A program made the translations under genes and the position numbers. DNA of 64,000 nt from an uncultured Saprospiraceae bacterium. Its GTDB lineage: Bacteria > Bacteroidota > Bacteroidia > Chitinophagales > Saprospiraceae. Location of the stretch: assembly GCA_937941095.1 (NCBI GenBank), contig CALDYJ010000064.1:1-64000 (forward strand), read 5' to 3'. This document shows positions 1-64,000 of the stretch, piece after piece. A model generated the notes under the pieces. It did not search any database and was not told the DNA's origin. It was given only the letters and a program-made list of their open reading frames with translations. How positions within the stretch are numbered: position 1 is the stretch's first letter; the number at the start of each line of letters is the position of its first letter.

Positions 1-252
1 CAATTTATAAAACGTAAAGAGCTTAAAAACATAGATGGCCAAAAGATTAAAATCGTTGGAAAAAAAATGAGTTTCTCGAGATATCTTTTTGGAGGTATTG
101 TTTTTGGTTTAGGTTGGGCATTGAGTGGTGCTTGCCCTGGACCTATGTACACTTTAATTGGGAATGGATATAGCGTTTTTATTGTAGTGATTTTGAGTGC
201 TATTTTAGGAACATATATTTATGGAATTTTGAAAGATTACTTACCGCATTAA
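1..252 (+). CDS. YeeE/YedE-type membrane protein (DUF6691), 3' end only
   Basis: The frame is open from base 1, so this is the C-terminal 83 residues of a gene that begins outside the window; the ATG at 67 is internal. Two hydrophobic segments flank a GLGWALSGACPGP stretch, the Gly/Cys-rich signature of the YeeE/YedE (sulfur-compound transporter) superfamily. The short ending after the last helix, finishing in LPH, resembles the small DUF6691 half that in many Bacteroidota is encoded beside a separate YeeE half. The family is thought to move thiosulfate or related sulfur species across the inner membrane; that role is inferred from family only. The Cys in GACPGP is the likely substrate-relaying residue. 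Confidence 0.75.
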   Translation, partial: QFIKRKELKNIDGQKIKIVGKKMSFSRYLFGGIVFGLGWALSGACPGPMYTLIGNGYSVFIVVILSAILGTYIYGILKDYLPH

Positions 253-434
253 AAATAATATACAATATTAAGATTTGAGTTTTTCTGTCTTGCGACAAAT
301 TTTAATTTATTTTGAGCAAGGAGGCTATCGGGCTTATTTATTAAAATAATACTTAGTTCTATTTGCATTTTTGCAATAATTGCTTCTTATTTAAGTTTCT
401 TAATGAAGACCAACACACCTAAGCGTGCAACTCA

Positions 435-971
435 ATGAAAAAAATAGGACGGCAAGAATTTGATGCACTATTCAATCTGCACTATGAGCAAATGGTAAGA
501 ACTGCCTATGCTCTTTTGTCCGATTCAGCACTTGCTGAAGACAAAGTCCAAGAAGTTTTTATAAAATTTTGGGAAAAACGTGAGTCGCTTAATATTGAAA
601 AATCAATTACCACCTATCTAAAAAGAGCTGTCATTTTTCATTCAATTGACCATTTGCGGAAAGCAAAAAAAATGGAAGAACACATTACCAATCATTCGAA
701 TGTTTCACTTAATCTAAGCTTAAATACTCCAGAAACTGAATTGTTGAATAAAGAAAATCTTCAAGCGATTTACGATAAAATAGAAGCACTTCCCAACAAA
801 ACTAAACTCATCTTTAAGCTCAATCGTTTTGAGCACTTAACGTATACAGAGATAGCAGAAACCTTAGAAATGTCCATAAAGTCTATAGAATACCACATGT
901 CCAAAGCTTTGAATATATTAAGAAAAACAGTATTCGGGTTATTGTTTCTTAGTCTTTTAGAAATAAATTAA
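435..971 (+). CDS. ECF RNA polymerase sigma factor, FecI-like
   Basis: A 178-residue sigma-70 family protein of the small extracytoplasmic-function type. Residues about 8-75 form region 2 (FDALFNLHYEQMVRTAYAL to YLKRAVIFHSIDHLRK), which binds the -10 element and core polymerase. Residues about 110-165 form region 4 with a helix-turn-helix (YTEIAETLEMSIKSIEYHMSKAL), which reads the -35 element. There is no sensory extension. The next gene is a FecR anti-sigma factor 63 bp downstream, followed by a TonB receptor with an STN domain, so this is a cell-surface signalling cassette in which substrate binding outside would release this factor to transcribe the receptor operon. The inducing substrate cannot be told from sequence. 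Confidence 0.93.
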   Translation: MKKIGRQEFDALFNLHYEQMVRTAYALLSDSALAEDKVQEVFIKFWEKRESLNIEKSITTYLKRAVIFHSIDHLRKAKKMEEHITNHSNVSLNLSLNTPETELLNKENLQAIYDKIEALPNKTKLIFKLNRFEHLTYTEIAETLEMSIKSIEYHMSKALNILRKTVFGLLFLSLLEIN

Positions 972-1034
972 AACTTTTCCAAAATACTTTAGGGTACATG
1001 CCATCTAGAATCGTCTAAAGGGCAAAAGTATCTA

Positions 1035-2018
1035 ATGGAAGACTCTAAAACACATCTTATACTTCGGTCTTTTGAAAAAGACTTGTCTAAGAAAGAGCTT
1101 GCGGAATTAATGGCCTGGCGAAAGGTAAATTCCGAAAATGAGCAGCAATACCAGGAGACGAAATTTTTATGGGAGAAAGCCCAGATGACCAAAGCTAATG
1201 CCGAAGTTTCAGTAAATAAAAAGGCTGCTTTGGAAAAAGTGAAAGCACAAATAAACAATTCTAAAGTAGTCCCTCTTAGTAGACGTCTCATGAAATGGGC
1301 AGCTGCAATTTTGTTCTTAGTAGGTTCAGGTATTGCTTTCCAAATGTTTAATGGTCAAGCAGAACTAGTTAATATATCTACCGCCGCAAATGAACAGAGA
1401 GAAGTAGTACTGCCAGATCTAAGTAAAGTTTGGATGAATGAAAATTCCAGTTTGAGCTATGTACCTCAATTTGATGGTGAAAATAGAAGTGTCCAAATGG
1501 AAGGGGATGTCGTGTTTGAGGTGACGCCTAATCCGTCCAAACCATTTGTCGTGCAATCTAGTGATCATGAGGTAACTGTGCTGGGGACCAAATTTAATGT
1601 CTTAGCTCCGAAAAAGAAAACTGATACAAATTCAGAATTTAAAGTACATGTCTTTCATGGCAAGGTCAAAGTTAAAAGTGATGATAGTGCATTGATTCTA
1701 ACAAAGGGTATGACAGCTGGGTATGAACAAAACAAGCTTTCCTTAATCGAAGATTATTTTCCGAATTCACATTTTAAGCATACAGAAATCTTGGTGTTTA
1801 AAAACCAATCATTACAGACGGTTTTAGATGAAATTGAAACAGCATATGAGGTTAACATTGATTTGGCGGAAGAAAGCCTGATGAGCTGCAATTTTACAGG
1901 AAAATTTAAAAGTCAAAATATAGATGAAGTAATGGATATAATCGCGGAAGTGCTGAAATTAGAATTCATTAAAATAGACGCCACTAACTTTAAAATAACA
2001 GGAGGATCATGCAATTAA
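1035..2018 (+). CDS. FecR-family anti-sigma factor
   Basis: A 327-residue inner-membrane regulator. Residues 1-80 are the cytoplasmic part that should hold the upstream sigma factor. One transmembrane helix spans about 88-104 (WAAAILFLVGSGIAF). The periplasmic FecR domain follows (about 110-215), and the C-terminus (about 252-325) matches the DUF4974 domain usual in Bacteroidota FecR proteins and thought to contact the receptor's STN domain. The last 10 bases overlap the TonB-receptor start, indicating translational coupling. The ATG at 1035 gives a normal N-terminus for the family. Confidence 0.93.
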   Translation: MEDSKTHLILRSFEKDLSKKELAELMAWRKVNSENEQQYQETKFLWEKAQMTKANAEVSVNKKAALEKVKAQINNSKVVPLSRRLMKWAAAILFLVGSGIAFQMFNGQAELVNISTAANEQREVVLPDLSKVWMNENSSLSYVPQFDGENRSVQMEGDVVFEVTPNPSKPFVVQSSDHEVTVLGTKFNVLAPKKKTDTNSEFKVHVFHGKVKVKSDDSALILTKGMTAGYEQNKLSLIEDYFPNSHFKHTEILVFKNQSLQTVLDEIETAYEVNIDLAEESLMSCNFTGKFKSQNIDEVMDIIAEVLKLEFIKIDATNFKITGGSCN

Positions 2019-4669
2019 GAAAAAAGAACAAACATTTATTTAGCCTCCTTTTGATTTTTTTAGGATGGAACTTTATTAGCCAAGCTCAATCTTCAAATTT
2101 ATTAGACGCACCAGTAGATTTGAATATGGAAAATAAATCACTTGAAGAGGTATTAGAAAGCATTGAAGAACAAACGGTTTGTTCATTTTTCTATAATCCT
2201 GATGAATTGAAGAACGATAAAAAATACAGTTTTAAGGATGAACATTTAGAAATTAGAACAGTACTTAATCGCTTGTTTCCAAACGAAGAAGTTAAAATTA
2301 AAACAAGAGGTTCGCAGATTATTTTGGTAAAAAATCGATCTGTTAAAGAGGCTAGAATATCCGAAACCAAGTACACAATAAGTGGTTACATAATGGATGA
2401 AGAAAGTAGTGAAACGCTTATAGGAGCAACTGTTTATTGTACTTCTTTAGGGATTGGAACCATTTCAAATGAATATGGCTTTTATAGTTTAACCATGCCT
2501 GAAGGAAGCTATGAGCTTACATTTTCATATGTAGGTTACGCTTCAAGAATAGAGAAGCTAAGCTTAAATAAAAACCTTGAATTTTCTGCTTCGCTTGAAC
2601 TGGGCAACAAATTGGCAGAGGTGATTGTGGAAGCAGATGCAAATACACATAGACACTCAGAAACAAAAATGAGCAGCAATAAGATTTCTATGGAAAAAAT
2701 AAAATCCATGCCTGTACTAATGGGTGAAAGAGATGTCTTGAAAGTGATCCAACTTTTACCGGGAGTACAGTCTGGTTCGGAAGGAACTACAGGCTTGTAT
2801 GTAAGAGGAGGGGGCCCAGATCAGAATTTGATGTTGTTAGACGGAGTACCTGTCTATAACGCAAGTCATCTGCTTGGCTTCATGTCGACTTTTAATGGAG
2901 ATGCCATTAAAAGTGTTGAACTTACTAAAGGTGGCTTTCCTGCTAGATATGGTGGTCGACTTTCGTCCATTATTGATGTAAGGATGAAAGAAGGAAACAT
3001 GAAAGAAATTAAGGGTGATTTTACAATAGGTTTTATTTCGGGGCGATTCAATCTAGAAGGGCCTATAGTTAAGGATAAAACATCTTTTAGTTTTTCTGGT
3101 CGAAGAACATGGCTTGATCTTTTTGCAACTCCAGCTCAAAGAATAAACAATCGAAGCTTAGAAGCTACTACACCAAAGAGTCTTGTGAAGTACAATTTAT
3201 ATGATATTAATGCGAAGATAAACCATAAATTTTCTGATAAGAGTAGGCTGTATTTAAGCACTTACTTAGGTAATGATCGACTGGCAGTTAAATTCACAGA
3301 ACCTAGTTATGATGAACAAGGAGCATTGGATTGGGGAAATAAAATAGTTTCCGCCAGATGGAATTATCAGTTTAGTCCAAAACTGTTTAGTAACACAACA
3401 GTCTACTTAAGTTCTTATGATTTTGATTTTAAAAATGATTTATTGGAGTTTGCAGGAACAAAAAATGAGTTTAATGAAAAATATACTTCTAATTCCAATA
3501 TTCGTGATTATGGAGCGAAACTGGATTTTAATTATGTTCCTCATCCTAAACATTATATTCGAACAGGGATAAAATATGGGAATTTAGATTTTACTCCCAC
3601 AACTACTGAATTCAAATTAAAAGAAGGTCAAGAGCCTGAAACAATTATTAAAAGTACAAGCCCTAAAGTTTCAGGGGTAGAAATGAATGCCTATGTTGAA
3701 GATGACATGGTTATCAATGACAGGATTAAATTAAATGCAGGTGTTCATGTGTCTAACTTTGCCGTACAAAATTCAAACTATGTTTCAATTCAGCCAAGAG
3801 CGGCATTAAGTTTATTGCTAAATGAAAAATCGTCTTTAAAATTTTCGGCCACGAAGATGACACAGTTTCTTCACTTATTGGCAAGCCCAGGCTTGGGATT
3901 GCCTACGGATCTATGGGTATCTAGTACTGATAAAATAAAACCAGAGAATTCTTGGCAGTACGGTGTCGCTTATACCAGAAGCTTGGGCAATGGATTCGAA
4001 TTAACTCTTGAAGGATTTTATAAGGATATGGATAATTTATTGGAATATAAATCAGGATTCAATTTCTTTTCAAACAGTAAAGATTGGGAAGATAAGGTAG
4101 ATGTAGGTACTGGCATAAGTTATGGTGGAGAAATTCTTTTGGAAAAAACCACAGGTAAAACAACAGGTTGGATTGGCTACACGCTTTCTAAATCTGATAG
4201 GGAATTTCCTGATATAAATTTTGGAAAATCTTTTCCATACAAATATGATAGAAGACACGACATTGGTTTAGTAGTAATCCATAAGCAAAGTAAAAAAGTA
4301 GATTTTGGTTTAGTTTGGGTCTATGGTACGGGCAATACATATACCTTAGGTACAACTAATTATAATGCCATAGGTATAAATAATATTTCATCTGGGGATG
4401 AACCTTACAATACATTAGGAGCTACAAATCATATTGAAAATAGAAATAATCAGAGGATGCCGGCCTATCACAGGCTTGACCTCTCTGTAAATTTGCATAA
4501 AGAAAAAAAGCGTGGTACAAGAACTTGGAGTTTGGGGATCTATAATGCATATGCTCGACAAAACCCTTTTATAGTAACTGTGAAGTATGATGGCGGTGGC
4601 GTACCTTCTTTAAAACAAACAAGCCTTATACCTATTCTTCCATATTTTTCTTATTCCTTTAAATTTTAA
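2009..4669 (+). CDS. TonB-dependent outer-membrane receptor with STN signalling domain
   Basis: An 886-residue receptor. Residues 1-27 are a signal peptide; about 38-108 is an STN (secretin/TonB N-terminal) domain that can signal to FecR; about 122-200 is a carboxypeptidase-regulatory-like beta sandwich; about 220-330 is the plug (LPGVQSGSEGTTGLYVRGG, then LLDGVPVYNASHLLG); the rest is the beta barrel, ending in FKF as outer-membrane proteins do. It imports an unknown ligand using energy from TonB; a TonB gene lies at 47140. A GGAGG sits at 2001-2005, only 3 nt before the ATG, so spacing is tight for a Shine-Dalgarno and it also encodes the end of FecR. The neighbouring sigma/anti-sigma pair makes this a FecA-like transducer. 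The partner lipoprotein is a DUF4249 protein, not SusD, so a glycan-uptake role is not indicated. Confidence 0.95.
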   Translation: MQLRKKNKHLFSLLLIFLGWNFISQAQSSNLLDAPVDLNMENKSLEEVLESIEEQTVCSFFYNPDELKNDKKYSFKDEHLEIRTVLNRLFPNEEVKIKTRGSQIILVKNRSVKEARISETKYTISGYIMDEESSETLIGATVYCTSLGIGTISNEYGFYSLTMPEGSYELTFSYVGYASRIEKLSLNKNLEFSASLELGNKLAEVIVEADANTHRHSETKMSSNKISMEKIKSMPVLMGERDVLKVIQLLPGVQSGSEGTTGLYVRGGGPDQNLMLLDGVPVYNASHLLGFMSTFNGDAIKSVELTKGGFPARYGGRLSSIIDVRMKEGNMKEIKGDFTIGFISGRFNLEGPIVKDKTSFSFSGRRTWLDLFATPAQRINNRSLEATTPKSLVKYNLYDINAKINHKFSDKSRLYLSTYLGNDRLAVKFTEPSYDEQGALDWGNKIVSARWNYQFSPKLFSNTTVYLSSYDFDFKNDLLEFAGTKNEFNEKYTSNSNIRDYGAKLDFNYVPHPKHYIRTGIKYGNLDFTPTTTEFKLKEGQEPETIIKSTSPKVSGVEMNAYVEDDMVINDRIKLNAGVHVSNFAVQNSNYVSIQPRAALSLLLNEKSSLKFSATKMTQFLHLLASPGLGLPTDLWVSSTDKIKPENSWQYGVAYTRSLGNGFELTLEGFYKDMDNLLEYKSGFNFFSNSKDWEDKVDVGTGISYGGEILLEKTTGKTTGWIGYTLSKSDREFPDINFGKSFPYKYDRRHDIGLVVIHKQSKKVDFGLVWVYGTGNTYTLGTTNYNAIGINNISSGDEPYNTLGATNHIENRNNQRMPAYHRLDLSVNLHKEKKRGTRTWSLGIYNAYARQNPFIVTVKYDGGGVPSLKQTSLIPILPYFSYSFKF

Positions 4670-4680
4670 AATTAGTAATC

Positions 4681-5853
4681 ATGAAATATTTTTTATTACT
4701 ATCGATTTTGGTTTTTGTCTTGTTCAGCTGTACGAAAGATTTACCTTTTCCAGATGTTGAAAGTATAGATTTAATGGTAATTAATGGATTACTAAGTCCT
4801 GAGGGAGGAGCAAAGGTACACGTAAGCCAAAGTTGTCATGTTACTGATCCAATGTGTGAGGGGAACAGCATAAACAATGCAAAAGTTTTTTTGCAAGATG
4901 CTAATGGGAACACCTTGGTTGAGTTGCAACATCAGTCATATGGTTTGTATACATCAGAAGGATTTGAGATTAAGCAAGATGAGTCCTATAGCATTGAAGC
5001 AGAAAGTGCTGCTCTTCAAAAAATAAAAGCAAATGCTCACATCCCTAAAACTAATGCTTGTAATTTGATTTCAAATGATGAAAAAATCTATGAAGATTAT
5101 CTATGCAGAACTTTTAAGATAGAAATAGAAGATGATCCGAATGAACTCAATTATTATTTGATACATGGTTGGACTGAAATATTAAATGGTGACCATGAAG
5201 AAGATTTTCTTTATGAAGTAAACTCTTACCTTTTACCTCATACAGGCTTCCTAACAAAAGACATCAATGCCGAAAATAAAGAAATGGTCTCTAGAGTAAA
5301 TATATATTCTTACCCTTTACCCTTTATTTTTTTGACGGATGAGAATTTTAATGGGCAGACCTATCCTTTGGAATTTGGGATGCATGAACTTGATATTAGT
5401 TTAAGACAAAATTTAAAAACCAGAGCACATATTAATGTGAAGTCAGTAAGTAAAGAGCTTTATGATTATTATAAGTCAGTTACTTTATATCAATTGACTG
5501 CAGGAGCCGGAATAGCAGAACCACAGCCTATATTCTCCAACATAGAGAACGGAATTGGAATTTTAGGTGCCTATACAGAAAAGCAATTCGCGATAGATTT
5601 GCCAGATACAGAATTTTGGATTGGTAATGATTTTAAGATAGAAAATAACGGCTGTTCAGGCCCATGTGAAGTAAAGTTCTTTGGAGATTTTGGTGATAAT
5701 GTTAGTTTTATATGGGATTTTGGTGATGGAAATACTTCAACAGAAAAGAACCCTGTTCATGAATATAAAACTGCAGGAGAATATCAGGTGAATTTGGAAG
5801 TTGCAATAGGTGATGAAAGGTATGGAAATAGTCAGACTGTACAAATACGATAA
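4681..5853 (+). CDS. DUF4249 lipoprotein with C-terminal PKD domain
   Basis: A 390-residue predicted lipoprotein, 11 bp after the TonB receptor and certainly in its operon. The N-terminus ends in a lipobox, LFSC, with Cys17. The body (MVINGLLSPEGGAKVHVSQS, then NNAKVFLQDANG) matches DUF4249, a family that accompanies TonB receptors with carboxypeptidase-like N-termini in Bacteroidota. Residues about 320-390 form a PKD (polycystic-kidney-disease-like) beta sandwich with the diagnostic SFIWDFGDGNTSTEKNPVHEY pattern. It probably sits on the outer membrane over the receptor barrel as a ligand-capture lid; this is inferred from position and family. The added PKD domain is not something I associate with ordinary DUF4249 proteins. 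Confidence 0.88.
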   Translation: MKYFLLLSILVFVLFSCTKDLPFPDVESIDLMVINGLLSPEGGAKVHVSQSCHVTDPMCEGNSINNAKVFLQDANGNTLVELQHQSYGLYTSEGFEIKQDESYSIEAESAALQKIKANAHIPKTNACNLISNDEKIYEDYLCRTFKIEIEDDPNELNYYLIHGWTEILNGDHEEDFLYEVNSYLLPHTGFLTKDINAENKEMVSRVNIYSYPLPFIFLTDENFNGQTYPLEFGMHELDISLRQNLKTRAHINVKSVSKELYDYYKSVTLYQLTAGAGIAEPQPIFSNIENGIGILGAYTEKQFAIDLPDTEFWIGNDFKIENNGCSGPCEVKFFGDFGDNVSFIWDFGDGNTSTEKNPVHEYKTAGEYQVNLEVAIGDERYGNSQTVQIR

Positions 5854-5900
5854 AAGAATAGATTTCAAACAAAAAAAGATACTTGTTGTTCTTAATGTTA

Positions 5901-7376
5901 ATGAGCAACATAGTTAATATTGTTTGGTTGAAGCGAGACTTGAGGACACAAGATCACGAACCATTACACAAGGCTCAATTAGAAGGTCTTCCATACTTGA
6001 TAATCTATGTCTATGAGCCAAGCATTATAGCTTACAAAGATTTCTCTTTAAGGCATCTGAAGTTTGTCTATCATTCCATATTAGAGATGAATGCTATTTT
6101 GAAATCAAGTAGGCATTCTGTTCATTCTTTTCATTCAGAATTAGTCGATGTTTTTGATCATCTGAGGTCGAAGTTTCAAATTAAAAAGGTTTTCTCTTAT
6201 CAAGAAAGTGGTATTAAAATTACTTGGGATAGGGATAAAAGAATAAAAAAATATTTTAAAAGCAAAGGAATTGATTGGAGAGAATCTCAAAAAGGTAATG
6301 TCATTCGGGGAATTCAAAATAGAGATGGTTGGAATAGAGCGTATCGCGAAAATATTCACAGCCAATTAATCGAAAATACCTATTCTTCTCCACTAGCAAT
6401 TAAACTTCATGATGAGAAATATCCCTTATCAAAAGAATTCAAATTATCACTCGAAAACTATCCTAAAGAGTACCAACCTCCTGGAGAAAAATTTGCTTGG
6501 AAGTATTTAAAGTCATTTGCTGAAGCAAGAGGTTTTAACTATCATCGTTTGCTTTCCAAACCTAAAGAAAGTAGACAGTCTTGTGCTAGAATTTCTCCAT
6601 ATCTAGCTTGGGGAAACATAAGTATTAAACAGGCTTATCAATTTATTTTTCATCATCGAAATATGTCAAGACATAAACCAGCATTCGAGGGAATGTTGAC
6701 TAGACTCGTGTGGCATTGTCACTTTATCCAAAAATTTGAAGTAGAATGCGCCTATGAGACAAGGTGCATTAATAGAGGTTACGAACAATTGACTCATGAG
6801 ACAAATCAGGTTTTTATCAAGGCTTGGAAAGAGGGGAAGACTGGCTATCCTCTTGTAGATGCTTGTATGCGCTGCCTATTCAAAACGGGCTGGTTGAATT
6901 TTAGGATGAGAGCGATGTTGGTTTCTTTCTTGTGTTATCAGCTTGATCAAGATTGGAGAGATGGAGCCTACCATTTGGCAAAGCTGTTTTTGGATTATGA
7001 GCCTGGAATCCATTATCCTCAATTCCAAATGCAGGCAGGAACAACTGGTGTAAATACGATTCGAATGTATAACCCAATAAAACAATCACAAGATCATGAT
7101 CCAAAAGGTGTGTTTATAAAGTCGTGGGTACCTGAATTAAAAAATATCCCTGTTGCATTCATTCATGAACCTTGGAAGATGACAGCAATGGAAAGGCAGC
7201 TGTACAAATTTGATCTGGAAAGAGACTATTTCTTGCCTATAGTAGAACTTGAAAAGAGTACAAAAAAAGCTAAAGACAAAATATGGGGACATCGTGCTAA
7301 GCCTGAGGTTCAAAAAGAAAAGTGGCGGATTCTAAAAAAGCATATGAATAGAAGTAAGCATGGTAGGGATAGTTGA
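5901..7376 (+). CDS. Photolyase/cryptochrome-family flavoprotein
   Basis: About 491 residues. The N-terminus ([16 protein letters not shown]) is the photolyase alpha/beta antenna domain; the C-terminal FAD-binding half shows [22 protein letters not shown] and RMYNP. The family repairs UV-induced pyrimidine dimers with blue light or acts as a light sensor. The frame stays open to a TTG at 5883, but the ATG at 5901 places the conserved strand at the usual distance from the N-terminus, so I prefer it; 5895 is also possible. By eye, several residues around FAD differ from E. coli photolyase: GWMHN reads GWLNF and the WQW stretch reads about FQM, so the usual electron-transfer Trp may be absent. 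It may be a distinct photolyase-like subfamily rather than a classic CPD photolyase. No phrB-type neighbours are visible. Confidence 0.88.
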
Positions 7377-7640
7377 ATGACCCTCGTTTTCCACTAGTCC
7401 TCCATCTTTTATTAATCTTATCGTTAATTTTTCACCTTGAAATTTTTTTGTCTCTTCACCCAGCTGGTTGAGGATTATGTGTTCAACATTACCTGTCTCA
7501 TCGTAGGTGACAAATTCATAAGTACCATTGGTGTTTTTTCGAGATGTTAAAAGCTTGTTGCTGCTAAAAGGAGTTTCACAAGGAAGTAAATCTTCTTCCA
7601 CTTCAAAGCCAAAGCCATCAGGCAGAAACTGGGCTTCCAA
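7332..7640 (-). CDS. Hypothetical secreted protein, start codon unclear
   Basis: A 102-residue reading frame that starts at a TTG if taken literally. Its composition ([17 protein letters not shown]) looks like a real protein, and the frame stays open upstream to 7718, where the translated sequence [16 protein letters not shown] looks like the core and cleavage site of a signal peptide. No ATG or GTG precedes it; the nearest candidate is an ATT at 7692-7694. A parallel reading frame reads KIKTLSILFL just there, so a frameshift may have broken the gene's N-terminus. Its last 45 bases run antisense into the photolyase 3' end. I do not recognise a family. It may be a decayed gene; its position beside a truncated AraC gene supports that. 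Confidence 0.42.
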
Positions 7641-7857
7641 TGAATGTAAAGATAAACTTGTAAAAATAAAATGGAAAGTGTTTTGATCTTTAATCCGAAA
7701 CCAATTAGGTAACCAAAGTTACATTGTTCATTTTGTAAAAAAAATCCAAGATTAGATAAATTTGAATTATTAAAGATAAGTTGATTAAGCCATTAAGGGC
7801 TTAAGCAAATAGAATCTGTTTCCCATAAAAGTAAATTAAAATTTCAAGCGAAGACTT

Positions 7858-7880
7858 GCCATTAGATGAATGCTAATGGC
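7858..7880. repeat. Small inverted repeat
   Basis: GCCATTAG and CTAATGGC form a perfect 8-bp stem with a 7-nt loop, about 10 bases beyond the stop of the AraC fragment. There is no T-run directly after it on either strand, so a terminator role is weak. The surrounding stretch 7720-7889 has no supported gene. Confidence 0.35.
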
Positions 7881-7889
7881 CTGATAGAT

Positions 7890-8117
7890 CTATGTAAGCC
7901 ATGAATCAATAACAACAGCTTCATTCCCGTGTATTTGAGTCTTTGCTCTTGAAGAAAGAAAAATGGGGCCTCTTTGTTTAAAATAAATAAAACAACCCAT
8001 GTTTTGGAAGATGACTTCATAACGAAATGGCGCCCTGATCTTCATTTTTTCAATCAGTACTTGACCTTGATAGTTGAATGTATTTCGAGAGATAATCATT
8101 TCTTTATAAGTAGGCAT
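7890..8117 (-). pseudogene. AraC-family regulator, N-terminal fragment only
   Basis: A 75-residue frame whose sequence (ISRNTFNYQGQVLIEKMKI, RAPFRYEVIFQNMGCFIYF) matches the start of the ligand-sensing domain of Bacteroidota AraC-type regulators, which normally run to about 270-300 residues and end in two helix-turn-helix motifs. The frame stops after IDSWLT. I translated the next 150 bases in all three frames and found no continuation of the sensor domain and no AraC DNA-binding domain, so this looks like a deletion relic. It keeps an ATG start, and a perfect 14-bp inverted repeat lies just before it. It sits downstream of the NTF2-like gene on the same strand, which may have been its target or partner. 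Confidence 0.6.
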
Positions 8118-8121
8118 TTAT

Positions 8122-8155
8122 TTATACTTACTTGATTTAATTCAAGTAAGTATAA
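8122..8155. repeat. Perfect 14-bp inverted repeat
   Basis: TTATACTTACTTGA at 8122-8135 is exactly complementary to TCAAGTAAGTATAA at 8142-8155 with a 6-nt loop. It lies between the NTF2-like gene stop (8184) and the AraC-fragment start (8117). Neither strand has a T-run after the stem, so it is either a weak terminator for the NTF2-like gene or an operator that belonged to the regulator. Confidence 0.6.
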
Positions 8156-8183
8156 TTGAAATGCTATAGGTCTAAATTTTGTT

Positions 8184-8603
8184 TTAGAATTCTTTCTTTT
8201 TTGTGGTAAATGTTTTACTTACTATTTTCCATTCTCCATTAATTTTGAGTAGATGCATAAAGTCTATATACGAAAAGGTTTCATATTCCAATTCTAACTG
8301 TGCATTTGCAGCATCTCCCACAATATTGATTGCAGTTATACTTGTAATAGTTTTAACTTCTGTATTGTTTGTTACATGTTCGATTAATGCCTCTAAGGCA
8401 TTAACTTCAGTATAGTCTTTTTCAACCCATTTCATAGTTGCCGAAGGAATAAAAGCTTTTTTTAGGGATTCAGGATTGTGTTTTACTAATCCATCAAAGT
8501 AATTTGCAATTGTATTTTCAATCAATTGTAGATCTGTGGTTTGAGCTTCTGTTTTAATCATGATAGTAGAGATTAAGAATAATGTAATAATTAATTTTTT
8601 CAT
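8184..8603 (-). CDS. Secreted NTF2-like (SnoaL/lumazine-binding-like) protein
   Basis: A 139-residue protein with a signal peptide (KKLIITLFLISTIMIKTEA, cleavage before QTTD). The mature part (LIENTIANYFDGLVKHNPESL to LLKINGEWKIVSKTF) has the helix-then-curved-sheet pattern of the NTF2-like superfamily, in the form often labelled putative lumazine-binding. These small cone-shaped domains bind ligands or catalyse isomerase-type reactions; the ligand here is unknown. It stands alone, with a TATTTTTGCA -7 box 25 bases upstream (8628-8635) and a 15-nt palindrome beyond that. Downstream lies the AraC fragment. Confidence 0.7.
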   Translation of the reverse strand: MKKLIITLFLISTIMIKTEAQTTDLQLIENTIANYFDGLVKHNPESLKKAFIPSATMKWVEKDYTEVNALEALIEHVTNNTEVKTITSITAINIVGDAANAQLELEYETFSYIDFMHLLKINGEWKIVSKTFTTKKKEF

Positions 8604-8627
8604 TATAAGATTTTAAGTTACTTGATG

Positions 8628-8635
8628 CAAAAATA
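8628..8635 (-). promoter_or_regulatory. Putative -7 box of the NTF2-like gene
   Basis: On the minus strand this reads TATTTTTG followed by CA, matching the Bacteroidota primary-sigma -7 element TAnnTTTG. It would give a leader of about 18 nt. No TTG lies 20 bases upstream; that position abuts the palindrome at 8659-8673. Confidence 0.5.
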
Positions 8636-8658
8636 GGTATTTAACATGGTAAGGAATA

Positions 8659-8673
8659 TGGACTATTAGTCCA
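8659..8673. promoter_or_regulatory. TGGACT-N3-AGTCCA palindrome, possible operator
   Basis: A perfect 6-3-6 dyad (TGGACTATTAGTCCA) in the divergent region between the NTF2-like gene and mfd. It begins 23 bases upstream of the -7 box at 8628-8635, in the place of a -33 element. A near-identical dyad stands in the same relation to the aspS -7 box (20625-20639), which suggests a shared regulator. Confidence 0.4.
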
Positions 8674-8787
8674 GAATAATGGATATTAAGTTCCGCTCCT
8701 TAGCATTGAAAATAGACTTACTTTTTGAATGATTTTATTAATCCCACTAAAAACACTTATCTTCACCCAGAGCATTAAAAGAATATA

Positions 8788-11700
8788 GTGGCAACAGATT
8801 TCACCCGTTTACAGGATGCCTATCTGGCTGATCCTAGAGTAAACAAGATCAAAGAGGTCCTTTCAAAAGGATCCAAAACTCGTTTAAAACTAGATGGAAT
8901 TAAAGGAGCGCTGGATTCCTTTGTCCTTTTCTCAAGTTTTCAGCAGTTAAATAGAACAATTCTCTTCATTGCAGATGATAAAGAACAAGGAGCTTATCTC
9001 CAAAACAACCTATCTGCGATTTCTGATAAAAAGGAGATTCATTTTTTTCCTGATTCTTTTAAGCGACCAACAGCCTTCGATCTGCTTAATTCGACTTATA
9101 CGCTTCAAAGGACAGAAACCATTAATAAAATAACAGCTACGGATAAACCTGAACTAATCATTACTTATCCTGAAGCACTTTTCGAAAAAGTGGTTGCACC
9201 AGAAGAACTTAATAAAACGAGAATCAATGTAAAGGTCGATGAAAAATTGGATCTTGATTTTTTAATTGAACTATTGGTGGAATATGGTTTTAGCAGAGAA
9301 GATTTTGTATACGAACCAGGTCAGTTTTCTATTAGAGGAGGAATAGTAGACATTTTTTCTTTTGGAAACGAATGGCCTTATAGAATAGAACTGTTTGACG
9401 AAGATGTAGAGAGCATTAGAACCTTTGACCCAATGTCTCAGTTATCAAAACAAAACATCAGTAGATTTTCTATTGTACCAAACATCAATACTCAATTTTC
9501 GAAAGAAGACAAAGTTTCACTTTTTGGTGTTTTGCCAGAGGATACTGTCATCTGGATGCAAGATTATACATTGATGATGGATAAGTTGAATGCCTGCCTT
9601 AAGAAAGCGGAGGAATTTTCTGAATCAGTCAGCTCAACTGAAGATAGTGATGTAGTAAAATTCTTTAGAGAAAATTCATTTGTTATTCCTGGAGAAGTAT
9701 TGAAAGATTTAGAGGCCTTTCCAAGTGTTTTTGTAAGCCACAAAAAACTAAGTTTTGAAGTAGATGAAACAATTGTCTTTAATTCAAAACCTCAGCCTAG
9801 TTTTAATAAAAACTTCACCCTTTTAATAGAGGATCTTACTAAGAATGAAAAAAGGGGTTTTAGTAATTATTTGTTTACAGACAATCCAAAGCAAATAGAA
9901 AGATTTTATAGTATTTTTGAAGACTTGAAAGCTGATGTGAAATTTATGCCCATCACAAGAGCATTAAGTGCTGGTTTTATTGATGAAGATAAAAAAGTAG
10001 CTTGTTATACGGATCATCAAATTTTCGAACGCTTCCATCGCTTTCAACTTCGAAAAGGGTTCTCAAAAGATAAGGCGCTGAGCTTAAAGCTTTTAAAAGA
10101 ATTAAAACCAGGAGACTTTATTACACATATTGATCATGGCGTTGGGAGATATTCTGGACTAGAAAAGTTGGACATCAACGGGAGAATTCAGGAGTCCATG
10201 CGAGTAGTTTATAAAAACAATGACCTGCTTTATGTGGGAATTAATTCCTTGCATAAAATATCAAAGTACGTAGGTCAAGAAGGTAAGGCGCCAAGATTAA
10301 ATAAGATCGGAAGCGAAGCATGGAAATCATTAAAAAATAGAACCAAAAAAAGGGTAAAGGATATTGCTGCAGAACTTATTAAACTTTATGCTAAGCGAAA
10401 AGCCTCTAAAGGACATGCCTTTCAACCTGACGGGTACATGCAAAACGAATTAGAAGCTTCCTTTATATATCAAGATACTCCTGATCAGTTAAAAGCAACT
10501 AATGATGTCAAAGAAGACATGATGAAAGAATATCCAATGGATAGATTGATTTGCGGGGATGTAGGTTTTGGTAAAACAGAAATAGCCATTAGAGGAGCAT
10601 TTAAAGCTGTTGTGGGTGGAAAACAAGTTGCTATATTAGTACCTACTACTATTTTAGCTCTTCAGCATTATAAAACTTTTAGCGAGCGACTTGGATCATT
10701 TGGCGTCAGTGTAGATTATGTTAATCGTTTTAAAACCACTAAGCAGAAGAAAGAAATTTTTGAAAAATTAAAAGAAGGTAAATTAGATATTGTCATTGGA
10801 ACACATGCCATACTGAGCAAGGACATAGGCTTTAAGGATTTAGGTTTATTGGTGATTGATGAAGAGCAAAAATTTGGTGTTGCAGCTAAGGAAAAGTTAC
10901 GTAACAAAAAAGTTAATGTAGACACCTTGACTTTAACAGCTACACCAATCCCAAGAACTTTGCAGTTCTCTTTAATGGCTGCTCGGGATTTATCCATCAT
11001 AAGAACTCCCCCACCCAACCGACAATCCATTCACACAGAAACTAGAATTTTCAATCATGAATTAATCAAGGATTCTATCTATTATGAAATATATAGAGGC
11101 GGGCAAGTCTTTTTTGTCCATAATCGAGTTAAGTCTCTTCCTGATATTGCAGCCTTGGTTAAAAGAATGTGCCCAGACGTTGATGTCGCTATGGCACATG
11201 GCCAGATGGAATCCAAAAACTTAGAAAGAACCTTGTTGGATTTTATTGAAAGAAAAAATGATGTACTTGTTTGTACCAACATAATCGAAACAGGCCTAGA
11301 CATTCCTAATGCAAATACCATCATCATCAATAATGCGCACCAGTTTGGAATGAGTGATCTCCATCAACTAAGAGGGCGAGTAGGACGTTCAAACAAAAAA
11401 GCATTTTGTTATTTATTTTGTCCTCCCATGTCTACCTTAACGACAGAGGCAAGGAAGCGATTGAAAGCATTGGAAGAGTTTTCGGATTTAGGATCGGGCT
11501 TCAACATTGCTATGCGTGACTTAGACATTAGAGGAGCAGGAAACCTATTAGGTGGTGAACAAAGTGGCTTTATATCAGACATTGGATACGAAACGTACCA
11601 AAAGATATTGGAAGAAGCCATCCAGGAATTGAAAGAACAAAAGTTTAAAGATTTATTTAAAGAGGACATTGAACAAAAGAAACAATATGTACGTGATGTC

Positions 11701-12177
11701 AACATCGATACAGATGTCGAAATGCATATACCAGACAACTACATTTCTAACATTCAAGAAAGACTAAACTTATATACTGAACTTAATACCATAGAAGACG
11801 AAAAGACGCTTGAAGCTTTTGAGAAAATGCTTACAGATCGATTTGGGCAAGTACCAGAACAGATTTACGAGCTCTTTGACGCGATACGTTTGCGATGGAC
11901 AGCAAAGGAATTAGGCTTCGAAAGAATACTATTAAAAAGTCAAAAAATTCGATTGTACTTTGTTTCAAATCCTCAATCAGTATTTTATGAAACCAAAACC
12001 TTTAATGACATTATTCAATTTGTAGCGACCAAAGGACAAGCGCATGGCTTATTTTTAAAACAGACTGCCCGATATTTTATGCTAGGAAAAGACGGTGTAC
12101 ATACACTAAAAGCAGCAATGGATGTCATGGAGTTGGTGCAAGAAGGAATAGGCATGGAGGTTGCAGATAAAGTTTAA
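8788..12177 (+). CDS. mfd: Transcription-repair coupling factor Mfd
   Basis: A 1129-residue SF2 translocase that removes stalled RNA polymerase at DNA lesions and recruits UvrA for nucleotide-excision repair. In order: UvrB-like N-terminal modules (1 to about 350), the CarD-like RNA-polymerase-interaction domain (PGDFITHIDHGVGRYSGL, about 440-540), a RecG-like helicase with Walker A GDVGFGKT at 590-597, a DEEQ box at 691-694, TATPIPRTL, and QLRGRVGRS near 860, then the C-terminal TRCF domain. Length is typical. The start is a GTG giving the N-terminus MATDFTRLQ; no in-frame ATG close by is better. It is divergent from the NTF2-like gene, and the photolyase gene nearby is another UV-damage function, though not in the same operon. 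Confidence 0.97.
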   Translation: MATDFTRLQDAYLADPRVNKIKEVLSKGSKTRLKLDGIKGALDSFVLFSSFQQLNRTILFIADDKEQGAYLQNNLSAISDKKEIHFFPDSFKRPTAFDLLNSTYTLQRTETINKITATDKPELIITYPEALFEKVVAPEELNKTRINVKVDEKLDLDFLIELLVEYGFSREDFVYEPGQFSIRGGIVDIFSFGNEWPYRIELFDEDVESIRTFDPMSQLSKQNISRFSIVPNINTQFSKEDKVSLFGVLPEDTVIWMQDYTLMMDKLNACLKKAEEFSESVSSTEDSDVVKFFRENSFVIPGEVLKDLEAFPSVFVSHKKLSFEVDETIVFNSKPQPSFNKNFTLLIEDLTKNEKRGFSNYLFTDNPKQIERFYSIFEDLKADVKFMPITRALSAGFIDEDKKVACYTDHQIFERFHRFQLRKGFSKDKALSLKLLKELKPGDFITHIDHGVGRYSGLEKLDINGRIQESMRVVYKNNDLLYVGINSLHKISKYVGQEGKAPRLNKIGSEAWKSLKNRTKKRVKDIAAELIKLYAKRKASKGHAFQPDGYMQNELEASFIYQDTPDQLKATNDVKEDMMKEYPMDRLICGDVGFGKTEIAIRGAFKAVVGGKQVAILVPTTILALQHYKTFSERLGSFGVSVDYVNRFKTTKQKKEIFEKLKEGKLDIVIGTHAILSKDIGFKDLGLLVIDEEQKFGVAAKEKLRNKKVNVDTLTLTATPIPRTLQFSLMAARDLSIIRTPPPNRQSIHTETRIFNHELIKDSIYYEIYRGGQVFFVHNRVKSLPDIAALVKRMCPDVDVAMAHGQMESKNLERTLLDFIERKNDVLVCTNIIETGLDIPNANTIIINNAHQFGMSDLHQLRGRVGRSNKKAFCYLFCPPMSTLTTEARKRLKALEEFSDLGSGFNIAMRDLDIRGAGNLLGGEQSGFISDIGYETYQKILEEAIQELKEQKFKDLFKEDIEQKKQYVRDVNIDTDVEMHIPDNYISNIQERLNLYTELNTIEDEKTLEAFEKMLTDRFGQVPEQIYELFDAIRLRWTAKELGFERILLKSQKIRLYFVSNPQSVFYETKTFNDIIQFVATKGQAHGLFLKQTARYFMLGKDGVHTLKAAMDVMELVQEGIGMEVADKV

Positions 12178-12243
12178 TGAAAGAATGCCAGCTTCAAAGC
12201 AAATGCTTCAAAGCTAAAAGACTAAAAAACATTATATTTGGCG

Positions 12244-14238
12244 ATGGCAAAAAAGAAAGCGAAAGGCCCAAAATCTACAAGGCTAAAAGCAGGAGGCTTC
12301 AAAGGCGCCCCTGTTTGGTTCACCAATAAAAAATTACATTTTCTTATTATTTCAGTTTTTTGTGCTTTAATGTATTCCAACACATTAAGCTTTGACTATG
12401 CCTTGGATGATGCCATTGTAATTACAGAAAATGAATATACAGTAAAAGGATTTGGAGGGATAGGAGACATAATGTCCAAAGATACATTTAGAGGATTTTT
12501 TAAAGAAGAAGGCAAAGCCAATTTAGTAACAGGAGGAAGATACAGACCTTTGACTTTGGTTATGTTTGCCATAGAGCGCAGTATATTTGGGAAATCGGCT
12601 TTTTGGGGACATCTGTTTAACATCGTTTGGTATGCAGCTACTTGTTGTATGCTGTATTTGCTTTTGTTGAGAATATTTAGTGAACGAAAAAAAGATGGAT
12701 TTGCTTGGTTTGTAGCTTTAGCTACTGCCTTGATTTTTGCAGCACATCCAGTCCACACTGAATGTGTTGCTAATATAAAAGGTCGGGATGAAATTATAGC
12801 ACTTTTGGGTTCTTTAGCAACAGCATATTTAGTGTTAAAATCTTGGCAAGAGAAAAACAATGGCTTAGGCTATGTTGCAGCTGTGGTGTTTTTCATTACC
12901 TTTTTTTCTAAAGAAAATACGGTCACCTTTTTAGGAGTGATACCTTTGATGCTTTATGTATATACCAAGGCAGATGTTGGGTCTATTGTAAAGAAAACGG
13001 CTCCTTTACTTGTTGCTTTTTTAGGCTTCTTTGCGATCCGTTCCTCTATTTTAGATTCTAGTTTATTAGAGACCCCAATGGAGATGATGAACAATCCTTT
13101 CGTGAAGGCGGAAGGTGGTCAGTATGTAAAATTTACAGCAGCTGAAAGATTTTCAACCATCATGTTTACTCTTGGTCGGTATATAGAGTTAATGTTTGTT
13201 CCTTATCCTTTGACGCATGATTATTATCCAAGACATATTGGGATAATGAATTTTAGCAATTGGAAAGTAATCTTGAGCATCTTAAGTCACATTGGTCTGT
13301 TGATTTTTGGTCTAAGAGAAGCCTTTCGAAAAAGCACCATCGGATTTGGGATCCTTTATTATTTAGGCACCTTGTTTATCGTGTCAAATTTTATATTTCC
13401 AGTAGGGACTAATATGGCTGAACGTTTTCTTTTTATGCCTTCCGTAGGCTTTTGTTTGATTATAGCTGTTTTGCTTTATAAGCTTGGTATTTCAGTTTCT
13501 AAGGTGGATAAGATTACTAATTTTAGTCAGCTCAAGGTACCTGTGATGAGTGTTGGATTGATCTGCATTGTTTTTTCAATCTTGACTTTTTTAAGGAATC
13601 CAGTTTGGGAAAATAATTTGACTTTATTCACACAAGACGCAAAAATTTCTGTCAATTCTGCGAAACTTCAAAATGCTGCAGGCGGAGTATTGATAGACAC
13701 ATATTCTGATGAAAAAAATGAAACTTTAAGAACTGAAAAATTGCTTCAAGCGGTTAAGCATTTAAAGCAAGCTGTTGTAATCCATCCTAATTATAAAAAT
13801 GCTTATTTGCTTCTAGGGAATGCACACAACTACTTAAATAAGTTTGAAGAGGCTATTCCTTATTATAACAAAGCCTTATCCCTTGACCCTTCATATGAAG
13901 AAGCTAAAAACAATATGGCGATTACGTATCGCGATGCTGGACGTTATTATGGAGAGAAACAAAACAACCTTTCTAAATCACTTGAATATTTATTAAAAGC
14001 TGAAAAAGCGAATCCAAATGATTTCGAAACTTTAAGGTTGCTTGGCGTGGCTCTAGGAATGTCAGGTCAAACTCAACAAGCTATTACTTATTTCGAAAGA
14101 TGTACAAAGCTGCAGCCTAAAAATGCTGGGGCATGGCTCAATTTAGGAAATGCATATGGGCAAGCTGGAAATATTCAAAAGGCAGATGAGTTTCGACAGA
14201 AGGCTATAGAGATAGATCCAAATGTAATGCAGAGGTGA
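12244..14238 (+). CDS. TMTC-like membrane glycosyltransferase with C-terminal TPRs
   Basis: About 664 residues. A basic N-terminus precedes about 9-11 transmembrane helices (residues 30-460), then four or so TPRs (residues 495-660). The first loop (FDYALDDAIVITEN, then GGRYRPLT) and the FAAHPVHTECVANIKGRDE motif match eukaryotic TMTC proteins and their bacterial relatives, GT-C fold enzymes thought to add mannose to proteins from a lipid-linked donor. The acidic DD in the first extracytoplasmic loop is the expected catalytic site. The frame is open to a TTG at 12238, but the ATG at 12244 is the better start. A TATATTTG box ends 3 bases before it, so the message could be leaderless. A 10-nt direct repeat (gcttcaaagc, 12191 and 12205) lies in the gap after mfd. 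Confidence 0.82.
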   Translation: MAKKKAKGPKSTRLKAGGFKGAPVWFTNKKLHFLIISVFCALMYSNTLSFDYALDDAIVITENEYTVKGFGGIGDIMSKDTFRGFFKEEGKANLVTGGRYRPLTLVMFAIERSIFGKSAFWGHLFNIVWYAATCCMLYLLLLRIFSERKKDGFAWFVALATALIFAAHPVHTECVANIKGRDEIIALLGSLATAYLVLKSWQEKNNGLGYVAAVVFFITFFSKENTVTFLGVIPLMLYVYTKADVGSIVKKTAPLLVAFLGFFAIRSSILDSSLLETPMEMMNNPFVKAEGGQYVKFTAAERFSTIMFTLGRYIELMFVPYPLTHDYYPRHIGIMNFSNWKVILSILSHIGLLIFGLREAFRKSTIGFGILYYLGTLFIVSNFIFPVGTNMAERFLFMPSVGFCLIIAVLLYKLGISVSKVDKITNFSQLKVPVMSVGLICIVFSILTFLRNPVWENNLTLFTQDAKISVNSAKLQNAAGGVLIDTYSDEKNETLRTEKLLQAVKHLKQAVVIHPNYKNAYLLLGNAHNYLNKFEEAIPYYNKALSLDPSYEEAKNNMAITYRDAGRYYGEKQNNLSKSLEYLLKAEKANPNDFETLRLLGVALGMSGQTQQAITYFERCTKLQPKNAGAWLNLGNAYGQAGNIQKADEFRQKAIEIDPNVMQR

Positions 14239-14253
14239 TTAGATAAAGTTAGG

Positions 14254-14301
14254 AAACACAATGTCATAAAACGGGCACCTAAATTTTATGACACTGTGTT
14301 T
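14254..14301. terminator. Bidirectional terminator between convergent genes
   Basis: AAACACAATGTCATAAAA at 14254-14271 pairs with TTTTATGACACTGTGTTT at 14284-14301 (18 bp, one mismatch) around a 12-nt loop. It lies exactly between the stops of the TMTC-like gene and clpB. The A/T flanks of the stem supply T-runs for both directions. Confidence 0.75.
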
Positions 14302-14315
14302 AGAATTAAAAAGGC

Positions 14316-17072
14316 TTAATCTTTTTTGATTTCTTTGACCGCTTTTTCAACATCTTTGGTCGCCTTGTTTAGTTCATCCACGTTCTTTTTAGCTTTAGAA
14401 CGAGAACGTCGAGTTTTCTTTTTCTCTTTGTCTTTAGAAGTGTCTGGGATAACTCCATTTTCAGCTGGTTTCGTTTTGCTGAAAGTTAAGCCATCTTTAT
14501 CGGTGTTGACATATACAGTATCTCCTTCTTTAAAATCTCCAGCGAGTACTTCTTTAGCCAATTCATTTACAATGTATTTTTCGATGACTCTTTTTAGAGG
14601 ACGAGCACCAAATTGTGGCTCGTAACCTAATTCTACCACATAGTCTTCAGCACTTGGGCTTAGCTCAATGCCTATGCCTTGCCTCATCAAATTCTTTTTT
14701 GTTTTCTTGAAAATGATGTGCAAGATCTTTTTGATTTCTGCTTTGGTCAGTGGCAAGAACATGATTTTTTCATCAATCCTATTAAGAAATTCTGGTCTTA
14801 AACTGGCTTTAAGCGTATCCATTATTTCTTCTTCGGTGGTTTCTATGATGTCTTCTCTGTGTTTGTCTCCAAGGGCGTCAAGGTCTTCAAAATTTTCTAA
14901 GATGATGTCTGAACCCATGTTAGAAGTCATAATGATCATCGTGTTTTTAAAATCTGCAACTCTGCCTTTGTTGTCAGTCAATCTACCATCGTCTAATACT
15001 TGCAATAAAATATTGAAGGTATCAGGATGTGCTTTTTCAATTTCATCTAGCAATACAATAGAGTAAGGCTTTCTTCTGACTGCCTCTGTCAATTGTCCAC
15101 CTTCATCATATCCCACATAGCCTGGAGGAGCTCCTACTAATCTAGAAGCAGCGTGTTTTTCTTGGTATTCAGACATATCGATTCTGGTGATGGCTTTTTC
15201 ATCATCGAAAAGTACTTCTGCTACAGCTTTTGCCAATTCGGTTTTACCTACACCTGTTGGGCCGACAAATAAGAAAGAACCGATTGGTTTCTTTTGGTCT
15301 TGCAAGCCTGCTCTAGACCTTCTTATGGCATCTGCGACGGCTTTTACAGCTTGATGTTGCCCGATCAATCTTTTACCAATTTCTGCTTCAATGTTTAGTA
15401 ATTTTTCTTTTTCGCTTTCCATCATCTTTTGCAATGGAATGCCTGTCCATTTTGAAATAACTTCAGCGATGTCATTCGCAGTAACTCTTTCGCTGGTAAA
15501 TCTGGTGTCGTCAGGAATGCTATTAAGCTTTTTTTCTGCTTTTGCCAATGCTTCTTGTGATTCTTTTATTTTACCGTATCTTATTTTTGCTACTTCTTCA
15601 AAATCAGATTCTCTTTCAGCGACGGCAGCTTCATGCTCGTAATCTTCAATGTTTTTCTTGATCTTTTGAATTTCATCTACAGCATCTTTTTCATTTTTCC
15701 ATGCAGCTGTTAGTGAATTCAAGGTTTCTTTTTCGTTAGCAATTTTTTCCTTGATTGCATCAAGTTTTTTTGCGTCTCCTTCTCTTTTGATGCCTTCTTT
15801 CTCTATTTCTAATTGCCTAACTTTTCGATCCTGCTCATCTACCTCGTCAGGAACAGAATCTAATTCCATTCTTAATCTAGCAGCAGCTTCGTCAATTAAA
15901 TCTATAGCTTTATCTGGCAAGAATCGGTCTGGTACGTATCGTTTAGATAATTCGGCTGCAGCCATCAAGGCTTCATCCATGATTTCTATTTTATGATAAA
16001 CTTCGTATTTTTCTTGTAGTCCTCTTAAGATAGAAACAGTGTCCTCTAAGCTAGGTTCATCGATTTTTACGGTTTGAAATCTTCTAACTAAGGCTTTGTC
16101 TTTCTCAAAATATTTTTGGTATTCATCAAGCGTGGTAGCTCCAATGGTTCTTAATTCACCTCTTGCAAGCGCAGGCTTTAATATGTTAGCAGCATCCATC
16201 GCACCTGATCCTCCTCCAGCACCAATGATGGTGTGAATTTCATCCACAAATAGAATTTTTTCGCCATTGGATTCTGTAACCTCTTTGATGACCGCTTTTA
16301 GTCTTTCTTCAAATTCTCCTTTGTACTTTGCTCCTGCGATCAGGGAAGCAATGTCAAGGGTATATATTTTTTTGCTTGCTAAATTTTCTGGTACATCTTG
16401 TTGTACCATCCTCCATGCGATGCCTTCAATGATGGCTGTTTTACCTACTCCTGGTTCTCCTATTAATAAAGGATTATTTTTTTTCTTTCTTGAGAGAATG
16501 TGCATGACCCTTCTTATCTCTTCATCTCTACCGACTATCGGATCTAATTTTCCATCTGCGGCTCTATCGTTTAAGCAGACTGCATATTTCTCTAATGAAT
16601 TGTAAGAAGTTTCAGAACTTTGATCTTTAACTGTTTTACCTTTTCTAAGTTCTTTCATGGCAGCCCGCAGACCTTTTTCAGTAGCACCTGCTTCCTTTAA
16701 AATTTCTGCGCCCTTGTCATCCCCTTGCATAATTCCAAGCAGCACTAATTCCAAGGAAATAAAATCATCTTTAAATTCGGGCATCATTTTCTTTGCTCGA
16801 TTCAAAGCTCTATTACAGTTTTTGGTAAGATGTTGTTTAGTTGCACCTTTTACTCTTTCGTGTTTGTCGATTACAGCGATCAAGGCTTCCCGCAAACCAT
16901 TGGTATTAACTTCCATTTTTTCAAAAAGAAATCGCATGGTTGGTTCATCTACTTCCATCATTCCTACGATGAGATGATAGGTGTCTATGCTCTGATGGTC
17001 TCTGTCTTTGCCTATTTTCTGTCCTTGCAGAATGGCATCTTGGGATTTAATGGTAAAGTCGTTATAAGTCAT
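14316..17072 (-). CDS. clpB: ATP-dependent disaggregase ClpB
   Basis: A 918-residue Hsp100 chaperone that threads aggregated proteins through its hexameric pore together with DnaK. It has the N-terminal Clp repeat domain (1-145), the first AAA+ domain with Walker A GEPGVGKT near 205-212, a long coiled-coil middle domain (about 410-525) that marks ClpB rather than ClpA or ClpC, a second AAA+ domain with Walker A GPTGVGKT near 603-610, and the C-terminal D2 cap. About 50 residues beyond the usual end form a Lys-rich, probably disordered tail (KDKEKKKTRRSRSKAKK). No heat-shock operator is evident in the 150 bp upstream. Confidence 0.97.
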   Translation of the reverse strand: MTYNDFTIKSQDAILQGQKIGKDRDHQSIDTYHLIVGMMEVDEPTMRFLFEKMEVNTNGLREALIAVIDKHERVKGATKQHLTKNCNRALNRAKKMMPEFKDDFISLELVLLGIMQGDDKGAEILKEAGATEKGLRAAMKELRKGKTVKDQSSETSYNSLEKYAVCLNDRAADGKLDPIVGRDEEIRRVMHILSRKKKNNPLLIGEPGVGKTAIIEGIAWRMVQQDVPENLASKKIYTLDIASLIAGAKYKGEFEERLKAVIKEVTESNGEKILFVDEIHTIIGAGGGSGAMDAANILKPALARGELRTIGATTLDEYQKYFEKDKALVRRFQTVKIDEPSLEDTVSILRGLQEKYEVYHKIEIMDEALMAAAELSKRYVPDRFLPDKAIDLIDEAAARLRMELDSVPDEVDEQDRKVRQLEIEKEGIKREGDAKKLDAIKEKIANEKETLNSLTAAWKNEKDAVDEIQKIKKNIEDYEHEAAVAERESDFEEVAKIRYGKIKESQEALAKAEKKLNSIPDDTRFTSERVTANDIAEVISKWTGIPLQKMMESEKEKLLNIEAEIGKRLIGQHQAVKAVADAIRRSRAGLQDQKKPIGSFLFVGPTGVGKTELAKAVAEVLFDDEKAITRIDMSEYQEKHAASRLVGAPPGYVGYDEGGQLTEAVRRKPYSIVLLDEIEKAHPDTFNILLQVLDDGRLTDNKGRVADFKNTMIIMTSNMGSDIILENFEDLDALGDKHREDIIETTEEEIMDTLKASLRPEFLNRIDEKIMFLPLTKAEIKKILHIIFKKTKKNLMRQGIGIELSPSAEDYVVELGYEPQFGARPLKRVIEKYIVNELAKEVLAGDFKEGDTVYVNTDKDGLTFSKTKPAENGVIPDTSKDKEKKKTRRSRSKAKKNVDELNKATKDVEKAVKEIKKD

Positions 17073-17226
17073 CGTATTATTCCGTTATTCTGAATGGCTA
17101 AGATAAGGAATTAAGCATCATCAAAAGACCTCAAACCTTGTTGAAATGCTAATTCAAGCTTATTAAGTGCTATACAGATTAAATACGGTGCTTTATAAAT
17201 GAAGTTTTTATAAATTCAACAAAGAT

Positions 17227-19746
17227 TCATAATTTTTGGACCATGATGGATTTTTCAAAACGAGGTGATTCTATCCTAATTACATACATGCCTTTAGCTA
17301 AAGCATTTGCATTCCATTGCATAGATTGCTTGCCTTTCGGCGAATAAGCGTTATGTATTGAAGCCACTAGTTTACCTTGTGTGTCATGTAAGCTTATCCT
17401 TACTTTTTCTTGTTTATCCATTGTCCATTCAATATTTAGCGATTGAGTAAATGGATTTGGATAGGTCTTAGCAATTATGTCATTTGAAATTTCTTGTGTA
17501 GAAACCATTGGGTCTTCTATTTGTAATTTAAACATACCCCTTCCATAAGTAGCAGCAAGCAGATAGTTTTCAATGGGATGAAAATCTAAATCGATGACTG
17601 GCACGTTAGGCAAATCAGCTCCTAAGATTTCCCAGTCTTGGCCATCATCAAAACTTACGAAAACACCAAAGTCTGTGGCTACATAGATTTGACCATCTTC
17701 ATTTGGGTTGACTAATAAGTCATTGATTGGAACTTCTGGCAAGTTGTTAGCGATTGGGATCCAATTGGCTCCGAAGTCTGTACTTTTAAATAAATGTGAA
17801 ATGTACTCATGATATCGATAACCAGATATACTTAAGTAGACAACTGACTCTTCGAACGGGCTTGCGTGTACTTTAGTAATCCATCTTTTGGGTAAGCCTT
17901 CTGAAATCTCAGTCCAATTGGATCCTCCATCCTCTGTGACCCATACATAGCCATCATCAGTTCCTGCATAAATAATGGAGCTGTTTAAAGGGCTAACATC
18001 AATCGTGGTGATCGTACCGTAAGTTAGATTTGTACCAGTCTCTGTGCTTAGACGAGGGCTTATAGCTTCCCAAAAATCCCCTTGTTGAGTAGATTTGTAT
18101 AACCTTTCTGCACCGGCAAAAATAGTATTAGGATCATTTGGATCGAGTACAAATGGGGTATTCCAATTTTTATCTTCATTAGGAGCTAAACCTAATGCTA
18201 CATAGTTTCCACCATCGTTTCTTGTTCTAAATAAATTTCCTCTTTGATATTCTAAGTAGTGTATATTGCTATTAGTTGGGTCCACCTCTACCACAAAGCC
18301 ATCTCCACCAAATACACGATTCCAATCTGCAGGATCTCCACTTTTGACTCTATTGGTTCCATTGTCTTGAGTACCACCATAGTAATTTGTAGGTGTTAGG
18401 AAATCTACTTCACAGGTGTAAAATTGAGTAATAGGAATGGTGTTTTGGTGTAACCAAAAACCACCTCCGTTAAAAGAAATGTACACACCGCCATCGTTTC
18501 CTGCCACAACAAATTGAGGGTTTAGTGGATGTGGACAAATAGCATGCTGATCAGCATGAACATTTGAGGAAATAAAAAACCAAGATTGACCACCATTGGT
18601 TGATTTGAACATGTCCAAGCTGGTGATGTAAAGCACATCAGGATTTGTGGGATCTACGATGATTTTACCAAACCAATACATAAAAGGAGGCGTGTCTATA
18701 CCACTCGTGCTAACTTGAGTCCAGGATTCTCCTCGATCAATAGTTTTAAAAATCCCTTCAAGCTCAAGAGATTCACTTCCTACTACAGCATACAATATGT
18801 CTGGATTTGATTTTGATATAGTTAGACCAATCCGACTTAATTCTATATTTGCTGGAATGCCTAGGTCCAACTTGTCCCAACTTGAGCCACCATCCTTACT
18901 TAAAAACACACCAGAACTCAATCCTGCATAATCTCTACCTGAAGGACGCCTTACTCTTTCCCACATTGCTGCAAACACTAAGTTTGGATCTTCAGGATGA
19001 ACAATAACATCTATTCCACCAGTAGAGTCTGATAGGAATAGTACTTGTTCCCAATCCGCACCTCCGTTTTCTGTGCGATAAATTCCTCGGTCGCTTGTAT
19101 TGCCAAAAATATCTCCCATAGCAGCTACAAAAACCCTTTCGGAATTGTTAGGATCAATTTCTACTTTTCCTATGCTTCCTACATCTTCTAGCCCTAAATG
19201 GGTCCATGTAGCACCAGCATCGTTAGTTTTATAAATACCAAAACCATCATAAGTTAAAGAACCTCCACCTCCATTAGCTTCCCCTGTACCTACATAAAGA
19301 ATGTTAGGATCATCATCCGCTATGTCAAGATCACCTACAGCTAGACTTGCAGCATCATCAAAAATGGGTGTCCAAGAAGCTCCTTGATCTGTTGATTTAA
19401 AAATTCCTCCAGAAGCTGCTCCAGCATATATTGTGTTCATATCTGTATCGTGCATCACGATATCTGTAATCCGGCCGCCAGTATTAGTTGGGCCTAATGA
19501 TTCCCATGGCTCCCTTAGTCTCTGAGCTTGCTTTTTCATGGAGGCCACTTTTCTCAATGCATCCTTTTGAACTTCTTTGTTAACACCTAATGGAAATGCT
19601 CTTTGAGCATAAAGCCAATCACATGGAATTAATTTATCTATTTGCTTTGAAGTATCTTCAATTTCATGCTCCAGAGTTACATTATAGCATGAAAAGAGAA
19701 AGGAGAGCACTAAGGCAAGGCACGAAAAATAAAAATATTTTATCAT
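17227..19746 (-). CDS. BNR-repeat (sortilin/VPS10-like) surface protein with T9SS tail
   Basis: An 839-residue exported protein. At least nine Asp-box/BNR motifs of the form S/T-x-D/N-x-G-x-x-W (for example STDQGASWTPI, TENGGADWEQV, SKDGGSSWDKL, STNGGQSWFFI) run from about 105 to 740, giving one or two large beta propellers like those of sialidase-superfamily and VPS10/sortilin proteins. No sialidase arginine triad is apparent, so a glycosidase activity is not claimed. The last 80 residues, starting at TYPNPF and ending in GMYVIRIESPRFEKSIMVQKL, are a type A type IX secretion sorting domain. The N-terminus also ends in a lipobox-like LFSC with Cys20, which is odd for a T9SS cargo. It stands as a single gene behind clpB. 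Confidence 0.85.
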   Translation of the reverse strand: MIKYFYFSCLALVLSFLFSCYNVTLEHEIEDTSKQIDKLIPCDWLYAQRAFPLGVNKEVQKDALRKVASMKKQAQRLREPWESLGPTNTGGRITDIVMHDTDMNTIYAGAASGGIFKSTDQGASWTPIFDDAASLAVGDLDIADDDPNILYVGTGEANGGGGSLTYDGFGIYKTNDAGATWTHLGLEDVGSIGKVEIDPNNSERVFVAAMGDIFGNTSDRGIYRTENGGADWEQVLFLSDSTGGIDVIVHPEDPNLVFAAMWERVRRPSGRDYAGLSSGVFLSKDGGSSWDKLDLGIPANIELSRIGLTISKSNPDILYAVVGSESLELEGIFKTIDRGESWTQVSTSGIDTPPFMYWFGKIIVDPTNPDVLYITSLDMFKSTNGGQSWFFISSNVHADQHAICPHPLNPQFVVAGNDGGVYISFNGGGFWLHQNTIPITQFYTCEVDFLTPTNYYGGTQDNGTNRVKSGDPADWNRVFGGDGFVVEVDPTNSNIHYLEYQRGNLFRTRNDGGNYVALGLAPNEDKNWNTPFVLDPNDPNTIFAGAERLYKSTQQGDFWEAISPRLSTETGTNLTYGTITTIDVSPLNSSIIYAGTDDGYVWVTEDGGSNWTEISEGLPKRWITKVHASPFEESVVYLSISGYRYHEYISHLFKSTDFGANWIPIANNLPEVPINDLLVNPNEDGQIYVATDFGVFVSFDDGQDWEILGADLPNVPVIDLDFHPIENYLLAATYGRGMFKLQIEDPMVSTQEISNDIIAKTYPNPFTQSLNIEWTMDKQEKVRISLHDTQGKLVASIHNAYSPKGKQSMQWNANALAKGMYVIRIESPRFEKSIMVQKL

Positions 19747-19850
19747 AAGGATGATTGTTGTCTTTTGCTAAGTTATCTAATGTAAGGGCTATTGTAAGAT
19801 AAGAAGCTTTAAATAAATTGTCGCTTAGTATTCTAATTAATGTTTAGGTA

Positions 19851-20252
19851 CTAAGCTACACTCAAGAGTGTTTTTAGTTCTGCGATGACTTCTCTCCTAT
19901 CCATTGAGAAAATATCCATTTCTTCATCGACGTAATCCAAGAGGGTGAGTGCTTTTCGCAAACTTGGAATTGCTAGAGCTTGCAAGTCCATTTCCATCAA
20001 GGTTTTTCCTTTTTGATGGAATAGATTGCCCATCAGTTCTATTTCTGTCAATTGGAGACCTTTTTCATTTGAAAGGTAGTTGATCAGATCATCCCCATCT
20101 AAGACATCTAACTTTTGGCTGTCTCCGTCAAGCATGGTATCAAATACTTCTTTGATGTATTCTAACCTTTCAGTAGTGTCAAAACCTAACAATTCAGCGA
20201 TCATTTTAGCGATCTGAGTCGCCATTCTTTCTATATAATCTCTTTTAAACAT
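19851..20252 (-). CDS. DUF6483-like helical protein
   Basis: A 133-residue, acidic, all-helical cytoplasmic protein (MFKRDYIERMATQIAKMIAELLG at the start, SLRKALTLLDYVDE near residue 100). The first segment and length resemble the DUF6483 family found in Bacteroidota and Firmicutes, whose function is unknown; the assignment rests on my recognition of that pattern alone. The second half has the spacing of a TPR-like helical pair. It has no signal peptide or membrane segment. It is transcribed away from aspS across a 434-bp region. Confidence 0.6.
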   Translation of the reverse strand: MFKRDYIERMATQIAKMIAELLGFDTTERLEYIKEVFDTMLDGDSQKLDVLDGDDLINYLSNEKGLQLTEIELMGNLFHQKGKTLMEMDLQALAIPSLRKALTLLDYVDEEMDIFSMDRREVIAELKTLLSVA

Positions 20253-20464
20253 CAGTGCCTTCTGTCATTAATGAATCAAAAAGATAAGATAAAATGAATC
20301 AATCCATCAAAAAATACAAAGTGACTTTTCTTTATTTTCAAAATCATGTAATTGATACAAGTGAATTTATAAGATTGTAGTTAAAGTTGGTATCACCCAA
20401 TGAGCCTTATTGATTTTAAAGTCAACTTTGTTTTGATGAATTAGAATTAGGTTGTAATAGGTCT

Positions 20465-20510
20465 AGGTTTACTAAACCTCCAAGGTTTAGTAAACCTATG
20501 GCTTTTTTTT
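20465..20510 (+). repeat. Tandem palindromes with T-run, REP-like or sRNA terminator
   Basis: AGGTTTACTAAACCT (20465-20479) and AGGTTTAGTAAACCT (20483-20497) are each 7-1-7 palindromes, separated by CCA, and also pair with each other as a long hairpin. ATGGC and eight Ts (20503-20510) follow. On the plus strand it looks like an intrinsic terminator, yet no gene precedes it. It resembles extragenic AAACCTCCAAGGTTT hairpins I associate with Bacteroidota genomes. Confidence 0.6.
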
Positions 20511-20624
20511 CTGAAATCTTTAAGCAAATTCATATTCGGTAGCTGTAAATTTAAATTTGGTAATGTTAATGGTCTTTGTTCTTTCTTTTAGAACTAATTC
20601 GAAGCCAAATACGTAGTAAATAAA

Positions 20625-20667
20625 TGGTCTAAGAGACCAATTGCTTTGGCGTAAAAACCTATTTTTG
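20625..20667 (+). promoter_or_regulatory. aspS promoter region with TGGTCT-N3-AGACCA palindrome
   Basis: TATTTTTG at 20660-20667 matches the Bacteroidota -7 box and would give a leader of about 12 nt before the aspS ATG. The palindrome TGGTCTAAGAGACCA (20625-20639) ends exactly 20 bases upstream of it, where the -33 TTG would be expected but is absent. The same arrangement occurs before the NTF2-like gene. Confidence 0.45.
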
Positions 20668-20686
20668 CGTCTCTAAATTAAAAACA

Positions 20687-22468
20687 ATGTATAAAACACA
20701 TAATAACGGTGAATTGAGAATGGCTCATGTAGGCCAAGAAGTAACCTTGAGCGGATGGGTACAAACTATAAGAGATAAGGGATTCATGATGTGGATAGAC
20801 CTTAGAGATAGATTTGGCATCACTCAATTGATGTTTAACGAGGAAGTCAGTGATCCAGCTTTAATGGAAACGGCAAGACAATGTGGTAGAGAGTTTGTCA
20901 TCAAAGCTACAGGCAAGGTGATTGAAAGATCCTCTAAGTCAGATAAGATCGCTACAGGAGATGTAGAAATTCAAGTAACAAGTTTTGAAATTTTGAATGC
21001 TTCGAAAGTTCCTCCATTTACCATTGAAGATGAATCAGATGGGGGAGATGAAATAAGAATGAAATATAGGTATCTGGACATGAGAAGAAATCCAGTAAGA
21101 GAAAAAATCATTTTTAGATCCAACATGGCTCTTGAGATCAGGAAACATCTTATCGGTCAAAATTTTGTAGAAGTAGAGACACCTTGTTTGATTAAAAGTA
21201 CTCCTGAAGGAGCAAGAGATTTTGTAGTACCTAGTAGAATGAATCCAGGTCAGTTTTATGCATTACCTCAATCACCACAGACCTTTAAACAGATCTTAAT
21301 GGTTGCTGGAATGGAAAAATACTTTCAAATCGTAAAATGCTTTAGAGATGAAGACCTTCGGGCAGATAGGCAACCAGAATTTACACAGATAGATTGTGAA
21401 ATGGCTTTTGTCACCCAAGATGACATCCTAAATACTTTTGAAAGTCTAACAAAGCATTTATTCAAATCGATATTAGATATTGATTTGCCTGATTTTCCAA
21501 GGATGTTTTATGATGATGCAATGAAACTTTATGGTTCTGACAAACCTGATACGAGGTTCGGGATGGAATTTGTTGAGTTGACAGATGTTGCAAAGGACAA
21601 AGGTTTTGTTGTTTTTGATAATGCTGAATTGATTGTAGGGATATGTGCTGAAGGGCAGGTGGAAAAGTATTCTAATAAGGATATTAAAAAATTGACAGAG
21701 TGGATGCAAAGACCACAGATTGGTGCAAAAGGTTTGATATATGTGAAGTGCAATGCAGACGGAAGTTTTAAATCTTCTGTGGATAAGTTTTTTGATGCAG
21801 ATGCATTGAAAAATTGGGCAGAAAAATTTGGCGCTAAGCCAGGGGATATCATGTTCATATTAGCTGGTGAAGAAGAAAAGACGCGAAAGCAATTGAACGA
21901 ATTGAGGCTAGAGATGGGCGAGCGGATGGGACTAAGAGACCCAAAAGTATTTAAACCAATGTGGGTGGTAGATTTCCCATTGCTTGAATGGGATGAAGAG
22001 ACAAATCGATTCCATGCCATGCATCATCCTTTTACTTCTCCGAAGAAGGAGCAAATGGAGAGTATGTTAAATGGAGATCATGAAACAATGAAAGGGCTCA
22101 GAGCTGATGCTTATGACCTAGTAATAAATGGTGTAGAAATAGGTGGAGGTTCGATAAGAATTCATGACAGGGCACTTCAAGAAAAGAATTTTAAATTATT
22201 AGGATTCACTCCAGAAGAAGCTGAAGAACAATTTGGCTTTTTAATGGGAGCCTTTGAATATGGAGCACCACCACATGGTGGAATAGCTTTTGGTTTTGAT
22301 AGATTGTGTGCGGTTATGAATGGTGTGACTTCTATCAGAGACTTTATTGCTTTTCCAAAGAACAATCAAGGTAGAGACACCATGATTGATGCACCTTCTG
22401 CCATCCATGATGAACAGTATGAAGAATTGTATTTGAAGTCAACAGCAAGTGAAGAAGTTGTTTCTTAA
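20687..22468 (+). CDS. aspS: Aspartyl-tRNA synthetase
   Basis: A 593-residue class II synthetase that charges tRNA-Asp. The N-terminal OB-fold anticodon-binding domain ([21 protein letters not shown]) is followed by motif 2 ([18 protein letters not shown]) and motif 3 ([13 protein letters not shown]). The insertion between motifs 2 and 3 (the GAD domain) is present, as in bacterial-type AspRS. Length is standard. It is monocistronic: the next gene is convergent and its stop lies only 3 bp away. Bacterial-type AspRS is usually discriminating when GatCAB is absent; that cannot be judged here. Confidence 0.97.
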
Positions 22469-22471
22469 AAC

Positions 22472-24937
22472 TTAACCTTTTACAAAATCTTGATAATCCA
22501 AAAAGTAGATCAGCTTTATACTTAAGCTATTATTAATGGGCGAATCTCCTAATGAATTTAATGCAGCAGAGTAGTTTTGCTGTACGGTGTCAAAGGTGTC
22601 GTTATAAGAAATAATGTTGTTTTTCCAGATGATGAATATATCTGATCCTGGAGCAAAACGCCATCTATAAATCGCATCTATATTAAATGCATTGAAGCTA
22701 TTATCTGCATTTTCAGAATAATCCAAGTAAGCTAAACTTCCATCTTTTTGCAAAGTATAAAAATTGCTATACTTTGCTCTAGACCAATAATGTCTCGCCA
22801 CAAATGAAAAGGACATTTTGTTGTTAAAAATGTAAGTTGTATTTAATCTATTGGTCACGGAAGGAACATCTCTTTTTCCATAGACAACTTCATCATCATC
22901 CAGGGTGTCCACGTAACCAAAAAATCCATCAAGGACTTGATAGCTTGTACTCAATCTAAGTGTCCATTTGTTATTGAATCGATACCTTGGACGAATGCTT
23001 ATTTGTCTATATTTTGATCCATTTTCTGAAGCTAACCAAGCACCAATATTAAAATCAACCGCCAATTTTTTGCGATAATCAGTGGACACATTAAAACCCG
23101 CATTCAAGAATTTTGGAGTCTCAAAGAAGAGAGAAAAGTCTTCCGTTCTAGGGTCGAAATAGTCTTTTCCATTAAAAGGTTCGAAATAGGTCCAGACGCT
23201 AAAATTTATAAAGCTTTTTGTTCTAGCCCATGCCCAAAGGTTAACTCCAAAATCATTGAATTCATTTGGATCATAGAGTCTATTGTATCCGACAAACATT
23301 CCTGTTCCACCTTGTATGAATCTTCCTTTCCAAAAGGGTTTATAATGATTGAAATTTGCTTCTACGTCAATAGATCTTTCATTTGCAGATCTTAAAAATC
23401 CAAGGTCGTTTTTATCATAATTTTTAGATTCTTCTCCATAGTCTACAGCTATAATAAATTTTCCTCTTTTCTTGATGACTCCTATTTCATAAGCATGGCC
23501 AAAAGTGTTTTCTTCACTAAAATATTTTTGTGAAACTGCTCCTTCACCATACAAACCATAGTTTAAATCTTTTGTATTGATTTCAAATTCTGTACCCGTG
23601 ACATTGGCATCGTAAAAAATGCCGTTTCTCCAAACACTAGTGTTGATAAGAGAAACATAAGAATTGTTTTTTAAATTCTGATCTAAAACGAATACATTAT
23701 AATTGGTAAGAGGATCTGTAAGGTAGGTCCTTGCAGTGCCTTCTGAATTTTCAATGGTTGCGAAAGTCTCAGCAGATACAGCATTAAAAAATCCTACTCC
23801 GAGTCCTTTGGTGGTCCGACCTGATATTTTAGTCGCATTATAAAGTTGACTCATTCTTGGGTTTTCAATGATTTCTTCTCCATCTTTTAATTGATCTTCT
23901 ACTTCACCAAAATTTATTGGTGTCCCACCTACTCTTCGAGAATAAAAGAGATCTCCTTTATTAAACAGTTCTGTTCCTTCGGTAAAGAAAGGCCTGTTTT
24001 CATCAAACTCTACTTCAAAAGCAGAAAGGTTAAGTATTTGTTCATCGGAATTAGCTTCTCCAAAATCCGGGATTAAAGTCATATCTAAAGTGAAAGCATC
24101 ATTGATGCCATATTTCACATCCATTCCACCATTAAAAGATCTTCCCCAGATACTATTTGGCGAAGAAGTTTTATCGTATTGATTTTGCATGTAACCAGCG
24201 ATGAATGGTGTGGCAGATAATCTGACAGGTGATTTTACATTTTTAATGCCATTTAAGGTTCCATTTTGTTGCATCAAAGAAAGGATGTTAGGATCGACTT
24301 TATTCCAAAAACCCAATTCTCGAGTTCTTCTGATCGATCTACAAAAGTTAATGTTCCAATTTTGAAGATCTTTTTTTGGAAACCTAAGCGCTGAGAATGG
24401 AATTTTCATTTCTACAGTCCAAGATTGATTATCTATGTTTACTTCACTCTCCCAAACTGCATCCCAATTTGGGTCACCAGTCCCAAACGGATTAGTTCCT
24501 TTGTCATTGGCTGAATATTTACCATCAACTTGTACTCCTGACGCAAGAACCCCAAAACCGAGACCGTTTAGTCCATCTTGATAGGTGTCAATTACGAAAG
24601 CAAACCAATCAGAGTTTTGGACATTATCTCTTTCGGTAAGCTCTTTCAATATACTGTCAGGATGGGTATCAAATAGTTGAGCCCCTATATAAAGCGCTTT
24701 ATCATCGTATAAAACTTTAACTGACGTTTTTTGAGAAAGTGAGCCTTTAAATTCAGGTTCGGTTTTAGTGAAGCCAGAAGCTTCTGAAGCACTTAACCAA
24801 TCTTGTTCATTTAAAAGGCCGTCAATTTTTATGGCTCTTTCAACTTTTTGACAAACCAAGGTCTTTTTCTCCGATTCCTGTGCGAAAAGAAAAGCATTGA
24901 TAAAGCAAAAACTTATTATAGATAGAAGTATTTTCAT
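22472..24937 (-). CDS. DUF5916 outer-membrane protein with CBM9-like N-terminus
   Basis: An 821-residue protein with a signal peptide (IISFCFINAFLFAQ). Residues about 28-215 form a CBM9-like sugar-binding-type beta sandwich (IKIDGLLNEQDWLSASEASG, VKVLYDDKALYIGAQLFD), and the rest matches DUF5916, predicted to form an outer-membrane beta barrel. The family is frequent in marine Bacteroidota; its function is not established. No partner gene is adjacent. The gene meets aspS tail to tail with 3 bp between stops. Confidence 0.88.
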   Translation of the reverse strand: MKILLSIISFCFINAFLFAQESEKKTLVCQKVERAIKIDGLLNEQDWLSASEASGFTKTEPEFKGSLSQKTSVKVLYDDKALYIGAQLFDTHPDSILKELTERDNVQNSDWFAFVIDTYQDGLNGLGFGVLASGVQVDGKYSANDKGTNPFGTGDPNWDAVWESEVNIDNQSWTVEMKIPFSALRFPKKDLQNWNINFCRSIRRTRELGFWNKVDPNILSLMQQNGTLNGIKNVKSPVRLSATPFIAGYMQNQYDKTSSPNSIWGRSFNGGMDVKYGINDAFTLDMTLIPDFGEANSDEQILNLSAFEVEFDENRPFFTEGTELFNKGDLFYSRRVGGTPINFGEVEDQLKDGEEIIENPRMSQLYNATKISGRTTKGLGVGFFNAVSAETFATIENSEGTARTYLTDPLTNYNVFVLDQNLKNNSYVSLINTSVWRNGIFYDANVTGTEFEINTKDLNYGLYGEGAVSQKYFSEENTFGHAYEIGVIKKRGKFIIAVDYGEESKNYDKNDLGFLRSANERSIDVEANFNHYKPFWKGRFIQGGTGMFVGYNRLYDPNEFNDFGVNLWAWARTKSFINFSVWTYFEPFNGKDYFDPRTEDFSLFFETPKFLNAGFNVSTDYRKKLAVDFNIGAWLASENGSKYRQISIRPRYRFNNKWTLRLSTSYQVLDGFFGYVDTLDDDEVVYGKRDVPSVTNRLNTTYIFNNKMSFSFVARHYWSRAKYSNFYTLQKDGSLAYLDYSENADNSFNAFNIDAIYRWRFAPGSDIFIIWKNNIISYNDTFDTVQQNYSAALNSLGDSPINNSLSIKLIYFLDYQDFVKG

Positions 24938-25127
24938 TTATGCGGTCTATATAATAAACAATATTCGTAAATCTAGGAGTGGAAGTCCAATTTATTCGAC
25001 CAAATCACAATTCATTAACAAGTAAATTTGTTATATGATTATTTCCTTTAAAATGGAATATTGGCCATTCATTTTCGTAATTTTCAACCCTAATAGGGTG
25101 AAAAGAAAATTTGTAATTATTCAATAG

Positions 25128-28100
25128 GTGGAAGAACTCATTCCTTTCTTTATAACAGACAAGTTCAAATCTGAAAAGATGCATGGAAGTTTAACCGCTT
25201 ACACCATGTTTATTGACATTGTAGGTTTTACAAGCCTTACCGCCCGATTGCTTGAAAAAGGCAACATTGGGGCAGAAGAACTCTCTTTGATTTTAAATAA
25301 GATATTTGAACCCTTAGTGGATACCGTTTATAATAATGGAGGTTTTATTCCTTATTATGCAGGAGACGCTTTTTTAGCCATATTCGAAGATGAAGATGTC
25401 AATTCAGCTGAACAGTTTATGGATGCAGCATTAAGCATTCAACAATATTTTCAAGAAAATAAAAAAGCGACTGAAAACATAGAAATTAAAATCGGCATTT
25501 CTCATGGTAATTTAGATTGGGGAATTGTTGGTAATGGTTTTTACTCTTATTTTTTTAATGGATTTCCTATTACAAAATGTGCTTATGCTCAGAGTTTAGC
25601 TAAGGGTGGGGAGATTGTGATGGATGAAAAGTTGTTTGTAAAATTTCCATTTGTAGACATAGAAGAAATTGGTAAAACAGGTTTTGTAAAAATAAATTCC
25701 ACCAAAAAAATTCTTCAATCTGTTCCTAAAGAAGGTATTGAGATAAGTGATAGAAGCAAGCTAAAAAAGTTTTTACCAGAACAAATCTTAGTACCCAATT
25801 TGATTGGAGAGTTCAGGACTGTAGTTTCTGTATTTATTTCGTTTACTGGCTTGCGAAGCTATGATGAACTAAATGCTTTTGCCACAAAGGCTTTAACTTT
25901 ATCTAAAAATTTTGCTGCCTATTTTAAAGAAATTGATTTTAGTGATAAGGGTGGAGTAATAGTTGTCCTTTTTGGTGCGCCTGTTTCATTCGAACACATC
26001 ATAGATCGAGCCTTAGAGTTTATTAACTCTTTAAAAGAAGAATTGAGAGGTACGCCAATAGGAGAAAAGGTAAATTACAAAGCAGGCATGAGCAGTGGCA
26101 AATCCTTTACTGGAATGATAGGAGGTAGAAGAAAAAAGCAATACGCTGCATTAGGGAATAAAGTTAACATTGCTGCTAGATTAATGAGTAAAGCCAATTG
26201 GGGAGAAGTCTTAGTCGATGAAGTTATCAGTAGAAGTAAAGCCTTCAGCTTTACTAAAAAAGGCGAGATTCGGTATAAAGGGCTTGACTATAAAATTCCA
26301 ACGTACATTCTTGAACAAAGAAACGAAGAAATAAACCTTTTCGAAGGAAAGTTTATAGGAAGAAGTGCAGAAGTTGAAAAGCTAAATAAGTTTATTGTTA
26401 ATTCATTAAAAGAAAGTGAATCAGGAGGAGTAGTCAATGTATTTGGTGAAGCAGGAGTAGGTAAAAGCAGATTGTTGCATGAAGTGTTTCTAAAGCAAAA
26501 GAAAAACGCCAACACTCAGTGGATTATCTGCCAAGCGGATCAAATACTAAGAAAAGCATTTAATCCGCTTATATACTTTTTAAGAATTAAACTAAAACAA
26601 AATAATAGCAATTCTAAAAAGGAAAATTTAAGATTACTCAATGAAGAATTAGACAAAATTATTGAGAGTGCTGAAGAAAATGTTGCAAAAGAATTGACAA
26701 GAACAAAGTCGGTTATAGCAGGCTTGCTTGGAATAAAAATAAAAAACAGCTTGTGGCAGGAATTAGATGCTCGAGGAAGGTTTAATAATTCGATCAGTTC
26801 GATTAGTAATCTTTTTATCGCTTTGTCGCATCAAAAGCCTTTGATCATAGAAGTAGAAGACGGGCATTGGTTTGATGAAAGTACGATTGCTTTTTTGAGA
26901 AAGTTTATTCTCCAAATGAGAAAACATCCTATGGTAATGGTACTCACTTCAAGGTATCTGGATAATGGTTCTAAACCAAAGTACCTGACAGCTGAGCTGA
27001 TTCAAGATGCAGATCTTTATTATGAAGAAATAGACCTCAATCTTTTAGATAAGTCCAATTTAAAAGAATATGCGGAGCATAAATTAGAAGGTAGCCTTAG
27101 TCAAACTTTTTTAAACCTTTTATACAGAACTACTAACGGTAATCCATTTTACCTAGAACAAATATTAGAATACTTTACTGAAAGTGAAATCCTAAAGAAG
27201 GAAAATAATGTTTGGACGATTAAAGACGAGAGCATTAAGTTAAGTGATTCAATGAATGCCATCCTGATGGCTAGAGTAGATCGATTATCTGAGCTTGTAA
27301 AAGAAACTGTAAAAACAGCTGCAGTTATAGGGAGAGAGTTTGAAGTGCCAATATTACATGAGGTAATGAAATCTAACCAATCTTTTGATTCTCCTACAAC
27401 AGATTCAAAAAATCATTTGGATGAACAAATTAAATCTGCTGAGAAGTTTCAGATTTGGAAAGCTGTTAATGAATTGAAATATATTTTTAGACATTCATTG
27501 CTGCGAGAGACTGTTTATGAAATGCAGCTTAGTAGTAGATTGAAGGAGTTGCATGGTTATATAGGAACGGCGATAGAGGTTTTATATAAAAATGAAATAG
27601 AAAGTAAATACGAAGAACTCTCTTTTCATTTTGACCATGCCGGAGATTCTAAAAAAGCTTTATCGTATTCTAGAAAAGCCGCAGATGTAGCTAGAAATAA
27701 TTATCAAAATAAAAAAGCACTAAGTTTATATGAAAAGGCTCTGGTATATTTAGATAAAGATAAAAAGCCCAACGTTTACATTAAAGTACTTTTGCGACAA
27801 GCAGAGATTTTGGAGCTCATTGGTGAATGGGAACAAAGTATAGCTACTCTAAAGATAGCGGTATCTTTTTTAGAAAAAAAGGAAGACTCCTTAATGCTAG
27901 GAAGAACTTTAAATCAATTAGGCAAGATTTACAACTTAAAAGGAGATTACGGAAGTTCAATAAAAGAACTGATGAGGGCAATGAATATTTTTTCTGATTT
28001 AGATGATGATCTTGGACTTTTTAAATCTTATGGTAACCTTGGAGACTTATACTTTAGACAAGCAGACTATGGTCAAGCAAAAGAATACTTTTTAAAAAGT

Positions 28101-29093
28101 ATTTCTTTAGCAAAGGAGTTTAAAAAATCTTTTACAGTTACGCAGATAGTTTCAAACCTTGGTCTAACTTACATGAATCAATCTGAATATGAAAAGGGGA
28201 TTCAGTGTCAATTAGAACAATTAGAAGTTTGTAAAGAAATAGGAGATAGAAACGGAAGAGCAATTTTGAATACAAATTTAGGAATTGTTTATGCAGAGAA
28301 AGGAGAACTCAATAAAGCAATGGAGTACTTTGAAACAGGACTGGCATTAAGTGAAGAATTAGGAAACAAACAAATGAAAGCGATTGCCTTAGGCAGTATT
28401 GGCTCTATTCACGAATCATTTGGTGCCTACGATAAAGCTTTGGAACTTTTTGAGATTGATTTAAAACTGTGCAAAGAACTTGGAGATAAAAGAGGAATCT
28501 GTATAGTACATGGTTTGTTAGGAGAGTTGCTTTTGGCAAAAGGAAAATTTGGAGAATCTAAACTTCATCTTGATCAGCAATTAAAGATTTCAAAGGAATT
28601 AAATTATCAAAAAGGCATCACAAAAGCTTTAATTTCTTTAGCAGACCTAAACCTCTTTTTATCAGAACATAATCAAGCGGAAAAGCATTTAAAAGAAGCT
28701 GTTTTCATCTCAGAAGAAATTAATTATCAACCTTCATTAGAGTTAGCCTTGGACAAACTGTTTGATCTCTATTTAAGTCAAGATGTAGTTCCTCAAGCAA
28801 AGCTAATCATTGATAAAAGGAAAAAAGTTTCTTCAAAAGATGATTTTCATTGCATGCTTTTTGAAGCTAGATTGGCAAAAGCAAAAGGAGAACTCCCCAA
28901 AGCCCTCCATGTTTTGGAAGAATTGAGTAAACGAGATCTCAAAACGATAGAAGCTTCGGAGCTGTATTATTTCTATGCAGGCATAAAACCCAAGCTTAAA
29001 GAAAAAGCTGTCTACTTCTTAAATGAGGCTTATAATAAAACACCTCACTACTCCATCAAACAAAAACTCAATTTATTAGAAAATGAGGTTTAA
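25128..29093 (+). CDS. Class III adenylyl cyclase, tandem cyclase-NTPase-TPR (soluble-AC-like)
   Basis: A 1321-residue cytoplasmic protein. Cyclase domain 1 (about 20-210) carries both metal-binding Asp residues: D30 in MFIDIVGFT and D80 in YYAGDAFLAIF. Cyclase domain 2 (about 230-410) lacks them but keeps the transition-state pair Asn347 and Arg351 in GNKVNIAARL. A P-loop NTPase of the STAND/AAA type follows (Walker A GEAGVGKS at 440-447; DDGHWFDEST-like box EDGHWFDEST), then about ten TPRs (about 820-1300). The order C1-C2-NTPase-TPR and the split active site are those of mammalian soluble adenylyl cyclase. It would make cAMP in response to an internal signal read by the NTPase/TPR part. 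The start is a GTG; the ATG at 25179 would cut the N-terminal motif. It overlaps the next gene by 11 bp. Confidence 0.88.
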   Translation: MEELIPFFITDKFKSEKMHGSLTAYTMFIDIVGFTSLTARLLEKGNIGAEELSLILNKIFEPLVDTVYNNGGFIPYYAGDAFLAIFEDEDVNSAEQFMDAALSIQQYFQENKKATENIEIKIGISHGNLDWGIVGNGFYSYFFNGFPITKCAYAQSLAKGGEIVMDEKLFVKFPFVDIEEIGKTGFVKINSTKKILQSVPKEGIEISDRSKLKKFLPEQILVPNLIGEFRTVVSVFISFTGLRSYDELNAFATKALTLSKNFAAYFKEIDFSDKGGVIVVLFGAPVSFEHIIDRALEFINSLKEELRGTPIGEKVNYKAGMSSGKSFTGMIGGRRKKQYAALGNKVNIAARLMSKANWGEVLVDEVISRSKAFSFTKKGEIRYKGLDYKIPTYILEQRNEEINLFEGKFIGRSAEVEKLNKFIVNSLKESESGGVVNVFGEAGVGKSRLLHEVFLKQKKNANTQWIICQADQILRKAFNPLIYFLRIKLKQNNSNSKKENLRLLNEELDKIIESAEENVAKELTRTKSVIAGLLGIKIKNSLWQELDARGRFNNSISSISNLFIALSHQKPLIIEVEDGHWFDESTIAFLRKFILQMRKHPMVMVLTSRYLDNGSKPKYLTAELIQDADLYYEEIDLNLLDKSNLKEYAEHKLEGSLSQTFLNLLYRTTNGNPFYLEQILEYFTESEILKKENNVWTIKDESIKLSDSMNAILMARVDRLSELVKETVKTAAVIGREFEVPILHEVMKSNQSFDSPTTDSKNHLDEQIKSAEKFQIWKAVNELKYIFRHSLLRETVYEMQLSSRLKELHGYIGTAIEVLYKNEIESKYEELSFHFDHAGDSKKALSYSRKAADVARNNYQNKKALSLYEKALVYLDKDKKPNVYIKVLLRQAEILELIGEWEQSIATLKIAVSFLEKKEDSLMLGRTLNQLGKIYNLKGDYGSSIKELMRAMNIFSDLDDDLGLFKSYGNLGDLYFRQADYGQAKEYFLKSISLAKEFKKSFTVTQIVSNLGLTYMNQSEYEKGIQCQLEQLEVCKEIGDRNGRAILNTNLGIVYAEKGELNKAMEYFETGLALSEELGNKQMKAIALGSIGSIHESFGAYDKALELFEIDLKLCKELGDKRGICIVHGLLGELLLAKGKFGESKLHLDQQLKISKELNYQKGITKALISLADLNLFLSEHNQAEKHLKEAVFISEEINYQPSLELALDKLFDLYLSQDVVPQAKLIIDKRKKVSSKDDFHCMLFEARLAKAKGELPKALHVLEELSKRDLKTIEASELYYFYAGIKPKLKEKAVYFLNEAYNKTPHYSIKQKLNLLENEV

Positions 29094-29997
29094 TCAAGCA
29101 ATAATTTTACTACTGCTTCTTTGGATTTGTTCTTGTAAATCTGGAAGTCGATTAAAAGATGCTAATCAAAAAAAGATAATTGATTTTCCTTACGAACTTG
29201 AAGCTTCAAAGATTTTTAAATTGCCTTCGGAATTACAAGAAATTTCTGGTTTAAGTTTATCCGAAGATCAAAAATACTTGCTTGCTGTACAGGATGAAAA
29301 TGGAATTATCTATTACCTAGATAAAAACACAGGTGAGCTTATTAAAAAATTGGACTTTAAAATCGATGGTGATTACGAGGGAGTTTGCTATAATGATGGT
29401 CTTTGCTATGTTTTAAAAAGCTCGGGTACAATCTACGAAATAGACCTAGCCGATAAAGAATTAGCCGTAAAAAAACATAAAGGATTATTAGAGAAAACAA
29501 CTGATCACGAAGGCATTACTTTTGACAAAATGAAAAACAAGTTTGTCGTCTGTTGCAAGGATAGCGAAGGCTTAGGAGAGCAATATAAAAATACAAGATT
29601 TATTTATTCCCTCGATCTCCAGAAAAGAACCAAAGAAGTATTTTTTACTTTATCAAGACGAGAAGTGATTGAATATTTAAGAAGTTCTTGTTCTTCGGAA
29701 GAAATAGAAGAAGATCATGACAAGATCTTCGATATGAAAAGAGATTATTTGCATGCAGGGCCTTCCGGTATCTGCATCCATCCAATAAATGGCCTTGTTT
29801 ATACCATTTGCTCTAAAGGTAAATATATGTTCATCTGTACCAGAAAAGGAGAAATTAAAAAGGTTATTAAATTTGATAAAAGTATACTGCCTCAACCTGA
29901 AGGCATCGTCATTGATGTGGATGGTACCATGTACATTTCCAGTGAAAATGAAAAAGGAGGCGAAGGTATTTTAAGTGTTTATCCAATGAAACAATAA
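29083..29997 (+). CDS. SdiA-regulated-type beta-propeller lipoprotein
   Basis: A 304-residue predicted lipoprotein: hydrophobic N-terminus ending ICSC with Cys18. The body (LPSELQEISGLSLSEDQKYLLAVQDENGIIYYLD, DYEGVCYN, DHEGITFD, PSGICIHPINGLVYTIC, QPEGIVIDVDGTMYISSE) has the repeating EGI/EGV and PSGI elements of the SdiA-regulated (esterase-like phytase-type) propeller family. Function in this family is not settled; binding of a ligand or metal at the propeller centre is inferred. Its ATG lies 11 bp inside the cyclase gene, so the two are translationally coupled. It is convergent with the next gene at 4 bp. Confidence 0.8.
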   Translation: MRFNQAIILLLLLWICSCKSGSRLKDANQKKIIDFPYELEASKIFKLPSELQEISGLSLSEDQKYLLAVQDENGIIYYLDKNTGELIKKLDFKIDGDYEGVCYNDGLCYVLKSSGTIYEIDLADKELAVKKHKGLLEKTTDHEGITFDKMKNKFVVCCKDSEGLGEQYKNTRFIYSLDLQKRTKEVFFTLSRREVIEYLRSSCSSEEIEEDHDKIFDMKRDYLHAGPSGICIHPINGLVYTICSKGKYMFICTRKGEIKKVIKFDKSILPQPEGIVIDVDGTMYISSENEKGGEGILSVYPMKQ

Positions 29998-30001
29998 GAG
30001 G

Positions 30002-33000
30002 TTAAAAATCCACGCCTAAAGAAAAATGTAATCTTGGATCTTGTATTTGCTTGGTTTCTATTCCCCAGCCATAATCTAATCTTACAAAATACCCAAACAA
30101 GATGCATCTCATTCCAACACCATATCCAGCAACAATTGGATCTCTATAGTAATTTACCCTAACGACAACAGGGTTTCCTTCACTTGCAATGGTTACAATG
30201 TTTAACGGATTGTCTGCGCGAAAAGGATTAGCTCCATGCCATGCTGTACCAACATCAAAGAAGCCCATCAATTGGAAGTTTCGTAAAAAATTAGACCTCA
30301 AGTTCTTACGAGAAAAATACCGAAATATTGGCACTCTTAATTCAGCATTTAACAAAGCAATAGAATTACCATTTCTAATATTTTGTGAGAATCCTCTGAT
30401 GTTTGTGCCTACCGTTTGATAAGCAAATTCACCTGAAGGAGGAATTGGGATTTCGTTATTAAAATCTGCAAACAACCAATTGTTAGTTCCTCCTAAATAG
30501 TTTAAAATCTTCTCAGATCCAAAAGAAGTTGATCCTGCTAACCTCGCTGCAAAGATTGAATGTCTATCAAGTCTTTGGTAATGTCTTGCATCAAAACCAA
30601 GGATGGTCATAATGCCTTCGCCAGTTTCAAAAGCAAACTTATCGTCATAAGATAGACTAAATCGTTTTACTAATTCACCATATATTTTATAGCGTGTTCC
30701 GTTTTTAATGTTCACAGAGATGTCCATGGTGTTATCAAAAACATACTCTAATCGAAAGCCTGCTCTTTGTTGGTTTGCATTAGGGATGGAAAGCGAATTT
30801 GCATCAGTAGCTAATTCTGTCACACGATCATTTCTGATGGTAGCTCTTGCACGTAAGCTGGTAAAGATGTCCAATGGCCATCTAAATTCAGCTTGGCCGA
30901 GCATGGTGATAAATTCTGTTTTTAATTGAATGATGCCACTGTTATCTGTTTCTCTTCTGACTTTTCGATATAGCGCATAGCGCTTATCCATTCTTGTTTT
31001 CTTATCATCGAAAAGCAAAAAATATTCTGCACCATTAAAAGTAGTAGGTACTCTTACACCTGCTTCAAAAACATAGTCTTCAAAGAGGTCTTTAAAGTTA
31101 GTTTTTAAAAGTATACCAGGTGGTTGGTAGCTGTATTCATTTCCTAAACCTGAATAAGACTCTAGTCCTTCGAAAAGTAATTCATTGTCTAACTTGGTTG
31201 TTAAGAAATCCGTTCTGAATTTTACACGATAAGGAACAATTCTTCCAGGTTTAAATTTTAAAACTTTTGGTTCTTCATCTTCTAAACTTTCTGTCACAGC
31301 TTCTTTCAATGATATTTCACCACTCTCTTCATCAATTTCAACAAGAGGTGTTTCTTCAAGTTCATCAAATTCACTTTGGAAGGTATAATTGTCAATGTCC
31401 ACTTCAGTAGAGTCTACCATTGGTTTTACCTCTTCTTTTAAAACTGGATCCAAGACACTACCTGTATCTTGATTAGAATCTAAGTCAAGCGCTTCTTGCA
31501 TATTTAATTGCATGAAAACAGTAGGGCTAGTACTTGTCTTTGTCTCTGGATCATAAGCATTTACAAAAAGTTTATGCTGTCCGTTTATAATTGCCCAATC
31601 CACTACTTTTCCATTTGCAAGGTTATGCGTTTTTATGTTTCTGTTTAGATTGGTATTGAAATGGTTGACAGCTCTTTTTTTATAAACAGGTCTCAGTTTA
31701 TTACTTACTATCAAAGAGTCTGCTACATCTACTAAGGTAGAATCTTCGTGTATAATTATTTCGGTTCCATCTTTAAGTTTAATCAATTGCTCTCTATAAG
31801 CTAAATACTCTTCCAAAAAACCACTTGCACGATTACGTACCCCATTTTCATCTGATAAAAATGAAAACCATTTTTCATCATGTGCAATAGGATTGCTTTC
31901 ACTTGCATATGGTGTATTTGTGATTCTGACCAAGTCCTCACCTGTTTCATCTAAATTCATATAAAAGATGTCCATGTTTTCTAAAGGCAGTAAAGTGTCC
32001 ATTTTGACTTTCTCAAGGACAACGGATTGTCTATTAGAAGCAAAGAGGACGCCCCTTTGTCCATCTAAATTAACAACATTGACATCTAGGTCATCGTAAT
32101 AATCTTGCGTGATTCTTTTGGTTTGTCTATTTAGGGTTTGGTAAACAAACAGATCTGAATAGCCAAGGACTATGGCAGAAAAAACTAAGTCTGTATTGTT
32201 TAAATAGTCCATGCTCAATACACGAGTGTATTGCGGATCAAGATCTTCGGTGTAAGTTTGTTTTGTACTTAAGTTGTAATTTAAAAATTTAGCGATGTCT
32301 CTTTTTTCATATAAAATCGACAGTTCTTCACCATTTGGTTTCCAAGCTAAAAGCGGATAATCATAATCAGTTTCTTGAAAAGGATTTCTAAAACTTCCCT
32401 TAAAGATCATCTCATTTTTATCTGTCGCCAAGTCATAAAGGAATACTTTGTACTTTCCGATTTCATTAACGACGTAGGAAAGGTAATTTCCATCTGGGCT
32501 TAGTTTGATGTTTGTATAGGGTATATTTCTTTTGTTTTTGATGGCTAATGCACCTTCGGTCAAAGGTTGTCTGGACTCTTCGTCTTTTAGGTATCTGCTC
32601 AAATAAAAACCTTTCCATTCCTTTAGGGTTCTTTCATAAGAATTACCTAGGACGTATAAAAACCCACTTTCAATGCTTCGGTTTATTCTTGTTAAATACA
32701 GTAAATTTGATACAGTGGATTTTCCATAATTTTGACTCAAGTAAAACCACATAGAATGCCCAATCAAAGCTGGATATTGTTCTACCAGTTCATCAAAATT
32801 TTTAAAATCTTCGTTTAAGAGCGCGTCTTTTAATCGATTATCTAATTCACTGTTCCATTCTTCTCCCACAAAAGAAACCAGCCCTTGTTTAAACCATTCC
32901 GGAAGGTTCATCATGACAGCATTTTGCACTATCTCTTGAAGGTTTGACCCAAACAGCATAGAGTTTAAGTAGACAGATGCTATCCCTTGTCTTATTTGTT

Positions 33001-33409
33001 TCCGCAAATGTTTATGATCGCCATTGAAATAGATAAAGACCTTGTTACCTACGATCTTAGTCTGACCAATCACATTCATGAATACTTCTTCGCTTCCAAT
33101 ATTTGATTGTTTGAGATCTGTAATGTCCCCATAGACGATTAGCTCTATCTTATCATTGATTCTATGCTCTAGGGTATTTTGAATGGCGTCATGATCAAGT
33201 TCGGCAATTTGGACAGCTGCTTGCCCAACGTTTCTAGCCTTACCATACCAATAGGTTATGAAGTTAGGCGTTTCATATTGAAGCCAATTATCAAAGTCAT
33301 CATGAAACTGAATCCTGTTTTTACCAAATTTTGTGTCTGTGTTTTGAGCAGACAGGCTCAAAGCAAAAAAGAAGAAGAAAAAATAGAGCGGTAAAAATCT
33401 AAGGTTCAT
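30002..33409 (-). CDS. Three-part outer-membrane protein: peptidase-MA-like, PD40 propeller, beta barrel
   Basis: 1135 residues with a signal peptide that contains six Phe in a row and ends LSAQ. Residues about 25-270 resemble a peptidase-MA-like gluzincin domain (NFITYWYGKARNVGQ, LPEWFKQGLVSF), but at the place of HExxH the sequence reads RKQIRQGIASVYL, so no zinc site. Residues about 290-560 contain TolB/PD40-type propeller repeats (NIKLSPDGNYLSYVV, YDYPLLAWKPNGEELSILY). An acidic, probably flexible linker (about 650-725) leads to a C-terminal beta barrel of BamA/surface-antigen style (about 740-1135), ending in LHFSLGVDF. The function is unknown; an outer-membrane channel with a large periplasmic or surface sensor is an inference. 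Confidence 0.75.
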   Translation of the reverse strand: MNLRFLPLYFFFFFFALSLSAQNTDTKFGKNRIQFHDDFDNWLQYETPNFITYWYGKARNVGQAAVQIAELDHDAIQNTLEHRINDKIELIVYGDITDLKQSNIGSEEVFMNVIGQTKIVGNKVFIYFNGDHKHLRKQIRQGIASVYLNSMLFGSNLQEIVQNAVMMNLPEWFKQGLVSFVGEEWNSELDNRLKDALLNEDFKNFDELVEQYPALIGHSMWFYLSQNYGKSTVSNLLYLTRINRSIESGFLYVLGNSYERTLKEWKGFYLSRYLKDEESRQPLTEGALAIKNKRNIPYTNIKLSPDGNYLSYVVNEIGKYKVFLYDLATDKNEMIFKGSFRNPFQETDYDYPLLAWKPNGEELSILYEKRDIAKFLNYNLSTKQTYTEDLDPQYTRVLSMDYLNNTDLVFSAIVLGYSDLFVYQTLNRQTKRITQDYYDDLDVNVVNLDGQRGVLFASNRQSVVLEKVKMDTLLPLENMDIFYMNLDETGEDLVRITNTPYASESNPIAHDEKWFSFLSDENGVRNRASGFLEEYLAYREQLIKLKDGTEIIIHEDSTLVDVADSLIVSNKLRPVYKKRAVNHFNTNLNRNIKTHNLANGKVVDWAIINGQHKLFVNAYDPETKTSTSPTVFMQLNMQEALDLDSNQDTGSVLDPVLKEEVKPMVDSTEVDIDNYTFQSEFDELEETPLVEIDEESGEISLKEAVTESLEDEEPKVLKFKPGRIVPYRVKFRTDFLTTKLDNELLFEGLESYSGLGNEYSYQPPGILLKTNFKDLFEDYVFEAGVRVPTTFNGAEYFLLFDDKKTRMDKRYALYRKVRRETDNSGIIQLKTEFITMLGQAEFRWPLDIFTSLRARATIRNDRVTELATDANSLSIPNANQQRAGFRLEYVFDNTMDISVNIKNGTRYKIYGELVKRFSLSYDDKFAFETGEGIMTILGFDARHYQRLDRHSIFAARLAGSTSFGSEKILNYLGGTNNWLFADFNNEIPIPPSGEFAYQTVGTNIRGFSQNIRNGNSIALLNAELRVPIFRYFSRKNLRSNFLRNFQLMGFFDVGTAWHGANPFRADNPLNIVTIASEGNPVVVRVNYYRDPIVAGYGVGMRCILFGYFVRLDYGWGIETKQIQDPRLHFSLGVDF

Positions 33410-33576
33410 GCGATATAGTTTATTTTTGCTTCATTACTTATTATTGATATTCCTTATATATTTAGCATAAATTCAATGCCAAACTTCGATTTTTCAAGGG
33501 GCTTTGGCTTATTTTGTCAAAAAAAATATATATCCTTGAAAATCAATGAGAATATATTAAAAATAACGTTGATTTT

Positions 33577-34224
33577 ATGTCGGTTGTTGTAGATTTTAGC
33601 TTTAATCCTTTTCAGGAAAACACTTATTTGGTATACGATGAAACTAAAGAATGTGTTATCATCGATCCAGGATGTTATACTGCCTTAGAAAGAAAGGAGC
33701 TTGACGATTATATCGTCAAACACGAATTGAAGCCAGTTCTGCTCCTGAACACCCATTGTCACTTGGATCATATTTTTGGAAATAAGCATGTTGCGGAAAC
33801 TTATGGGTTGAAATTAGAAATTCATAAAGGAGAGCTTCCTGTCTTAAAAGCGGCTCCTCAGGTAGCAGCTATGTATGGAGTACCAATGCCGGATGAATCT
33901 CCTATGCCCGAATCTTTTATTGATGAAAACGATACCATTGAATTCGGCAATACAAGTTTTGAAATATTTTTCACACCTGGACATTCACCTGCTAGTATTT
34001 CTTTTTATAATAAAAAAGAGGCCTACATCATTGGAGGTGATGTATTGTTTTTAGGAAGCATAGGTCGAACTGATTTGCCAGGTGGAAATTTCGAAACGCT
34101 TATCCGAAGTATAAAAACTCATTTTCTGAGTTTGCCTGCTCAAACTAAAGTTTATTCTGGGCATGGTGGACCAACTACAGTTGGGTTTGAAGCGATGAAT
34201 AATCCGTTTTTGCAAGGCGATTAA
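33577..34224 (+). CDS. Metallo-beta-lactamase-fold hydrolase (glyoxalase II-like)
   Basis: A 215-residue cytoplasmic enzyme. Metal ligands are plain: His60, His62, Asp64 and His65 in THCHLDH, a further His in TPGHSPASIS, Asp in GGDVLF and His in YSGHGGPTTVG. The compact length and these motifs fit the glyoxalase II-like branch that hydrolyses thioesters such as S-lactoyl-glutathione analogues; the precise substrate is not decided by sequence. It stands alone on the plus strand, with its stop one base from that of the convergent WG-repeat gene. Confidence 0.9.
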   Translation: MSVVVDFSFNPFQENTYLVYDETKECVIIDPGCYTALERKELDDYIVKHELKPVLLLNTHCHLDHIFGNKHVAETYGLKLEIHKGELPVLKAAPQVAAMYGVPMPDESPMPESFIDENDTIEFGNTSFEIFFTPGHSPASISFYNKKEAYIIGGDVLFLGSIGRTDLPGGNFETLIRSIKTHFLSLPAQTKVYSGHGGPTTVGFEAMNNPFLQGD

Positions 34225-34225
34225 T

Positions 34226-35977
34226 TTAGTTTCTTGCTGACAACCAAGTTATTCGATTTAAAATATCTTTAAATTCGCAATATCGACCCACACCAATCTC
34301 TGGTTGAACTTCTAAACGATCTAAATTTATTTCTCTCATATATCCTTCAACATCACCTTTGTCTCTTTTTAAATGAACCTGATCCAATTTCTTCAGCTTT
34401 AAAATGAATTTTTCTTCTTCATAAGAATAGATCTTTAAATATTTATTCTTTTTAAAATCGATAAAAAGTATACTGAGTTCATCAGGATCATAAACCTTGA
34501 ATTGCTCTTCATAGGTCACAGGGTTAAAGTAATTAATCATTGGCTTACTTTCGTGAAAACCAGTAATTTTTCGAATTTCATTTGATTCTTTCACCAAAAC
34601 ATAATCACCACTTTGAAAGTCTTTTGATTTTCTTTTTGCAAAAGGATGATACTGCGGAATAGCCTGAGGATTTAAATAGACGATGTCTGCATACGGATCG
34701 GAGCTTTTTCTTACGCTTGCAACAAGATTACCTACTTTTTTTATTCCTCTTTTATCATCATTAGAGATTGATTCATGAATTGAATTAACGGTGTTGATAA
34801 TCTGTCCATCATTATTAAGAATTACTTGTTGGTTTTCTTTGTCGCTTGCTATATTAAAACCTGGTGCAAAGTCTTGAATCCAATTATATGAATCACTTAA
34901 TGCATGACCATGCTGATCTGAAATAAAACAGGTTTCTTCTTTTTCAAGTTTACACAAAATATATCTTGTTGGACAATGTTGAGCATCTCCATTTAGTGCA
35001 TTGATTTGGTAGTAATTTTCTGAAAAAAGGGCTTTTCCCTCAAAATCTACAATGTTTTTATTTTGACGAGAGCCTGATGGATCATCTATTATGTGTTTTA
35101 TGTAGTATTTACCACATGCCAAGATACGATCACACTGTTCACAGATTATTTCTCCTTCATTATTGAGTATATAAGAATTTGAATTGTTATTTGCTATTGA
35201 AAACTTTCTATAACCGTTTTCTAAAATGCGACGATGTGTAATGAATTTATCTTTAAATTGTTGAGGGACATCAAACTCCAATGGTTCTCCTTTTAGCAAT
35301 GCTGAAGAACATGGATTGTTTTCACTAATTAAATTTCCATTTACGTCATAATAAGGACAAGTACTTTTTTGTTTATCAATGACGATGTACTTTTCTACTA
35401 ATTTCTTATAATATCTAATTTCAACATCTTTATTAAAGGGGATAATGACCTCACCTGAAAGATCAACTACCCCTTCTTCAAATTTATCATTTGTAGCAAT
35501 AAATTGATCTTTCGCTCCTTTGAATAAAGTATAAAACTGATTTTCCAAAATTTGATTCCCATTTAAATCAAAGATTCGAGCGTATTTTTCTGCATGTGTT
35601 TTTGCAATAACATAATCGGAAGTTAATTTTTTGAATTTCTCTCTTTTTGCCTTGGCATTTCCTTCCCAATAAAGTTTGGTCATTTTTTGCGGAGCTATGA
35701 CATACTCTCCTTTTTTATTTATTAGGCCTTCTTGAAAATTTTTGATTACTATAGCTCTGTTTTGAACAAAAGGCATCGCAAGATCATAAATGGCTGGTAT
35801 AATAATAGAGTCTTCTTGATTTATATAGCCATATTTTGCACCTACTTTAATTGGGATCAGATATTCTTGCTGCTTATTAAGGATTAGATTTTTTTGTGGA
35901 TTTGTGTCTATTTTTTTAGAACAAGCTGTTTGAATCAAAAACAAGGTTAGGAAAAGTAAATAGGTAACTTTCGACAT
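34226..35977 (-). CDS. WG-repeat lipoprotein
   Basis: A 583-residue predicted lipoprotein (lipobox TACS, Cys19). The N-terminal 400 residues hold repeats with the sense of KYGYINQEDSIIIPAIYD, EGLINKKGEYVIAPQ, EEGVVDLSGEVIIPF and ARIFDLNGNQIL, the WG/KWG type of beta-repeat; here the GW pair is often degraded. The C-terminal 170 residues have no repeat and no family I recognise. Such proteins are usually exported to the periplasm or cell surface; no function is known for this one. It follows rnhB on the same strand after 47 bp. Confidence 0.75.
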   Translation of the reverse strand: MSKVTYLLFLTLFLIQTACSKKIDTNPQKNLILNKQQEYLIPIKVGAKYGYINQEDSIIIPAIYDLAMPFVQNRAIVIKNFQEGLINKKGEYVIAPQKMTKLYWEGNAKAKREKFKKLTSDYVIAKTHAEKYARIFDLNGNQILENQFYTLFKGAKDQFIATNDKFEEGVVDLSGEVIIPFNKDVEIRYYKKLVEKYIVIDKQKSTCPYYDVNGNLISENNPCSSALLKGEPLEFDVPQQFKDKFITHRRILENGYRKFSIANNNSNSYILNNEGEIICEQCDRILACGKYYIKHIIDDPSGSRQNKNIVDFEGKALFSENYYQINALNGDAQHCPTRYILCKLEKEETCFISDQHGHALSDSYNWIQDFAPGFNIASDKENQQVILNNDGQIINTVNSIHESISNDDKRGIKKVGNLVASVRKSSDPYADIVYLNPQAIPQYHPFAKRKSKDFQSGDYVLVKESNEIRKITGFHESKPMINYFNPVTYEEQFKVYDPDELSILFIDFKKNKYLKIYSYEEEKFILKLKKLDQVHLKRDKGDVEGYMREINLDRLEVQPEIGVGRYCEFKDILNRITWLSARN

Positions 35978-36024
35978 AAGGTAATGTTTATATGCTATAA
36001 AAATAGGGCGAAATTCATGCCTAA

Positions 36025-36606
36025 TTATTCGGGGAGTAGCCTAAAACTGTTTCGGTGGTGGATAGTCGCCCCATGGTTTTGTATGGCTTGGCGATGTAAG
36101 ATGGTTGGGTATCCTTTATTGGTATGCCAGCTATATTGAGGAAACTTGTTGGCCAAAGATTTCATGTAATCGTCTCGATAAGTTTTGGCGAGAATGGAAG
36201 CGGCAGCAATGGCATTGTATTTAGAATCACCTTTTATGATGCATTCGTGCTTTATTTGTTTATATGGTATAAATCTATTGCCATCAATCAATAATAATTC
36301 AGGAGTGGTTTTTAATTTTGAAATGGCTTTATGCATAGCATAAAAAGAAGCATTCAAAATATTGACTTCATCAATTTCCTTAGGATTTAAACTTGCTACC
36401 GCCCATGCGATTGCTTTTTTTTCTATGACCTTTCTCAAGCTATTGCGATCCTCTTCTTTGATTTTTTTAGAATCGTCAAGACCTTTTATTCTCAAATCTT
36501 TAGGTAAGATAACAGCGGCTGCAAAGACAGGTCCTGCAAGACATCCTCTGCCTGCTTCATCACATCCTGCTTCAAGCAAGTATTTATTAAAGAATTTTTT
36601 AGGCAT
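36025..36606 (-). CDS. rnhB: Ribonuclease HII
   Basis: A 193-residue enzyme that cuts the RNA strand of RNA/DNA hybrids and starts removal of single ribonucleotides from DNA. The DEDD catalytic set is visible: Asp16-Glu17 in GCDEAGRGCLAGPV, Asp in LLIDGNRF and a later Asp in AKTYRDDYM. The motif GDSKYNAIAAASILAK is characteristic. A TACTTTTG box (minus strand, 36611-36618) ends only 4 bases before the ATG, so the transcript may be leaderless if that box is used. A long AT-rich region separates it from the divergent TPR gene. Confidence 0.96.
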   Translation of the reverse strand: MPKKFFNKYLLEAGCDEAGRGCLAGPVFAAAVILPKDLRIKGLDDSKKIKEEDRNSLRKVIEKKAIAWAVASLNPKEIDEVNILNASFYAMHKAISKLKTTPELLLIDGNRFIPYKQIKHECIIKGDSKYNAIAAASILAKTYRDDYMKSLANKFPQYSWHTNKGYPTILHRQAIQNHGATIHHRNSFRLLPE

Positions 36607-36999
36607 GCTTCAAAAGTAAAAAAAATTTAATATAAGCTTGAAGTCACAGAATCAGCAAATAGGTTAACGGCATTTTAATGTCTAAATGTATCCCAAAACT
36701 TACATTAAAAGTTAAGCGCATGTTGATACTTCTCAACAATAAACTTACATGAACAGATGATAAAAAATAATCCTTTATTTTAATCTAAATGTATTGGATA
36801 ATGTAAATGAATTTCTTAGACATGACAGCTAAATACATTAAATAAAAAACAATACATATATGCTTTATAAATAAACTATTATACAGATTATAATCAATTT
36901 TAATTTAAAAAATAATTCAAAAATATATGCCACTAAAAGCAATAAGAGACCCTATTTTAAGTATTTTAGCTTTATGTCTCCATCTATTAATACTACACT
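36607..36999. other. 393-bp AT-rich divergent intergenic region with small repeats
   Basis: No convincing gene. TCTAAATGTAT occurs at 36681-36691 and 36784-36794, and AAACTTACAT at 36696-36705 and 36741-36750, giving an A-B-B-A arrangement. TGTTGA-N6-TCAACA forms a short hairpin at 36721-36738. From about 36830 to 36930 the sequence is almost all A and T. It must hold the promoters of rnhB and the TPR gene. Confidence 0.55.
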
Positions 37000-38403
37000 A
37001 TGACAGATCCATTTAACAGAAATGAAAAAGCAGTGATAAGCTTGGTCGACTCTTATGAAAAGGTGTCACAAAATGGCTTATCAAAGAAGTTTAACGAGGA
37101 TGAGTATGTTAACCTATCAAGTTATTACAGTGATAATGGTGAATACGAAAAAGCTCATGAAGTTTTGAATGACGCGCTTGTTTATTATCCTTACTCTACT
37201 ACCTTCCTAATATGTAAATCTGAAATCTTAGTAGAAGAAACTAAATTACAAGAAGCCCTGGATGTGATTTCCCAAGCGGAAGCTTATTCTCCGTATGACT
37301 TTAATATTCTTTTAATCAAAGCAGACATTCTCAACCAATTAGGAGAAAATAAACAGGCATTAAATACCTTAGAAAAAGCTAGTGTTGAAAGTGATGAAAG
37401 TCTCTCTGAAATTTATTTGTTCAAGGCCATTATCCATGAACAATTAAAAAACACTACACACATGTTTGAAGCTACGCGCATGGCTTTAGAAGTTAACCAT
37501 AATAATTTAGAAGCTTTAGAGCACATGTGGTGGTGTGTAGAGATTACAGGTCAGTATCGAGAAAGTGTGAAGATACATAAGGAGATCATATCAAAAGATC
37601 CTTATTCCTATCTAGCTTGGTACAATTTGGGTTATGCATTTTTTAACCTGGAATTGTATGAAAAAGCTGCTAATGCCATGGAGTACTCCTACTTAATCAA
37701 TCAAGATTTTTATGAGGCTTATAAAATGGCAGGCGAATCTTATGTTCATTTAAAAGAGTTTACAAAAGCCAAAGATTGTTATACCGATTTGCTCGGCTTT
37801 ATAGAAGACGATAGTGAATTGTATGTTAAGATTGGTTACTGTTATGAAGAAGAAGGAGACATTGAAGCTGCTCGAAACCATTACTTAATTGCCATTAGAA
37901 AAGATAATAATGACCACCTTGCTTATTTTCACTTAGCGGAATTTTATAAAAAGCATATGGAATTTGATAAAGCGACAAGCGCTTATTTAAAAGCCTTGCA
38001 GATTGATGACAGGAACGAATTGTACTATTATAGTCTAGCTGATTTATATGTTCAGACTGAAGAGTTTGATAAGGCGATTCCGTTTTTTAGACAAGCTGCT
38101 GACATCGCCGCAGATGTACCTGATTATTGGTTAGACTTTGCTAATTTTTATTTGGTGAGGGATCGAAATCAAGAGGCGCTTGATATTCTTAATGAAGCTT
38201 TACAATACACGAGCGGACATGAAATTCTATTTTGTAAATCAGCTTGCTTATTTAGAATGGGGCAATTTACTTATGCAGAAAAATTGCTTCGAGAAGCTTT
38301 AATTTTAGAGCATGCTGATTTGAAAGTTCTTTTTGAATATGCACCAGAACTTGAAGAAAACATTAGAGTCCAAATGATTATCAATTATTTTGATCGGAAT
38401 TAA
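37000..38403 (+). CDS. TPR-repeat protein
   Basis: A 467-residue cytoplasmic protein made almost wholly of tetratricopeptide repeats: about eleven, from residue 35 to 450 (for instance YLAWYNLGYAFFNLELYEKAANAM, LYVKIGYCYEEEGDIEAARNHY, LAYFHLAEFYKKHMEFDKATSAY). No signal peptide or catalytic domain. TPR arrays are protein-interaction scaffolds; homologues in Bacteroidota are common single genes of unknown partner. It lies convergent to porQ with a 34-bp gap. Confidence 0.85.
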   Translation: MTDPFNRNEKAVISLVDSYEKVSQNGLSKKFNEDEYVNLSSYYSDNGEYEKAHEVLNDALVYYPYSTTFLICKSEILVEETKLQEALDVISQAEAYSPYDFNILLIKADILNQLGENKQALNTLEKASVESDESLSEIYLFKAIIHEQLKNTTHMFEATRMALEVNHNNLEALEHMWWCVEITGQYRESVKIHKEIISKDPYSYLAWYNLGYAFFNLELYEKAANAMEYSYLINQDFYEAYKMAGESYVHLKEFTKAKDCYTDLLGFIEDDSELYVKIGYCYEEEGDIEAARNHYLIAIRKDNNDHLAYFHLAEFYKKHMEFDKATSAYLKALQIDDRNELYYYSLADLYVQTEEFDKAIPFFRQAADIAADVPDYWLDFANFYLVRDRNQEALDILNEALQYTSGHEILFCKSACLFRMGQFTYAEKLLREALILEHADLKVLFEYAPELEENIRVQMIINYFDRN

Positions 38404-38437
38404 AATGAGTTGATCGTTTTTTTCAAGCATTAAACAA

Positions 38438-39487
38438 CTAAATCTTCTTAGTAAATCTTTGAATATTTGTAGAAATGCTTAAGTGATTAGTGCCACCTGC
38501 TAAGTGGTAAGCACCATGTCCATAGGAGATTTGAAACATCTTTAAACGGAAGCCTACGCCAAAAGAAAAGCCAGCAATAGATCTTAAATTTTGAACTTTA
38601 AGTTCTTTCTTCAGAAGGTGGTTGTACCCTATCCTTACATTAAACATTTTTCTCCTTCCAAAAAGGAATTCACCATTTACAATAAAATGTCTACCTAGGT
38701 TGTCAAAGAAAACCTTGGATGGACTATCTTCTGTTGCTAAGTCGCCTATGATGAGCGAATTTTCTTCATTGTCAGGATCATCGTAAAGAACATTCCACCT
38801 GTTTAAATTTGTATACACAATAGACCATCTAAAAGGTAAATGTTTTAATTGCTTTGATATACCTAATTGCATTTCAAAAGGAATGTCTTCTTTAAGGTCA
38901 TTGTAAGCTGAAAGTTGACCTCCAAAGCTTTTTGCCACTAAGCTTATGTTAAAGTTTGAACTTGTATCATGATACATTAGAGCAGCATCTCCAACTATGC
39001 CAGCTGAAGTATAGGTTTCCAATTTAGAAGAGATGATTTTCATGTTTATACCTGCGCTTAACTTATCATAAATTCTTTTAGAAGCACCAATGATAAAAGC
39101 ATTGTCGCTTCCAGTGAAAGTTCCGTTAATGTTTCCAAATACATCAGTCGCATCAAAGTCCCCATAAGAGAGAAATTTTGCTGCAGCATGAAAAGTCATG
39201 TCTAACTTATCTAGATGATGTGCATAAGCTGCATAACCTTCGCTAATCCCAGCAAGGTGAAAATTATAATTGAATGAAATCGCTTGATGCATATCCTTAT
39301 TAAGCGCACTAGGATTAGCATAGGCCAAGTTTAAGTCATCATCCAAAACAGCAATCAAATTTCCACCTAAACCTGTTATTCTTGCAGAAGGAGAAGTATT
39401 TAAGAATTCGTACACATTATTACCACCAATTTGGGCTGAAACAGCTGTGCTGAATAATAAAGTAAATAGGGTAAAATATAATTTCAT
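38438..39487 (-). CDS. porQ: Type IX secretion system protein PorQ
   Basis: A 349-residue outer-membrane barrel with a signal peptide (TLLFSTAVSAQ) and the PorQ opening GGNNVYEFLNTSPSARITGLGG. PorQ works with PorU, PorV and PorZ at the cell surface in the attachment complex that cleaves T9SS sorting domains and links cargo to the outer membrane. It matches the T9SS cargo at 17227-19746. Its ATG overlaps the stop of the upstream MORN-repeat gene (TAATG), so they form one translational unit. The usual neighbour cytidylate kinase gene is not present on either side. Confidence 0.88.
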   Translation of the reverse strand: MKLYFTLFTLLFSTAVSAQIGGNNVYEFLNTSPSARITGLGGNLIAVLDDDLNLAYANPSALNKDMHQAISFNYNFHLAGISEGYAAYAHHLDKLDMTFHAAAKFLSYGDFDATDVFGNINGTFTGSDNAFIIGASKRIYDKLSAGINMKIISSKLETYTSAGIVGDAALMYHDTSSNFNISLVAKSFGGQLSAYNDLKEDIPFEMQLGISKQLKHLPFRWSIVYTNLNRWNVLYDDPDNEENSLIIGDLATEDSPSKVFFDNLGRHFIVNGEFLFGRRKMFNVRIGYNHLLKKELKVQNLRSIAGFSFGVGFRLKMFQISYGHGAYHLAGGTNHLSISTNIQRFTKKI

Positions 39488-40116
39488 TATTGGTTTACAT
39501 TTGTTGAATCAGCGAGCCAAGTAGTTTTGCAGATCCCGAGATCACAATCCATTTTTTTTATGAGTTTCCCATTTTCATCATATAACTCTAGTAGACCATG
39601 TTCCTTGTTGCCATCTATGTTTTCTTCTGTTGTTTTATAAGTTCCTTTAGCTTTTAAAGCACCGTTTTCGTGGTATTCGACAAAAGGACCGTTTTCCTCA
39701 TTGTTTTCAAACAAGACGGTTTCTTTTAGTTGTTTGTTTTTATAATAATAGTTCCATTTACCAGTCATAGCACCATTAGCATAAATACCGGTAGCTTGTA
39801 CATTATTGTTCGCTCTAAAGGAAGTGTATTGCCCTTCAAAAACACCATTGTTATAGGTTTCAAGGACAGAAGTATCTCCGTTTTCAAAAAACATAATGCG
39901 TTTTCCGTCCAATTTATCATTTTTGTAATTAGCTAATTCTTCAAGCGCACCTTTAGCATAGAATTTTTTGTATTCACCTTGTTTGCTTTGATCGGTCTTA
40001 TTTCGCTTATATTTTTCCACTAGATTACCAGCTTCGTCTTTTTTCTCAATCATTTCGAGATCATTATTACAGGCAAAAAAGAGCCCGAGCAATAAAAGAA
40101 GCGTCAATTTATTCAT
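39487..40116 (-). CDS. MORN-repeat lipoprotein
   Basis: A 209-residue predicted lipoprotein (lipobox FFAC, Cys16). Repeats of the MORN-2 variety fill residues 40-190 (GEYKKFYAKGALEELANYKN, DGKRIMFFENGD, GKWNYYYKNKQLKETVLFEN, GPFVEYHENGALKAKGTYK). Databases often call such proteins toxin-antitoxin antidotes, a label with no support here. It is co-translated with porQ by a one-base stop-start overlap, suggesting an envelope or T9SS-related role, which is an inference from position only. Confidence 0.8.
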   Translation of the reverse strand: MNKLTLLLLLGLFFACNNDLEMIEKKDEAGNLVEKYKRNKTDQSKQGEYKKFYAKGALEELANYKNDKLDGKRIMFFENGDTSVLETYNNGVFEGQYTSFRANNNVQATGIYANGAMTGKWNYYYKNKQLKETVLFENNEENGPFVEYHENGALKAKGTYKTTEENIDGNKEHGLLELYDENGKLIKKMDCDLGICKTTWLADSTNVNQ

Positions 40117-40198
40117 ATACTTAGCTTAACGATTAAAGTTAGATTAGATTATACCTTTAGCATAGATATAAACCATTTGTAAGCTTGAAGATAAACAG

Positions 40199-40233
40199 AA
40201 AAGGCCCATCTTAAAATAAGATGGACCTTTTTT
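40199..40233. terminator. Rho-independent terminator after ugd
   Basis: AAAAGGCCCATCTTA (40199-40213) pairs with TAAGATGGACCTTTT (40217-40231), 15 bp with one mismatch that becomes a G-U pair on the minus strand, around a 3-nt loop. It ends the minus-strand ugd transcript before the MORN/porQ unit; Ts lie at both ends. Confidence 0.8.
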
Positions 40234-40260
40234 ATTCAGTGTGTGGTTTAGCCTAAGAGG

Positions 40261-41592
40261 CTATGCTGAATATTCTTTCATAAGAATTGGGTTTCTCCCA
40301 ATGCTCTCATAATGAATGTCTATGCTATTCATCTTGTGTAAGTCATAAAGGTTTCTACCGTCAAATATGGCTTTTCTTTTAAGTGCTGCAGCAACTCTAG
40401 CAAAATCTGGAGTTCTAAATACACTCCATTCAGTGATGATTGCTAAAACATCTGCACCTTCGATGGCGTCGTATTGATCTTTAGCAAGCTCAATTTTATC
40501 ACCAAATATTTCCTTCACGTTTTCCATTGCTTCAGGATCGAAAGCTTTTATCTTGGCTCCTGCATCAAGCAATTCTTGCATAATGTATAATGCCGGTGCT
40601 TCTCTTATGTCATCAGTATTTGGTTTGAATGCGATACCCCATATCCCTATGGTCTTACCATTTACATCTCCACCAAAGTAGTTGATTATTTTTTTAGAAA
40701 GTATTGTTTTTTGAATCATGTTAACATTCATTACAGACTTCAAAATCTTAAAGTCGTAATCAAACTGACCTGCTGTTTTAGCAAGTGCTTGAACATCTTT
40801 TGGAAAACATGAACCTCCATATCCTACACCAGGGAATAAAAATCTTTTTCCGATTCGAGAATCACTTCCCATACCCATTCTAACCATGTCTACATTAGCT
40901 CCTACCTTTTCACATAAGTTAGCGATTTCATTCATAAATGAAATTCTAGTTGCTAAGTAAGAATTAGCAGCATATTTAGTCATTTCTGCAGATCTTTCAT
41001 CCATAAAAATGATTGGATTTCCTTGTCTTACAAATGGCTCATAAAGTTGTTGCATCAACTCTTTAGCTTTATTTGAAGAAGTCCCAATGACCACTCTGTC
41101 TGGCTTCAAGAAATCATCTACAGCTACACCTTCTCTTAGGAATTCAGGATTAGAGACTACATCAAAAAGGTCTTCATTTAAATTTTGGACGATTATGTCA
41201 TGCACTTTTTCAGCAGTTCCTACAGGAACAGTACTTTTGTCTACAATAACCTTATAGTCTTTGATGATTAAAGAAAGTTGTTTTGCTACGCCTAGTACGT
41301 AAGACAAATCAGCAGAACCATCCTCACCAGGTGGAGTTGGAAGTGCTAAGAAGATAATCTGAGCATCTTCAATGGCTGATCCCAAATCAGTAGTAAAGTG
41401 TAATCTACCTTGTTTTGTGTTTCTTTCGAAAAGTAATTCTAGACCAGGTTCAAAAATGGGCACAACGCCATTTTTCATTTTCTCTACCTTTTCTTTATCA
41501 ATGTCGACACAAACGACATCATTTCCTGTTTCTGCGAAACAAGTTCCAGTCACTAAGCCAACATAGCCAGTACCAACGACAGCAATCTTCAT
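40261..41592 (-). CDS. ugd: UDP-glucose 6-dehydrogenase
   Basis: A 443-residue NAD-dependent enzyme that oxidises UDP-glucose to UDP-glucuronate for surface polysaccharides. The N-terminal Rossmann fold opens with VVGTGYVGLVTGTCFAE; the catalytic Cys is in YGGSCFPKD near residue 260; the C-terminal UDP-binding domain contains GIAFKPNTDDIREAPA. The family also includes UDP-N-acetylmannosamine dehydrogenases, but this form fits the UDP-glucose branch. It has its own promoter (41660-41688) and terminator, and no capsule genes adjoin it. Confidence 0.93.
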   Translation of the reverse strand: MKIAVVGTGYVGLVTGTCFAETGNDVVCVDIDKEKVEKMKNGVVPIFEPGLELLFERNTKQGRLHFTTDLGSAIEDAQIIFLALPTPPGEDGSADLSYVLGVAKQLSLIIKDYKVIVDKSTVPVGTAEKVHDIIVQNLNEDLFDVVSNPEFLREGVAVDDFLKPDRVVIGTSSNKAKELMQQLYEPFVRQGNPIIFMDERSAEMTKYAANSYLATRISFMNEIANLCEKVGANVDMVRMGMGSDSRIGKRFLFPGVGYGGSCFPKDVQALAKTAGQFDYDFKILKSVMNVNMIQKTILSKKIINYFGGDVNGKTIGIWGIAFKPNTDDIREAPALYIMQELLDAGAKIKAFDPEAMENVKEIFGDKIELAKDQYDAIEGADVLAIITEWSVFRTPDFARVAAALKRKAIFDGRNLYDLHKMNSIDIHYESIGRNPILMKEYSA

Positions 41593-41659
41593 TAAACGTT
41601 AAGTTTTAATAGTTATACAAATATTAAACCGGTAGGGGAACTCTCATTTGGATGGATAA

Positions 41660-41688
41660 CAAAAATAACAATCAATTCCTAAAAACAA
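41660..41688 (-). promoter_or_regulatory. Putative ugd promoter
   Basis: Minus strand TATTTTTG (41660-41667) with TTG at 41686-41688, 18 bases apart, about 70 bp before the ugd ATG. It overlaps a perfect inverted repeat (41674-41696). Confidence 0.45.
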
Positions 41689-41696
41689 TAGGAATT
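41674..41696. repeat. Inverted repeat between ppiD-like gene and ugd
   Basis: AATTCCTA (41674-41681) and TAGGAATT (41689-41696) form a perfect 8-bp stem with a 7-nt loop. It could end the isomerase transcript or act as an operator, since it covers the -33 side of the putative ugd promoter. Confidence 0.5.
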
Positions 41697-41783
41697 TGCC
41701 AACCATTATGAGTATTACCTATACACATATTAGAACTAAATACTATGCCAAATGGCTAGGCTGTTTATTGTTATGATTTATTA

Positions 41784-43919
41784 TTAATAAAAAACATGTC
41801 TATTGTCTTCAACTTCAGCATTTTTTCTCATTGCTGCCATCAAATTCTGTCTTGTCATGGTTTTTAACCTTGATGATTCTTCCTTTCTCAATGCTGCAAC
41901 ATTTGGGCTATTTCCAGTATCAGTTTTATTGATAAGTTCCAAAATAAAGACTCCGTTTTCCCCAAGAATAGGATTTGAGACTGAACTTTGACTTAAATTT
42001 GCAGCTGCAGCGATTACTTTAGGTTCGTTTCCAAGCCCAGGTATAAAAGAAGAAGACAAACTAACAGAAGTAAGGCTGTCTACCTTCGTGCCATATTCTG
42101 CAGCGATCGAAGACATTCCTTTGCCAGCAATTTTTGATTTAATGATGCTAGCTTTCTTTTCATTCATCACCTTTAGCATAATTTCATCCCTTACATCAGC
42201 TAAATTAGGCATACCCGCACCTTGAATGCTTTTTAGACCTGCTACAACATATCTTGTATTATAAGTCTCAAAAGTTTTTGGATCACTAAAAGAGTAAGTG
42301 TAAAAATTAGGAGATAACTGTCCAACATCTGGATCGTCATTGAAGGCCCATCTTACAAGGTCTCTTGATGCATTATCTTGACCTAAATTACCTACTATGT
42401 AATCGTTAGCTTTTAGGCCTGGAGTTGTTTCAATGCTTAGGTTCGGATTTTGTTCAATTAATTTTGGTAGGTCAGCAATGTTTTCATGCTCGTTGACAAA
42501 ATTTTGAACAGTTTCTTCAATCGCCTCTTGAGTAGCTAAACTAGGTACAATAGATTTTGTAATGTAAGCTATTTTCACACTTGGGTCTTGGCTTAAATAT
42601 TTTCTATCATTTACTTTTAATAAGTGCACTCCAAATTGGGTAATTACTTGTCTTACTTCACTACCCTTAGATGTGAAGAATGCTACATCATTAAACTGCT
42701 GAACCATTGCTCCTTGAGCGAAGTATCCTAAGTCACCGCCCTTAGCTTTATTACTTACATCATCACTAAGCTCTTTTGCTAATTCAGAAAAAGATTGGCC
42801 GCCGTTGATCAAGTTCAAAACGCTATCAGCCTTTGCTAAAGCTGGTCCGTAAGAATTGGGATCTGCTTGCTCTGCTCTAAACAAAATATGTTGAGCTTTT
42901 ACAGAGTCCGGAATCACTTTCTTGTCCACAACTTTTGCTAGTTTATAGTAACCTGCATCAACATAAGGTCCAATTACATTTCCAATACCTCCTGCAAAAA
43001 CATCATTTGCTATGGCTCCTAAAGCAGCTTTTTTGGCATAGCCGGGAATGATCTCTCCACCATTGATGCTGACAAAGGTAGAATCATTATCAGTTGATCT
43101 AAAGTCATTTATTAAAGCTGATAAAGCATTCTTTATAGCTGCAGAATCTGCATTGGTTGGAGCAACATTAAAAGTTACGTATTCCAATCTTCGCTGTTCT
43201 TCATCACTTTTAAAAAGAGAAGAATTACTATTCAAGTAAGTATTTAATTCTTGGTCAGATACATTAGCACTTGAATCATCTATATCACTAAATGGAATTC
43301 TCACGTAATTGAAGTCAAGTTTTTGATTTCGCTCAGATCCCATTGATTCGACCATCCAACTAGGCGTATACATTCCTTGTGAGACTAAACTTGAAAGTTT
43401 AGTTTGGAGCCGATCTTTTATGATTTGATTTTCTTGTTCAATCCAATAGTAATATGCATTAGGATTGGTTTCTTTTAATTGTTTAGTTTCAATTAGATTT
43501 TTGAACTCATTGAGTCTGTTTCTATCGACTTGGCCATTTTGGCCTCTAAAAGTACTCTGAATGATAGGACTTAAATTTGTACCAAATTGAAGGTCCATTA
43601 ATTCTTCATTACTAACGGTCAATCCAAGTTTCTCTCCTTCTTCTTTCAATATAGATTCTTCTACAAAGAAATTCCAGAGGCTTTCTTTTTGGCCATAGGT
43701 ATTTCCTTTACTTCCTTGGTATAAGATTCTTTCAGCTTGGTTGAAACGATCGTAGCTAATGGACTTGCCATTTATTTCGCCTAAAGAAGTTCTACCACTT
43801 TGGCCAAAGGCTCCGGTGCTACTATTGAACATATCCATCATGATGAAGGCTGCCAATCCGAGACCGATTAAAAGGATCAATACCCAACTGTGCTTTCTAA
43901 TTGTGCTAATTCGTACCAT
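41784..43919 (-). CDS. Membrane-anchored peptidylprolyl isomerase, PpiD/SurA type
   Basis: A 711-residue periplasmic folding factor. One N-terminal membrane anchor spans about 13-32 (WVLILLIGLGLAAFIMMDMF), followed by a SurA-like chaperone region (40-230) and one parvulin domain at about 345-455 (KAQHILFRAEQADPN, GGDLGYFAQGAMVQQFNDVAF, QVITQFGVHLLKV). A second, degenerate parvulin-like segment may follow (about 560-690). PpiD-type proteins help newly exported outer-membrane proteins fold. It stands as a single gene with a textbook promoter at 43964-43994. Confidence 0.9.
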   Translation of the reverse strand: MVRISTIRKHSWVLILLIGLGLAAFIMMDMFNSSTGAFGQSGRTSLGEINGKSISYDRFNQAERILYQGSKGNTYGQKESLWNFFVEESILKEEGEKLGLTVSNEELMDLQFGTNLSPIIQSTFRGQNGQVDRNRLNEFKNLIETKQLKETNPNAYYYWIEQENQIIKDRLQTKLSSLVSQGMYTPSWMVESMGSERNQKLDFNYVRIPFSDIDDSSANVSDQELNTYLNSNSSLFKSDEEQRRLEYVTFNVAPTNADSAAIKNALSALINDFRSTDNDSTFVSINGGEIIPGYAKKAALGAIANDVFAGGIGNVIGPYVDAGYYKLAKVVDKKVIPDSVKAQHILFRAEQADPNSYGPALAKADSVLNLINGGQSFSELAKELSDDVSNKAKGGDLGYFAQGAMVQQFNDVAFFTSKGSEVRQVITQFGVHLLKVNDRKYLSQDPSVKIAYITKSIVPSLATQEAIEETVQNFVNEHENIADLPKLIEQNPNLSIETTPGLKANDYIVGNLGQDNASRDLVRWAFNDDPDVGQLSPNFYTYSFSDPKTFETYNTRYVVAGLKSIQGAGMPNLADVRDEIMLKVMNEKKASIIKSKIAGKGMSSIAAEYGTKVDSLTSVSLSSSFIPGLGNEPKVIAAAANLSQSSVSNPILGENGVFILELINKTDTGNSPNVAALRKEESSRLKTMTRQNLMAAMRKNAEVEDNRHVFY

Positions 43920-43963
43920 TCTACTTGTATTTTAATACAATTTTTTATGTTTAAAAAGGAATG

Positions 43964-43994
43964 CAAAGGTACTACCTTTGTTCCTCATTTTCAA
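43964..43994 (-). promoter_or_regulatory. Promoter of the PpiD-like gene
   Basis: Minus strand TTG (43992-43994), a 20-base spacer, then TACCTTTGCA (-7 box 43964-43971). It lies 45 bp before the ATG. The -7 box is half of a perfect 17-nt palindrome, CAAAGGTACTACCTTTG (43964-43980). Confidence 0.7.
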
Positions 43995-44016
43995 AATTTT
44001 ATGAGCTTCGAAGGCC

Positions 44017-44595
44017 TTATTTTTTAAGATATTCTGCCGCATTTTCTAAGTCGGCGTAAAATTCAGGTCCATATCTTCTCTCGATAGCATCTTGTACGAA
44101 TTTATACAAGGGTAGTTGCTCTTTTTCACCTTTATCGCAAGCGGCGCTACAAATGTCCCATTCTTCATAATTTAGCGCTTCGAATCCAGTCTGTTTATTT
44201 TGTGTTACTCTAATAGGATATAAGTGACAAGAAATTGGTTTTTTAAAATCGATCAAGCCTTCTGTCCAAGCTTTTTCTATGCCACATTTAGCGATGAAAT
44301 TCTCGTCATAGGTCATAAAAGCACAAGCATTGCTTTCGATTAAGGTTGTTCCATTTTCTTTTGGTTCATCATAATAAACAGAAGTTCCTTTCTTTTCAAT
44401 GGCTTCGATGCCCTCTTTTGTTAAGAAAGGTTTTACGATAGGATATATTTTATCTAATGTTTCTAGCTCTTGTTTTTCTAAGGGAGCTCCCCAATCTCCT
44501 TCCCAACAACATGCCCCCTTGCATGCATTCAAGTTGCAAAGAAATTTCTTCTCAAAGATTTCACTGCTTACTAATATATCTTGAATAACAACCAT
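44017..44595 (-). CDS. DUF3109 family Cys-rich protein
   Basis: A 192-residue cytoplasmic protein with clustered cysteines: CNLNACKGACCWEGDWGAPL near residue 21, then CAFM, CGIEKAW, SCHLYPIR and DICSAAC. This is the DUF3109 pattern in Bacteroidota, related to the YkgJ-type zinc- or iron-sulfur-binding group; the eight or so Cys are likely metal ligands. Function unknown. It lies behind the isomerase on the same strand in reverse order, with that gene's promoter in the gap between them. Confidence 0.85.
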   Translation of the reverse strand: MVVIQDILVSSEIFEKKFLCNLNACKGACCWEGDWGAPLEKQELETLDKIYPIVKPFLTKEGIEAIEKKGTSVYYDEPKENGTTLIESNACAFMTYDENFIAKCGIEKAWTEGLIDFKKPISCHLYPIRVTQNKQTGFEALNYEEWDICSAACDKGEKEQLPLYKFVQDAIERRYGPEFYADLENAAEYLKK

Positions 44596-44857
44596 AAGAT
44601 TTAATTTGATCTTGATCTCAATTTTGCCTCTTGAAAGAGCAAGTTTAGCATTTTTCTAAAAAACAAGATACCTATTTCGAACACTTGGTAATGACGGATA
44701 AAATGAAAAAAACGCAAATCAAGGGAAAATGTGAGAACAATTCTGCAATATGGCAGTTAAACAAAGAAAAAAGACTGAAGAAGGAGTGATTAAAAGTGAC
44801 TTAATTCTCATTGAAAATGTCTAATTTTAAAGCTTACAAAAATATCTAAATAATACA

Positions 44858-46213
44858 ATGGATTTAAACGAGCACGTGCATTCTGAATATAGTGATCCTT
44901 TAAAGCAGAAATTTGAATCTCAAGCTAAAGAAGTGGCTAAGACTCTCAAAGCTGTGCTTAAAGAAAATGCTTCCATGAAAATGGATGAAGTAACTTTAAA
45001 GCAGGTTTTTGGAGGTATGAGAGGAGTAAAAAGTATGGTTTGGGAGACTTCACAATTAGACCCAGTTGACGGCATAAGATTTAGAGGTTATTCAATCCCT
45101 GAATTAAAAGAAAAACTTCCTAAAGCAGAAGGAGATAAGGAACCTTTACCAGAAGGTTTATTTTGGTTAATGTTAGTTGGAGAAATTCCAACTGAAGAAC
45201 AGGTTTCTTGGTTAAGTAAGCAATGGAAGCATAGAAGTAATGTTCCTGAACATACATTTAAGGTTTTGGATAGCTTTCCAGCTGAAACACATCCCATGAC
45301 TCAATTGAGTGCTGCAATCATTTCCATGCAGACTGGTTCTCAATTTTCTAGAAGATATGCCGAAGGCATGAATAAATCTGAATATTGGGACCCTACATAT
45401 GAGGATGCTATGAATTTAATAGCAAGATTACCTCGAGTAGCAGCTTATATATACAGAAGGACTTATCATAATGGCGATCATATTGCTCCAGATCTTTCTT
45501 TAGACTGGGCGGCTAATTTTGCGCATATGTTAGGTGTTAGTGATAAACCTGATTTTAAAAGTTTAATGAGGTTATACCTTACCATTCATGCAGATCATGA
45601 AGGGGGGAATGCCTCAGCGCATGCAACACACCTCGTTGGTTCTACATTGAGTGATGCCTATTTTGCCTTAGCTGGAGGAATGAGCGCACTAGCGGGACCT
45701 TTACACGGCTTGGCAAATCAAGAAGTGATAAAGTGGATCTTTAAGATGGTTGATGCCTTAGGAACTACTAATCCTACTAAAGAACAGATCGCAGACTATG
45801 TCAATAGCACTTTAGCTTCAGGGCAAGTAATTCCTGGATATGGACATGCTGTACTTAGAAGACCTGATCCAAGGTTTGTTGCACAAAAAGCTTTTGCAGA
45901 AGAATACATAAAAGATGACGACATCGTAAACATCGTCTGGAAAATATTTGAAGTCGTACCACCAATTTTAGACAGTTTAGGAAAAGTAAAAAATCCTTGG
46001 CCAAATGTCGATGCCCATTCAGGTGCACTATTGGTCCATTTTGGAATGAAAGAATATAGTTTTTATACAGTATTGTTCGGTGTATCTAGAGCCATGGGTG
46101 TTTTAGCCTCTTTGGTTTGGTCTAGAGCATTAGGCATGCCATTAGAAAGACCTAAGTCTGTTACATCAGCTTGGGTATTAGAGCACATATCTTCTCAGAA
46201 AGCAACGGTTTAG
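44858..46213 (+). CDS. gltA: Citrate synthase, eukaryotic-like type
   Basis: A 451-residue enzyme that condenses acetyl-CoA with oxaloacetate as the entry step of the TCA cycle. The catalytic His residues are in LAGPLHGLAN and PGYGHAVLRRPDPR, and the catalytic Asp in WPNVDAHSGAL. The motif ADHEGGNASAHATHLVGSTLSDAY, quoted here only in part (HADHEGGNASAHATHLVGS), and the long N-terminal region match the mitochondrial/type I form rather than the NADH-inhibited E. coli hexamer. It is monocistronic, with a terminator at 46238-46271. Confidence 0.95.
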   Translation: MDLNEHVHSEYSDPLKQKFESQAKEVAKTLKAVLKENASMKMDEVTLKQVFGGMRGVKSMVWETSQLDPVDGIRFRGYSIPELKEKLPKAEGDKEPLPEGLFWLMLVGEIPTEEQVSWLSKQWKHRSNVPEHTFKVLDSFPAETHPMTQLSAAIISMQTGSQFSRRYAEGMNKSEYWDPTYEDAMNLIARLPRVAAYIYRRTYHNGDHIAPDLSLDWAANFAHMLGVSDKPDFKSLMRLYLTIHADHEGGNASAHATHLVGSTLSDAYFALAGGMSALAGPLHGLANQEVIKWIFKMVDALGTTNPTKEQIADYVNSTLASGQVIPGYGHAVLRRPDPRFVAQKAFAEEYIKDDDIVNIVWKIFEVVPPILDSLGKVKNPWPNVDAHSGALLVHFGMKEYSFYTVLFGVSRAMGVLASLVWSRALGMPLERPKSVTSAWVLEHISSQKATV

Positions 46214-46237
46214 CAAAAGCTTTTCAGATAAGGTAAT

Positions 46238-46272
46238 AAAAGAGCATAAGTCAATGGATTTATGCTCTTTTT
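46238..46272 (+). terminator. Rho-independent terminator after citrate synthase
   Basis: AAAAGAGCATAA (46238-46249) pairs with TTATGCTCTTTT (46260-46271) around a 10-nt loop, followed by T-rich sequence. It lies 25 bp past the stop. Confidence 0.85.
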
Positions 46273-46330
46273 ATTTTTGATTTTATCATACCTTTTCCTT
46301 TATTTGATTTTCTTTATATAAAATACAATT

Positions 46331-46723
46331 ATGAGCGTTCCTGCAGAACTTAAATATTCAAAAGAACACGAGTGGGTCAAGGTTGGTGATGATAATGTCA
46401 TTCATGTTGGCATTACAGATTTTGCTCAAGGTGAATTAGGAGAACTAGTTTATGTCGAAGTGGAATCCGTAGGAGAAACTTTATCAAAAGATGAAGTTTT
46501 TGGTACTGTAGAAGCAGTAAAGACTACTTCAGATCTATTTATGCCAGTAAGTGGTAAAATACTTGCCTTTAATCCTAAATTGGATGAATCAGAAGGAGAT
46601 GAGCCAACGTTAATTAATTCAGATCCATATGGAGACGGCTGGGTAGTAAAAATCGAGCTCACTGACCCAAGTGAATTGGAAGAGTTATTAAGCGCTGAAG
46701 CTTATAGAGAATTAATTGGATAA
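46331..46723 (+). CDS. gcvH: Glycine cleavage system H protein
   Basis: A 130-residue lipoyl carrier that shuttles the aminomethyl group between the P, T and L proteins. The lipoylated Lys is Lys64 in [17 protein letters not shown]. Length is standard. It overlaps the next gene by 8 bases. No other gcv gene is near, as is usual in Bacteroidota where gcvH sits with vanZ and tonB. Confidence 0.97.
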
Positions 46724-47138
46724 ATTTTTGGCTACACACACACCAAAAATTAAACTTTTCACATCTGATACATTGAGAAACTATTTACCAGCAATTATTT
46801 GGGCTTTGGTGATTGCTTACCTTTCTACAATGGGAGGTATAAATTTGCCTCAGTCACTTTGGGAAATTGTAGCAGTTGATAAAATTGGACATTTCTTAGT
46901 TTACGCTATTTTGGTCATTTTGCTTTTAATCGGACTAAAGAAGAGTAAGCTGGATTTATCTACAAAGAGAGTCACTTGGGTTCTTTTATCGTGTATTGGG
47001 TATAGTATTATGCTTGAATTCGTTCAGTTATACTTTTTCCCGCATAGATATTTTGAATACTTGGATATTCTTGCTAATATTATCGGCTGTACGCTGGGTT
47101 ATTTAGTGTATAAATTTTTAATTAATAAATTCTTGTAG
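46716..47138 (+). CDS. VanZ-family membrane protein
   Basis: A 140-residue protein with four transmembrane helices and the VanZ-like landmarks [16 protein letters not shown] and [30 protein letters not shown]. The start is a TTG overlapping the gcvH stop; no in-frame ATG exists before the first helix, so the TTG is accepted. Its role is unknown outside glycopeptide-resistance clusters, and nothing here implies resistance. The order gcvH-vanZ-tonB, with overlap and 1-bp gaps, marks an operon. Confidence 0.85.
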
Positions 47139-47139
47139 C

Positions 47140-48054
47140 ATGCTGTTTTTAGTTAACATCGCTCTCACAGGAAAAGCACTCGGACTAGTAATTCTTGCTT
47201 TGATAGCATTAGTTGTAGGTTTGATCTTTTTTGTGAGAAATAACTTTAAAAGCTTTGCTTCAAAAGAACATTCTTCCCGTCCGGTAAAGTCATTGTTGGC
47301 TAACCGAACTAAATACGAGGAAGTTAATGCGCTTGGAAGATCTTATCGAGTACCTCTTAGTCTATTAGGACTAGCCTTAGCAGTAGGAATAACAACTTTA
47401 GCTTTTGGTTGGACACAATATGATAAGGAGATTTTCATTCCAGATGATGCCCTTTTACTTGATGAAGACATTGAAGTTGAGCCACCTCGAACTGCTGAGC
47501 CTCCACCACCTCCACCACCTCCACCACCTCCTGTAATAGAAGAGGTGCCTGAAGAGGAAATCGAGGAAGAAGATGAGCCAGAATTCGTAGATCAATCCGT
47601 AGAAGAAGAAACAGTGGTTGATGAACCACCTCCTCCTCCGAAGAAAGCACCACCTCCTCCACCTCCTCCTCCGCCGCCGCCACCAGAGCCTGAAGTGGAT
47701 GAAATATTTAAGGTAGTGGAAGAGATGCCTAAATTTCCTGGTTGTGAAAACGAAGGAGATGAAGCAGCTAAGAAAAAGTGTGCTCAAGGTAAAATGTTGA
47801 AATTTATCTATAAAAACATAAAGTATCCTGCCATAGCAAGAGAAAATGGGGTTGAAGGAACATGTGTAGTTAGGTTTGTTGTAGATAAATCAGGAAACAT
47901 AACCGTTCCGGAGGTAGTAAGAGACATTGGGGCTGGCTGTGGAGCCGAAGCTTTGAGAGTTGTGAACATGATGCCGAAATGGAATCCTGGCAAACAAAGA
48001 GGAAGAGCAGTGAAAGTACAGTTTAACTTACCAGTTAAATTTAAGCTGCAATAA
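47140..48054 (+). CDS. tonB: Energy transducer TonB
   Basis: A 304-residue inner-membrane protein. It has two hydrophobic helices (12-33 and 72-91) instead of one, a periplasmic Pro-rich spacer with pure Pro runs at 121-132, 164-168 and 172-183 broken by acidic stretches, and the C-terminal TonB domain (about 195-304) with the Bacteroidota form MPKFPGCEN, YPAIARENGVEGTCVVRFVV. It passes proton-motive energy to receptors such as the one at 2009-4669. It starts 1 bp after the vanZ stop. No exbB/exbD is in the window. Confidence 0.92.
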   Translation: MLFLVNIALTGKALGLVILALIALVVGLIFFVRNNFKSFASKEHSSRPVKSLLANRTKYEEVNALGRSYRVPLSLLGLALAVGITTLAFGWTQYDKEIFIPDDALLLDEDIEVEPPRTAEPPPPPPPPPPPVIEEVPEEEIEEEDEPEFVDQSVEEETVVDEPPPPPKKAPPPPPPPPPPPPEPEVDEIFKVVEEMPKFPGCENEGDEAAKKKCAQGKMLKFIYKNIKYPAIARENGVEGTCVVRFVVDKSGNITVPEVVRDIGAGCGAEALRVVNMMPKWNPGKQRGRAVKVQFNLPVKFKLQ

Positions 48055-48066
48055 AATATTTCAAAT

Positions 48067-48106
48067 AAAAAAAGGGCTCAATCAATTTTGATTGAGCCCT
48101 TTTTTT
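48067..48106. terminator. Strong bidirectional terminator
   Basis: GGGCTCAATCA (48074-48084) pairs perfectly with TGATTGAGCCC (48089-48099) around ATTT, with seven As before and seven Ts after. It ends both tonB (plus) and the AsmA gene (minus), whose stop codon lies just inside the T-run. Confidence 0.95.
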
Positions 48107-50846
48107 ATTGGTTTCCTTTCTTTTTCTTCTTTCCTTGCCAAAGGAATTCTGGTTCTTCTTCAGCAGCTTCTTCATCGTATTCTGGAATAATTATTCCTCC
48201 TTCTTCTTCATCTTCTTTGGCCAACTCTTTTTCTTCTTTGATGACTTCTAGCTTTTCTTCTCTAACATCAGCTTCTAACTTTCTAGCTTCGGACTTAGAT
48301 AACTTTTCTTCAAAATCTTCTGTTTGTAGTTGCTCAACACCTAAGGAATTAAATTCATTTTCTAAGGATGCTTTAATTCTTTTTTTCAAGAGCTCACTTA
48401 GTTTGAAGTGCTTGAGTACTTCTTCTCTGTCTTTACGGATCTTATAATTATCAATAGGACCATTAATCACGTAATGCAAGTTAAATCCTTTTAATCGTGC
48501 TTTTTGAGGCTTTAGACTAGGATCATGTTTCTTGATTCGGTTCATCAATACTTGACCTGCGTTTAGTTTGATGTTGTATTTCATGTGATGATCGAAGGTG
48601 TGTGCTCCTGAAACCATTAAGTTTATTGCATTGTTTTGAATGAACATCACCGGAATCTTGATTTGGCTGTTTCTGACTTCTAACCAATTTTCCATATCTG
48701 TAAACTTGATATGCTTTAAATCTTGAATTTTTATAAAGTCTGCAAAGTCTTGAAGGATCTTTACATTTTTAAGTTCTCCATTTTTTATGCTGATTTTAGA
48801 AAGTACTTTTAATTTTTTGTCTAAAAATTTCCCTTTGTTATCCCAATAGGCATTGATTATGATGTTAGAATTCATCCTGCCCTTTATATTTTTAGCTCCG
48901 ATGACATCTTGTCCAAAGTTATTAGCGTTTGCAAAAAACTGATTCACATCAATACCATCACAAGATAAATTTGCTTTTAAAACTGGTCTGCTAATAAGAT
49001 TAATTTGACCTTCCAAATTCATGCTTCCTTTCATGGTCTCTAAATCTCCATCAATAAATAATTCATCTTGATCAAAAGTAATTTTCCCTTCAAAGTCTTC
49101 ACCGGTGAATTTTTCATAAATGACATGTTCAATTTCAGCTTCAATTTTTCCATTTAAAAATCCACTAATGCTGTTGTGCCAACCATCAGTTTTCTCTCCT
49201 TCTTTTTCTACATTAAAAAGATCAATGATTTTTTTAATGTCCATTTGTTCAGCATCAATGTTTGCTCTAAATTCTAATTCTACATTTTTAGAATTCAGAG
49301 AATCAGCTACCAAAACAGGAATTAAGTTTTTAAAAGAGCCATTCATCGTAAATTCAGAATCTGCGCCTTCTACTTTTATTTCCTTAGCAGTCATATTATT
49401 TCCACTTAAATGAACCTCACCTCTATCTAATAAAATTTTATTTCCATTTATGGTTAATCCAGCATCATCAAATTCAAAAACACCTTCTGTTTCTACTTTA
49501 GATATGGTTCTTGTTGACCTCATGTCTTCTAATGCTCCTCTAATTTTAAAATCCTTTATTTCAATCTCACCATGTCCCTTAGAGATGTTATCATTTTCTA
49601 AAAATTTTCTGATATTTTTCACAGGAATTTTGCCATTGATTTCCATATCAATTCTTGGATCATCAAAATTCTTGATGGCTAAGTCCAATTCAGTTAATTC
49701 TCTATTGAAATAACCCTTAAAATCAACAATCTCTAAAATACTAGACTTAGAATCATTGTATTTACCATTTGAATACAAAGCGGTGAAAGAAACATCTTTA
49801 ATGGGGCCATCGAGCATTGGGCTTGAAATGCTGGCATTTCTCAATAGTACTTTTGCTTCTACATCAGGATTTTCTTTTAAGTTTTGGGTACCATTAATGG
49901 TCATATCAAAATGAAAAGTTCCTGTGCTTTTTATGCCCTTTAGGGTTTTTAAAAATTCTTTCGGGAAAAAAGCTATGACAGATTCCAAGTTGCCTTTTTT
50001 TGACTGAAGCTTTAAATTGTAATTGGTGTCCTTCTTATCTATGGAAAGGTCACCTGTCAATTCAAAGGTATTGCCATCAAGAATAACCATTACCTTTTCG
50101 AATTGATATATTTTATTTTTAAGGTCAACATCAATTAAAGCGTCGTATTGCACACCTTGTCCAGCTAAAAATCTGTTGCCATTGAGTTCAATAAAATCCG
50201 ATTCTAAATTTGCCAAGCTTTTCATGGAAAACTTGTCTTTTTCAAAATTTCCAGAAAAGGAAGCTGTGTTTAGAAACGTCCTCATTTCCTGCTCATTAGC
50301 TTTATTTATGTAGATAAGTTCAAAATCTCTTAATATAGCCTCTTCAAGATTAAGTTTTAAATCTGAGGATTTGCCGTTTTCCTTTGTTCCTTTTTTGAAT
50401 ACATGGTAATTGGGTTCTCTTTTACTATCCAGATAAACATAAAGCGCTCCTGCATCAGCAATGACTTTTTTGATGTCTATTTTTGATTGCAAAAGTGCCA
50501 TTAAGCCAAATTTGAAAGATAGTTTTTCAGCTTCTAATAAATTTCCTCCTTGAGTGTCTCTTAAGGTTACTTCTTTTAGTTCAGCTGATACTGTAGGAAA
50601 AGATGACCAAATGTTCAAATTAAAATCACCAACTTCTAATTCAGTTTTGAATTGTTTTCTTAATTCTTCAATTAGAAAATTATTGATTTTATCTCCAAAT
50701 AAGGAAGAGACGACTAATGAGGCAAGTAGCATCAATAGTGCTATAGCGAGAAACCACGAGATAAGTCTTCTGAAAAAGCTTTTTTTCTTTGGCTTTTGCG
50801 GTTGAATAGGAGTTTGATATGTGGTGTATTCTCCAGTTTTATTCAT
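48105..50846 (-). CDS. AsmA-family envelope protein
   Basis: A 913-residue protein with an N-terminal membrane anchor (about 27-50, LISWFLAIALLMLLASLVVSSLFG) and a long beta-rich periplasmic body. N-terminal (ELEVGDFNLNIWSSFPTVSAELKEV) and C-terminal (ISIKNGELKNVKILQDFADFIKIQDLKHI, in part LKNVKILQDFADFIKI) segments match AsmA and its C-terminal domain. Relatives such as TamB and YhdP are bridge-like lipid carriers between membranes; that role here is inferred. The last 90 residues are highly charged (Glu/Lys-rich). Confidence 0.88.
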   Translation of the reverse strand: MNKTGEYTTYQTPIQPQKPKKKSFFRRLISWFLAIALLMLLASLVVSSLFGDKINNFLIEELRKQFKTELEVGDFNLNIWSSFPTVSAELKEVTLRDTQGGNLLEAEKLSFKFGLMALLQSKIDIKKVIADAGALYVYLDSKREPNYHVFKKGTKENGKSSDLKLNLEEAILRDFELIYINKANEQEMRTFLNTASFSGNFEKDKFSMKSLANLESDFIELNGNRFLAGQGVQYDALIDVDLKNKIYQFEKVMVILDGNTFELTGDLSIDKKDTNYNLKLQSKKGNLESVIAFFPKEFLKTLKGIKSTGTFHFDMTINGTQNLKENPDVEAKVLLRNASISSPMLDGPIKDVSFTALYSNGKYNDSKSSILEIVDFKGYFNRELTELDLAIKNFDDPRIDMEINGKIPVKNIRKFLENDNISKGHGEIEIKDFKIRGALEDMRSTRTISKVETEGVFEFDDAGLTINGNKILLDRGEVHLSGNNMTAKEIKVEGADSEFTMNGSFKNLIPVLVADSLNSKNVELEFRANIDAEQMDIKKIIDLFNVEKEGEKTDGWHNSISGFLNGKIEAEIEHVIYEKFTGEDFEGKITFDQDELFIDGDLETMKGSMNLEGQINLISRPVLKANLSCDGIDVNQFFANANNFGQDVIGAKNIKGRMNSNIIINAYWDNKGKFLDKKLKVLSKISIKNGELKNVKILQDFADFIKIQDLKHIKFTDMENWLEVRNSQIKIPVMFIQNNAINLMVSGAHTFDHHMKYNIKLNAGQVLMNRIKKHDPSLKPQKARLKGFNLHYVINGPIDNYKIRKDREEVLKHFKLSELLKKRIKASLENEFNSLGVEQLQTEDFEEKLSKSEARKLEADVREEKLEVIKEEKELAKEDEEEGGIIIPEYDEEAAEEEPEFLWQGKKKKKGNQ

Positions 50847-50982
50847 ACTAAAGAGGATAAACGGTATTAAGTTTTAAATAAGGGATATAGTTTTATACAA
50901 ATGATTGGAAATTGTAATATACTGAATACTCCAATAACGACTGTGTTAGGCAGTATATTTTAATAATAATATTTAAAAAAAC

Positions 50983-51013
50983 TTGTTTGGTATATTGCTT
51001 GAGCATATATTTG
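50983..51013 (+). promoter_or_regulatory. tRNA-Val promoter
   Basis: TTG at 50983-50985 (in CTTGTTTGG), a 20-base spacer, then TATATTTGCA (-7 box 51006-51013). A start about 7 bases later leaves a leader of roughly 9 nt before the tRNA. Confidence 0.75.
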
Positions 51014-51028
51014 CACTCCTCAATAGAG

Positions 51029-51103
51029 GGGCGATTAGCTCAGCTGGTTCAGAGCACCTCGTTTACACCGAGGGGGTCGGGAGTTCGAATCTCTCATCGC
51101 CCA
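51029..51103 (+). tRNA. tRNA-Val (UAC anticodon)
   Basis: A 75-nt cloverleaf: acceptor GGGCGAT/ATCGCCC with discriminator A; D-arm GCTC/GAGC; anticodon stem CCTCG/CGAGG with loop TTTACAC, anticodon TAC for valine; variable loop GGGTC; T-arm GGGAG/CTCTC with loop TTCGAAT (one G-U pair). The 3' CCA is not encoded (CACA follows), so it must be added by tRNA nucleotidyltransferase. The gene is a free-standing unit with its own promoter and terminator. Confidence 0.97.
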
Positions 51104-51104
51104 C

Positions 51105-51137
51105 AAAGGTCAAGATCTTTTCTTGACCTTTTTTTTT
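51105..51137 (+). terminator. Terminator of the tRNA-Val gene
   Basis: AAAGGTCAAG (51105-51114) pairs with CTTGACCTTT (51122-51131) around a 7-nt loop, ending in a run of nine Ts (51129-51137). It starts one base after the tRNA end. Confidence 0.92.
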
Positions 51138-51226
51138 GCGCCATTCTAATTTTGCTCCAAATTTATTAATGAAATTATAATAGAAAAGTAATTCTTGTTA
51201 ACACAGATCAAAGCAAATAAAGAAAA

Positions 51227-51257
51227 CTGGCGACCATTTAATAAATTCTTACATTTG
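51227..51257 (+). promoter_or_regulatory. Putative promoter of the DUF2723 gene
   Basis: TACATTTG (51250-51257) fits the -7 box; 20 bases upstream stands CTG, one base off TTG. The box overlaps a small dyad, CTTAC-ATTT-GTAAG. The leader would be about 80 nt. Confidence 0.5.
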
Positions 51258-51346
51258 TAAGTAAAATTCGCCTTTAAAGCCCAATTTATATAACCCTAAG
51301 GCATTCAAGGGCGTATTATTAGGTATTATACGATTGAAAATAATTT

Positions 51347-54300
51347 ATGAATAATTATAAAAAACTAACCAATATAAGTGGTTGGGTGGTATTTGGAATC
51401 GCCGCGATTGTCTTTTTTCTAACTGCTGAAAGAACAGGAAGTTTATGGGACTGTGGCGAATTCATAACTGGGGCTTTAAAGCTTGAGGTAGTTCACCCTC
51501 CTGGAGCAGCTTTATTCTTACTAATTGGAAGAATATTTACGATCATAGCAGAGACTTTTTCTAGTGATCCTAACGATATTTCTTTTTCAGTCAATTTGAT
51601 GTCTGGATTATGCACCGCCGCAACAGCCATGTTTGTTTGTTGGGTTTGTATTCGCTTGGGAGCATTAGCAATGGTAGGAAGAGAAAGAATAGCAAGTCAA
51701 GCAGAAACAATTGCATTATGTGGTGCAGGTTTAGTTGGTGGATTAACGGCTGCCTTTTGTACATCCATATGGTTTTCTGCAGTAGAAGGAGAAGTATATG
51801 CGATGTCAACTATGTTTACTGCGATGACTTTATGGTCTATGGTAAAGTGGTATACATTGCCTAATGAATCGTGGACAGATAGATGGTTAGTGTTTACGAT
51901 TTATGTTGCTGGTTTATCGATTGGAGTTCACTTATTAAGTTTGTTGACATTCCCTGCACTAGCAATGTTTTATTATTTCAAGAAATATGAAAATACGAAT
52001 TTTGGAGGCATACTATTGTCTTCGTTTGTAGGGCTATTATTTATTGTCTTCATTCAAAAAGTAATCATTGTAGGAATACCCAACCTTTGGGCAGGTCTAG
52101 AAAAAATGATGGTTAACGGTTTTGGATTACCTTTTCAAAGTGGAATTTTTCCATTGTTGATTATTCTAGGAGCTCTATTTTTCTTTGGTTTCAAATACGC
52201 AGAAAAAAGTAAGAATGCTTTATTGCAATTAGGATTAGTGAGTGTCTTGATGGTAACCATAGCCTTTTCAACCATTGGAGTAGTTGTTATAAGAGCAAAT
52301 GCAGATACGCCGATCAATATGAATAAGCCATCAGATCCAATGCGATTGATTCCTTATTTGAATAGAGAACAATATGGAGAGAGACCTTTACTTAAAGGTC
52401 CACACTTCGAAGCAAAGCCAAAAGCTGGGGATTATAATGAAGTAGACAGGTATGGTAGAGTAGGTGATCGATACGAAATCACCGATCGTAAGATCAGTTA
52501 TAAATTCAACGAAAAAGATAAAATGTTCTTTCCTAGGATAGGGCATTATGAACAAGGAAGACCTCGTCAACATAAATTATGGATGGGATTAGATCCTGAT
52601 AAGCCATTGCCTAAAAATCGACCAGATCAGGCTGACAACATGAATTTCTTTTGGAACTATCAAGTCAATTGGATGTACTGGAGGTATTTTATGTGGAATT
52701 TTGCCGGAAGGCAAAATGGGACCCAAGGTTATTACCCTTGGGATAAAACAAGAGGACATTGGCAATCAGGTTTTGCTGCTATAGATTCTCGTTTATACAA
52801 ACAAACAGATTTACCTGACACTATAAAAAATAATAAGGCTCAAAACTCTTATTATTTTCTACCATTGATCTTTGGGATATTGGGCATATTATTTCATGCA
52901 ATGAAAAGGCCGAAAGATGCCTTGGCACTTTTTGCAATGTTCATTATAACGGGGATAGGAATTATTATTTATTCTAACCAGCCTCCAAACGAACCGCGTG
53001 AAAGAGATTACGTTTTAGCAGGTTCCTTCTTTACTTTTAGTATCTGGGTTGGAATGGGCGTATTAGCTATTTTTTCTGTGTTAAAGGATAGGATTGGAGG
53101 TGTAGTGCCGGCAATCCTTGCTACTGTACTTGCCTTAAGTGCGCCTGCGATTATGCTTTCCGAAAACTTTGATGATCACTCCAGAAGACATCATACAGGA
53201 GCGAGTGATTATGCAAGTAATTTTCTTGAATCATGCGCCCCTAATGCTATAATATTTACTTATGGTGATAACGATACCTATCCATTATGGTATGCTCAAG
53301 AAGTTGAGAAGGTAAGAACCGATGTGCGGGTGGTAAACTTGAGTTTGATAGCAGTTGATTGGTACATTAATTCTCTCAGAAGAAAAGTAAATGATTCTGC
53401 TCCTATAAAAATGGTTTTAACAGAAGATCAAATAAGAGGAAGAAAAAGAGTTCAGGTGCCGATTGATACCAAAAGTGAGAAAGAGTTGTCTTTGGGTGCG
53501 GCTTTGAAATTTTTAGGAGAAGATCACCCCATACCTCCATACGATAGTTACTTCCCAACTAAAAAACTATACATTCCAGTTGACAAGTCAAGAGCTGTTG
53601 CTAATGGTATGGTTAGTTCTATAGACTCTACAGTAGTAGATCGAATTAATTTCAGCTTAGGAGGAAAGAGTGGCTTGATAAAAGGAGACATGGCTGTCCT
53701 AGACATCATCAACTCAAACATTTGGGATAGACCAATTTATTTTGCAGTAACATGTCGACCTGAGAGCTTGCTAGGGCTAGGATCATATTTGGAACTTGAA
53801 GGATTAGGATTAAGAATCATACCTAAGAAAAATAAGTCTGATGGAAGATTTGGAATCATAGGTTCAGGAGCTGTAGATGCTGATGCTATTTATGATAATG
53901 TGATGAATAAATTTAAATGGGGTAATTTTGATAAAGAAGATTTATTTGTAGATAGGAGTTATTTACCTTCTGTACAAAGTATTCGACTTGTTATCACTCG
54001 GGCATGCGAACAGTTGTTGAAAAATGGAGATAAGAAAAGAGCTGGAGAGTTGGCTCAAAAGTTCTTTGAATCTTTTCCTCATATGAATTTCCCATATGAT
54101 GAGCAAGTAATTAATCTAATGAATGTTTTAGCAAATTCTGGAGATATAGAAAATGCTAAAAAGCATATGAGGATTTTGACAAAAGAAGTCGATCAATATT
54201 TAAATTATTTTGAACCATACAGTGTCGATACTTTAAATGAAATTGGCTTTGTAGAAAAGTATGCTTATATGTTAAGAGCTAAAGAGCAACTCCTTCAAAT

Positions 54301-54373
54301 GTCAAGTAAATTTAATGATGATGCATTTGCTAAAGAGATTAAGGACGCTATTGGAAAATATAAGCGGAAATAA
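51347..54373 (+). CDS. DUF2723 membrane glycosyltransferase-like protein
   Basis: A 1008-residue polytopic protein. The N-terminal DUF2723 region has about ten helices with TAERTGSLWDCGEFITGALK and EVVHPPGAALFLLIGRIF, the acidic first-loop signature of GT-C-type transferases. A second conserved block (PPNEPRERDYVLAGSFFTFS, then YGDNDTYPLWYAQEVEKVR) precedes a soluble C-terminal tail (about 800-1008) with TPR-like helices. The family is near-universal in Bacteroidota and probably transfers sugars to exported proteins from a lipid donor; substrate not shown. It is followed after 16 bp by rpiB. Confidence 0.85.
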   Translation: MNNYKKLTNISGWVVFGIAAIVFFLTAERTGSLWDCGEFITGALKLEVVHPPGAALFLLIGRIFTIIAETFSSDPNDISFSVNLMSGLCTAATAMFVCWVCIRLGALAMVGRERIASQAETIALCGAGLVGGLTAAFCTSIWFSAVEGEVYAMSTMFTAMTLWSMVKWYTLPNESWTDRWLVFTIYVAGLSIGVHLLSLLTFPALAMFYYFKKYENTNFGGILLSSFVGLLFIVFIQKVIIVGIPNLWAGLEKMMVNGFGLPFQSGIFPLLIILGALFFFGFKYAEKSKNALLQLGLVSVLMVTIAFSTIGVVVIRANADTPINMNKPSDPMRLIPYLNREQYGERPLLKGPHFEAKPKAGDYNEVDRYGRVGDRYEITDRKISYKFNEKDKMFFPRIGHYEQGRPRQHKLWMGLDPDKPLPKNRPDQADNMNFFWNYQVNWMYWRYFMWNFAGRQNGTQGYYPWDKTRGHWQSGFAAIDSRLYKQTDLPDTIKNNKAQNSYYFLPLIFGILGILFHAMKRPKDALALFAMFIITGIGIIIYSNQPPNEPRERDYVLAGSFFTFSIWVGMGVLAIFSVLKDRIGGVVPAILATVLALSAPAIMLSENFDDHSRRHHTGASDYASNFLESCAPNAIIFTYGDNDTYPLWYAQEVEKVRTDVRVVNLSLIAVDWYINSLRRKVNDSAPIKMVLTEDQIRGRKRVQVPIDTKSEKELSLGAALKFLGEDHPIPPYDSYFPTKKLYIPVDKSRAVANGMVSSIDSTVVDRINFSLGGKSGLIKGDMAVLDIINSNIWDRPIYFAVTCRPESLLGLGSYLELEGLGLRIIPKKNKSDGRFGIIGSGAVDADAIYDNVMNKFKWGNFDKEDLFVDRSYLPSVQSIRLVITRACEQLLKNGDKKRAGELAQKFFESFPHMNFPYDEQVINLMNVLANSGDIENAKKHMRILTKEVDQYLNYFEPYSVDTLNEIGFVEKYAYMLRAKEQLLQMSSKFNDDAFAKEIKDAIGKYKRK

Positions 54374-54389
54374 GGATAAGATAAAAACT

Positions 54390-54827
54390 ATGAGTAAGCT
54401 TACAATCGCAATGGGTGCGGACCATGCTGGCTTTGAATTTAAAGAAGAGCTTAAGAAGCATCTTGTAAATAGATCTATAGCTGTTATAGATTTTGGAACA
54501 AATTCTCCGGACTCTGTAGATTACCCAGATTATATCCATCCAGTAGCAGATGCAATAGAAGAAGAAAAGGTCTCTTTAGGAATTATATTATGTGGTAGTG
54601 GAAATGGCGCTGCTATGACTGCTAATAAGCATCCAAACATTAGAGCTGCTATCTGTTGGAATAAGTCCTTAGCTGAATTAGCAAGACAACATAATGATGC
54701 AAACATTATTTCTATTCCAACAAGATTTGTTTCTTTAGAAATAGCTGTTGAAATGGTAGATGCCTTTTTATCAACAGCATTTGAAGGGGGAAGGCATGCA
54801 AGAAGAGTTGGAAAAATTTCTTGTTAA
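54390..54827 (+). CDS. rpiB: Ribose-5-phosphate isomerase B
   Basis: A 145-residue enzyme interconverting ribose- and ribulose-5-phosphate. The opening IAMGADHAGFEFKEELKKHL and the catalytic-Cys motif LCGSGNGAAMTANKHP are diagnostic. The frame is open back to 54315, but that part lies inside the DUF2723 gene in another frame; the ATG at 54390 gives the normal N-terminus. The stop is 10 bp from that of the convergent M28 gene. Confidence 0.95.
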   Translation: MSKLTIAMGADHAGFEFKEELKKHLVNRSIAVIDFGTNSPDSVDYPDYIHPVADAIEEEKVSLGIILCGSGNGAAMTANKHPNIRAAICWNKSLAELARQHNDANIISIPTRFVSLEIAVEMVDAFLSTAFEGGRHARRVGKISC

Positions 54828-54837
54828 TCGAACCGAT

Positions 54838-55884
54838 TTAAAACACTCCATTGTTTTCTCTATAAATTACTGCGGTTACTACTCTACCAACAGCTTTTAA
54901 CGTCCTTTTATCAATAACATCCATATTGTCTCCATGGGTGTGCCAATGATCTCCAAAGGTTTGATCTGCCTTATTGCTCATGTTTATGATATCAATCGTT
55001 GGTATTCCTCCTACCTGATGAACAAAAACATGGTCATCAGTGATTGGTCCTTCTTTGTCATCAATAAAGTGATTGCCAAAGCCCATTCCTTTAGCTAATT
55101 TCCAAGTCTTGTTGACAACTGCTGGAGCGACAGACAAGGAGTATTCTTCTTTTGGAAATCTAGCATTAGCAGAACCTACCATGTCAAGCAGGATGCCATA
55201 TTTTGCCTTGTAACCATTTACATGTTTGTTAGCACCCCAATATTGAGAACCTAAACACCAAGTTTTCATATTAGCAAGAATTTCTTCTCTGCTAGCATTT
55301 GGGTTTGTTCGATTTTGACCATGATCTTCTGCATCAAAGAATATTACATCTACTCCAATGTCAATACCATTTTCACCAATTATTCTTGCTACTTCCAAAA
55401 GCACACCAACCCCACTTGCCCCATCATCTGCCCCAAGAATTGGTTGTTTCTTTTTAGTTTCGTTAGGATCTTCTTCTGCAATATGTCTTGAATCCCAATG
55501 GGCACAAAGCAATACTCTTTTTTTGGCTTCTGGGTTAAATTGACCTATGATGTTAGTAGACTTTAGCGTCTCTCCGGTATACACCAAGGCGTCAAAGTCT
55601 TGTTCGATGACTGTGGCGCCAAAAGATTTAAGCTTAGATGAAAGCCATTCTTTACATTGCTTATGTGTTGGACTACCTGGAAGTCTTATGCCGAAATCAA
55701 CTTGTTTCTTGACATAAGCATAGGCAGAATCTTGTTGAAAAGATGGAATCTTTCTATTATTCTTTGTTTCTTCTACTGCAGTATTAGTCCCTTTCTCAGG
55801 GCTACTTGGGTCACTTTCACAAGAAAAAAAACAGCCTGTCATTAAGCTGAGGATCAAAGAAAGTTTAAAAAATAGCTTGTTCAT
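54838..55884 (-). CDS. M28 metallopeptidase lipoprotein, glutaminyl-cyclase-like
   Basis: A 348-residue predicted lipoprotein (LMTGC, Cys18). Zinc ligands are visible: His in LLCAHWDSRH, Asp in GADDGASGVGVLLE, and the acidic pair in FFDAEDHG; a later His is in GDHWHTHGDN. The spacing and the QDSAYAYVKKQVDFGIRLPGS start (in part VKKQVDFGIRLPGS) resemble glutaminyl-peptide cyclotransferases, which form N-terminal pyroglutamate. In Bacteroidota this modification follows signal peptidase cleavage before Gln; several exported proteins here begin with mature Gln. Aminopeptidase activity is the alternative. Confidence 0.85.
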   Translation of the reverse strand: MNKLFFKLSLILSLMTGCFFSCESDPSSPEKGTNTAVEETKNNRKIPSFQQDSAYAYVKKQVDFGIRLPGSPTHKQCKEWLSSKLKSFGATVIEQDFDALVYTGETLKSTNIIGQFNPEAKKRVLLCAHWDSRHIAEEDPNETKKKQPILGADDGASGVGVLLEVARIIGENGIDIGVDVIFFDAEDHGQNRTNPNASREEILANMKTWCLGSQYWGANKHVNGYKAKYGILLDMVGSANARFPKEEYSLSVAPAVVNKTWKLAKGMGFGNHFIDDKEGPITDDHVFVHQVGGIPTIDIINMSNKADQTFGDHWHTHGDNMDVIDKRTLKAVGRVVTAVIYRENNGVF

Positions 55885-55955
55885 TTTAAAATTACTTTAA
55901 AGCTGATTAAAGGATGCTGCAAGGTACAAATTATTGGGCATCGGTATTAATTGCT

Positions 55956-57464
55956 CTAGTTCCAGGTAGTTCCTTCTTTTCCGTCCTTTATGTTAATCTC
56001 AAGTTCGTTTAAGGAGTCTCGGATTTTATCAGAAGTGTCCCAATCTTTCTTTTCTCTAGCAGACTTGCGGATATCTATAACAAGGTTCATTACGCCATCA
56101 AGTTTTTCTCCACCTTGGTCAGCTGTAGATTCATCCCTTATCCCGAGGATGTCTGTAAACATCAAATTGAAGATTTTTCTCATTTTATCAAAGGTGCTTA
56201 AGCTTAATTCTGCGATGTCAGCTTGTTTGTTTTGATAAGCATTCGCTTTGCTTGAGACTTCAAATAATTCAGCAAGAACTTGTGCGGTATTGATGTCATC
56301 ATTTAGGTGATCAAAACATCTCTCACAAAGAGCAAGAATAGCAGCTTCAGCATTTTCGTTGCCCGCTTTTTCATTGCCTGGATGAACCAATTTGTTTAAG
56401 GTGTTTTTTGCATTAACCATTCTATTGTAGCCTTTTTCAGCTGCTTGTAATGCTTCATTAGAAAAATCTACAGTACTTCTATAATGTGCTTGAAGAATGA
56501 AAAATCGAATGGTCATTGGGCTGTAAGCTTGTTCTAAGCTTTTATGATCACCACTAAAAAATTCAGAAAGTGTTATAAAGTTGCCTAAAGATTTTCCCAT
56601 CTTTTTTCCATTGATGGTAATCATGTTATTGTGCATCCAATAATTTACAGGGTTTTTTCCTGTAGCTCCTTTTGCTTGAGCAATTTCGCATTCATGATGT
56701 GGGAAAAGTAAATCCATACCACCACCATGAATGTCAAATGTTTCTCCTAAATATTTTGCACTCATCACTGAACACTCTAAATGCCATCCTGGAAAACCAA
56801 TACCCCAAGGACTAGGCCACCTCATTATGTGTTCTGGGGATGCATTTTTCCAAAGTGCAAAATCAACAGAGTTCCTTTTTTCCTTTTGCCCCTCTAAGGT
56901 CCTACGTTCCTCTCCAGCTCCAGCAATTAGATCTTCTAGAATTCTACCTGAGAGCTCACCATAATTATGGTCTTCATGGTATTTCATAACATCAAAATAG
57001 ACAGAGCCATTTACTTCGTAGGCAAGGCCATTAGCTATGATCTGCTTTACCATTTCAATTTGCTCTATGATGTGTCCAGAAGCTCTTGGTTCTATGCTTG
57101 GTCTTTTATTATTAAGCATATCCATTTTATCATGAAAGCTATTCGTATAAGTTTGAACAACCTCCATAGGCTCAAGTTTTTCTAGCCTCGCTTTTTTAGC
57201 AATCTTATCTTCTCCAGTCCCTGCTAATTCATCTTCTAAATGTCCTACATCAGTGATGTTCCTCACATACCTTACTTTTAGGCCCATGTGATCCAAATAC
57301 CTATATAGAACATCAAAAGTGATGTAAGGTCTCGCATGACCAAGATGAGGTTCCCCATAAACAGTGGGACCACAAACATATAATCCTACAAATCCAGGGT
57401 TAATGGGTGTAAAAAGCTCTTTCTTTTTACTCAGACTGTTGTGTATTTTCAATTTCAAATCCAT
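55956..57464 (-). CDS. cysS: Cysteinyl-tRNA synthetase
   Basis: A 502-residue class I synthetase. The HIGH-type motif is [20 protein letters not shown]; the KMSKS motif is [13 protein letters not shown]. Zinc ligands are the Cys of YVCGPTVY, the Cys of WHLECSVM, and His/Glu in [12 protein letters not shown]. Length is slightly above the E. coli enzyme. It follows the EEP-family gene on the same strand after 36 bp. Confidence 0.97.
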
Positions 57465-57500
57465 GGCTGTAAAATTAGGTAATTATGTACTTAGAGTAAA

Positions 57501-58541
57501 CTATTGTGAAAAACTAATTTCTGTGCTAACTGGATAGTGGTCAGAAAGGTTCACATTGGCGATATTATGGGATTCTATAACGAAAAAATCATCAACTAAT
57601 ATATGATCAATATGTAAACCGGGAATGCTACCTGCATAGGTAATGCCTAAACCTTTGCCTTTGGCTCTAAAACTGCTTTGTAAGCCTTGAGACAGGACAT
57701 TGTAAGAATAAGATTGAGGGGTATCATTAAAGTCTCCACATAAGATAACTGGGTTAGGTGAATTAGCCATGTGAGCAGCAACTAGCCTAGCTTGTGAAAC
57801 TCTTTTTGCAGTCGCTAATTTAACTTTAGCTAATACATTTTTTGCTTTTACCCAATTTCCTTTTTTTCGTGGATCAGGTTTATCAAACAAACTTTCAGTT
57901 TGATTACTTACAGCGTTAGATTGCAGATGAACATTATAAACCCTAATGACTTCATTATTGTATTTTATGTCAGCCCAAACAGCAGCATTGTTGGATTTGT
58001 TAAAAGTGATGACACCTTTGTCTAAAATGGGAAAGGAAGTGTAAATCGCTACGCCTTTACTATAGGCAATGTTTTCAAAAGCTAACTCTTCCGAAAAAAA
58101 CTTTACCCACCCAAATTCTTGTACACAAAGGATGTCAGGTTTAGATCGTTCATTAAAGAAATTCACTATCCTTCGGACCTTGTTTTTTCTTTTCAATTGA
58201 TCTTTTACTTTGTGAAGTTGGAGACCGCCGATGTTATAGGAAGTTAATTTTAAGTGCCCTTCAGACCTGTTTTGTGAAAAAACATTCAATCCGATGTAAG
58301 AATTTAAGTGCATCATGCCGATTAAAATGATGACTAGGGAGATCCACCAGCTTTTCTTTTTTCTTAAAATCCAGAAGATTATGAATAATACATTGAGCAC
58401 TAAAAGGTAAAAATATCCGATACCAAAAAATGAAAGTGGCCATAATTCAGAAGGATCTAAATGAGGGGCAGCATAAGAAAGCAAGGTGGCTATTCCGAGT
58501 AGTATGTTGATCCAAACGATGAAGGTATTTAGCTTTTTCAA
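57501..58541 (-). CDS. Membrane-anchored endonuclease/exonuclease/phosphatase family protein
   Basis: A 346-residue protein. Three N-terminal helices (about 8-28, 33-60, 66-86) are followed by an EEP catalytic domain with the motifs SYNIGGLQ, ILCVQEFGW (catalytic Glu), NVHLQSN, ILCGDFNDTP and LHIDHILVDD...SDHYPVSTEI. The fold covers nucleases, phosphatases and sphingomyelinases; the outward-facing location suggests a phosphodiesterase acting outside the cytoplasm. It follows two rhomboid genes, an arrangement that recurs in Bacteroidota as I recall. Confidence 0.88.
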   Translation of the reverse strand: MKKLNTFIVWINILLGIATLLSYAAPHLDPSELWPLSFFGIGYFYLLVLNVLFIIFWILRKKKSWWISLVIILIGMMHLNSYIGLNVFSQNRSEGHLKLTSYNIGGLQLHKVKDQLKRKNKVRRIVNFFNERSKPDILCVQEFGWVKFFSEELAFENIAYSKGVAIYTSFPILDKGVITFNKSNNAAVWADIKYNNEVIRVYNVHLQSNAVSNQTESLFDKPDPRKKGNWVKAKNVLAKVKLATAKRVSQARLVAAHMANSPNPVILCGDFNDTPQSYSYNVLSQGLQSSFRAKGKGLGITYAGSIPGLHIDHILVDDFFVIESHNIANVNLSDHYPVSTEISFSQ

Positions 58542-58550
58542 AGAATTAAC

Positions 58551-59468
58551 TTACTTCTTGCTTGCTTTGAAAAGAAATTCTTTCTCTTCTTTTGTCAAAC
58601 TTTCATATCCAGAACGTTTGATTTTGTCTAGAATTGCATCCAGGTGTTCTTGGTGATTGTTGATTTCATCGCTGTCCTGTCCAGGTTTTTGGTTTTTAAA
58701 CATGGATTTTTTATTAGGGTTTTTATAAGCGACAGTCATTTTTTTTCCTGTAAAATATTCTTTGATGTAGTCGAAAAACCTGTTTATTGGTTCACCTATA
58801 TCTTTACCATTTCGCAAAGAAAAGATAAAAAACCAACCCATTGCAGCTCCACCAAGATGAGCAAGATGTCCACCTGTATTGTCCATGCTGCCTATCCCTA
58901 CAAGGTCAAGAAAGATTAAAATCCCAACAACGTATTTTAGTTTTACCTCTCCTACAAATAATAATCTTAAAATATAATCTGGAGCAAGAAACCCTGAGGC
59001 TAATACTATGGCCATAACACCTGCCGAAGCTCCATATGCCGGATTTCCAATATCTGCATATTGAGATACCAAAACATAAATGATTCCTCCACTAAGGCCT
59101 CCTAAAAGGTATAAAGGCAGGATTTTTCGATCACCAATTAAATCTCCTACTATCTTTCCGAACCAATAAAGGAACAGCATGTTAAATAAAATGTGGATAA
59201 AACCTACATGCAGAAACATACTAGTGATGAAAACCCATGGATGGATTAAGTCGTCTAGCCAGTTATTAGAAAGGGCAATCCAGGAAATAAATTTATCAAA
59301 AGTTGTCTCTTCTCCAGGAACTGGCTTTTCAAATCCAGAAGTGAGCGTGATGCCTAATCGAACTAAGTTTACAATAATGAATACAATGACATTAATGATG
59401 ATCAACCGCGTGATCATATTTCCCATCCGAAATTCGGACTTTACATCTTGCCACATTGAATTAAACAT
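58551..59468 (-). CDS. Rhomboid intramembrane serine protease
   Basis: A 305-residue protein with six helices. Catalytic dyad: Ser148 in YGASAGVMAI and His204 in GGHLAHLGGAAMGW. The HxxxN-like element HVGFIHILFNM of helix 2 is present. A cytoplasmic C-terminal tail of about 75 residues (KNPNKKSMFKNQKPGQDSDE) is charged. It belongs to a run with a second rhomboid, 54 bp upstream. Confidence 0.92.
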   Translation of the reverse strand: MFNSMWQDVKSEFRMGNMITRLIIINVIVFIIVNLVRLGITLTSGFEKPVPGEETTFDKFISWIALSNNWLDDLIHPWVFITSMFLHVGFIHILFNMLFLYWFGKIVGDLIGDRKILPLYLLGGLSGGIIYVLVSQYADIGNPAYGASAGVMAIVLASGFLAPDYILRLLFVGEVKLKYVVGILIFLDLVGIGSMDNTGGHLAHLGGAAMGWFFIFSLRNGKDIGEPINRFFDYIKEYFTGKKMTVAYKNPNKKSMFKNQKPGQDSDEINNHQEHLDAILDKIKRSGYESLTKEEKEFLFKASKK

Positions 59469-59521
59469 GTATTATAAAGCTTAAATCATTTATACTTAAA
59501 CGTTGGATGGAAAGTTCTGGT

Positions 59522-60157
59522 TCACCAGAACTTTTTTGCTAATCCCCAATTATAAATTAAAATACCACCTGTTAATACTCCTCCTAAGTGGGCCCAATGG
59601 GCAATTCCATCAGCATGGCCTGCTAATCCACTAAATAGGTCCATTCCTATGAAAGCTAAAATTAGGTATTTAGCTTTTACCGGAATGGGTGGGAAAATCA
59701 AATTTAAGGTAACATTTGGCATCATGAGTAAGAAAGCACTATATATTCCCATTACTGCGCCAGATGCTCCAACAACAGATGCTTCGTGAGTTAAGCCAGC
59801 AAAGCCTAAGCCTAGATGTAATAATAATGCACCTACCCCACAGGATAAGTAATAGAATAAAAACCTTTTGCTTCCTAATTGAGTTTCTATGGCCGGTCCT
59901 AAAAAAGCTAAAGTCAACATGTTGAATAGTATGTGATTGAAATTAGCGTGCATAAACATATGCGTGACCAATTGATAAGGTTGAAAGCTGACTGTTGTAT
60001 GTGATGAACCAGCAACTAGGTATTCTCTACCATCTGGCCAAATCAAAGTTAGTGCATCAACAGGTATACCTAATTGTGGTAAAAGTAAATTTGCACCAAA
60101 AAATACAAGGGCATTAATTATTATCAAATGTTTTACAACATCTGTAAGTCTGAACAT
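59522..60157 (-). CDS. Rhomboid intramembrane serine protease, compact form
   Basis: A 211-residue, six-helix rhomboid. Dyad: Ser132 in VVGASGAVMGIYS and His190 in GIAHWAHLGGVLTGG; helix 2 has HANFNHILFNM. It lacks the long tail of its neighbour, so the two probably differ in partners or substrates. It follows mutL by 66 bp. Confidence 0.92.
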   Translation of the reverse strand: MFRLTDVVKHLIIINALVFFGANLLLPQLGIPVDALTLIWPDGREYLVAGSSHTTVSFQPYQLVTHMFMHANFNHILFNMLTLAFLGPAIETQLGSKRFLFYYLSCGVGALLLHLGLGFAGLTHEASVVGASGAVMGIYSAFLLMMPNVTLNLIFPPIPVKAKYLILAFIGMDLFSGLAGHADGIAHWAHLGGVLTGGILIYNWGLAKKFW

Positions 60158-60223
60158 TTTACTTTATTTATAAGCTAAGTTCTAAAATCCATTTTTAAAG
60201 TCAAAGAAAAATCGACGAAGTAA

Positions 60224-62038
60224 CTAAAAATCAAACTTTTTGTCTAATTCATCTAAATCGAAGGTAATAAAACATTTTCTGCCGAATGGATCTTTAAAAG
60301 GGAGTTTACATGCAAAAAGCCTATCGATTAGGGCATTTATTTCATCGACATTTAATTTAGTTCCTTTTTTAGTAGCCGCACTTCTAGCTAGGGTAGCAGC
60401 GATTCTTTCTCGGATATTGGTTTTGAAATCAACGTTCATTTTTGATTGTTCAAGAAGGTCTTGAATCATCTTTTCTACATTAAAGTTTTGATCACATTCT
60501 GCTGGTAAACCTTGCATGATAAATGAATCTTGACCGAATTCTTTAAGATCAAAGCCCATTTTGTTTATTTCTGGAATCATGTCTCTTAATAAGGCGGCAT
60601 CTTGTCCATTAACATTAATATTGGTTGGAAAGAGTTGAGTTTGAGTATGTTGATTTTGATTTTCTAAATTAGAAAGAAACTGTTCGTAGAGGATTCTTTC
60701 GTGAGCGGCTTGCTGATCAATGAGTAAGAACCCAGATTTAATTGGACTCACAATGTATTTGTTGTGTATTTGATAAGGAGTCTTTTGCTGAACTACTTGT
60801 TCTCCACTTTCATCTTCAGAAAACTTACTTTTAAACGTAACAGGTTGTGCTTCTGTTTTTTGCGGCATTGGAATGTTATCAAGTCCTTTGTACAATTTCT
60901 CCCAGTTTTCTAAATTCCTTGTTTTTAAACCACCATCTGGGGCAGCTTTCCTTTGACTTTGCCCTTGACCAAAACTGGTTTGGCTAATTCCTGGTCCAAT
61001 AGTGCTATTAAAACCTGGTGTTTGATCAAAATCTAGAGTAGGTGTTATGCTGTATTGTCCAAGTGCATGTCTCACAGATACTTTCAAGAAATTGTAAAGC
61101 AATCTTTCATCTTCAAATTTAATTTCTTGTTTGGTTGGGTGTACATTAACATCGATAAGCTTTGGATCAATATCAATAAAAATAACATAAAGTGGCAATG
61201 CCTTTTCAGCTAATAAGCCATCGTAAGCCCCCATTAGGGCGTGATGTAAGTAACTGCTTTTAATAAATCGATCATTGACATAAAAGAACTGCTCTCCCCT
61301 AGTTTGGGTTGCAAATTCTGGTTTCCCAATAAAGCCATCCATTTTTATAATGTCCGTCTCTTCAATAATGGGGACAAGTTTTCGATTTATCTTATTACCG
61401 AAAAGCGCAACTATTCTTTGGCGTAAATTTGCCTTTGGCAAATGATAGATTTCATTATTGTTATGATGGAGACTAAAGAATACCTTTGGGTTTGAAAGGG
61501 CAATTCTTGTGAATTCTTCAACAATATGTCTCATTTCAGTGGAATTAGCTTTTAGAAAATTTCTTCTAGCTGGCACATTATAGAAGAGATTTTTAATAGC
61601 TAAACTGGTTCCTTTTGGGCATTGGCAAGCTTCCTGGCTTTTAACTTTAGAACCTTCAATGACGATCTTGGTACCTAAATCTGTCTTATTTGTTTTGGTT
61701 TTTAATTCTACTTGTGCAATAGCAGCAATGGAAGCTAGTGCTTCACCTCGAAAGCCCATAGTAGTTAAGGTAAAAAGATCATCTGTTTTTCTGATTTTGG
61801 AAGTTGCATGTCTTTCGAAACACATCCTAGCATCAGTTTCAGACATTCCTTTTCCATTATCAATAATTTGGAGCAGAGTCTTACCAGCATCTTTCAAAAT
61901 AACTTGGATGTGATCCGCACCAGCATCAATTGCATTTTCTAGCAATTCTTTTACAGCAGAAGCTGGCCGCTGGATGACTTCTCCGGCAGCTATTTGATTT
62001 GCAATCGAATCTGGTAAAAGCTGAATAATGTCAGCCAT
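60224..62038 (-). CDS. mutL: DNA mismatch repair protein MutL
   Basis: A 604-residue GHKL ATPase that links MutS to strand removal. N-terminal motifs are intact: NAIDAGADHIQV (36-47), DNGKGM (60-65), GFRGEALASI (95-104). The C-terminal dimerisation domain keeps part of the endonuclease signature, but DQHAxxExxxxE reads DQQAAHERILYE (from Asp441), the usual Cys of the ACH motif is replaced in ATLARSAATKK, and CPHGRP reads DPFGRK. The nicking activity found in many MutL proteins may thus be absent or altered. Confidence 0.95.
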   Translation of the reverse strand: MADIIQLLPDSIANQIAAGEVIQRPASAVKELLENAIDAGADHIQVILKDAGKTLLQIIDNGKGMSETDARMCFERHATSKIRKTDDLFTLTTMGFRGEALASIAAIAQVELKTKTNKTDLGTKIVIEGSKVKSQEACQCPKGTSLAIKNLFYNVPARRNFLKANSTEMRHIVEEFTRIALSNPKVFFSLHHNNNEIYHLPKANLRQRIVALFGNKINRKLVPIIEETDIIKMDGFIGKPEFATQTRGEQFFYVNDRFIKSSYLHHALMGAYDGLLAEKALPLYVIFIDIDPKLIDVNVHPTKQEIKFEDERLLYNFLKVSVRHALGQYSITPTLDFDQTPGFNSTIGPGISQTSFGQGQSQRKAAPDGGLKTRNLENWEKLYKGLDNIPMPQKTEAQPVTFKSKFSEDESGEQVVQQKTPYQIHNKYIVSPIKSGFLLIDQQAAHERILYEQFLSNLENQNQHTQTQLFPTNINVNGQDAALLRDMIPEINKMGFDLKEFGQDSFIMQGLPAECDQNFNVEKMIQDLLEQSKMNVDFKTNIRERIAATLARSAATKKGTKLNVDEINALIDRLFACKLPFKDPFGRKCFITFDLDELDKKFDF

Positions 62039-62104
62039 TAAATAAAGTGATTTTGAAAGCCTGAGTTGTTCTTAAAGAATAGATGTCACTAATAAAATTA
62101 ATCG

Positions 62105-62428
62105 CTATTTTAAATAATTCAGAATCTCAGGCAGGTTAACATAAAGAATTATATACGCCAACAAAAATAGTATAATTATAGTACTGAATAGAATCATATT
62201 TGATTTATATACAGCTTTTTTCCTCACACTTGGATTGTTAACAAAGCTTTTCTTCCTTAGGTTGATCGACATTCTACTTTTAATTTCTTCGATATCGCTG
62301 TTTTCCTTAGTCAAAGATTCTAAATACCTAAGTCTGGCCTTTTTTTCTTCTTTTGCAGGGTCCCAATACCTTGGGATATAGTTATACTGGTTTGGATTGG
62401 GAGTTTTGAATATTTTAAATAAGCCCAT
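62105..62428 (-). CDS. Small membrane protein upstream of mutL
   Basis: 107 residues with a charged N-terminal half (PRYWDPAKEEKKARLRYLES) and one C-terminal helix (about 79-100, MILFSTIIILFLLAYIILYV). Bacteroidota homologues beside mutL are often labelled riboflavin synthase subunit beta, which nothing in this sequence supports. It lies 66 bp before mutL on the same strand, likely the first gene of the mutL-rhomboid run. Confidence 0.7.
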   Translation of the reverse strand: MGLFKIFKTPNPNQYNYIPRYWDPAKEEKKARLRYLESLTKENSDIEEIKSRMSINLRKKSFVNNPSVRKKAVYKSNMILFSTIIILFLLAYIILYVNLPEILNYLK

Positions 62429-62560
62429 ATGGAAGAATTTTAATGAAATTAATCATTTTTAAGCATAGATTCAATTTATAAGCCTTTTGGCTGATGCTAT
62501 AAAAATTAAGCCTATCAATAATATTTATAAACAATTTATCAACATAGACGTAATTTATAA

Positions 62561-62591
62561 TTGCAAGGCTTTCTAAATAAGACTACCTTTG
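62561..62591 (+). promoter_or_regulatory. Promoter of the PurF-like gene
   Basis: TTG (62561-62563), a 20-base spacer and TACCTTTG (62584-62591), a full match to the arrangement seen before the tRNA and the isomerase gene. The ATG is 35 bp downstream of the box. Confidence 0.65.
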
Positions 62592-62626
62592 ATTTTTTGA
62601 TGGACACTTTATAATCATTAGCAGAA

Positions 62627-64000
62627 ATGAGCGACGCAATTAAGCACGAATGTGGTATCGTGTTGATACGCTTACTTAAACCTCTTTCATATTATAACGA
62701 TAAATACGGGACTCCTTTTTATGGTATCGATAAGCTGCGTTTGCTCATGCAAAAGCAGCGAAATAGAGGTCAGGATGGAGCAGGTATGGCAGTTATAAAG
62801 CTTGACCCCGAAAGAGGTAAAAAATACATTAGTAGAAAAAGGAATGTAACTCCACAAAATTACCTTGAAGAGCTATTCAAAACCGTATATAAAAAGTTTT
62901 CTAAACTATCTGCAAAGAAATTAAGAGATGCTGAGTACCTAAAAGCAAACTATCCTTACATGGGAGAATTGCTTATGGGCCATCTTCGGTACGGTACTCA
63001 TGGAGACAACAGTACTGAAACTTGTCATCCATTCTTAAGACAAAACAATTGGATCAGTAGAAACTTATGCCTTGCAGGTAATTTCAACTTAACAAATGTT
63101 GATGAATTATTTGGGGAGTTGATTGAATTGGGTCAGTACCCTAAAGAAAAATCAGATACCGTAACTGTTTTAGAAAAAATTGGTCATTTTTTGGATGATG
63201 AGGTTCAGCGATTGCACAGTTGGTACAAACCAGATGGCTATGATGCCGATGAACTAAATGCTTTAATCTTTGAAAGCCTTGATATACAAAGGTTATTAAA
63301 ACGTGCTTGTAGGAAATTTGATGGGGGCTATGTGATGGGCGGCATGATTGGTCATGGAGATGCTTTCATGTTAAGAGATGCCAATGGCATCCGACCTGCT
63401 TTTTATTACACTGATGATGAGATCGTAGTGGCAGCTTCAGAAAGACCAGCAATACAAACAGCTTTTGATGTGCACCATTCATTAGTGAAAGAACTTCCTC
63501 CTGGAAAAGCATTGATTATAAAAAAATCTGGAAAAATTTCCATTAAGAGAATTCATAAGAAAGTTAAAAAGAATGCCTGTTCTTTCGAAAGAATATATTT
63601 CTCTAGAGGAACAGACAGAGATATTTATTTAGAAAGAAAAAAACTAGGAGAACAACTTGCTAGAAAGGTTTTAAAAAGAGTAAATTATAATTTTAAAAAC
63701 ACTGTTTTTTCTTTTATTCCGAATACAGCAGAATCATCTTTTTACGGGCTTATCAAAGGCTTGGAAAAAGTACATAATGAAAAAAAACTAAAGAAAATTT
63801 TAGCCCTAGGGGAAGAGGTAAAACCTAATAAATTGGCTGCAATTTTAAATGAATCTGTCCGAGTAGAAAAAATTGCTGTTAAAGATGCTAAATTAAGAAC
63901 ATTCATTACACAAGATAGCGCAAGAAGCGATTTAGTCTCACATGTATATGATGTGACTTATGGCATAGTCAACAACAATAAAGACACATTGGTCTTAATT
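62627..64000 (+). CDS. Amidophosphoribosyltransferase-like protein (class II amidotransferase), 3' truncated
   Basis: A 458-codon open frame that runs off the window end. The N-terminal half is an Ntn-type glutaminase: Cys9 in KHECGIVLIRL, then KQRNRGQDGAGMAVIK, MGHLRYGTHGDNS and LAGNFNLTN. Further on, FDGGYVMGGMIGHGDAFMLRDANGIRPAF matches PurF proteins (in part DAFMLRDANGIRPAF), as does ERIYFSRGTDRDIYLERKKLG (in part YFSRGTDRDIYLERK), and the phosphoribosyltransferase part begins. PurF converts PRPP and Gln to phosphoribosylamine, the first step of purine synthesis. Here the catalytic Cys is at residue 9, so an N-terminal propeptide must be removed. Insertions make it larger than E. coli PurF; it may be a Bacteroidota-specific paralogue. 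Confidence 0.88.
   Translation, partial: MSDAIKHECGIVLIRLLKPLSYYNDKYGTPFYGIDKLRLLMQKQRNRGQDGAGMAVIKLDPERGKKYISRKRNVTPQNYLEELFKTVYKKFSKLSAKKLRDAEYLKANYPYMGELLMGHLRYGTHGDNSTETCHPFLRQNNWISRNLCLAGNFNLTNVDELFGELIELGQYPKEKSDTVTVLEKIGHFLDDEVQRLHSWYKPDGYDADELNALIFESLDIQRLLKRACRKFDGGYVMGGMIGHGDAFMLRDANGIRPAFYYTDDEIVVAASERPAIQTAFDVHHSLVKELPPGKALIIKKSGKISIKRIHKKVKKNACSFERIYFSRGTDRDIYLERKKLGEQLARKVLKRVNYNFKNTVFSFIPNTAESSFYGLIKGLEKVHNEKKLKKILALGEEVKPNKLAAILNESVRVEKIAVKDAKLRTFITQDSARSDLVSHVYDVTYGIVNNNKDTLVLI

Follow-up and report, generated by a model that had tools for sequence, protein, structure and literature searches.

The open reading frame at positions 25128-29093 on the forward strand of the window, the stretch of 64,000 nucleotides from an uncultured Saprospiraceae bacterium analyzed here, encodes a 1321-residue class III cyclase of the lineage of animal soluble adenylyl cyclase (sAC). 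The C1-C2 core of this cyclase and that of animal sAC descend from one ancestor. In the reading we favor, to which we assign a probability of about 0.5, the protein would be a soluble cyclase of sAC descent that is gated by a STAND-type NTPase with tetratricopeptide repeats (TPRs), accepts GTP more likely than ATP, and is not switched by bicarbonate through the positions of Lys95 and Arg176 of sAC. Fold, partition of the active site, ancestry, and residue conservation were established computationally, and the protein is probably catalytically active.

Domain layout and the NTPase/TPR part

The frame opens with a GTG codon, a start that fits the homologues: the protein begins V-E-E-L-I-P, as compared with their consensus M-x-H-L-I-P. 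Pfam matches and motif positions confirm the order C1-C2-P-loop NTPase-TPR over 1321 residues that the first-pass annotation had proposed. The C1 cyclase domain (residues 1-200, 25128..25727, +) carries D30, D80, the phosphate lysine K121, Y76, and A152, while the C2 cyclase domain (residues 216-404, 25773..26339, +) contains N347/R351, a DKG hairpin at 273-275, E268 (with D270), and A340, and is devoid of the metal aspartates. Guanylate_cyc (PF00211) matches two stretches of the protein with an E-value of 2.3e-23, the best being residues 289-396. The cyclase domains are followed by an AAA_16 P-loop NTPase (residues 408-603, 26349..26936, +; E 6.8e-14) with Walker A motif GEAGVGKS at 440-447 and a Walker B-like pair, E577 and D578, and by a TPR region of approximately residues 887-1269 (27786..28934, +), where TPR_12 matches with an E-value of 2.7e-34 and other TPR models reach residue 1269. 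When solved structures were searched by sequence, human sAC was the best match (E 1.8e-17), in two stretches, one per half; for the TPR part, an engineered TPR protein came out on top, followed by Pins and GPSM2.

For conservation analysis, we used a set of 69 proteins including the cyclase of the window, in which no pair is more than 90% identical. Within the NTPase, K446 and a Ser or Thr at position 447 are found in 69/69, E577 in 66/69, and D578 in 67/69. Walker A and Walker B motifs succeeded by a repeat region, here the TPRs, suggest that it belongs to the STAND NTPases. Most likely, this C-terminal part would gate the cyclase, with the TPRs serving as a detector: a ligand binding to them would switch the nucleotide-bound NTPase, thus freeing the cyclase. 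A 960-residue model that includes the NTPase reached a pTM of only 0.46, too low to place the contact between NTPase and cyclase; a fold search with it returned the sAC result again and was uninformative for the NTPase. Full-length sAC is described as containing an autoinhibitory region, a STAND P-loop, and a predicted heme domain in the consulted portion of PMC12802110, a portion in which neither 'TPR' nor 'tetratricopeptide' occurs.

Fold, split active site, and ancestry

An AlphaFold model of residues 1-412 (pLDDT 84.2, pTM 0.83) shows C1 and C2 packed as a pseudo-heterodimer, as the proposed comparison with human sAC (ADCY10) had anticipated. Superposed on human sAC as one unit, it yields a Z-score of 40.2 for 395 residues at 2.9 Å, covering the model range 1-401. 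In a Foldseek search, human sAC takes all of the first 24 places (TMq 0.79-0.82), with AC9 next. Such packing is, however, common to tmACs, for which Z reaches 37.2 (the best AC9 entry in the VIA comparison, over 363 residues), and since the sAC entries 4oyz (Z 37.0) and 4cll (Z 36.9) score slightly below that entry, fold similarity sets sAC apart from tmACs only modestly. Beneath the two-domain cyclases, the VIA list holds class III cyclases only, and absence from it excludes nothing.

Together with the cyclase fold, the presence of both a metal Asp pair and an Asn/Arg pair identifies the protein as a class III nucleotidyl cyclase. These residues lie at the positions given in the first-pass annotation and are divided between the halves as it had claimed. 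D30, D80, N347, R351, and K446 are invariant (69/69 proteins), which chance does not explain, and the position of K121 is occupied by Lys in 62, Arg in 6, and Gly in 1. The counterparts of the metal aspartates in C2, S238 and G276 in the window's protein, are Asp in 0/69, and those of the Asn/Arg pair in C1, here T149 and Y153, vary, with Asn in 8/69 and Arg in 4/69. This division implies a single catalytic site, the other being a dead pseudo-site: C1 would bring in both metal aspartates together with the phosphate lysine, and C2 the Asn/Arg pair together with the residues that contact the purine. A joint active site of the sAC kind, also proposed earlier, is thus borne out by predicted fold, phylogeny, and residue conservation.

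In a tree that leaves out the C1 and C2 rows of tmACs and contains long branches, human sAC-C1 groups with 19 bacterial C1 rows and human sAC-C2 with 19 C2 rows from bacteria (100/99 for each), both apart from the single-domain cyclases; the sAC-type clustering looked for in the phylogeny is therefore present for both halves. The same groupings received 100/99 and 100/97 in a second tree of the same scope, to which CyaB and OaPAC had been added and from which L082 had been removed because of its long branch; L115, which is close to L114, was left out of both. As C1 goes with sAC-C1 and C2 with sAC-C2, the tandem must be older than the split between the bacterial proteins and sAC. A private duplication giving rise to C1 and C2 fits worse (p-AU 0.016, in a test named after the first tree had been seen). 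The tree is able to reveal such an event, since the C1 and C2 of one protein, L080, pair with each other in the first tree (100/99), which also points to more than one origin of tandem cyclases with an NTPase match. With C2 alone as a query, other class III cyclases precede sAC, which appears at row 21 with an E-value of 2.5e-4. Roelofs and Van Haastert reportedly discussed the origin of sAC in 2002.

The bacterial cyclase therefore resembles ADCY10 (PDB 4clf and others) in its C1-C2 tandem with a single active site, in the metal Asp residues in C1, the Asn/Arg pair and DKG hairpin in C2, and the phosphate lysine (K121/K144), in the P-loop region behind the core, and in the ancestry that C1 and C2 each share with their counterparts. 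In contrast to ADCY10, it lacks K95 and R176 and has E268/A340 instead of K334/T405.

Purine pocket, bicarbonate switch, and competing explanations

The purine-binding pair of sAC, Lys334 and Thr405, is absent from the window's protein, where the corresponding residues are E268 and A340. The first position is Glu in 67/69 proteins and Lys in 0/69, and the second is Ala in 63/69 and Thr in 2/69. The C2 counterpart of the lysine is E268 by sAC numbering or D270 by hairpin count (the latter position being Asp in 64 and Glu in 4 of the 69 proteins), both of which are acidic. E268/A340 matches the pattern of guanylyl cyclases, Glu followed by C, S, T, H, A, or G (PMC4215837), in an alignment-based assignment that could be off by one strand rung. 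In eight distant tandem rows outside the group with Glu, the first position is Lys in 3, Gln in 3, Leu in 1, and Asn in 1, and the second is Thr in 7 and Ala in 1, so that the Glu-Ala combination looks derived in this family. An acidic and a small residue at the purine-contact positions make GTP a likelier substrate than ATP; from these residues, we put the substrate of the predicted cyclase at roughly 50% GTP, 35% ATP, and 15% other or dual. The earlier assumption of cAMP as the default product is thereby left without support. That the protein is a bacterial guanylyl cyclase on the whole C1-C2-STAND-TPR plan, with a remodeled purine pocket and no bicarbonate switch, present in roughly half of its host family's genomes, is a tentative proposal that we rate just short of an even chance.

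Animal sACs produce cAMP, and an sAC-lineage adenylyl cyclase with an altered purine pocket, regulated by its NTPase/TPR part and making cAMP, is a possible reading, to which we give about one chance in three. The Thr at the second purine position in 7 of the 8 distant tandem rows and the 10 matches to cNMP-binding domains in the host genome are in keeping with it, as is the behavior of Ma1120, in which Lys-to-Glu alone does not make a guanylyl cyclase: K101E/D157G still prefers ATP, and kcat/Km for ATP is 0.82 for K101E and 1.92 for K101E/D157G, near the wild-type value of 1.25 (PMC4215837). However, the near-fixed E268 and A340 are a pair of the type reported in guanylyl cyclases, and six of the eight other cyclase domains of the host genome already have, on visual inspection, the K...D pattern typical of ordinary adenylyl cyclases, which makes a remodeled additional source of cAMP slightly less parsimonious. 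A bicarbonate- or pH-sensing sAC, the former of which the first-pass annotation had suggested, would be consistent with the common core fold and ancestry, and the consulted part of PMC12867704 describes non-mammalian sACs that respond to pH although they lack the human bicarbonate pair, so other residues might mediate a response to pH here. The position of K95 is never Lys, being Tyr in 59, His in 5, Cys in 3, Leu in 1, and Asn in 1 of the 69 proteins (Y76 in the window's protein), and that of R176 is Arg in 0/69 (A152 in the window's protein); in the same part of that source, the authors associate the loss of Lys95 or Arg176 with non-mammalian sACs being insensitive to bicarbonate. We therefore reject the sAC switch as a route of bicarbonate sensing; the cyclase would not be gated through K95/R176, and sensing of bicarbonate or pH is altogether improbable.

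Equally improbable is a catalytically dead nucleotide-binding scaffold. The Pseudomonas tandem cyclase-like ATP-binding protein (6yii), which is reportedly inactive, is found among the fold matches (Z 25.6), but invariance of D30, D80, N347, and R351 would be unexpected for a dead enzyme. Still more improbable is a cyclase acting on pyrimidine nucleotides or serving anti-phage defense (Pycsar-like), to which two observations might point: the gene is patchily distributed, with roughly half of the genomes in the family having it, and PycC models in PADLOC match weakly (best E 5.1e-7, residues 23-136). These matches span generic cyclase parts, the neighboring genes encode DUF5916 and beta-propeller proteins with no effector among their Pfam names, and PADLOC found nothing at E 0.001 in the beta-propeller protein, the one neighbor scanned. 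Given the weak PycC matches and no effector among these names, we disfavor this candidate.

Among known systems, the preferred reading of a GTP-leaning cyclase of sAC descent finds parallels in the soluble guanylyl cyclase (sGC) of Dictyostelium, which according to the consulted part of PMC11988041 has two catalytic domains and resembles mammalian sAC in its structure, and in XC_0250 of Xanthomonas, a class III cyclase with TPRs and Ala at a substrate-specifying position that produces cGMP and no cAMP. In the window's protein the second purine position is Ala, whereas a Dictyostelium guanylyl cyclase, which one being unstated, has His there (PMC4215837); XC_0250 differs in its single cyclase domain, its length of 886 residues, and the Leu and Ala that replace the Asn/Arg pair (all as given in the consulted part of PMC3770947). 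Tandem cyclase-NTPase proteins also occur in other bacteria; one of them, WP_002741124.1 from Leptospira borgpetersenii plasmid lbp2, matches in C1, C2, and NTPase (83% query coverage, E 3e-76), but is 26.5% identical and carries Leu at the first purine position and Thr at the second. The TOMM system kinase/cyclase fusion family (TIGR03903) matches residues 297-877 (E 4.3e-50), yet its score of 170.6 bits falls below the cut-off of 705.75, and the kinase domain in the family's name has no Pfam match in the bacterial cyclase.

Occurrence, gene neighborhood, and significance

Of 150 host-family genomes, 73 contain a match to the cyclase, and 11 relatives in named records comprise 9 Saprospiraceae and 2 Chitinophagales. 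At order level, 22/198 genomes match at E<=1e-15, 18 from the host family and 4 from family f61. Wide occurrence in the phylum was considered and rejected: 44/296 genomes match at E<=1e-6, yet clear orthologues (E 1e-92 or better) are confined to the genome itself, G028, and G006, and the remaining matches, none better than E 9.5e-15, are mostly limited to one domain. Two partial relatives, L016 and L017, the latter with a frame broken in its MAG, were left out of the 69-protein count. Five viral stretches matched a pattern, and none of the five encodes a relative. A literature search under Saprospiraceae or Bacteroidetes retrieved no report of the cyclase family, although such reports may exist.

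Directly downstream, overlapping the cyclase stop by 11 nt, lies the gene for a 304-residue SdiA-regulated-type beta-propeller protein (29083..29997, +), which is the downstream neighbor in 13/40 family loci; a DUF5916/CBM9-like gene (22472..24937, -) is divergently transcribed from the cyclase and is its immediate upstream neighbor in 12/40. The Pfam names of six proteins in 20687-34224 include no cNMP receptor or phosphodiesterase. Elsewhere in the host genome, 9 of the 10 cNMP-binding matches lie above the cut-off, and the cyclase may signal to these proteins.

Few prokaryotic guanylyl cyclases are known (PMC4215837). Full-length human sAC long resisted work in vitro and was purified in a 2025 study, the consulted part of which reports that no ligand was found for the STAND P-loop part (PMC12802110). 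As a bacterial protein related to sAC by descent, and with its NTPase and TPR part conserved, the cyclase could serve as a model of how this part controls the core, and its fixed Glu-Ala pocket opens the question of ATP or GTP to direct experimental test. If the guanylyl cyclase reading is true, there would be cGMP signaling in Bacteroidota from an enzyme of the sAC lineage, parallel to the Dictyostelium sGC, and the sAC tandem core would have existed in bacteria and been adapted to GTP there on at least one occasion.

Gene layout and predicted fold

The cyclase gene (25128-29093, + strand) encodes 1321 residues from a GTG start that is consistent with its homologues, and Pfam assigns to the product two cyclase stretches, an AAA_16 NTPase and TPRs. 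D30, D80, N347 and R351, the residues named in the first-pass annotation, lie at exactly these positions in the translated ORF. When solved structures were searched with the whole protein sequence, human soluble adenylyl cyclase (sAC; ADCY10) was the best match (E 1.8e-17, in two stretches), and it also came first for C1 alone (E 1.8e-11). For C2 alone, sAC (E 2.5e-4) was preceded by 20 other rows, including 1yk9, a soluble guanylyl cyclase, CyaB and AC8, a ranking at odds with a simple reading.

An AlphaFold model of the cyclase core, built with 11 sequences, reached a pLDDT of 84.2 and a pTM of 0.83. The top 24 Foldseek matches to this model were human sAC (TMq 0.79-0.82), with AC9 next. In VIA, the best sAC entry scored Z 40.2 (2.9 Å, 395 residues) and the best AC9 entry Z 37.2 over 363 residues, with two sAC entries slightly lower (37.0 and 36.9). 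The proposed packing of C1 and C2 as a pseudo-heterodimer is thus borne out in the predicted structure, which superposes on human sAC (Z 40.2). Because the AC9 score is close to that of sAC, the fold alone separates sAC from transmembrane cyclases (tmACs) only modestly, and the claim of descent rests on the tree.

Descent and distribution

Of the 62 rows in the tree, 20 were single-domain cyclases; the others were the two domains, C1 and C2, of 21 tandem proteins that included human sAC. Rows of tmACs were left out. Human sAC-C1 groups with 19 of the 20 bacterial C1 rows and sAC-C2 with 19 of the 20 bacterial C2 rows, each with support of 100/99, in a tree with long branches (that of human sAC included), a bootstrap not fully settled and an unsure position of sAC inside each clade. 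A second tree, without L082 but with CyaB and OaPAC, gave 100/99 for C1 and 100/97 for C2. A constraint that kept the C1 rows and C2 rows from 14 family proteins in one group, a set chosen once the first tree was known, cost 50.8 log units (p-AU 0.016). The expected sAC-type clustering therefore appears in both trees, tmAC rows being absent, and by descent the protein is a class III cyclase of the sAC lineage. Bacterial relatives of sAC were already known, as excerpts of PMC3085406 place sAC nearer to cyanobacterial cyclases than to tmACs.

The exception in both clades is L080 (G425:C169), an ORF of 1359 aa with an NTPase match, whose C1 and C2 pair with each other (100/99), apart from those of sAC; this pairing marks a separate origin of a tandem plan. 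L082 (G269:C96), a long-branched ORF of 1328 aa whose purine positions hold Q and T, adjoins human sAC in C1 (84/88) as well as in C2 (99/86).

All 11 relatives in named records, with titles of Saprospiraceae (9) or Chitinophagales (2), are metagenome-assembled, the best at 62% identity. The window's own genome (86% complete) contains one full match to the cyclase protein; 8 further matches fall between residues 837 and 1199 of the query, largely within the TPRs. In the host family, 73 of 150 genomes (own counted) match at E<=1e-10, with a single match each, and 69 of the 73 have an open frame of 1160-1403 aa, that in G096, G011, G126 and G019 being shorter or cut. One relative, L017, has the gene in two frames in its MAG (306 + 1100 aa), through assembly error or decay. 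The order-level search found matches in 22 of 198 genomes, 18 of the host family and 4 of family f61; at phylum level, 44 of 296 genomes match at E<=1e-6, of which 3, each from the host family, have clear orthologues. Family f61 (rows L109 and L113-L115) holds a second tandem-cyclase type of the order, which has K or Q at the first purine position and T at the other, and genome G477 carries an example of each type, L113 of the second and L109 of the E type. Among 262 plasmid records matching at E<=1e-10, just one has a placement that spans 80% or more of the query, Leptospira borgpetersenii plasmid lbp2 (83% covered, 26.5% identity, E 3e-76); its protein, L111, is a tandem cyclase-NTPase of the same kind.

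Catalytic site, purine pocket and bicarbonate residues

Residues were compared in an alignment of 69 proteins including that of the window (no pair more than 90% identical, two partial proteins left out), with roles assigned after Table 1 of PMC12867704. No substitution occurs at D30, D80, N347, R351 or Walker K446; K121 (sAC K144) is K in 62, R in 6 and G in 1, and D273, K274 and G275 (sAC 339-341) are each conserved in 68. None of the 69 has Asp at the two metal positions of C2, and the C1 positions of the Asn/Arg pair are variable. A single catalytic site between C1 and C2 is most likely.

Whereas ADCY10-type sAC has a K/T purine pair, the window cyclase has E268 and A340 at the positions of K334 and T405; across the alignment the first is E in 67 proteins and N or Q in one each, and the second is A in 63, V or T in two each, and N or S in one each. 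Eight distant rows of tandem proteins that lie outside the E group, of which L110 (same gene as L117) and L090 also belong to the 69, have K or Q (three each) or L or N (one each) at the first position and T (seven) or A (one) at the second; with no E at the first position and mostly T at the second, they make the E-A pair look derived in the window clade. In guanylyl cyclases, E replaces K and the second position is C, S, T, H, A or G (PMC4215837), and the bacterial guanylyl cyclase XC_0250, in excerpts of PMC3770947, likewise has Ala at a substrate-specifying position. Counting against a GTP reading, the Ma1120 E-G double mutant retained its preference for ATP (PMC4215837). In sAC, according to Table 1 of PMC12867704, the stretch of the hairpin that precedes the loop is longer in C2 than in C1, so that counting from the loop makes D270, not E268, the lysine counterpart; as D270 is mostly acidic too (D 64, E 4, T 1), the purine-lysine position is acidic under either assignment. 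The cAMP synthesis first proposed by analogy with sAC is thus not supported by this guanylyl-cyclase-type E/A pair, and a shift of purine selection to a GTP-type pair is most likely.

The own genome has 10 PF00211 matches, two of them in the gene at 25128-29093. By eye, six of the other eight show EKIKTIGD and [YF]D[VIL]WGD, the K...D pattern of ordinary adenylyl cyclases, in which we take K and D to be the purine residues. PF00027 (cNMP binding) has 10 matches, 9 above cut-off.

ADCY10-type sAC differs further in having K95 and R176, present in none of the 69 proteins: at K95 there is Y in 59, H in 5, C in 3 and L or N in one each, and at R176 there is A in 52, T in 5, S or V in 4 each, G in 2 and N or P in one each. 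Arg176 is described as the switch residue of human sAC in excerpts of PMC12250328, and bicarbonate insensitivity of two non-mammalian sACs was linked to loss of K95 or R176 (PMC12867704). The residues thus argue against an sAC-like bicarbonate response, which the first-pass annotation had suggested; a pH response through other residues is possible. Lacking both the bicarbonate residues and the K/T pair, the window cyclase should not be named a bicarbonate-regulated sAC. The literature searched contained no report of the present clade, which combines the whole C1-C2-NTPase-TPR plan with a guanylyl-cyclase-type pocket.

Adjoining genes and proposed control by the NTPase/TPR part

An SdiA-regulated-type beta-propeller gene (29083-29997, + strand, 304 aa) overlaps the cyclase stop by 11 nt. 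Its product, with the lipoprotein-signal-like N-terminus MRFNQAIILLLLLWIC (read from the DNA), looks like a putative exported partner whose own gene begins within the end of the cyclase gene. Directly upstream lies a divergent DUF5916 gene (Pfam). Among 40 host-family loci with flanks, some of them on the same contigs as the named-record relatives, 12 have a divergent DUF5916 gene no more than 700 bp upstream and 13 a propeller gene downstream, with less than 700 bp of upstream flank in 2 loci and less than 600 bp of downstream flank in 3; the neighbourhood is suggestive but varies between loci. At 30002-33409 (- strand), a protein of 1135 aa without Pfam match resembles the Omp85 family weakly in its C-terminal end; a counterpart (69% identity) also lies near the cyclase gene of the closest relative, L010.

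Control of the cyclase would most likely be exerted by the conserved P-loop NTPase together with the TPR part as detector. Against solved structures, the TPR part matched an engineered TPR protein best, followed by Pins and GPSM2, a likeness that suggests a protein or peptide as the TPR ligand. A 960-residue model had a pTM of 0.46 and so gives no reliable contact between cyclase and NTPase parts. According to excerpts of PMC12802110, an isoform-specific regulator of sAC was not found, and full-length sAC, which includes the P-loop part, has a specific activity about three-fold below that of the short isoform; by analogy with this lower activity, an inhibitory role of the P-loop part in the window cyclase is plausible.
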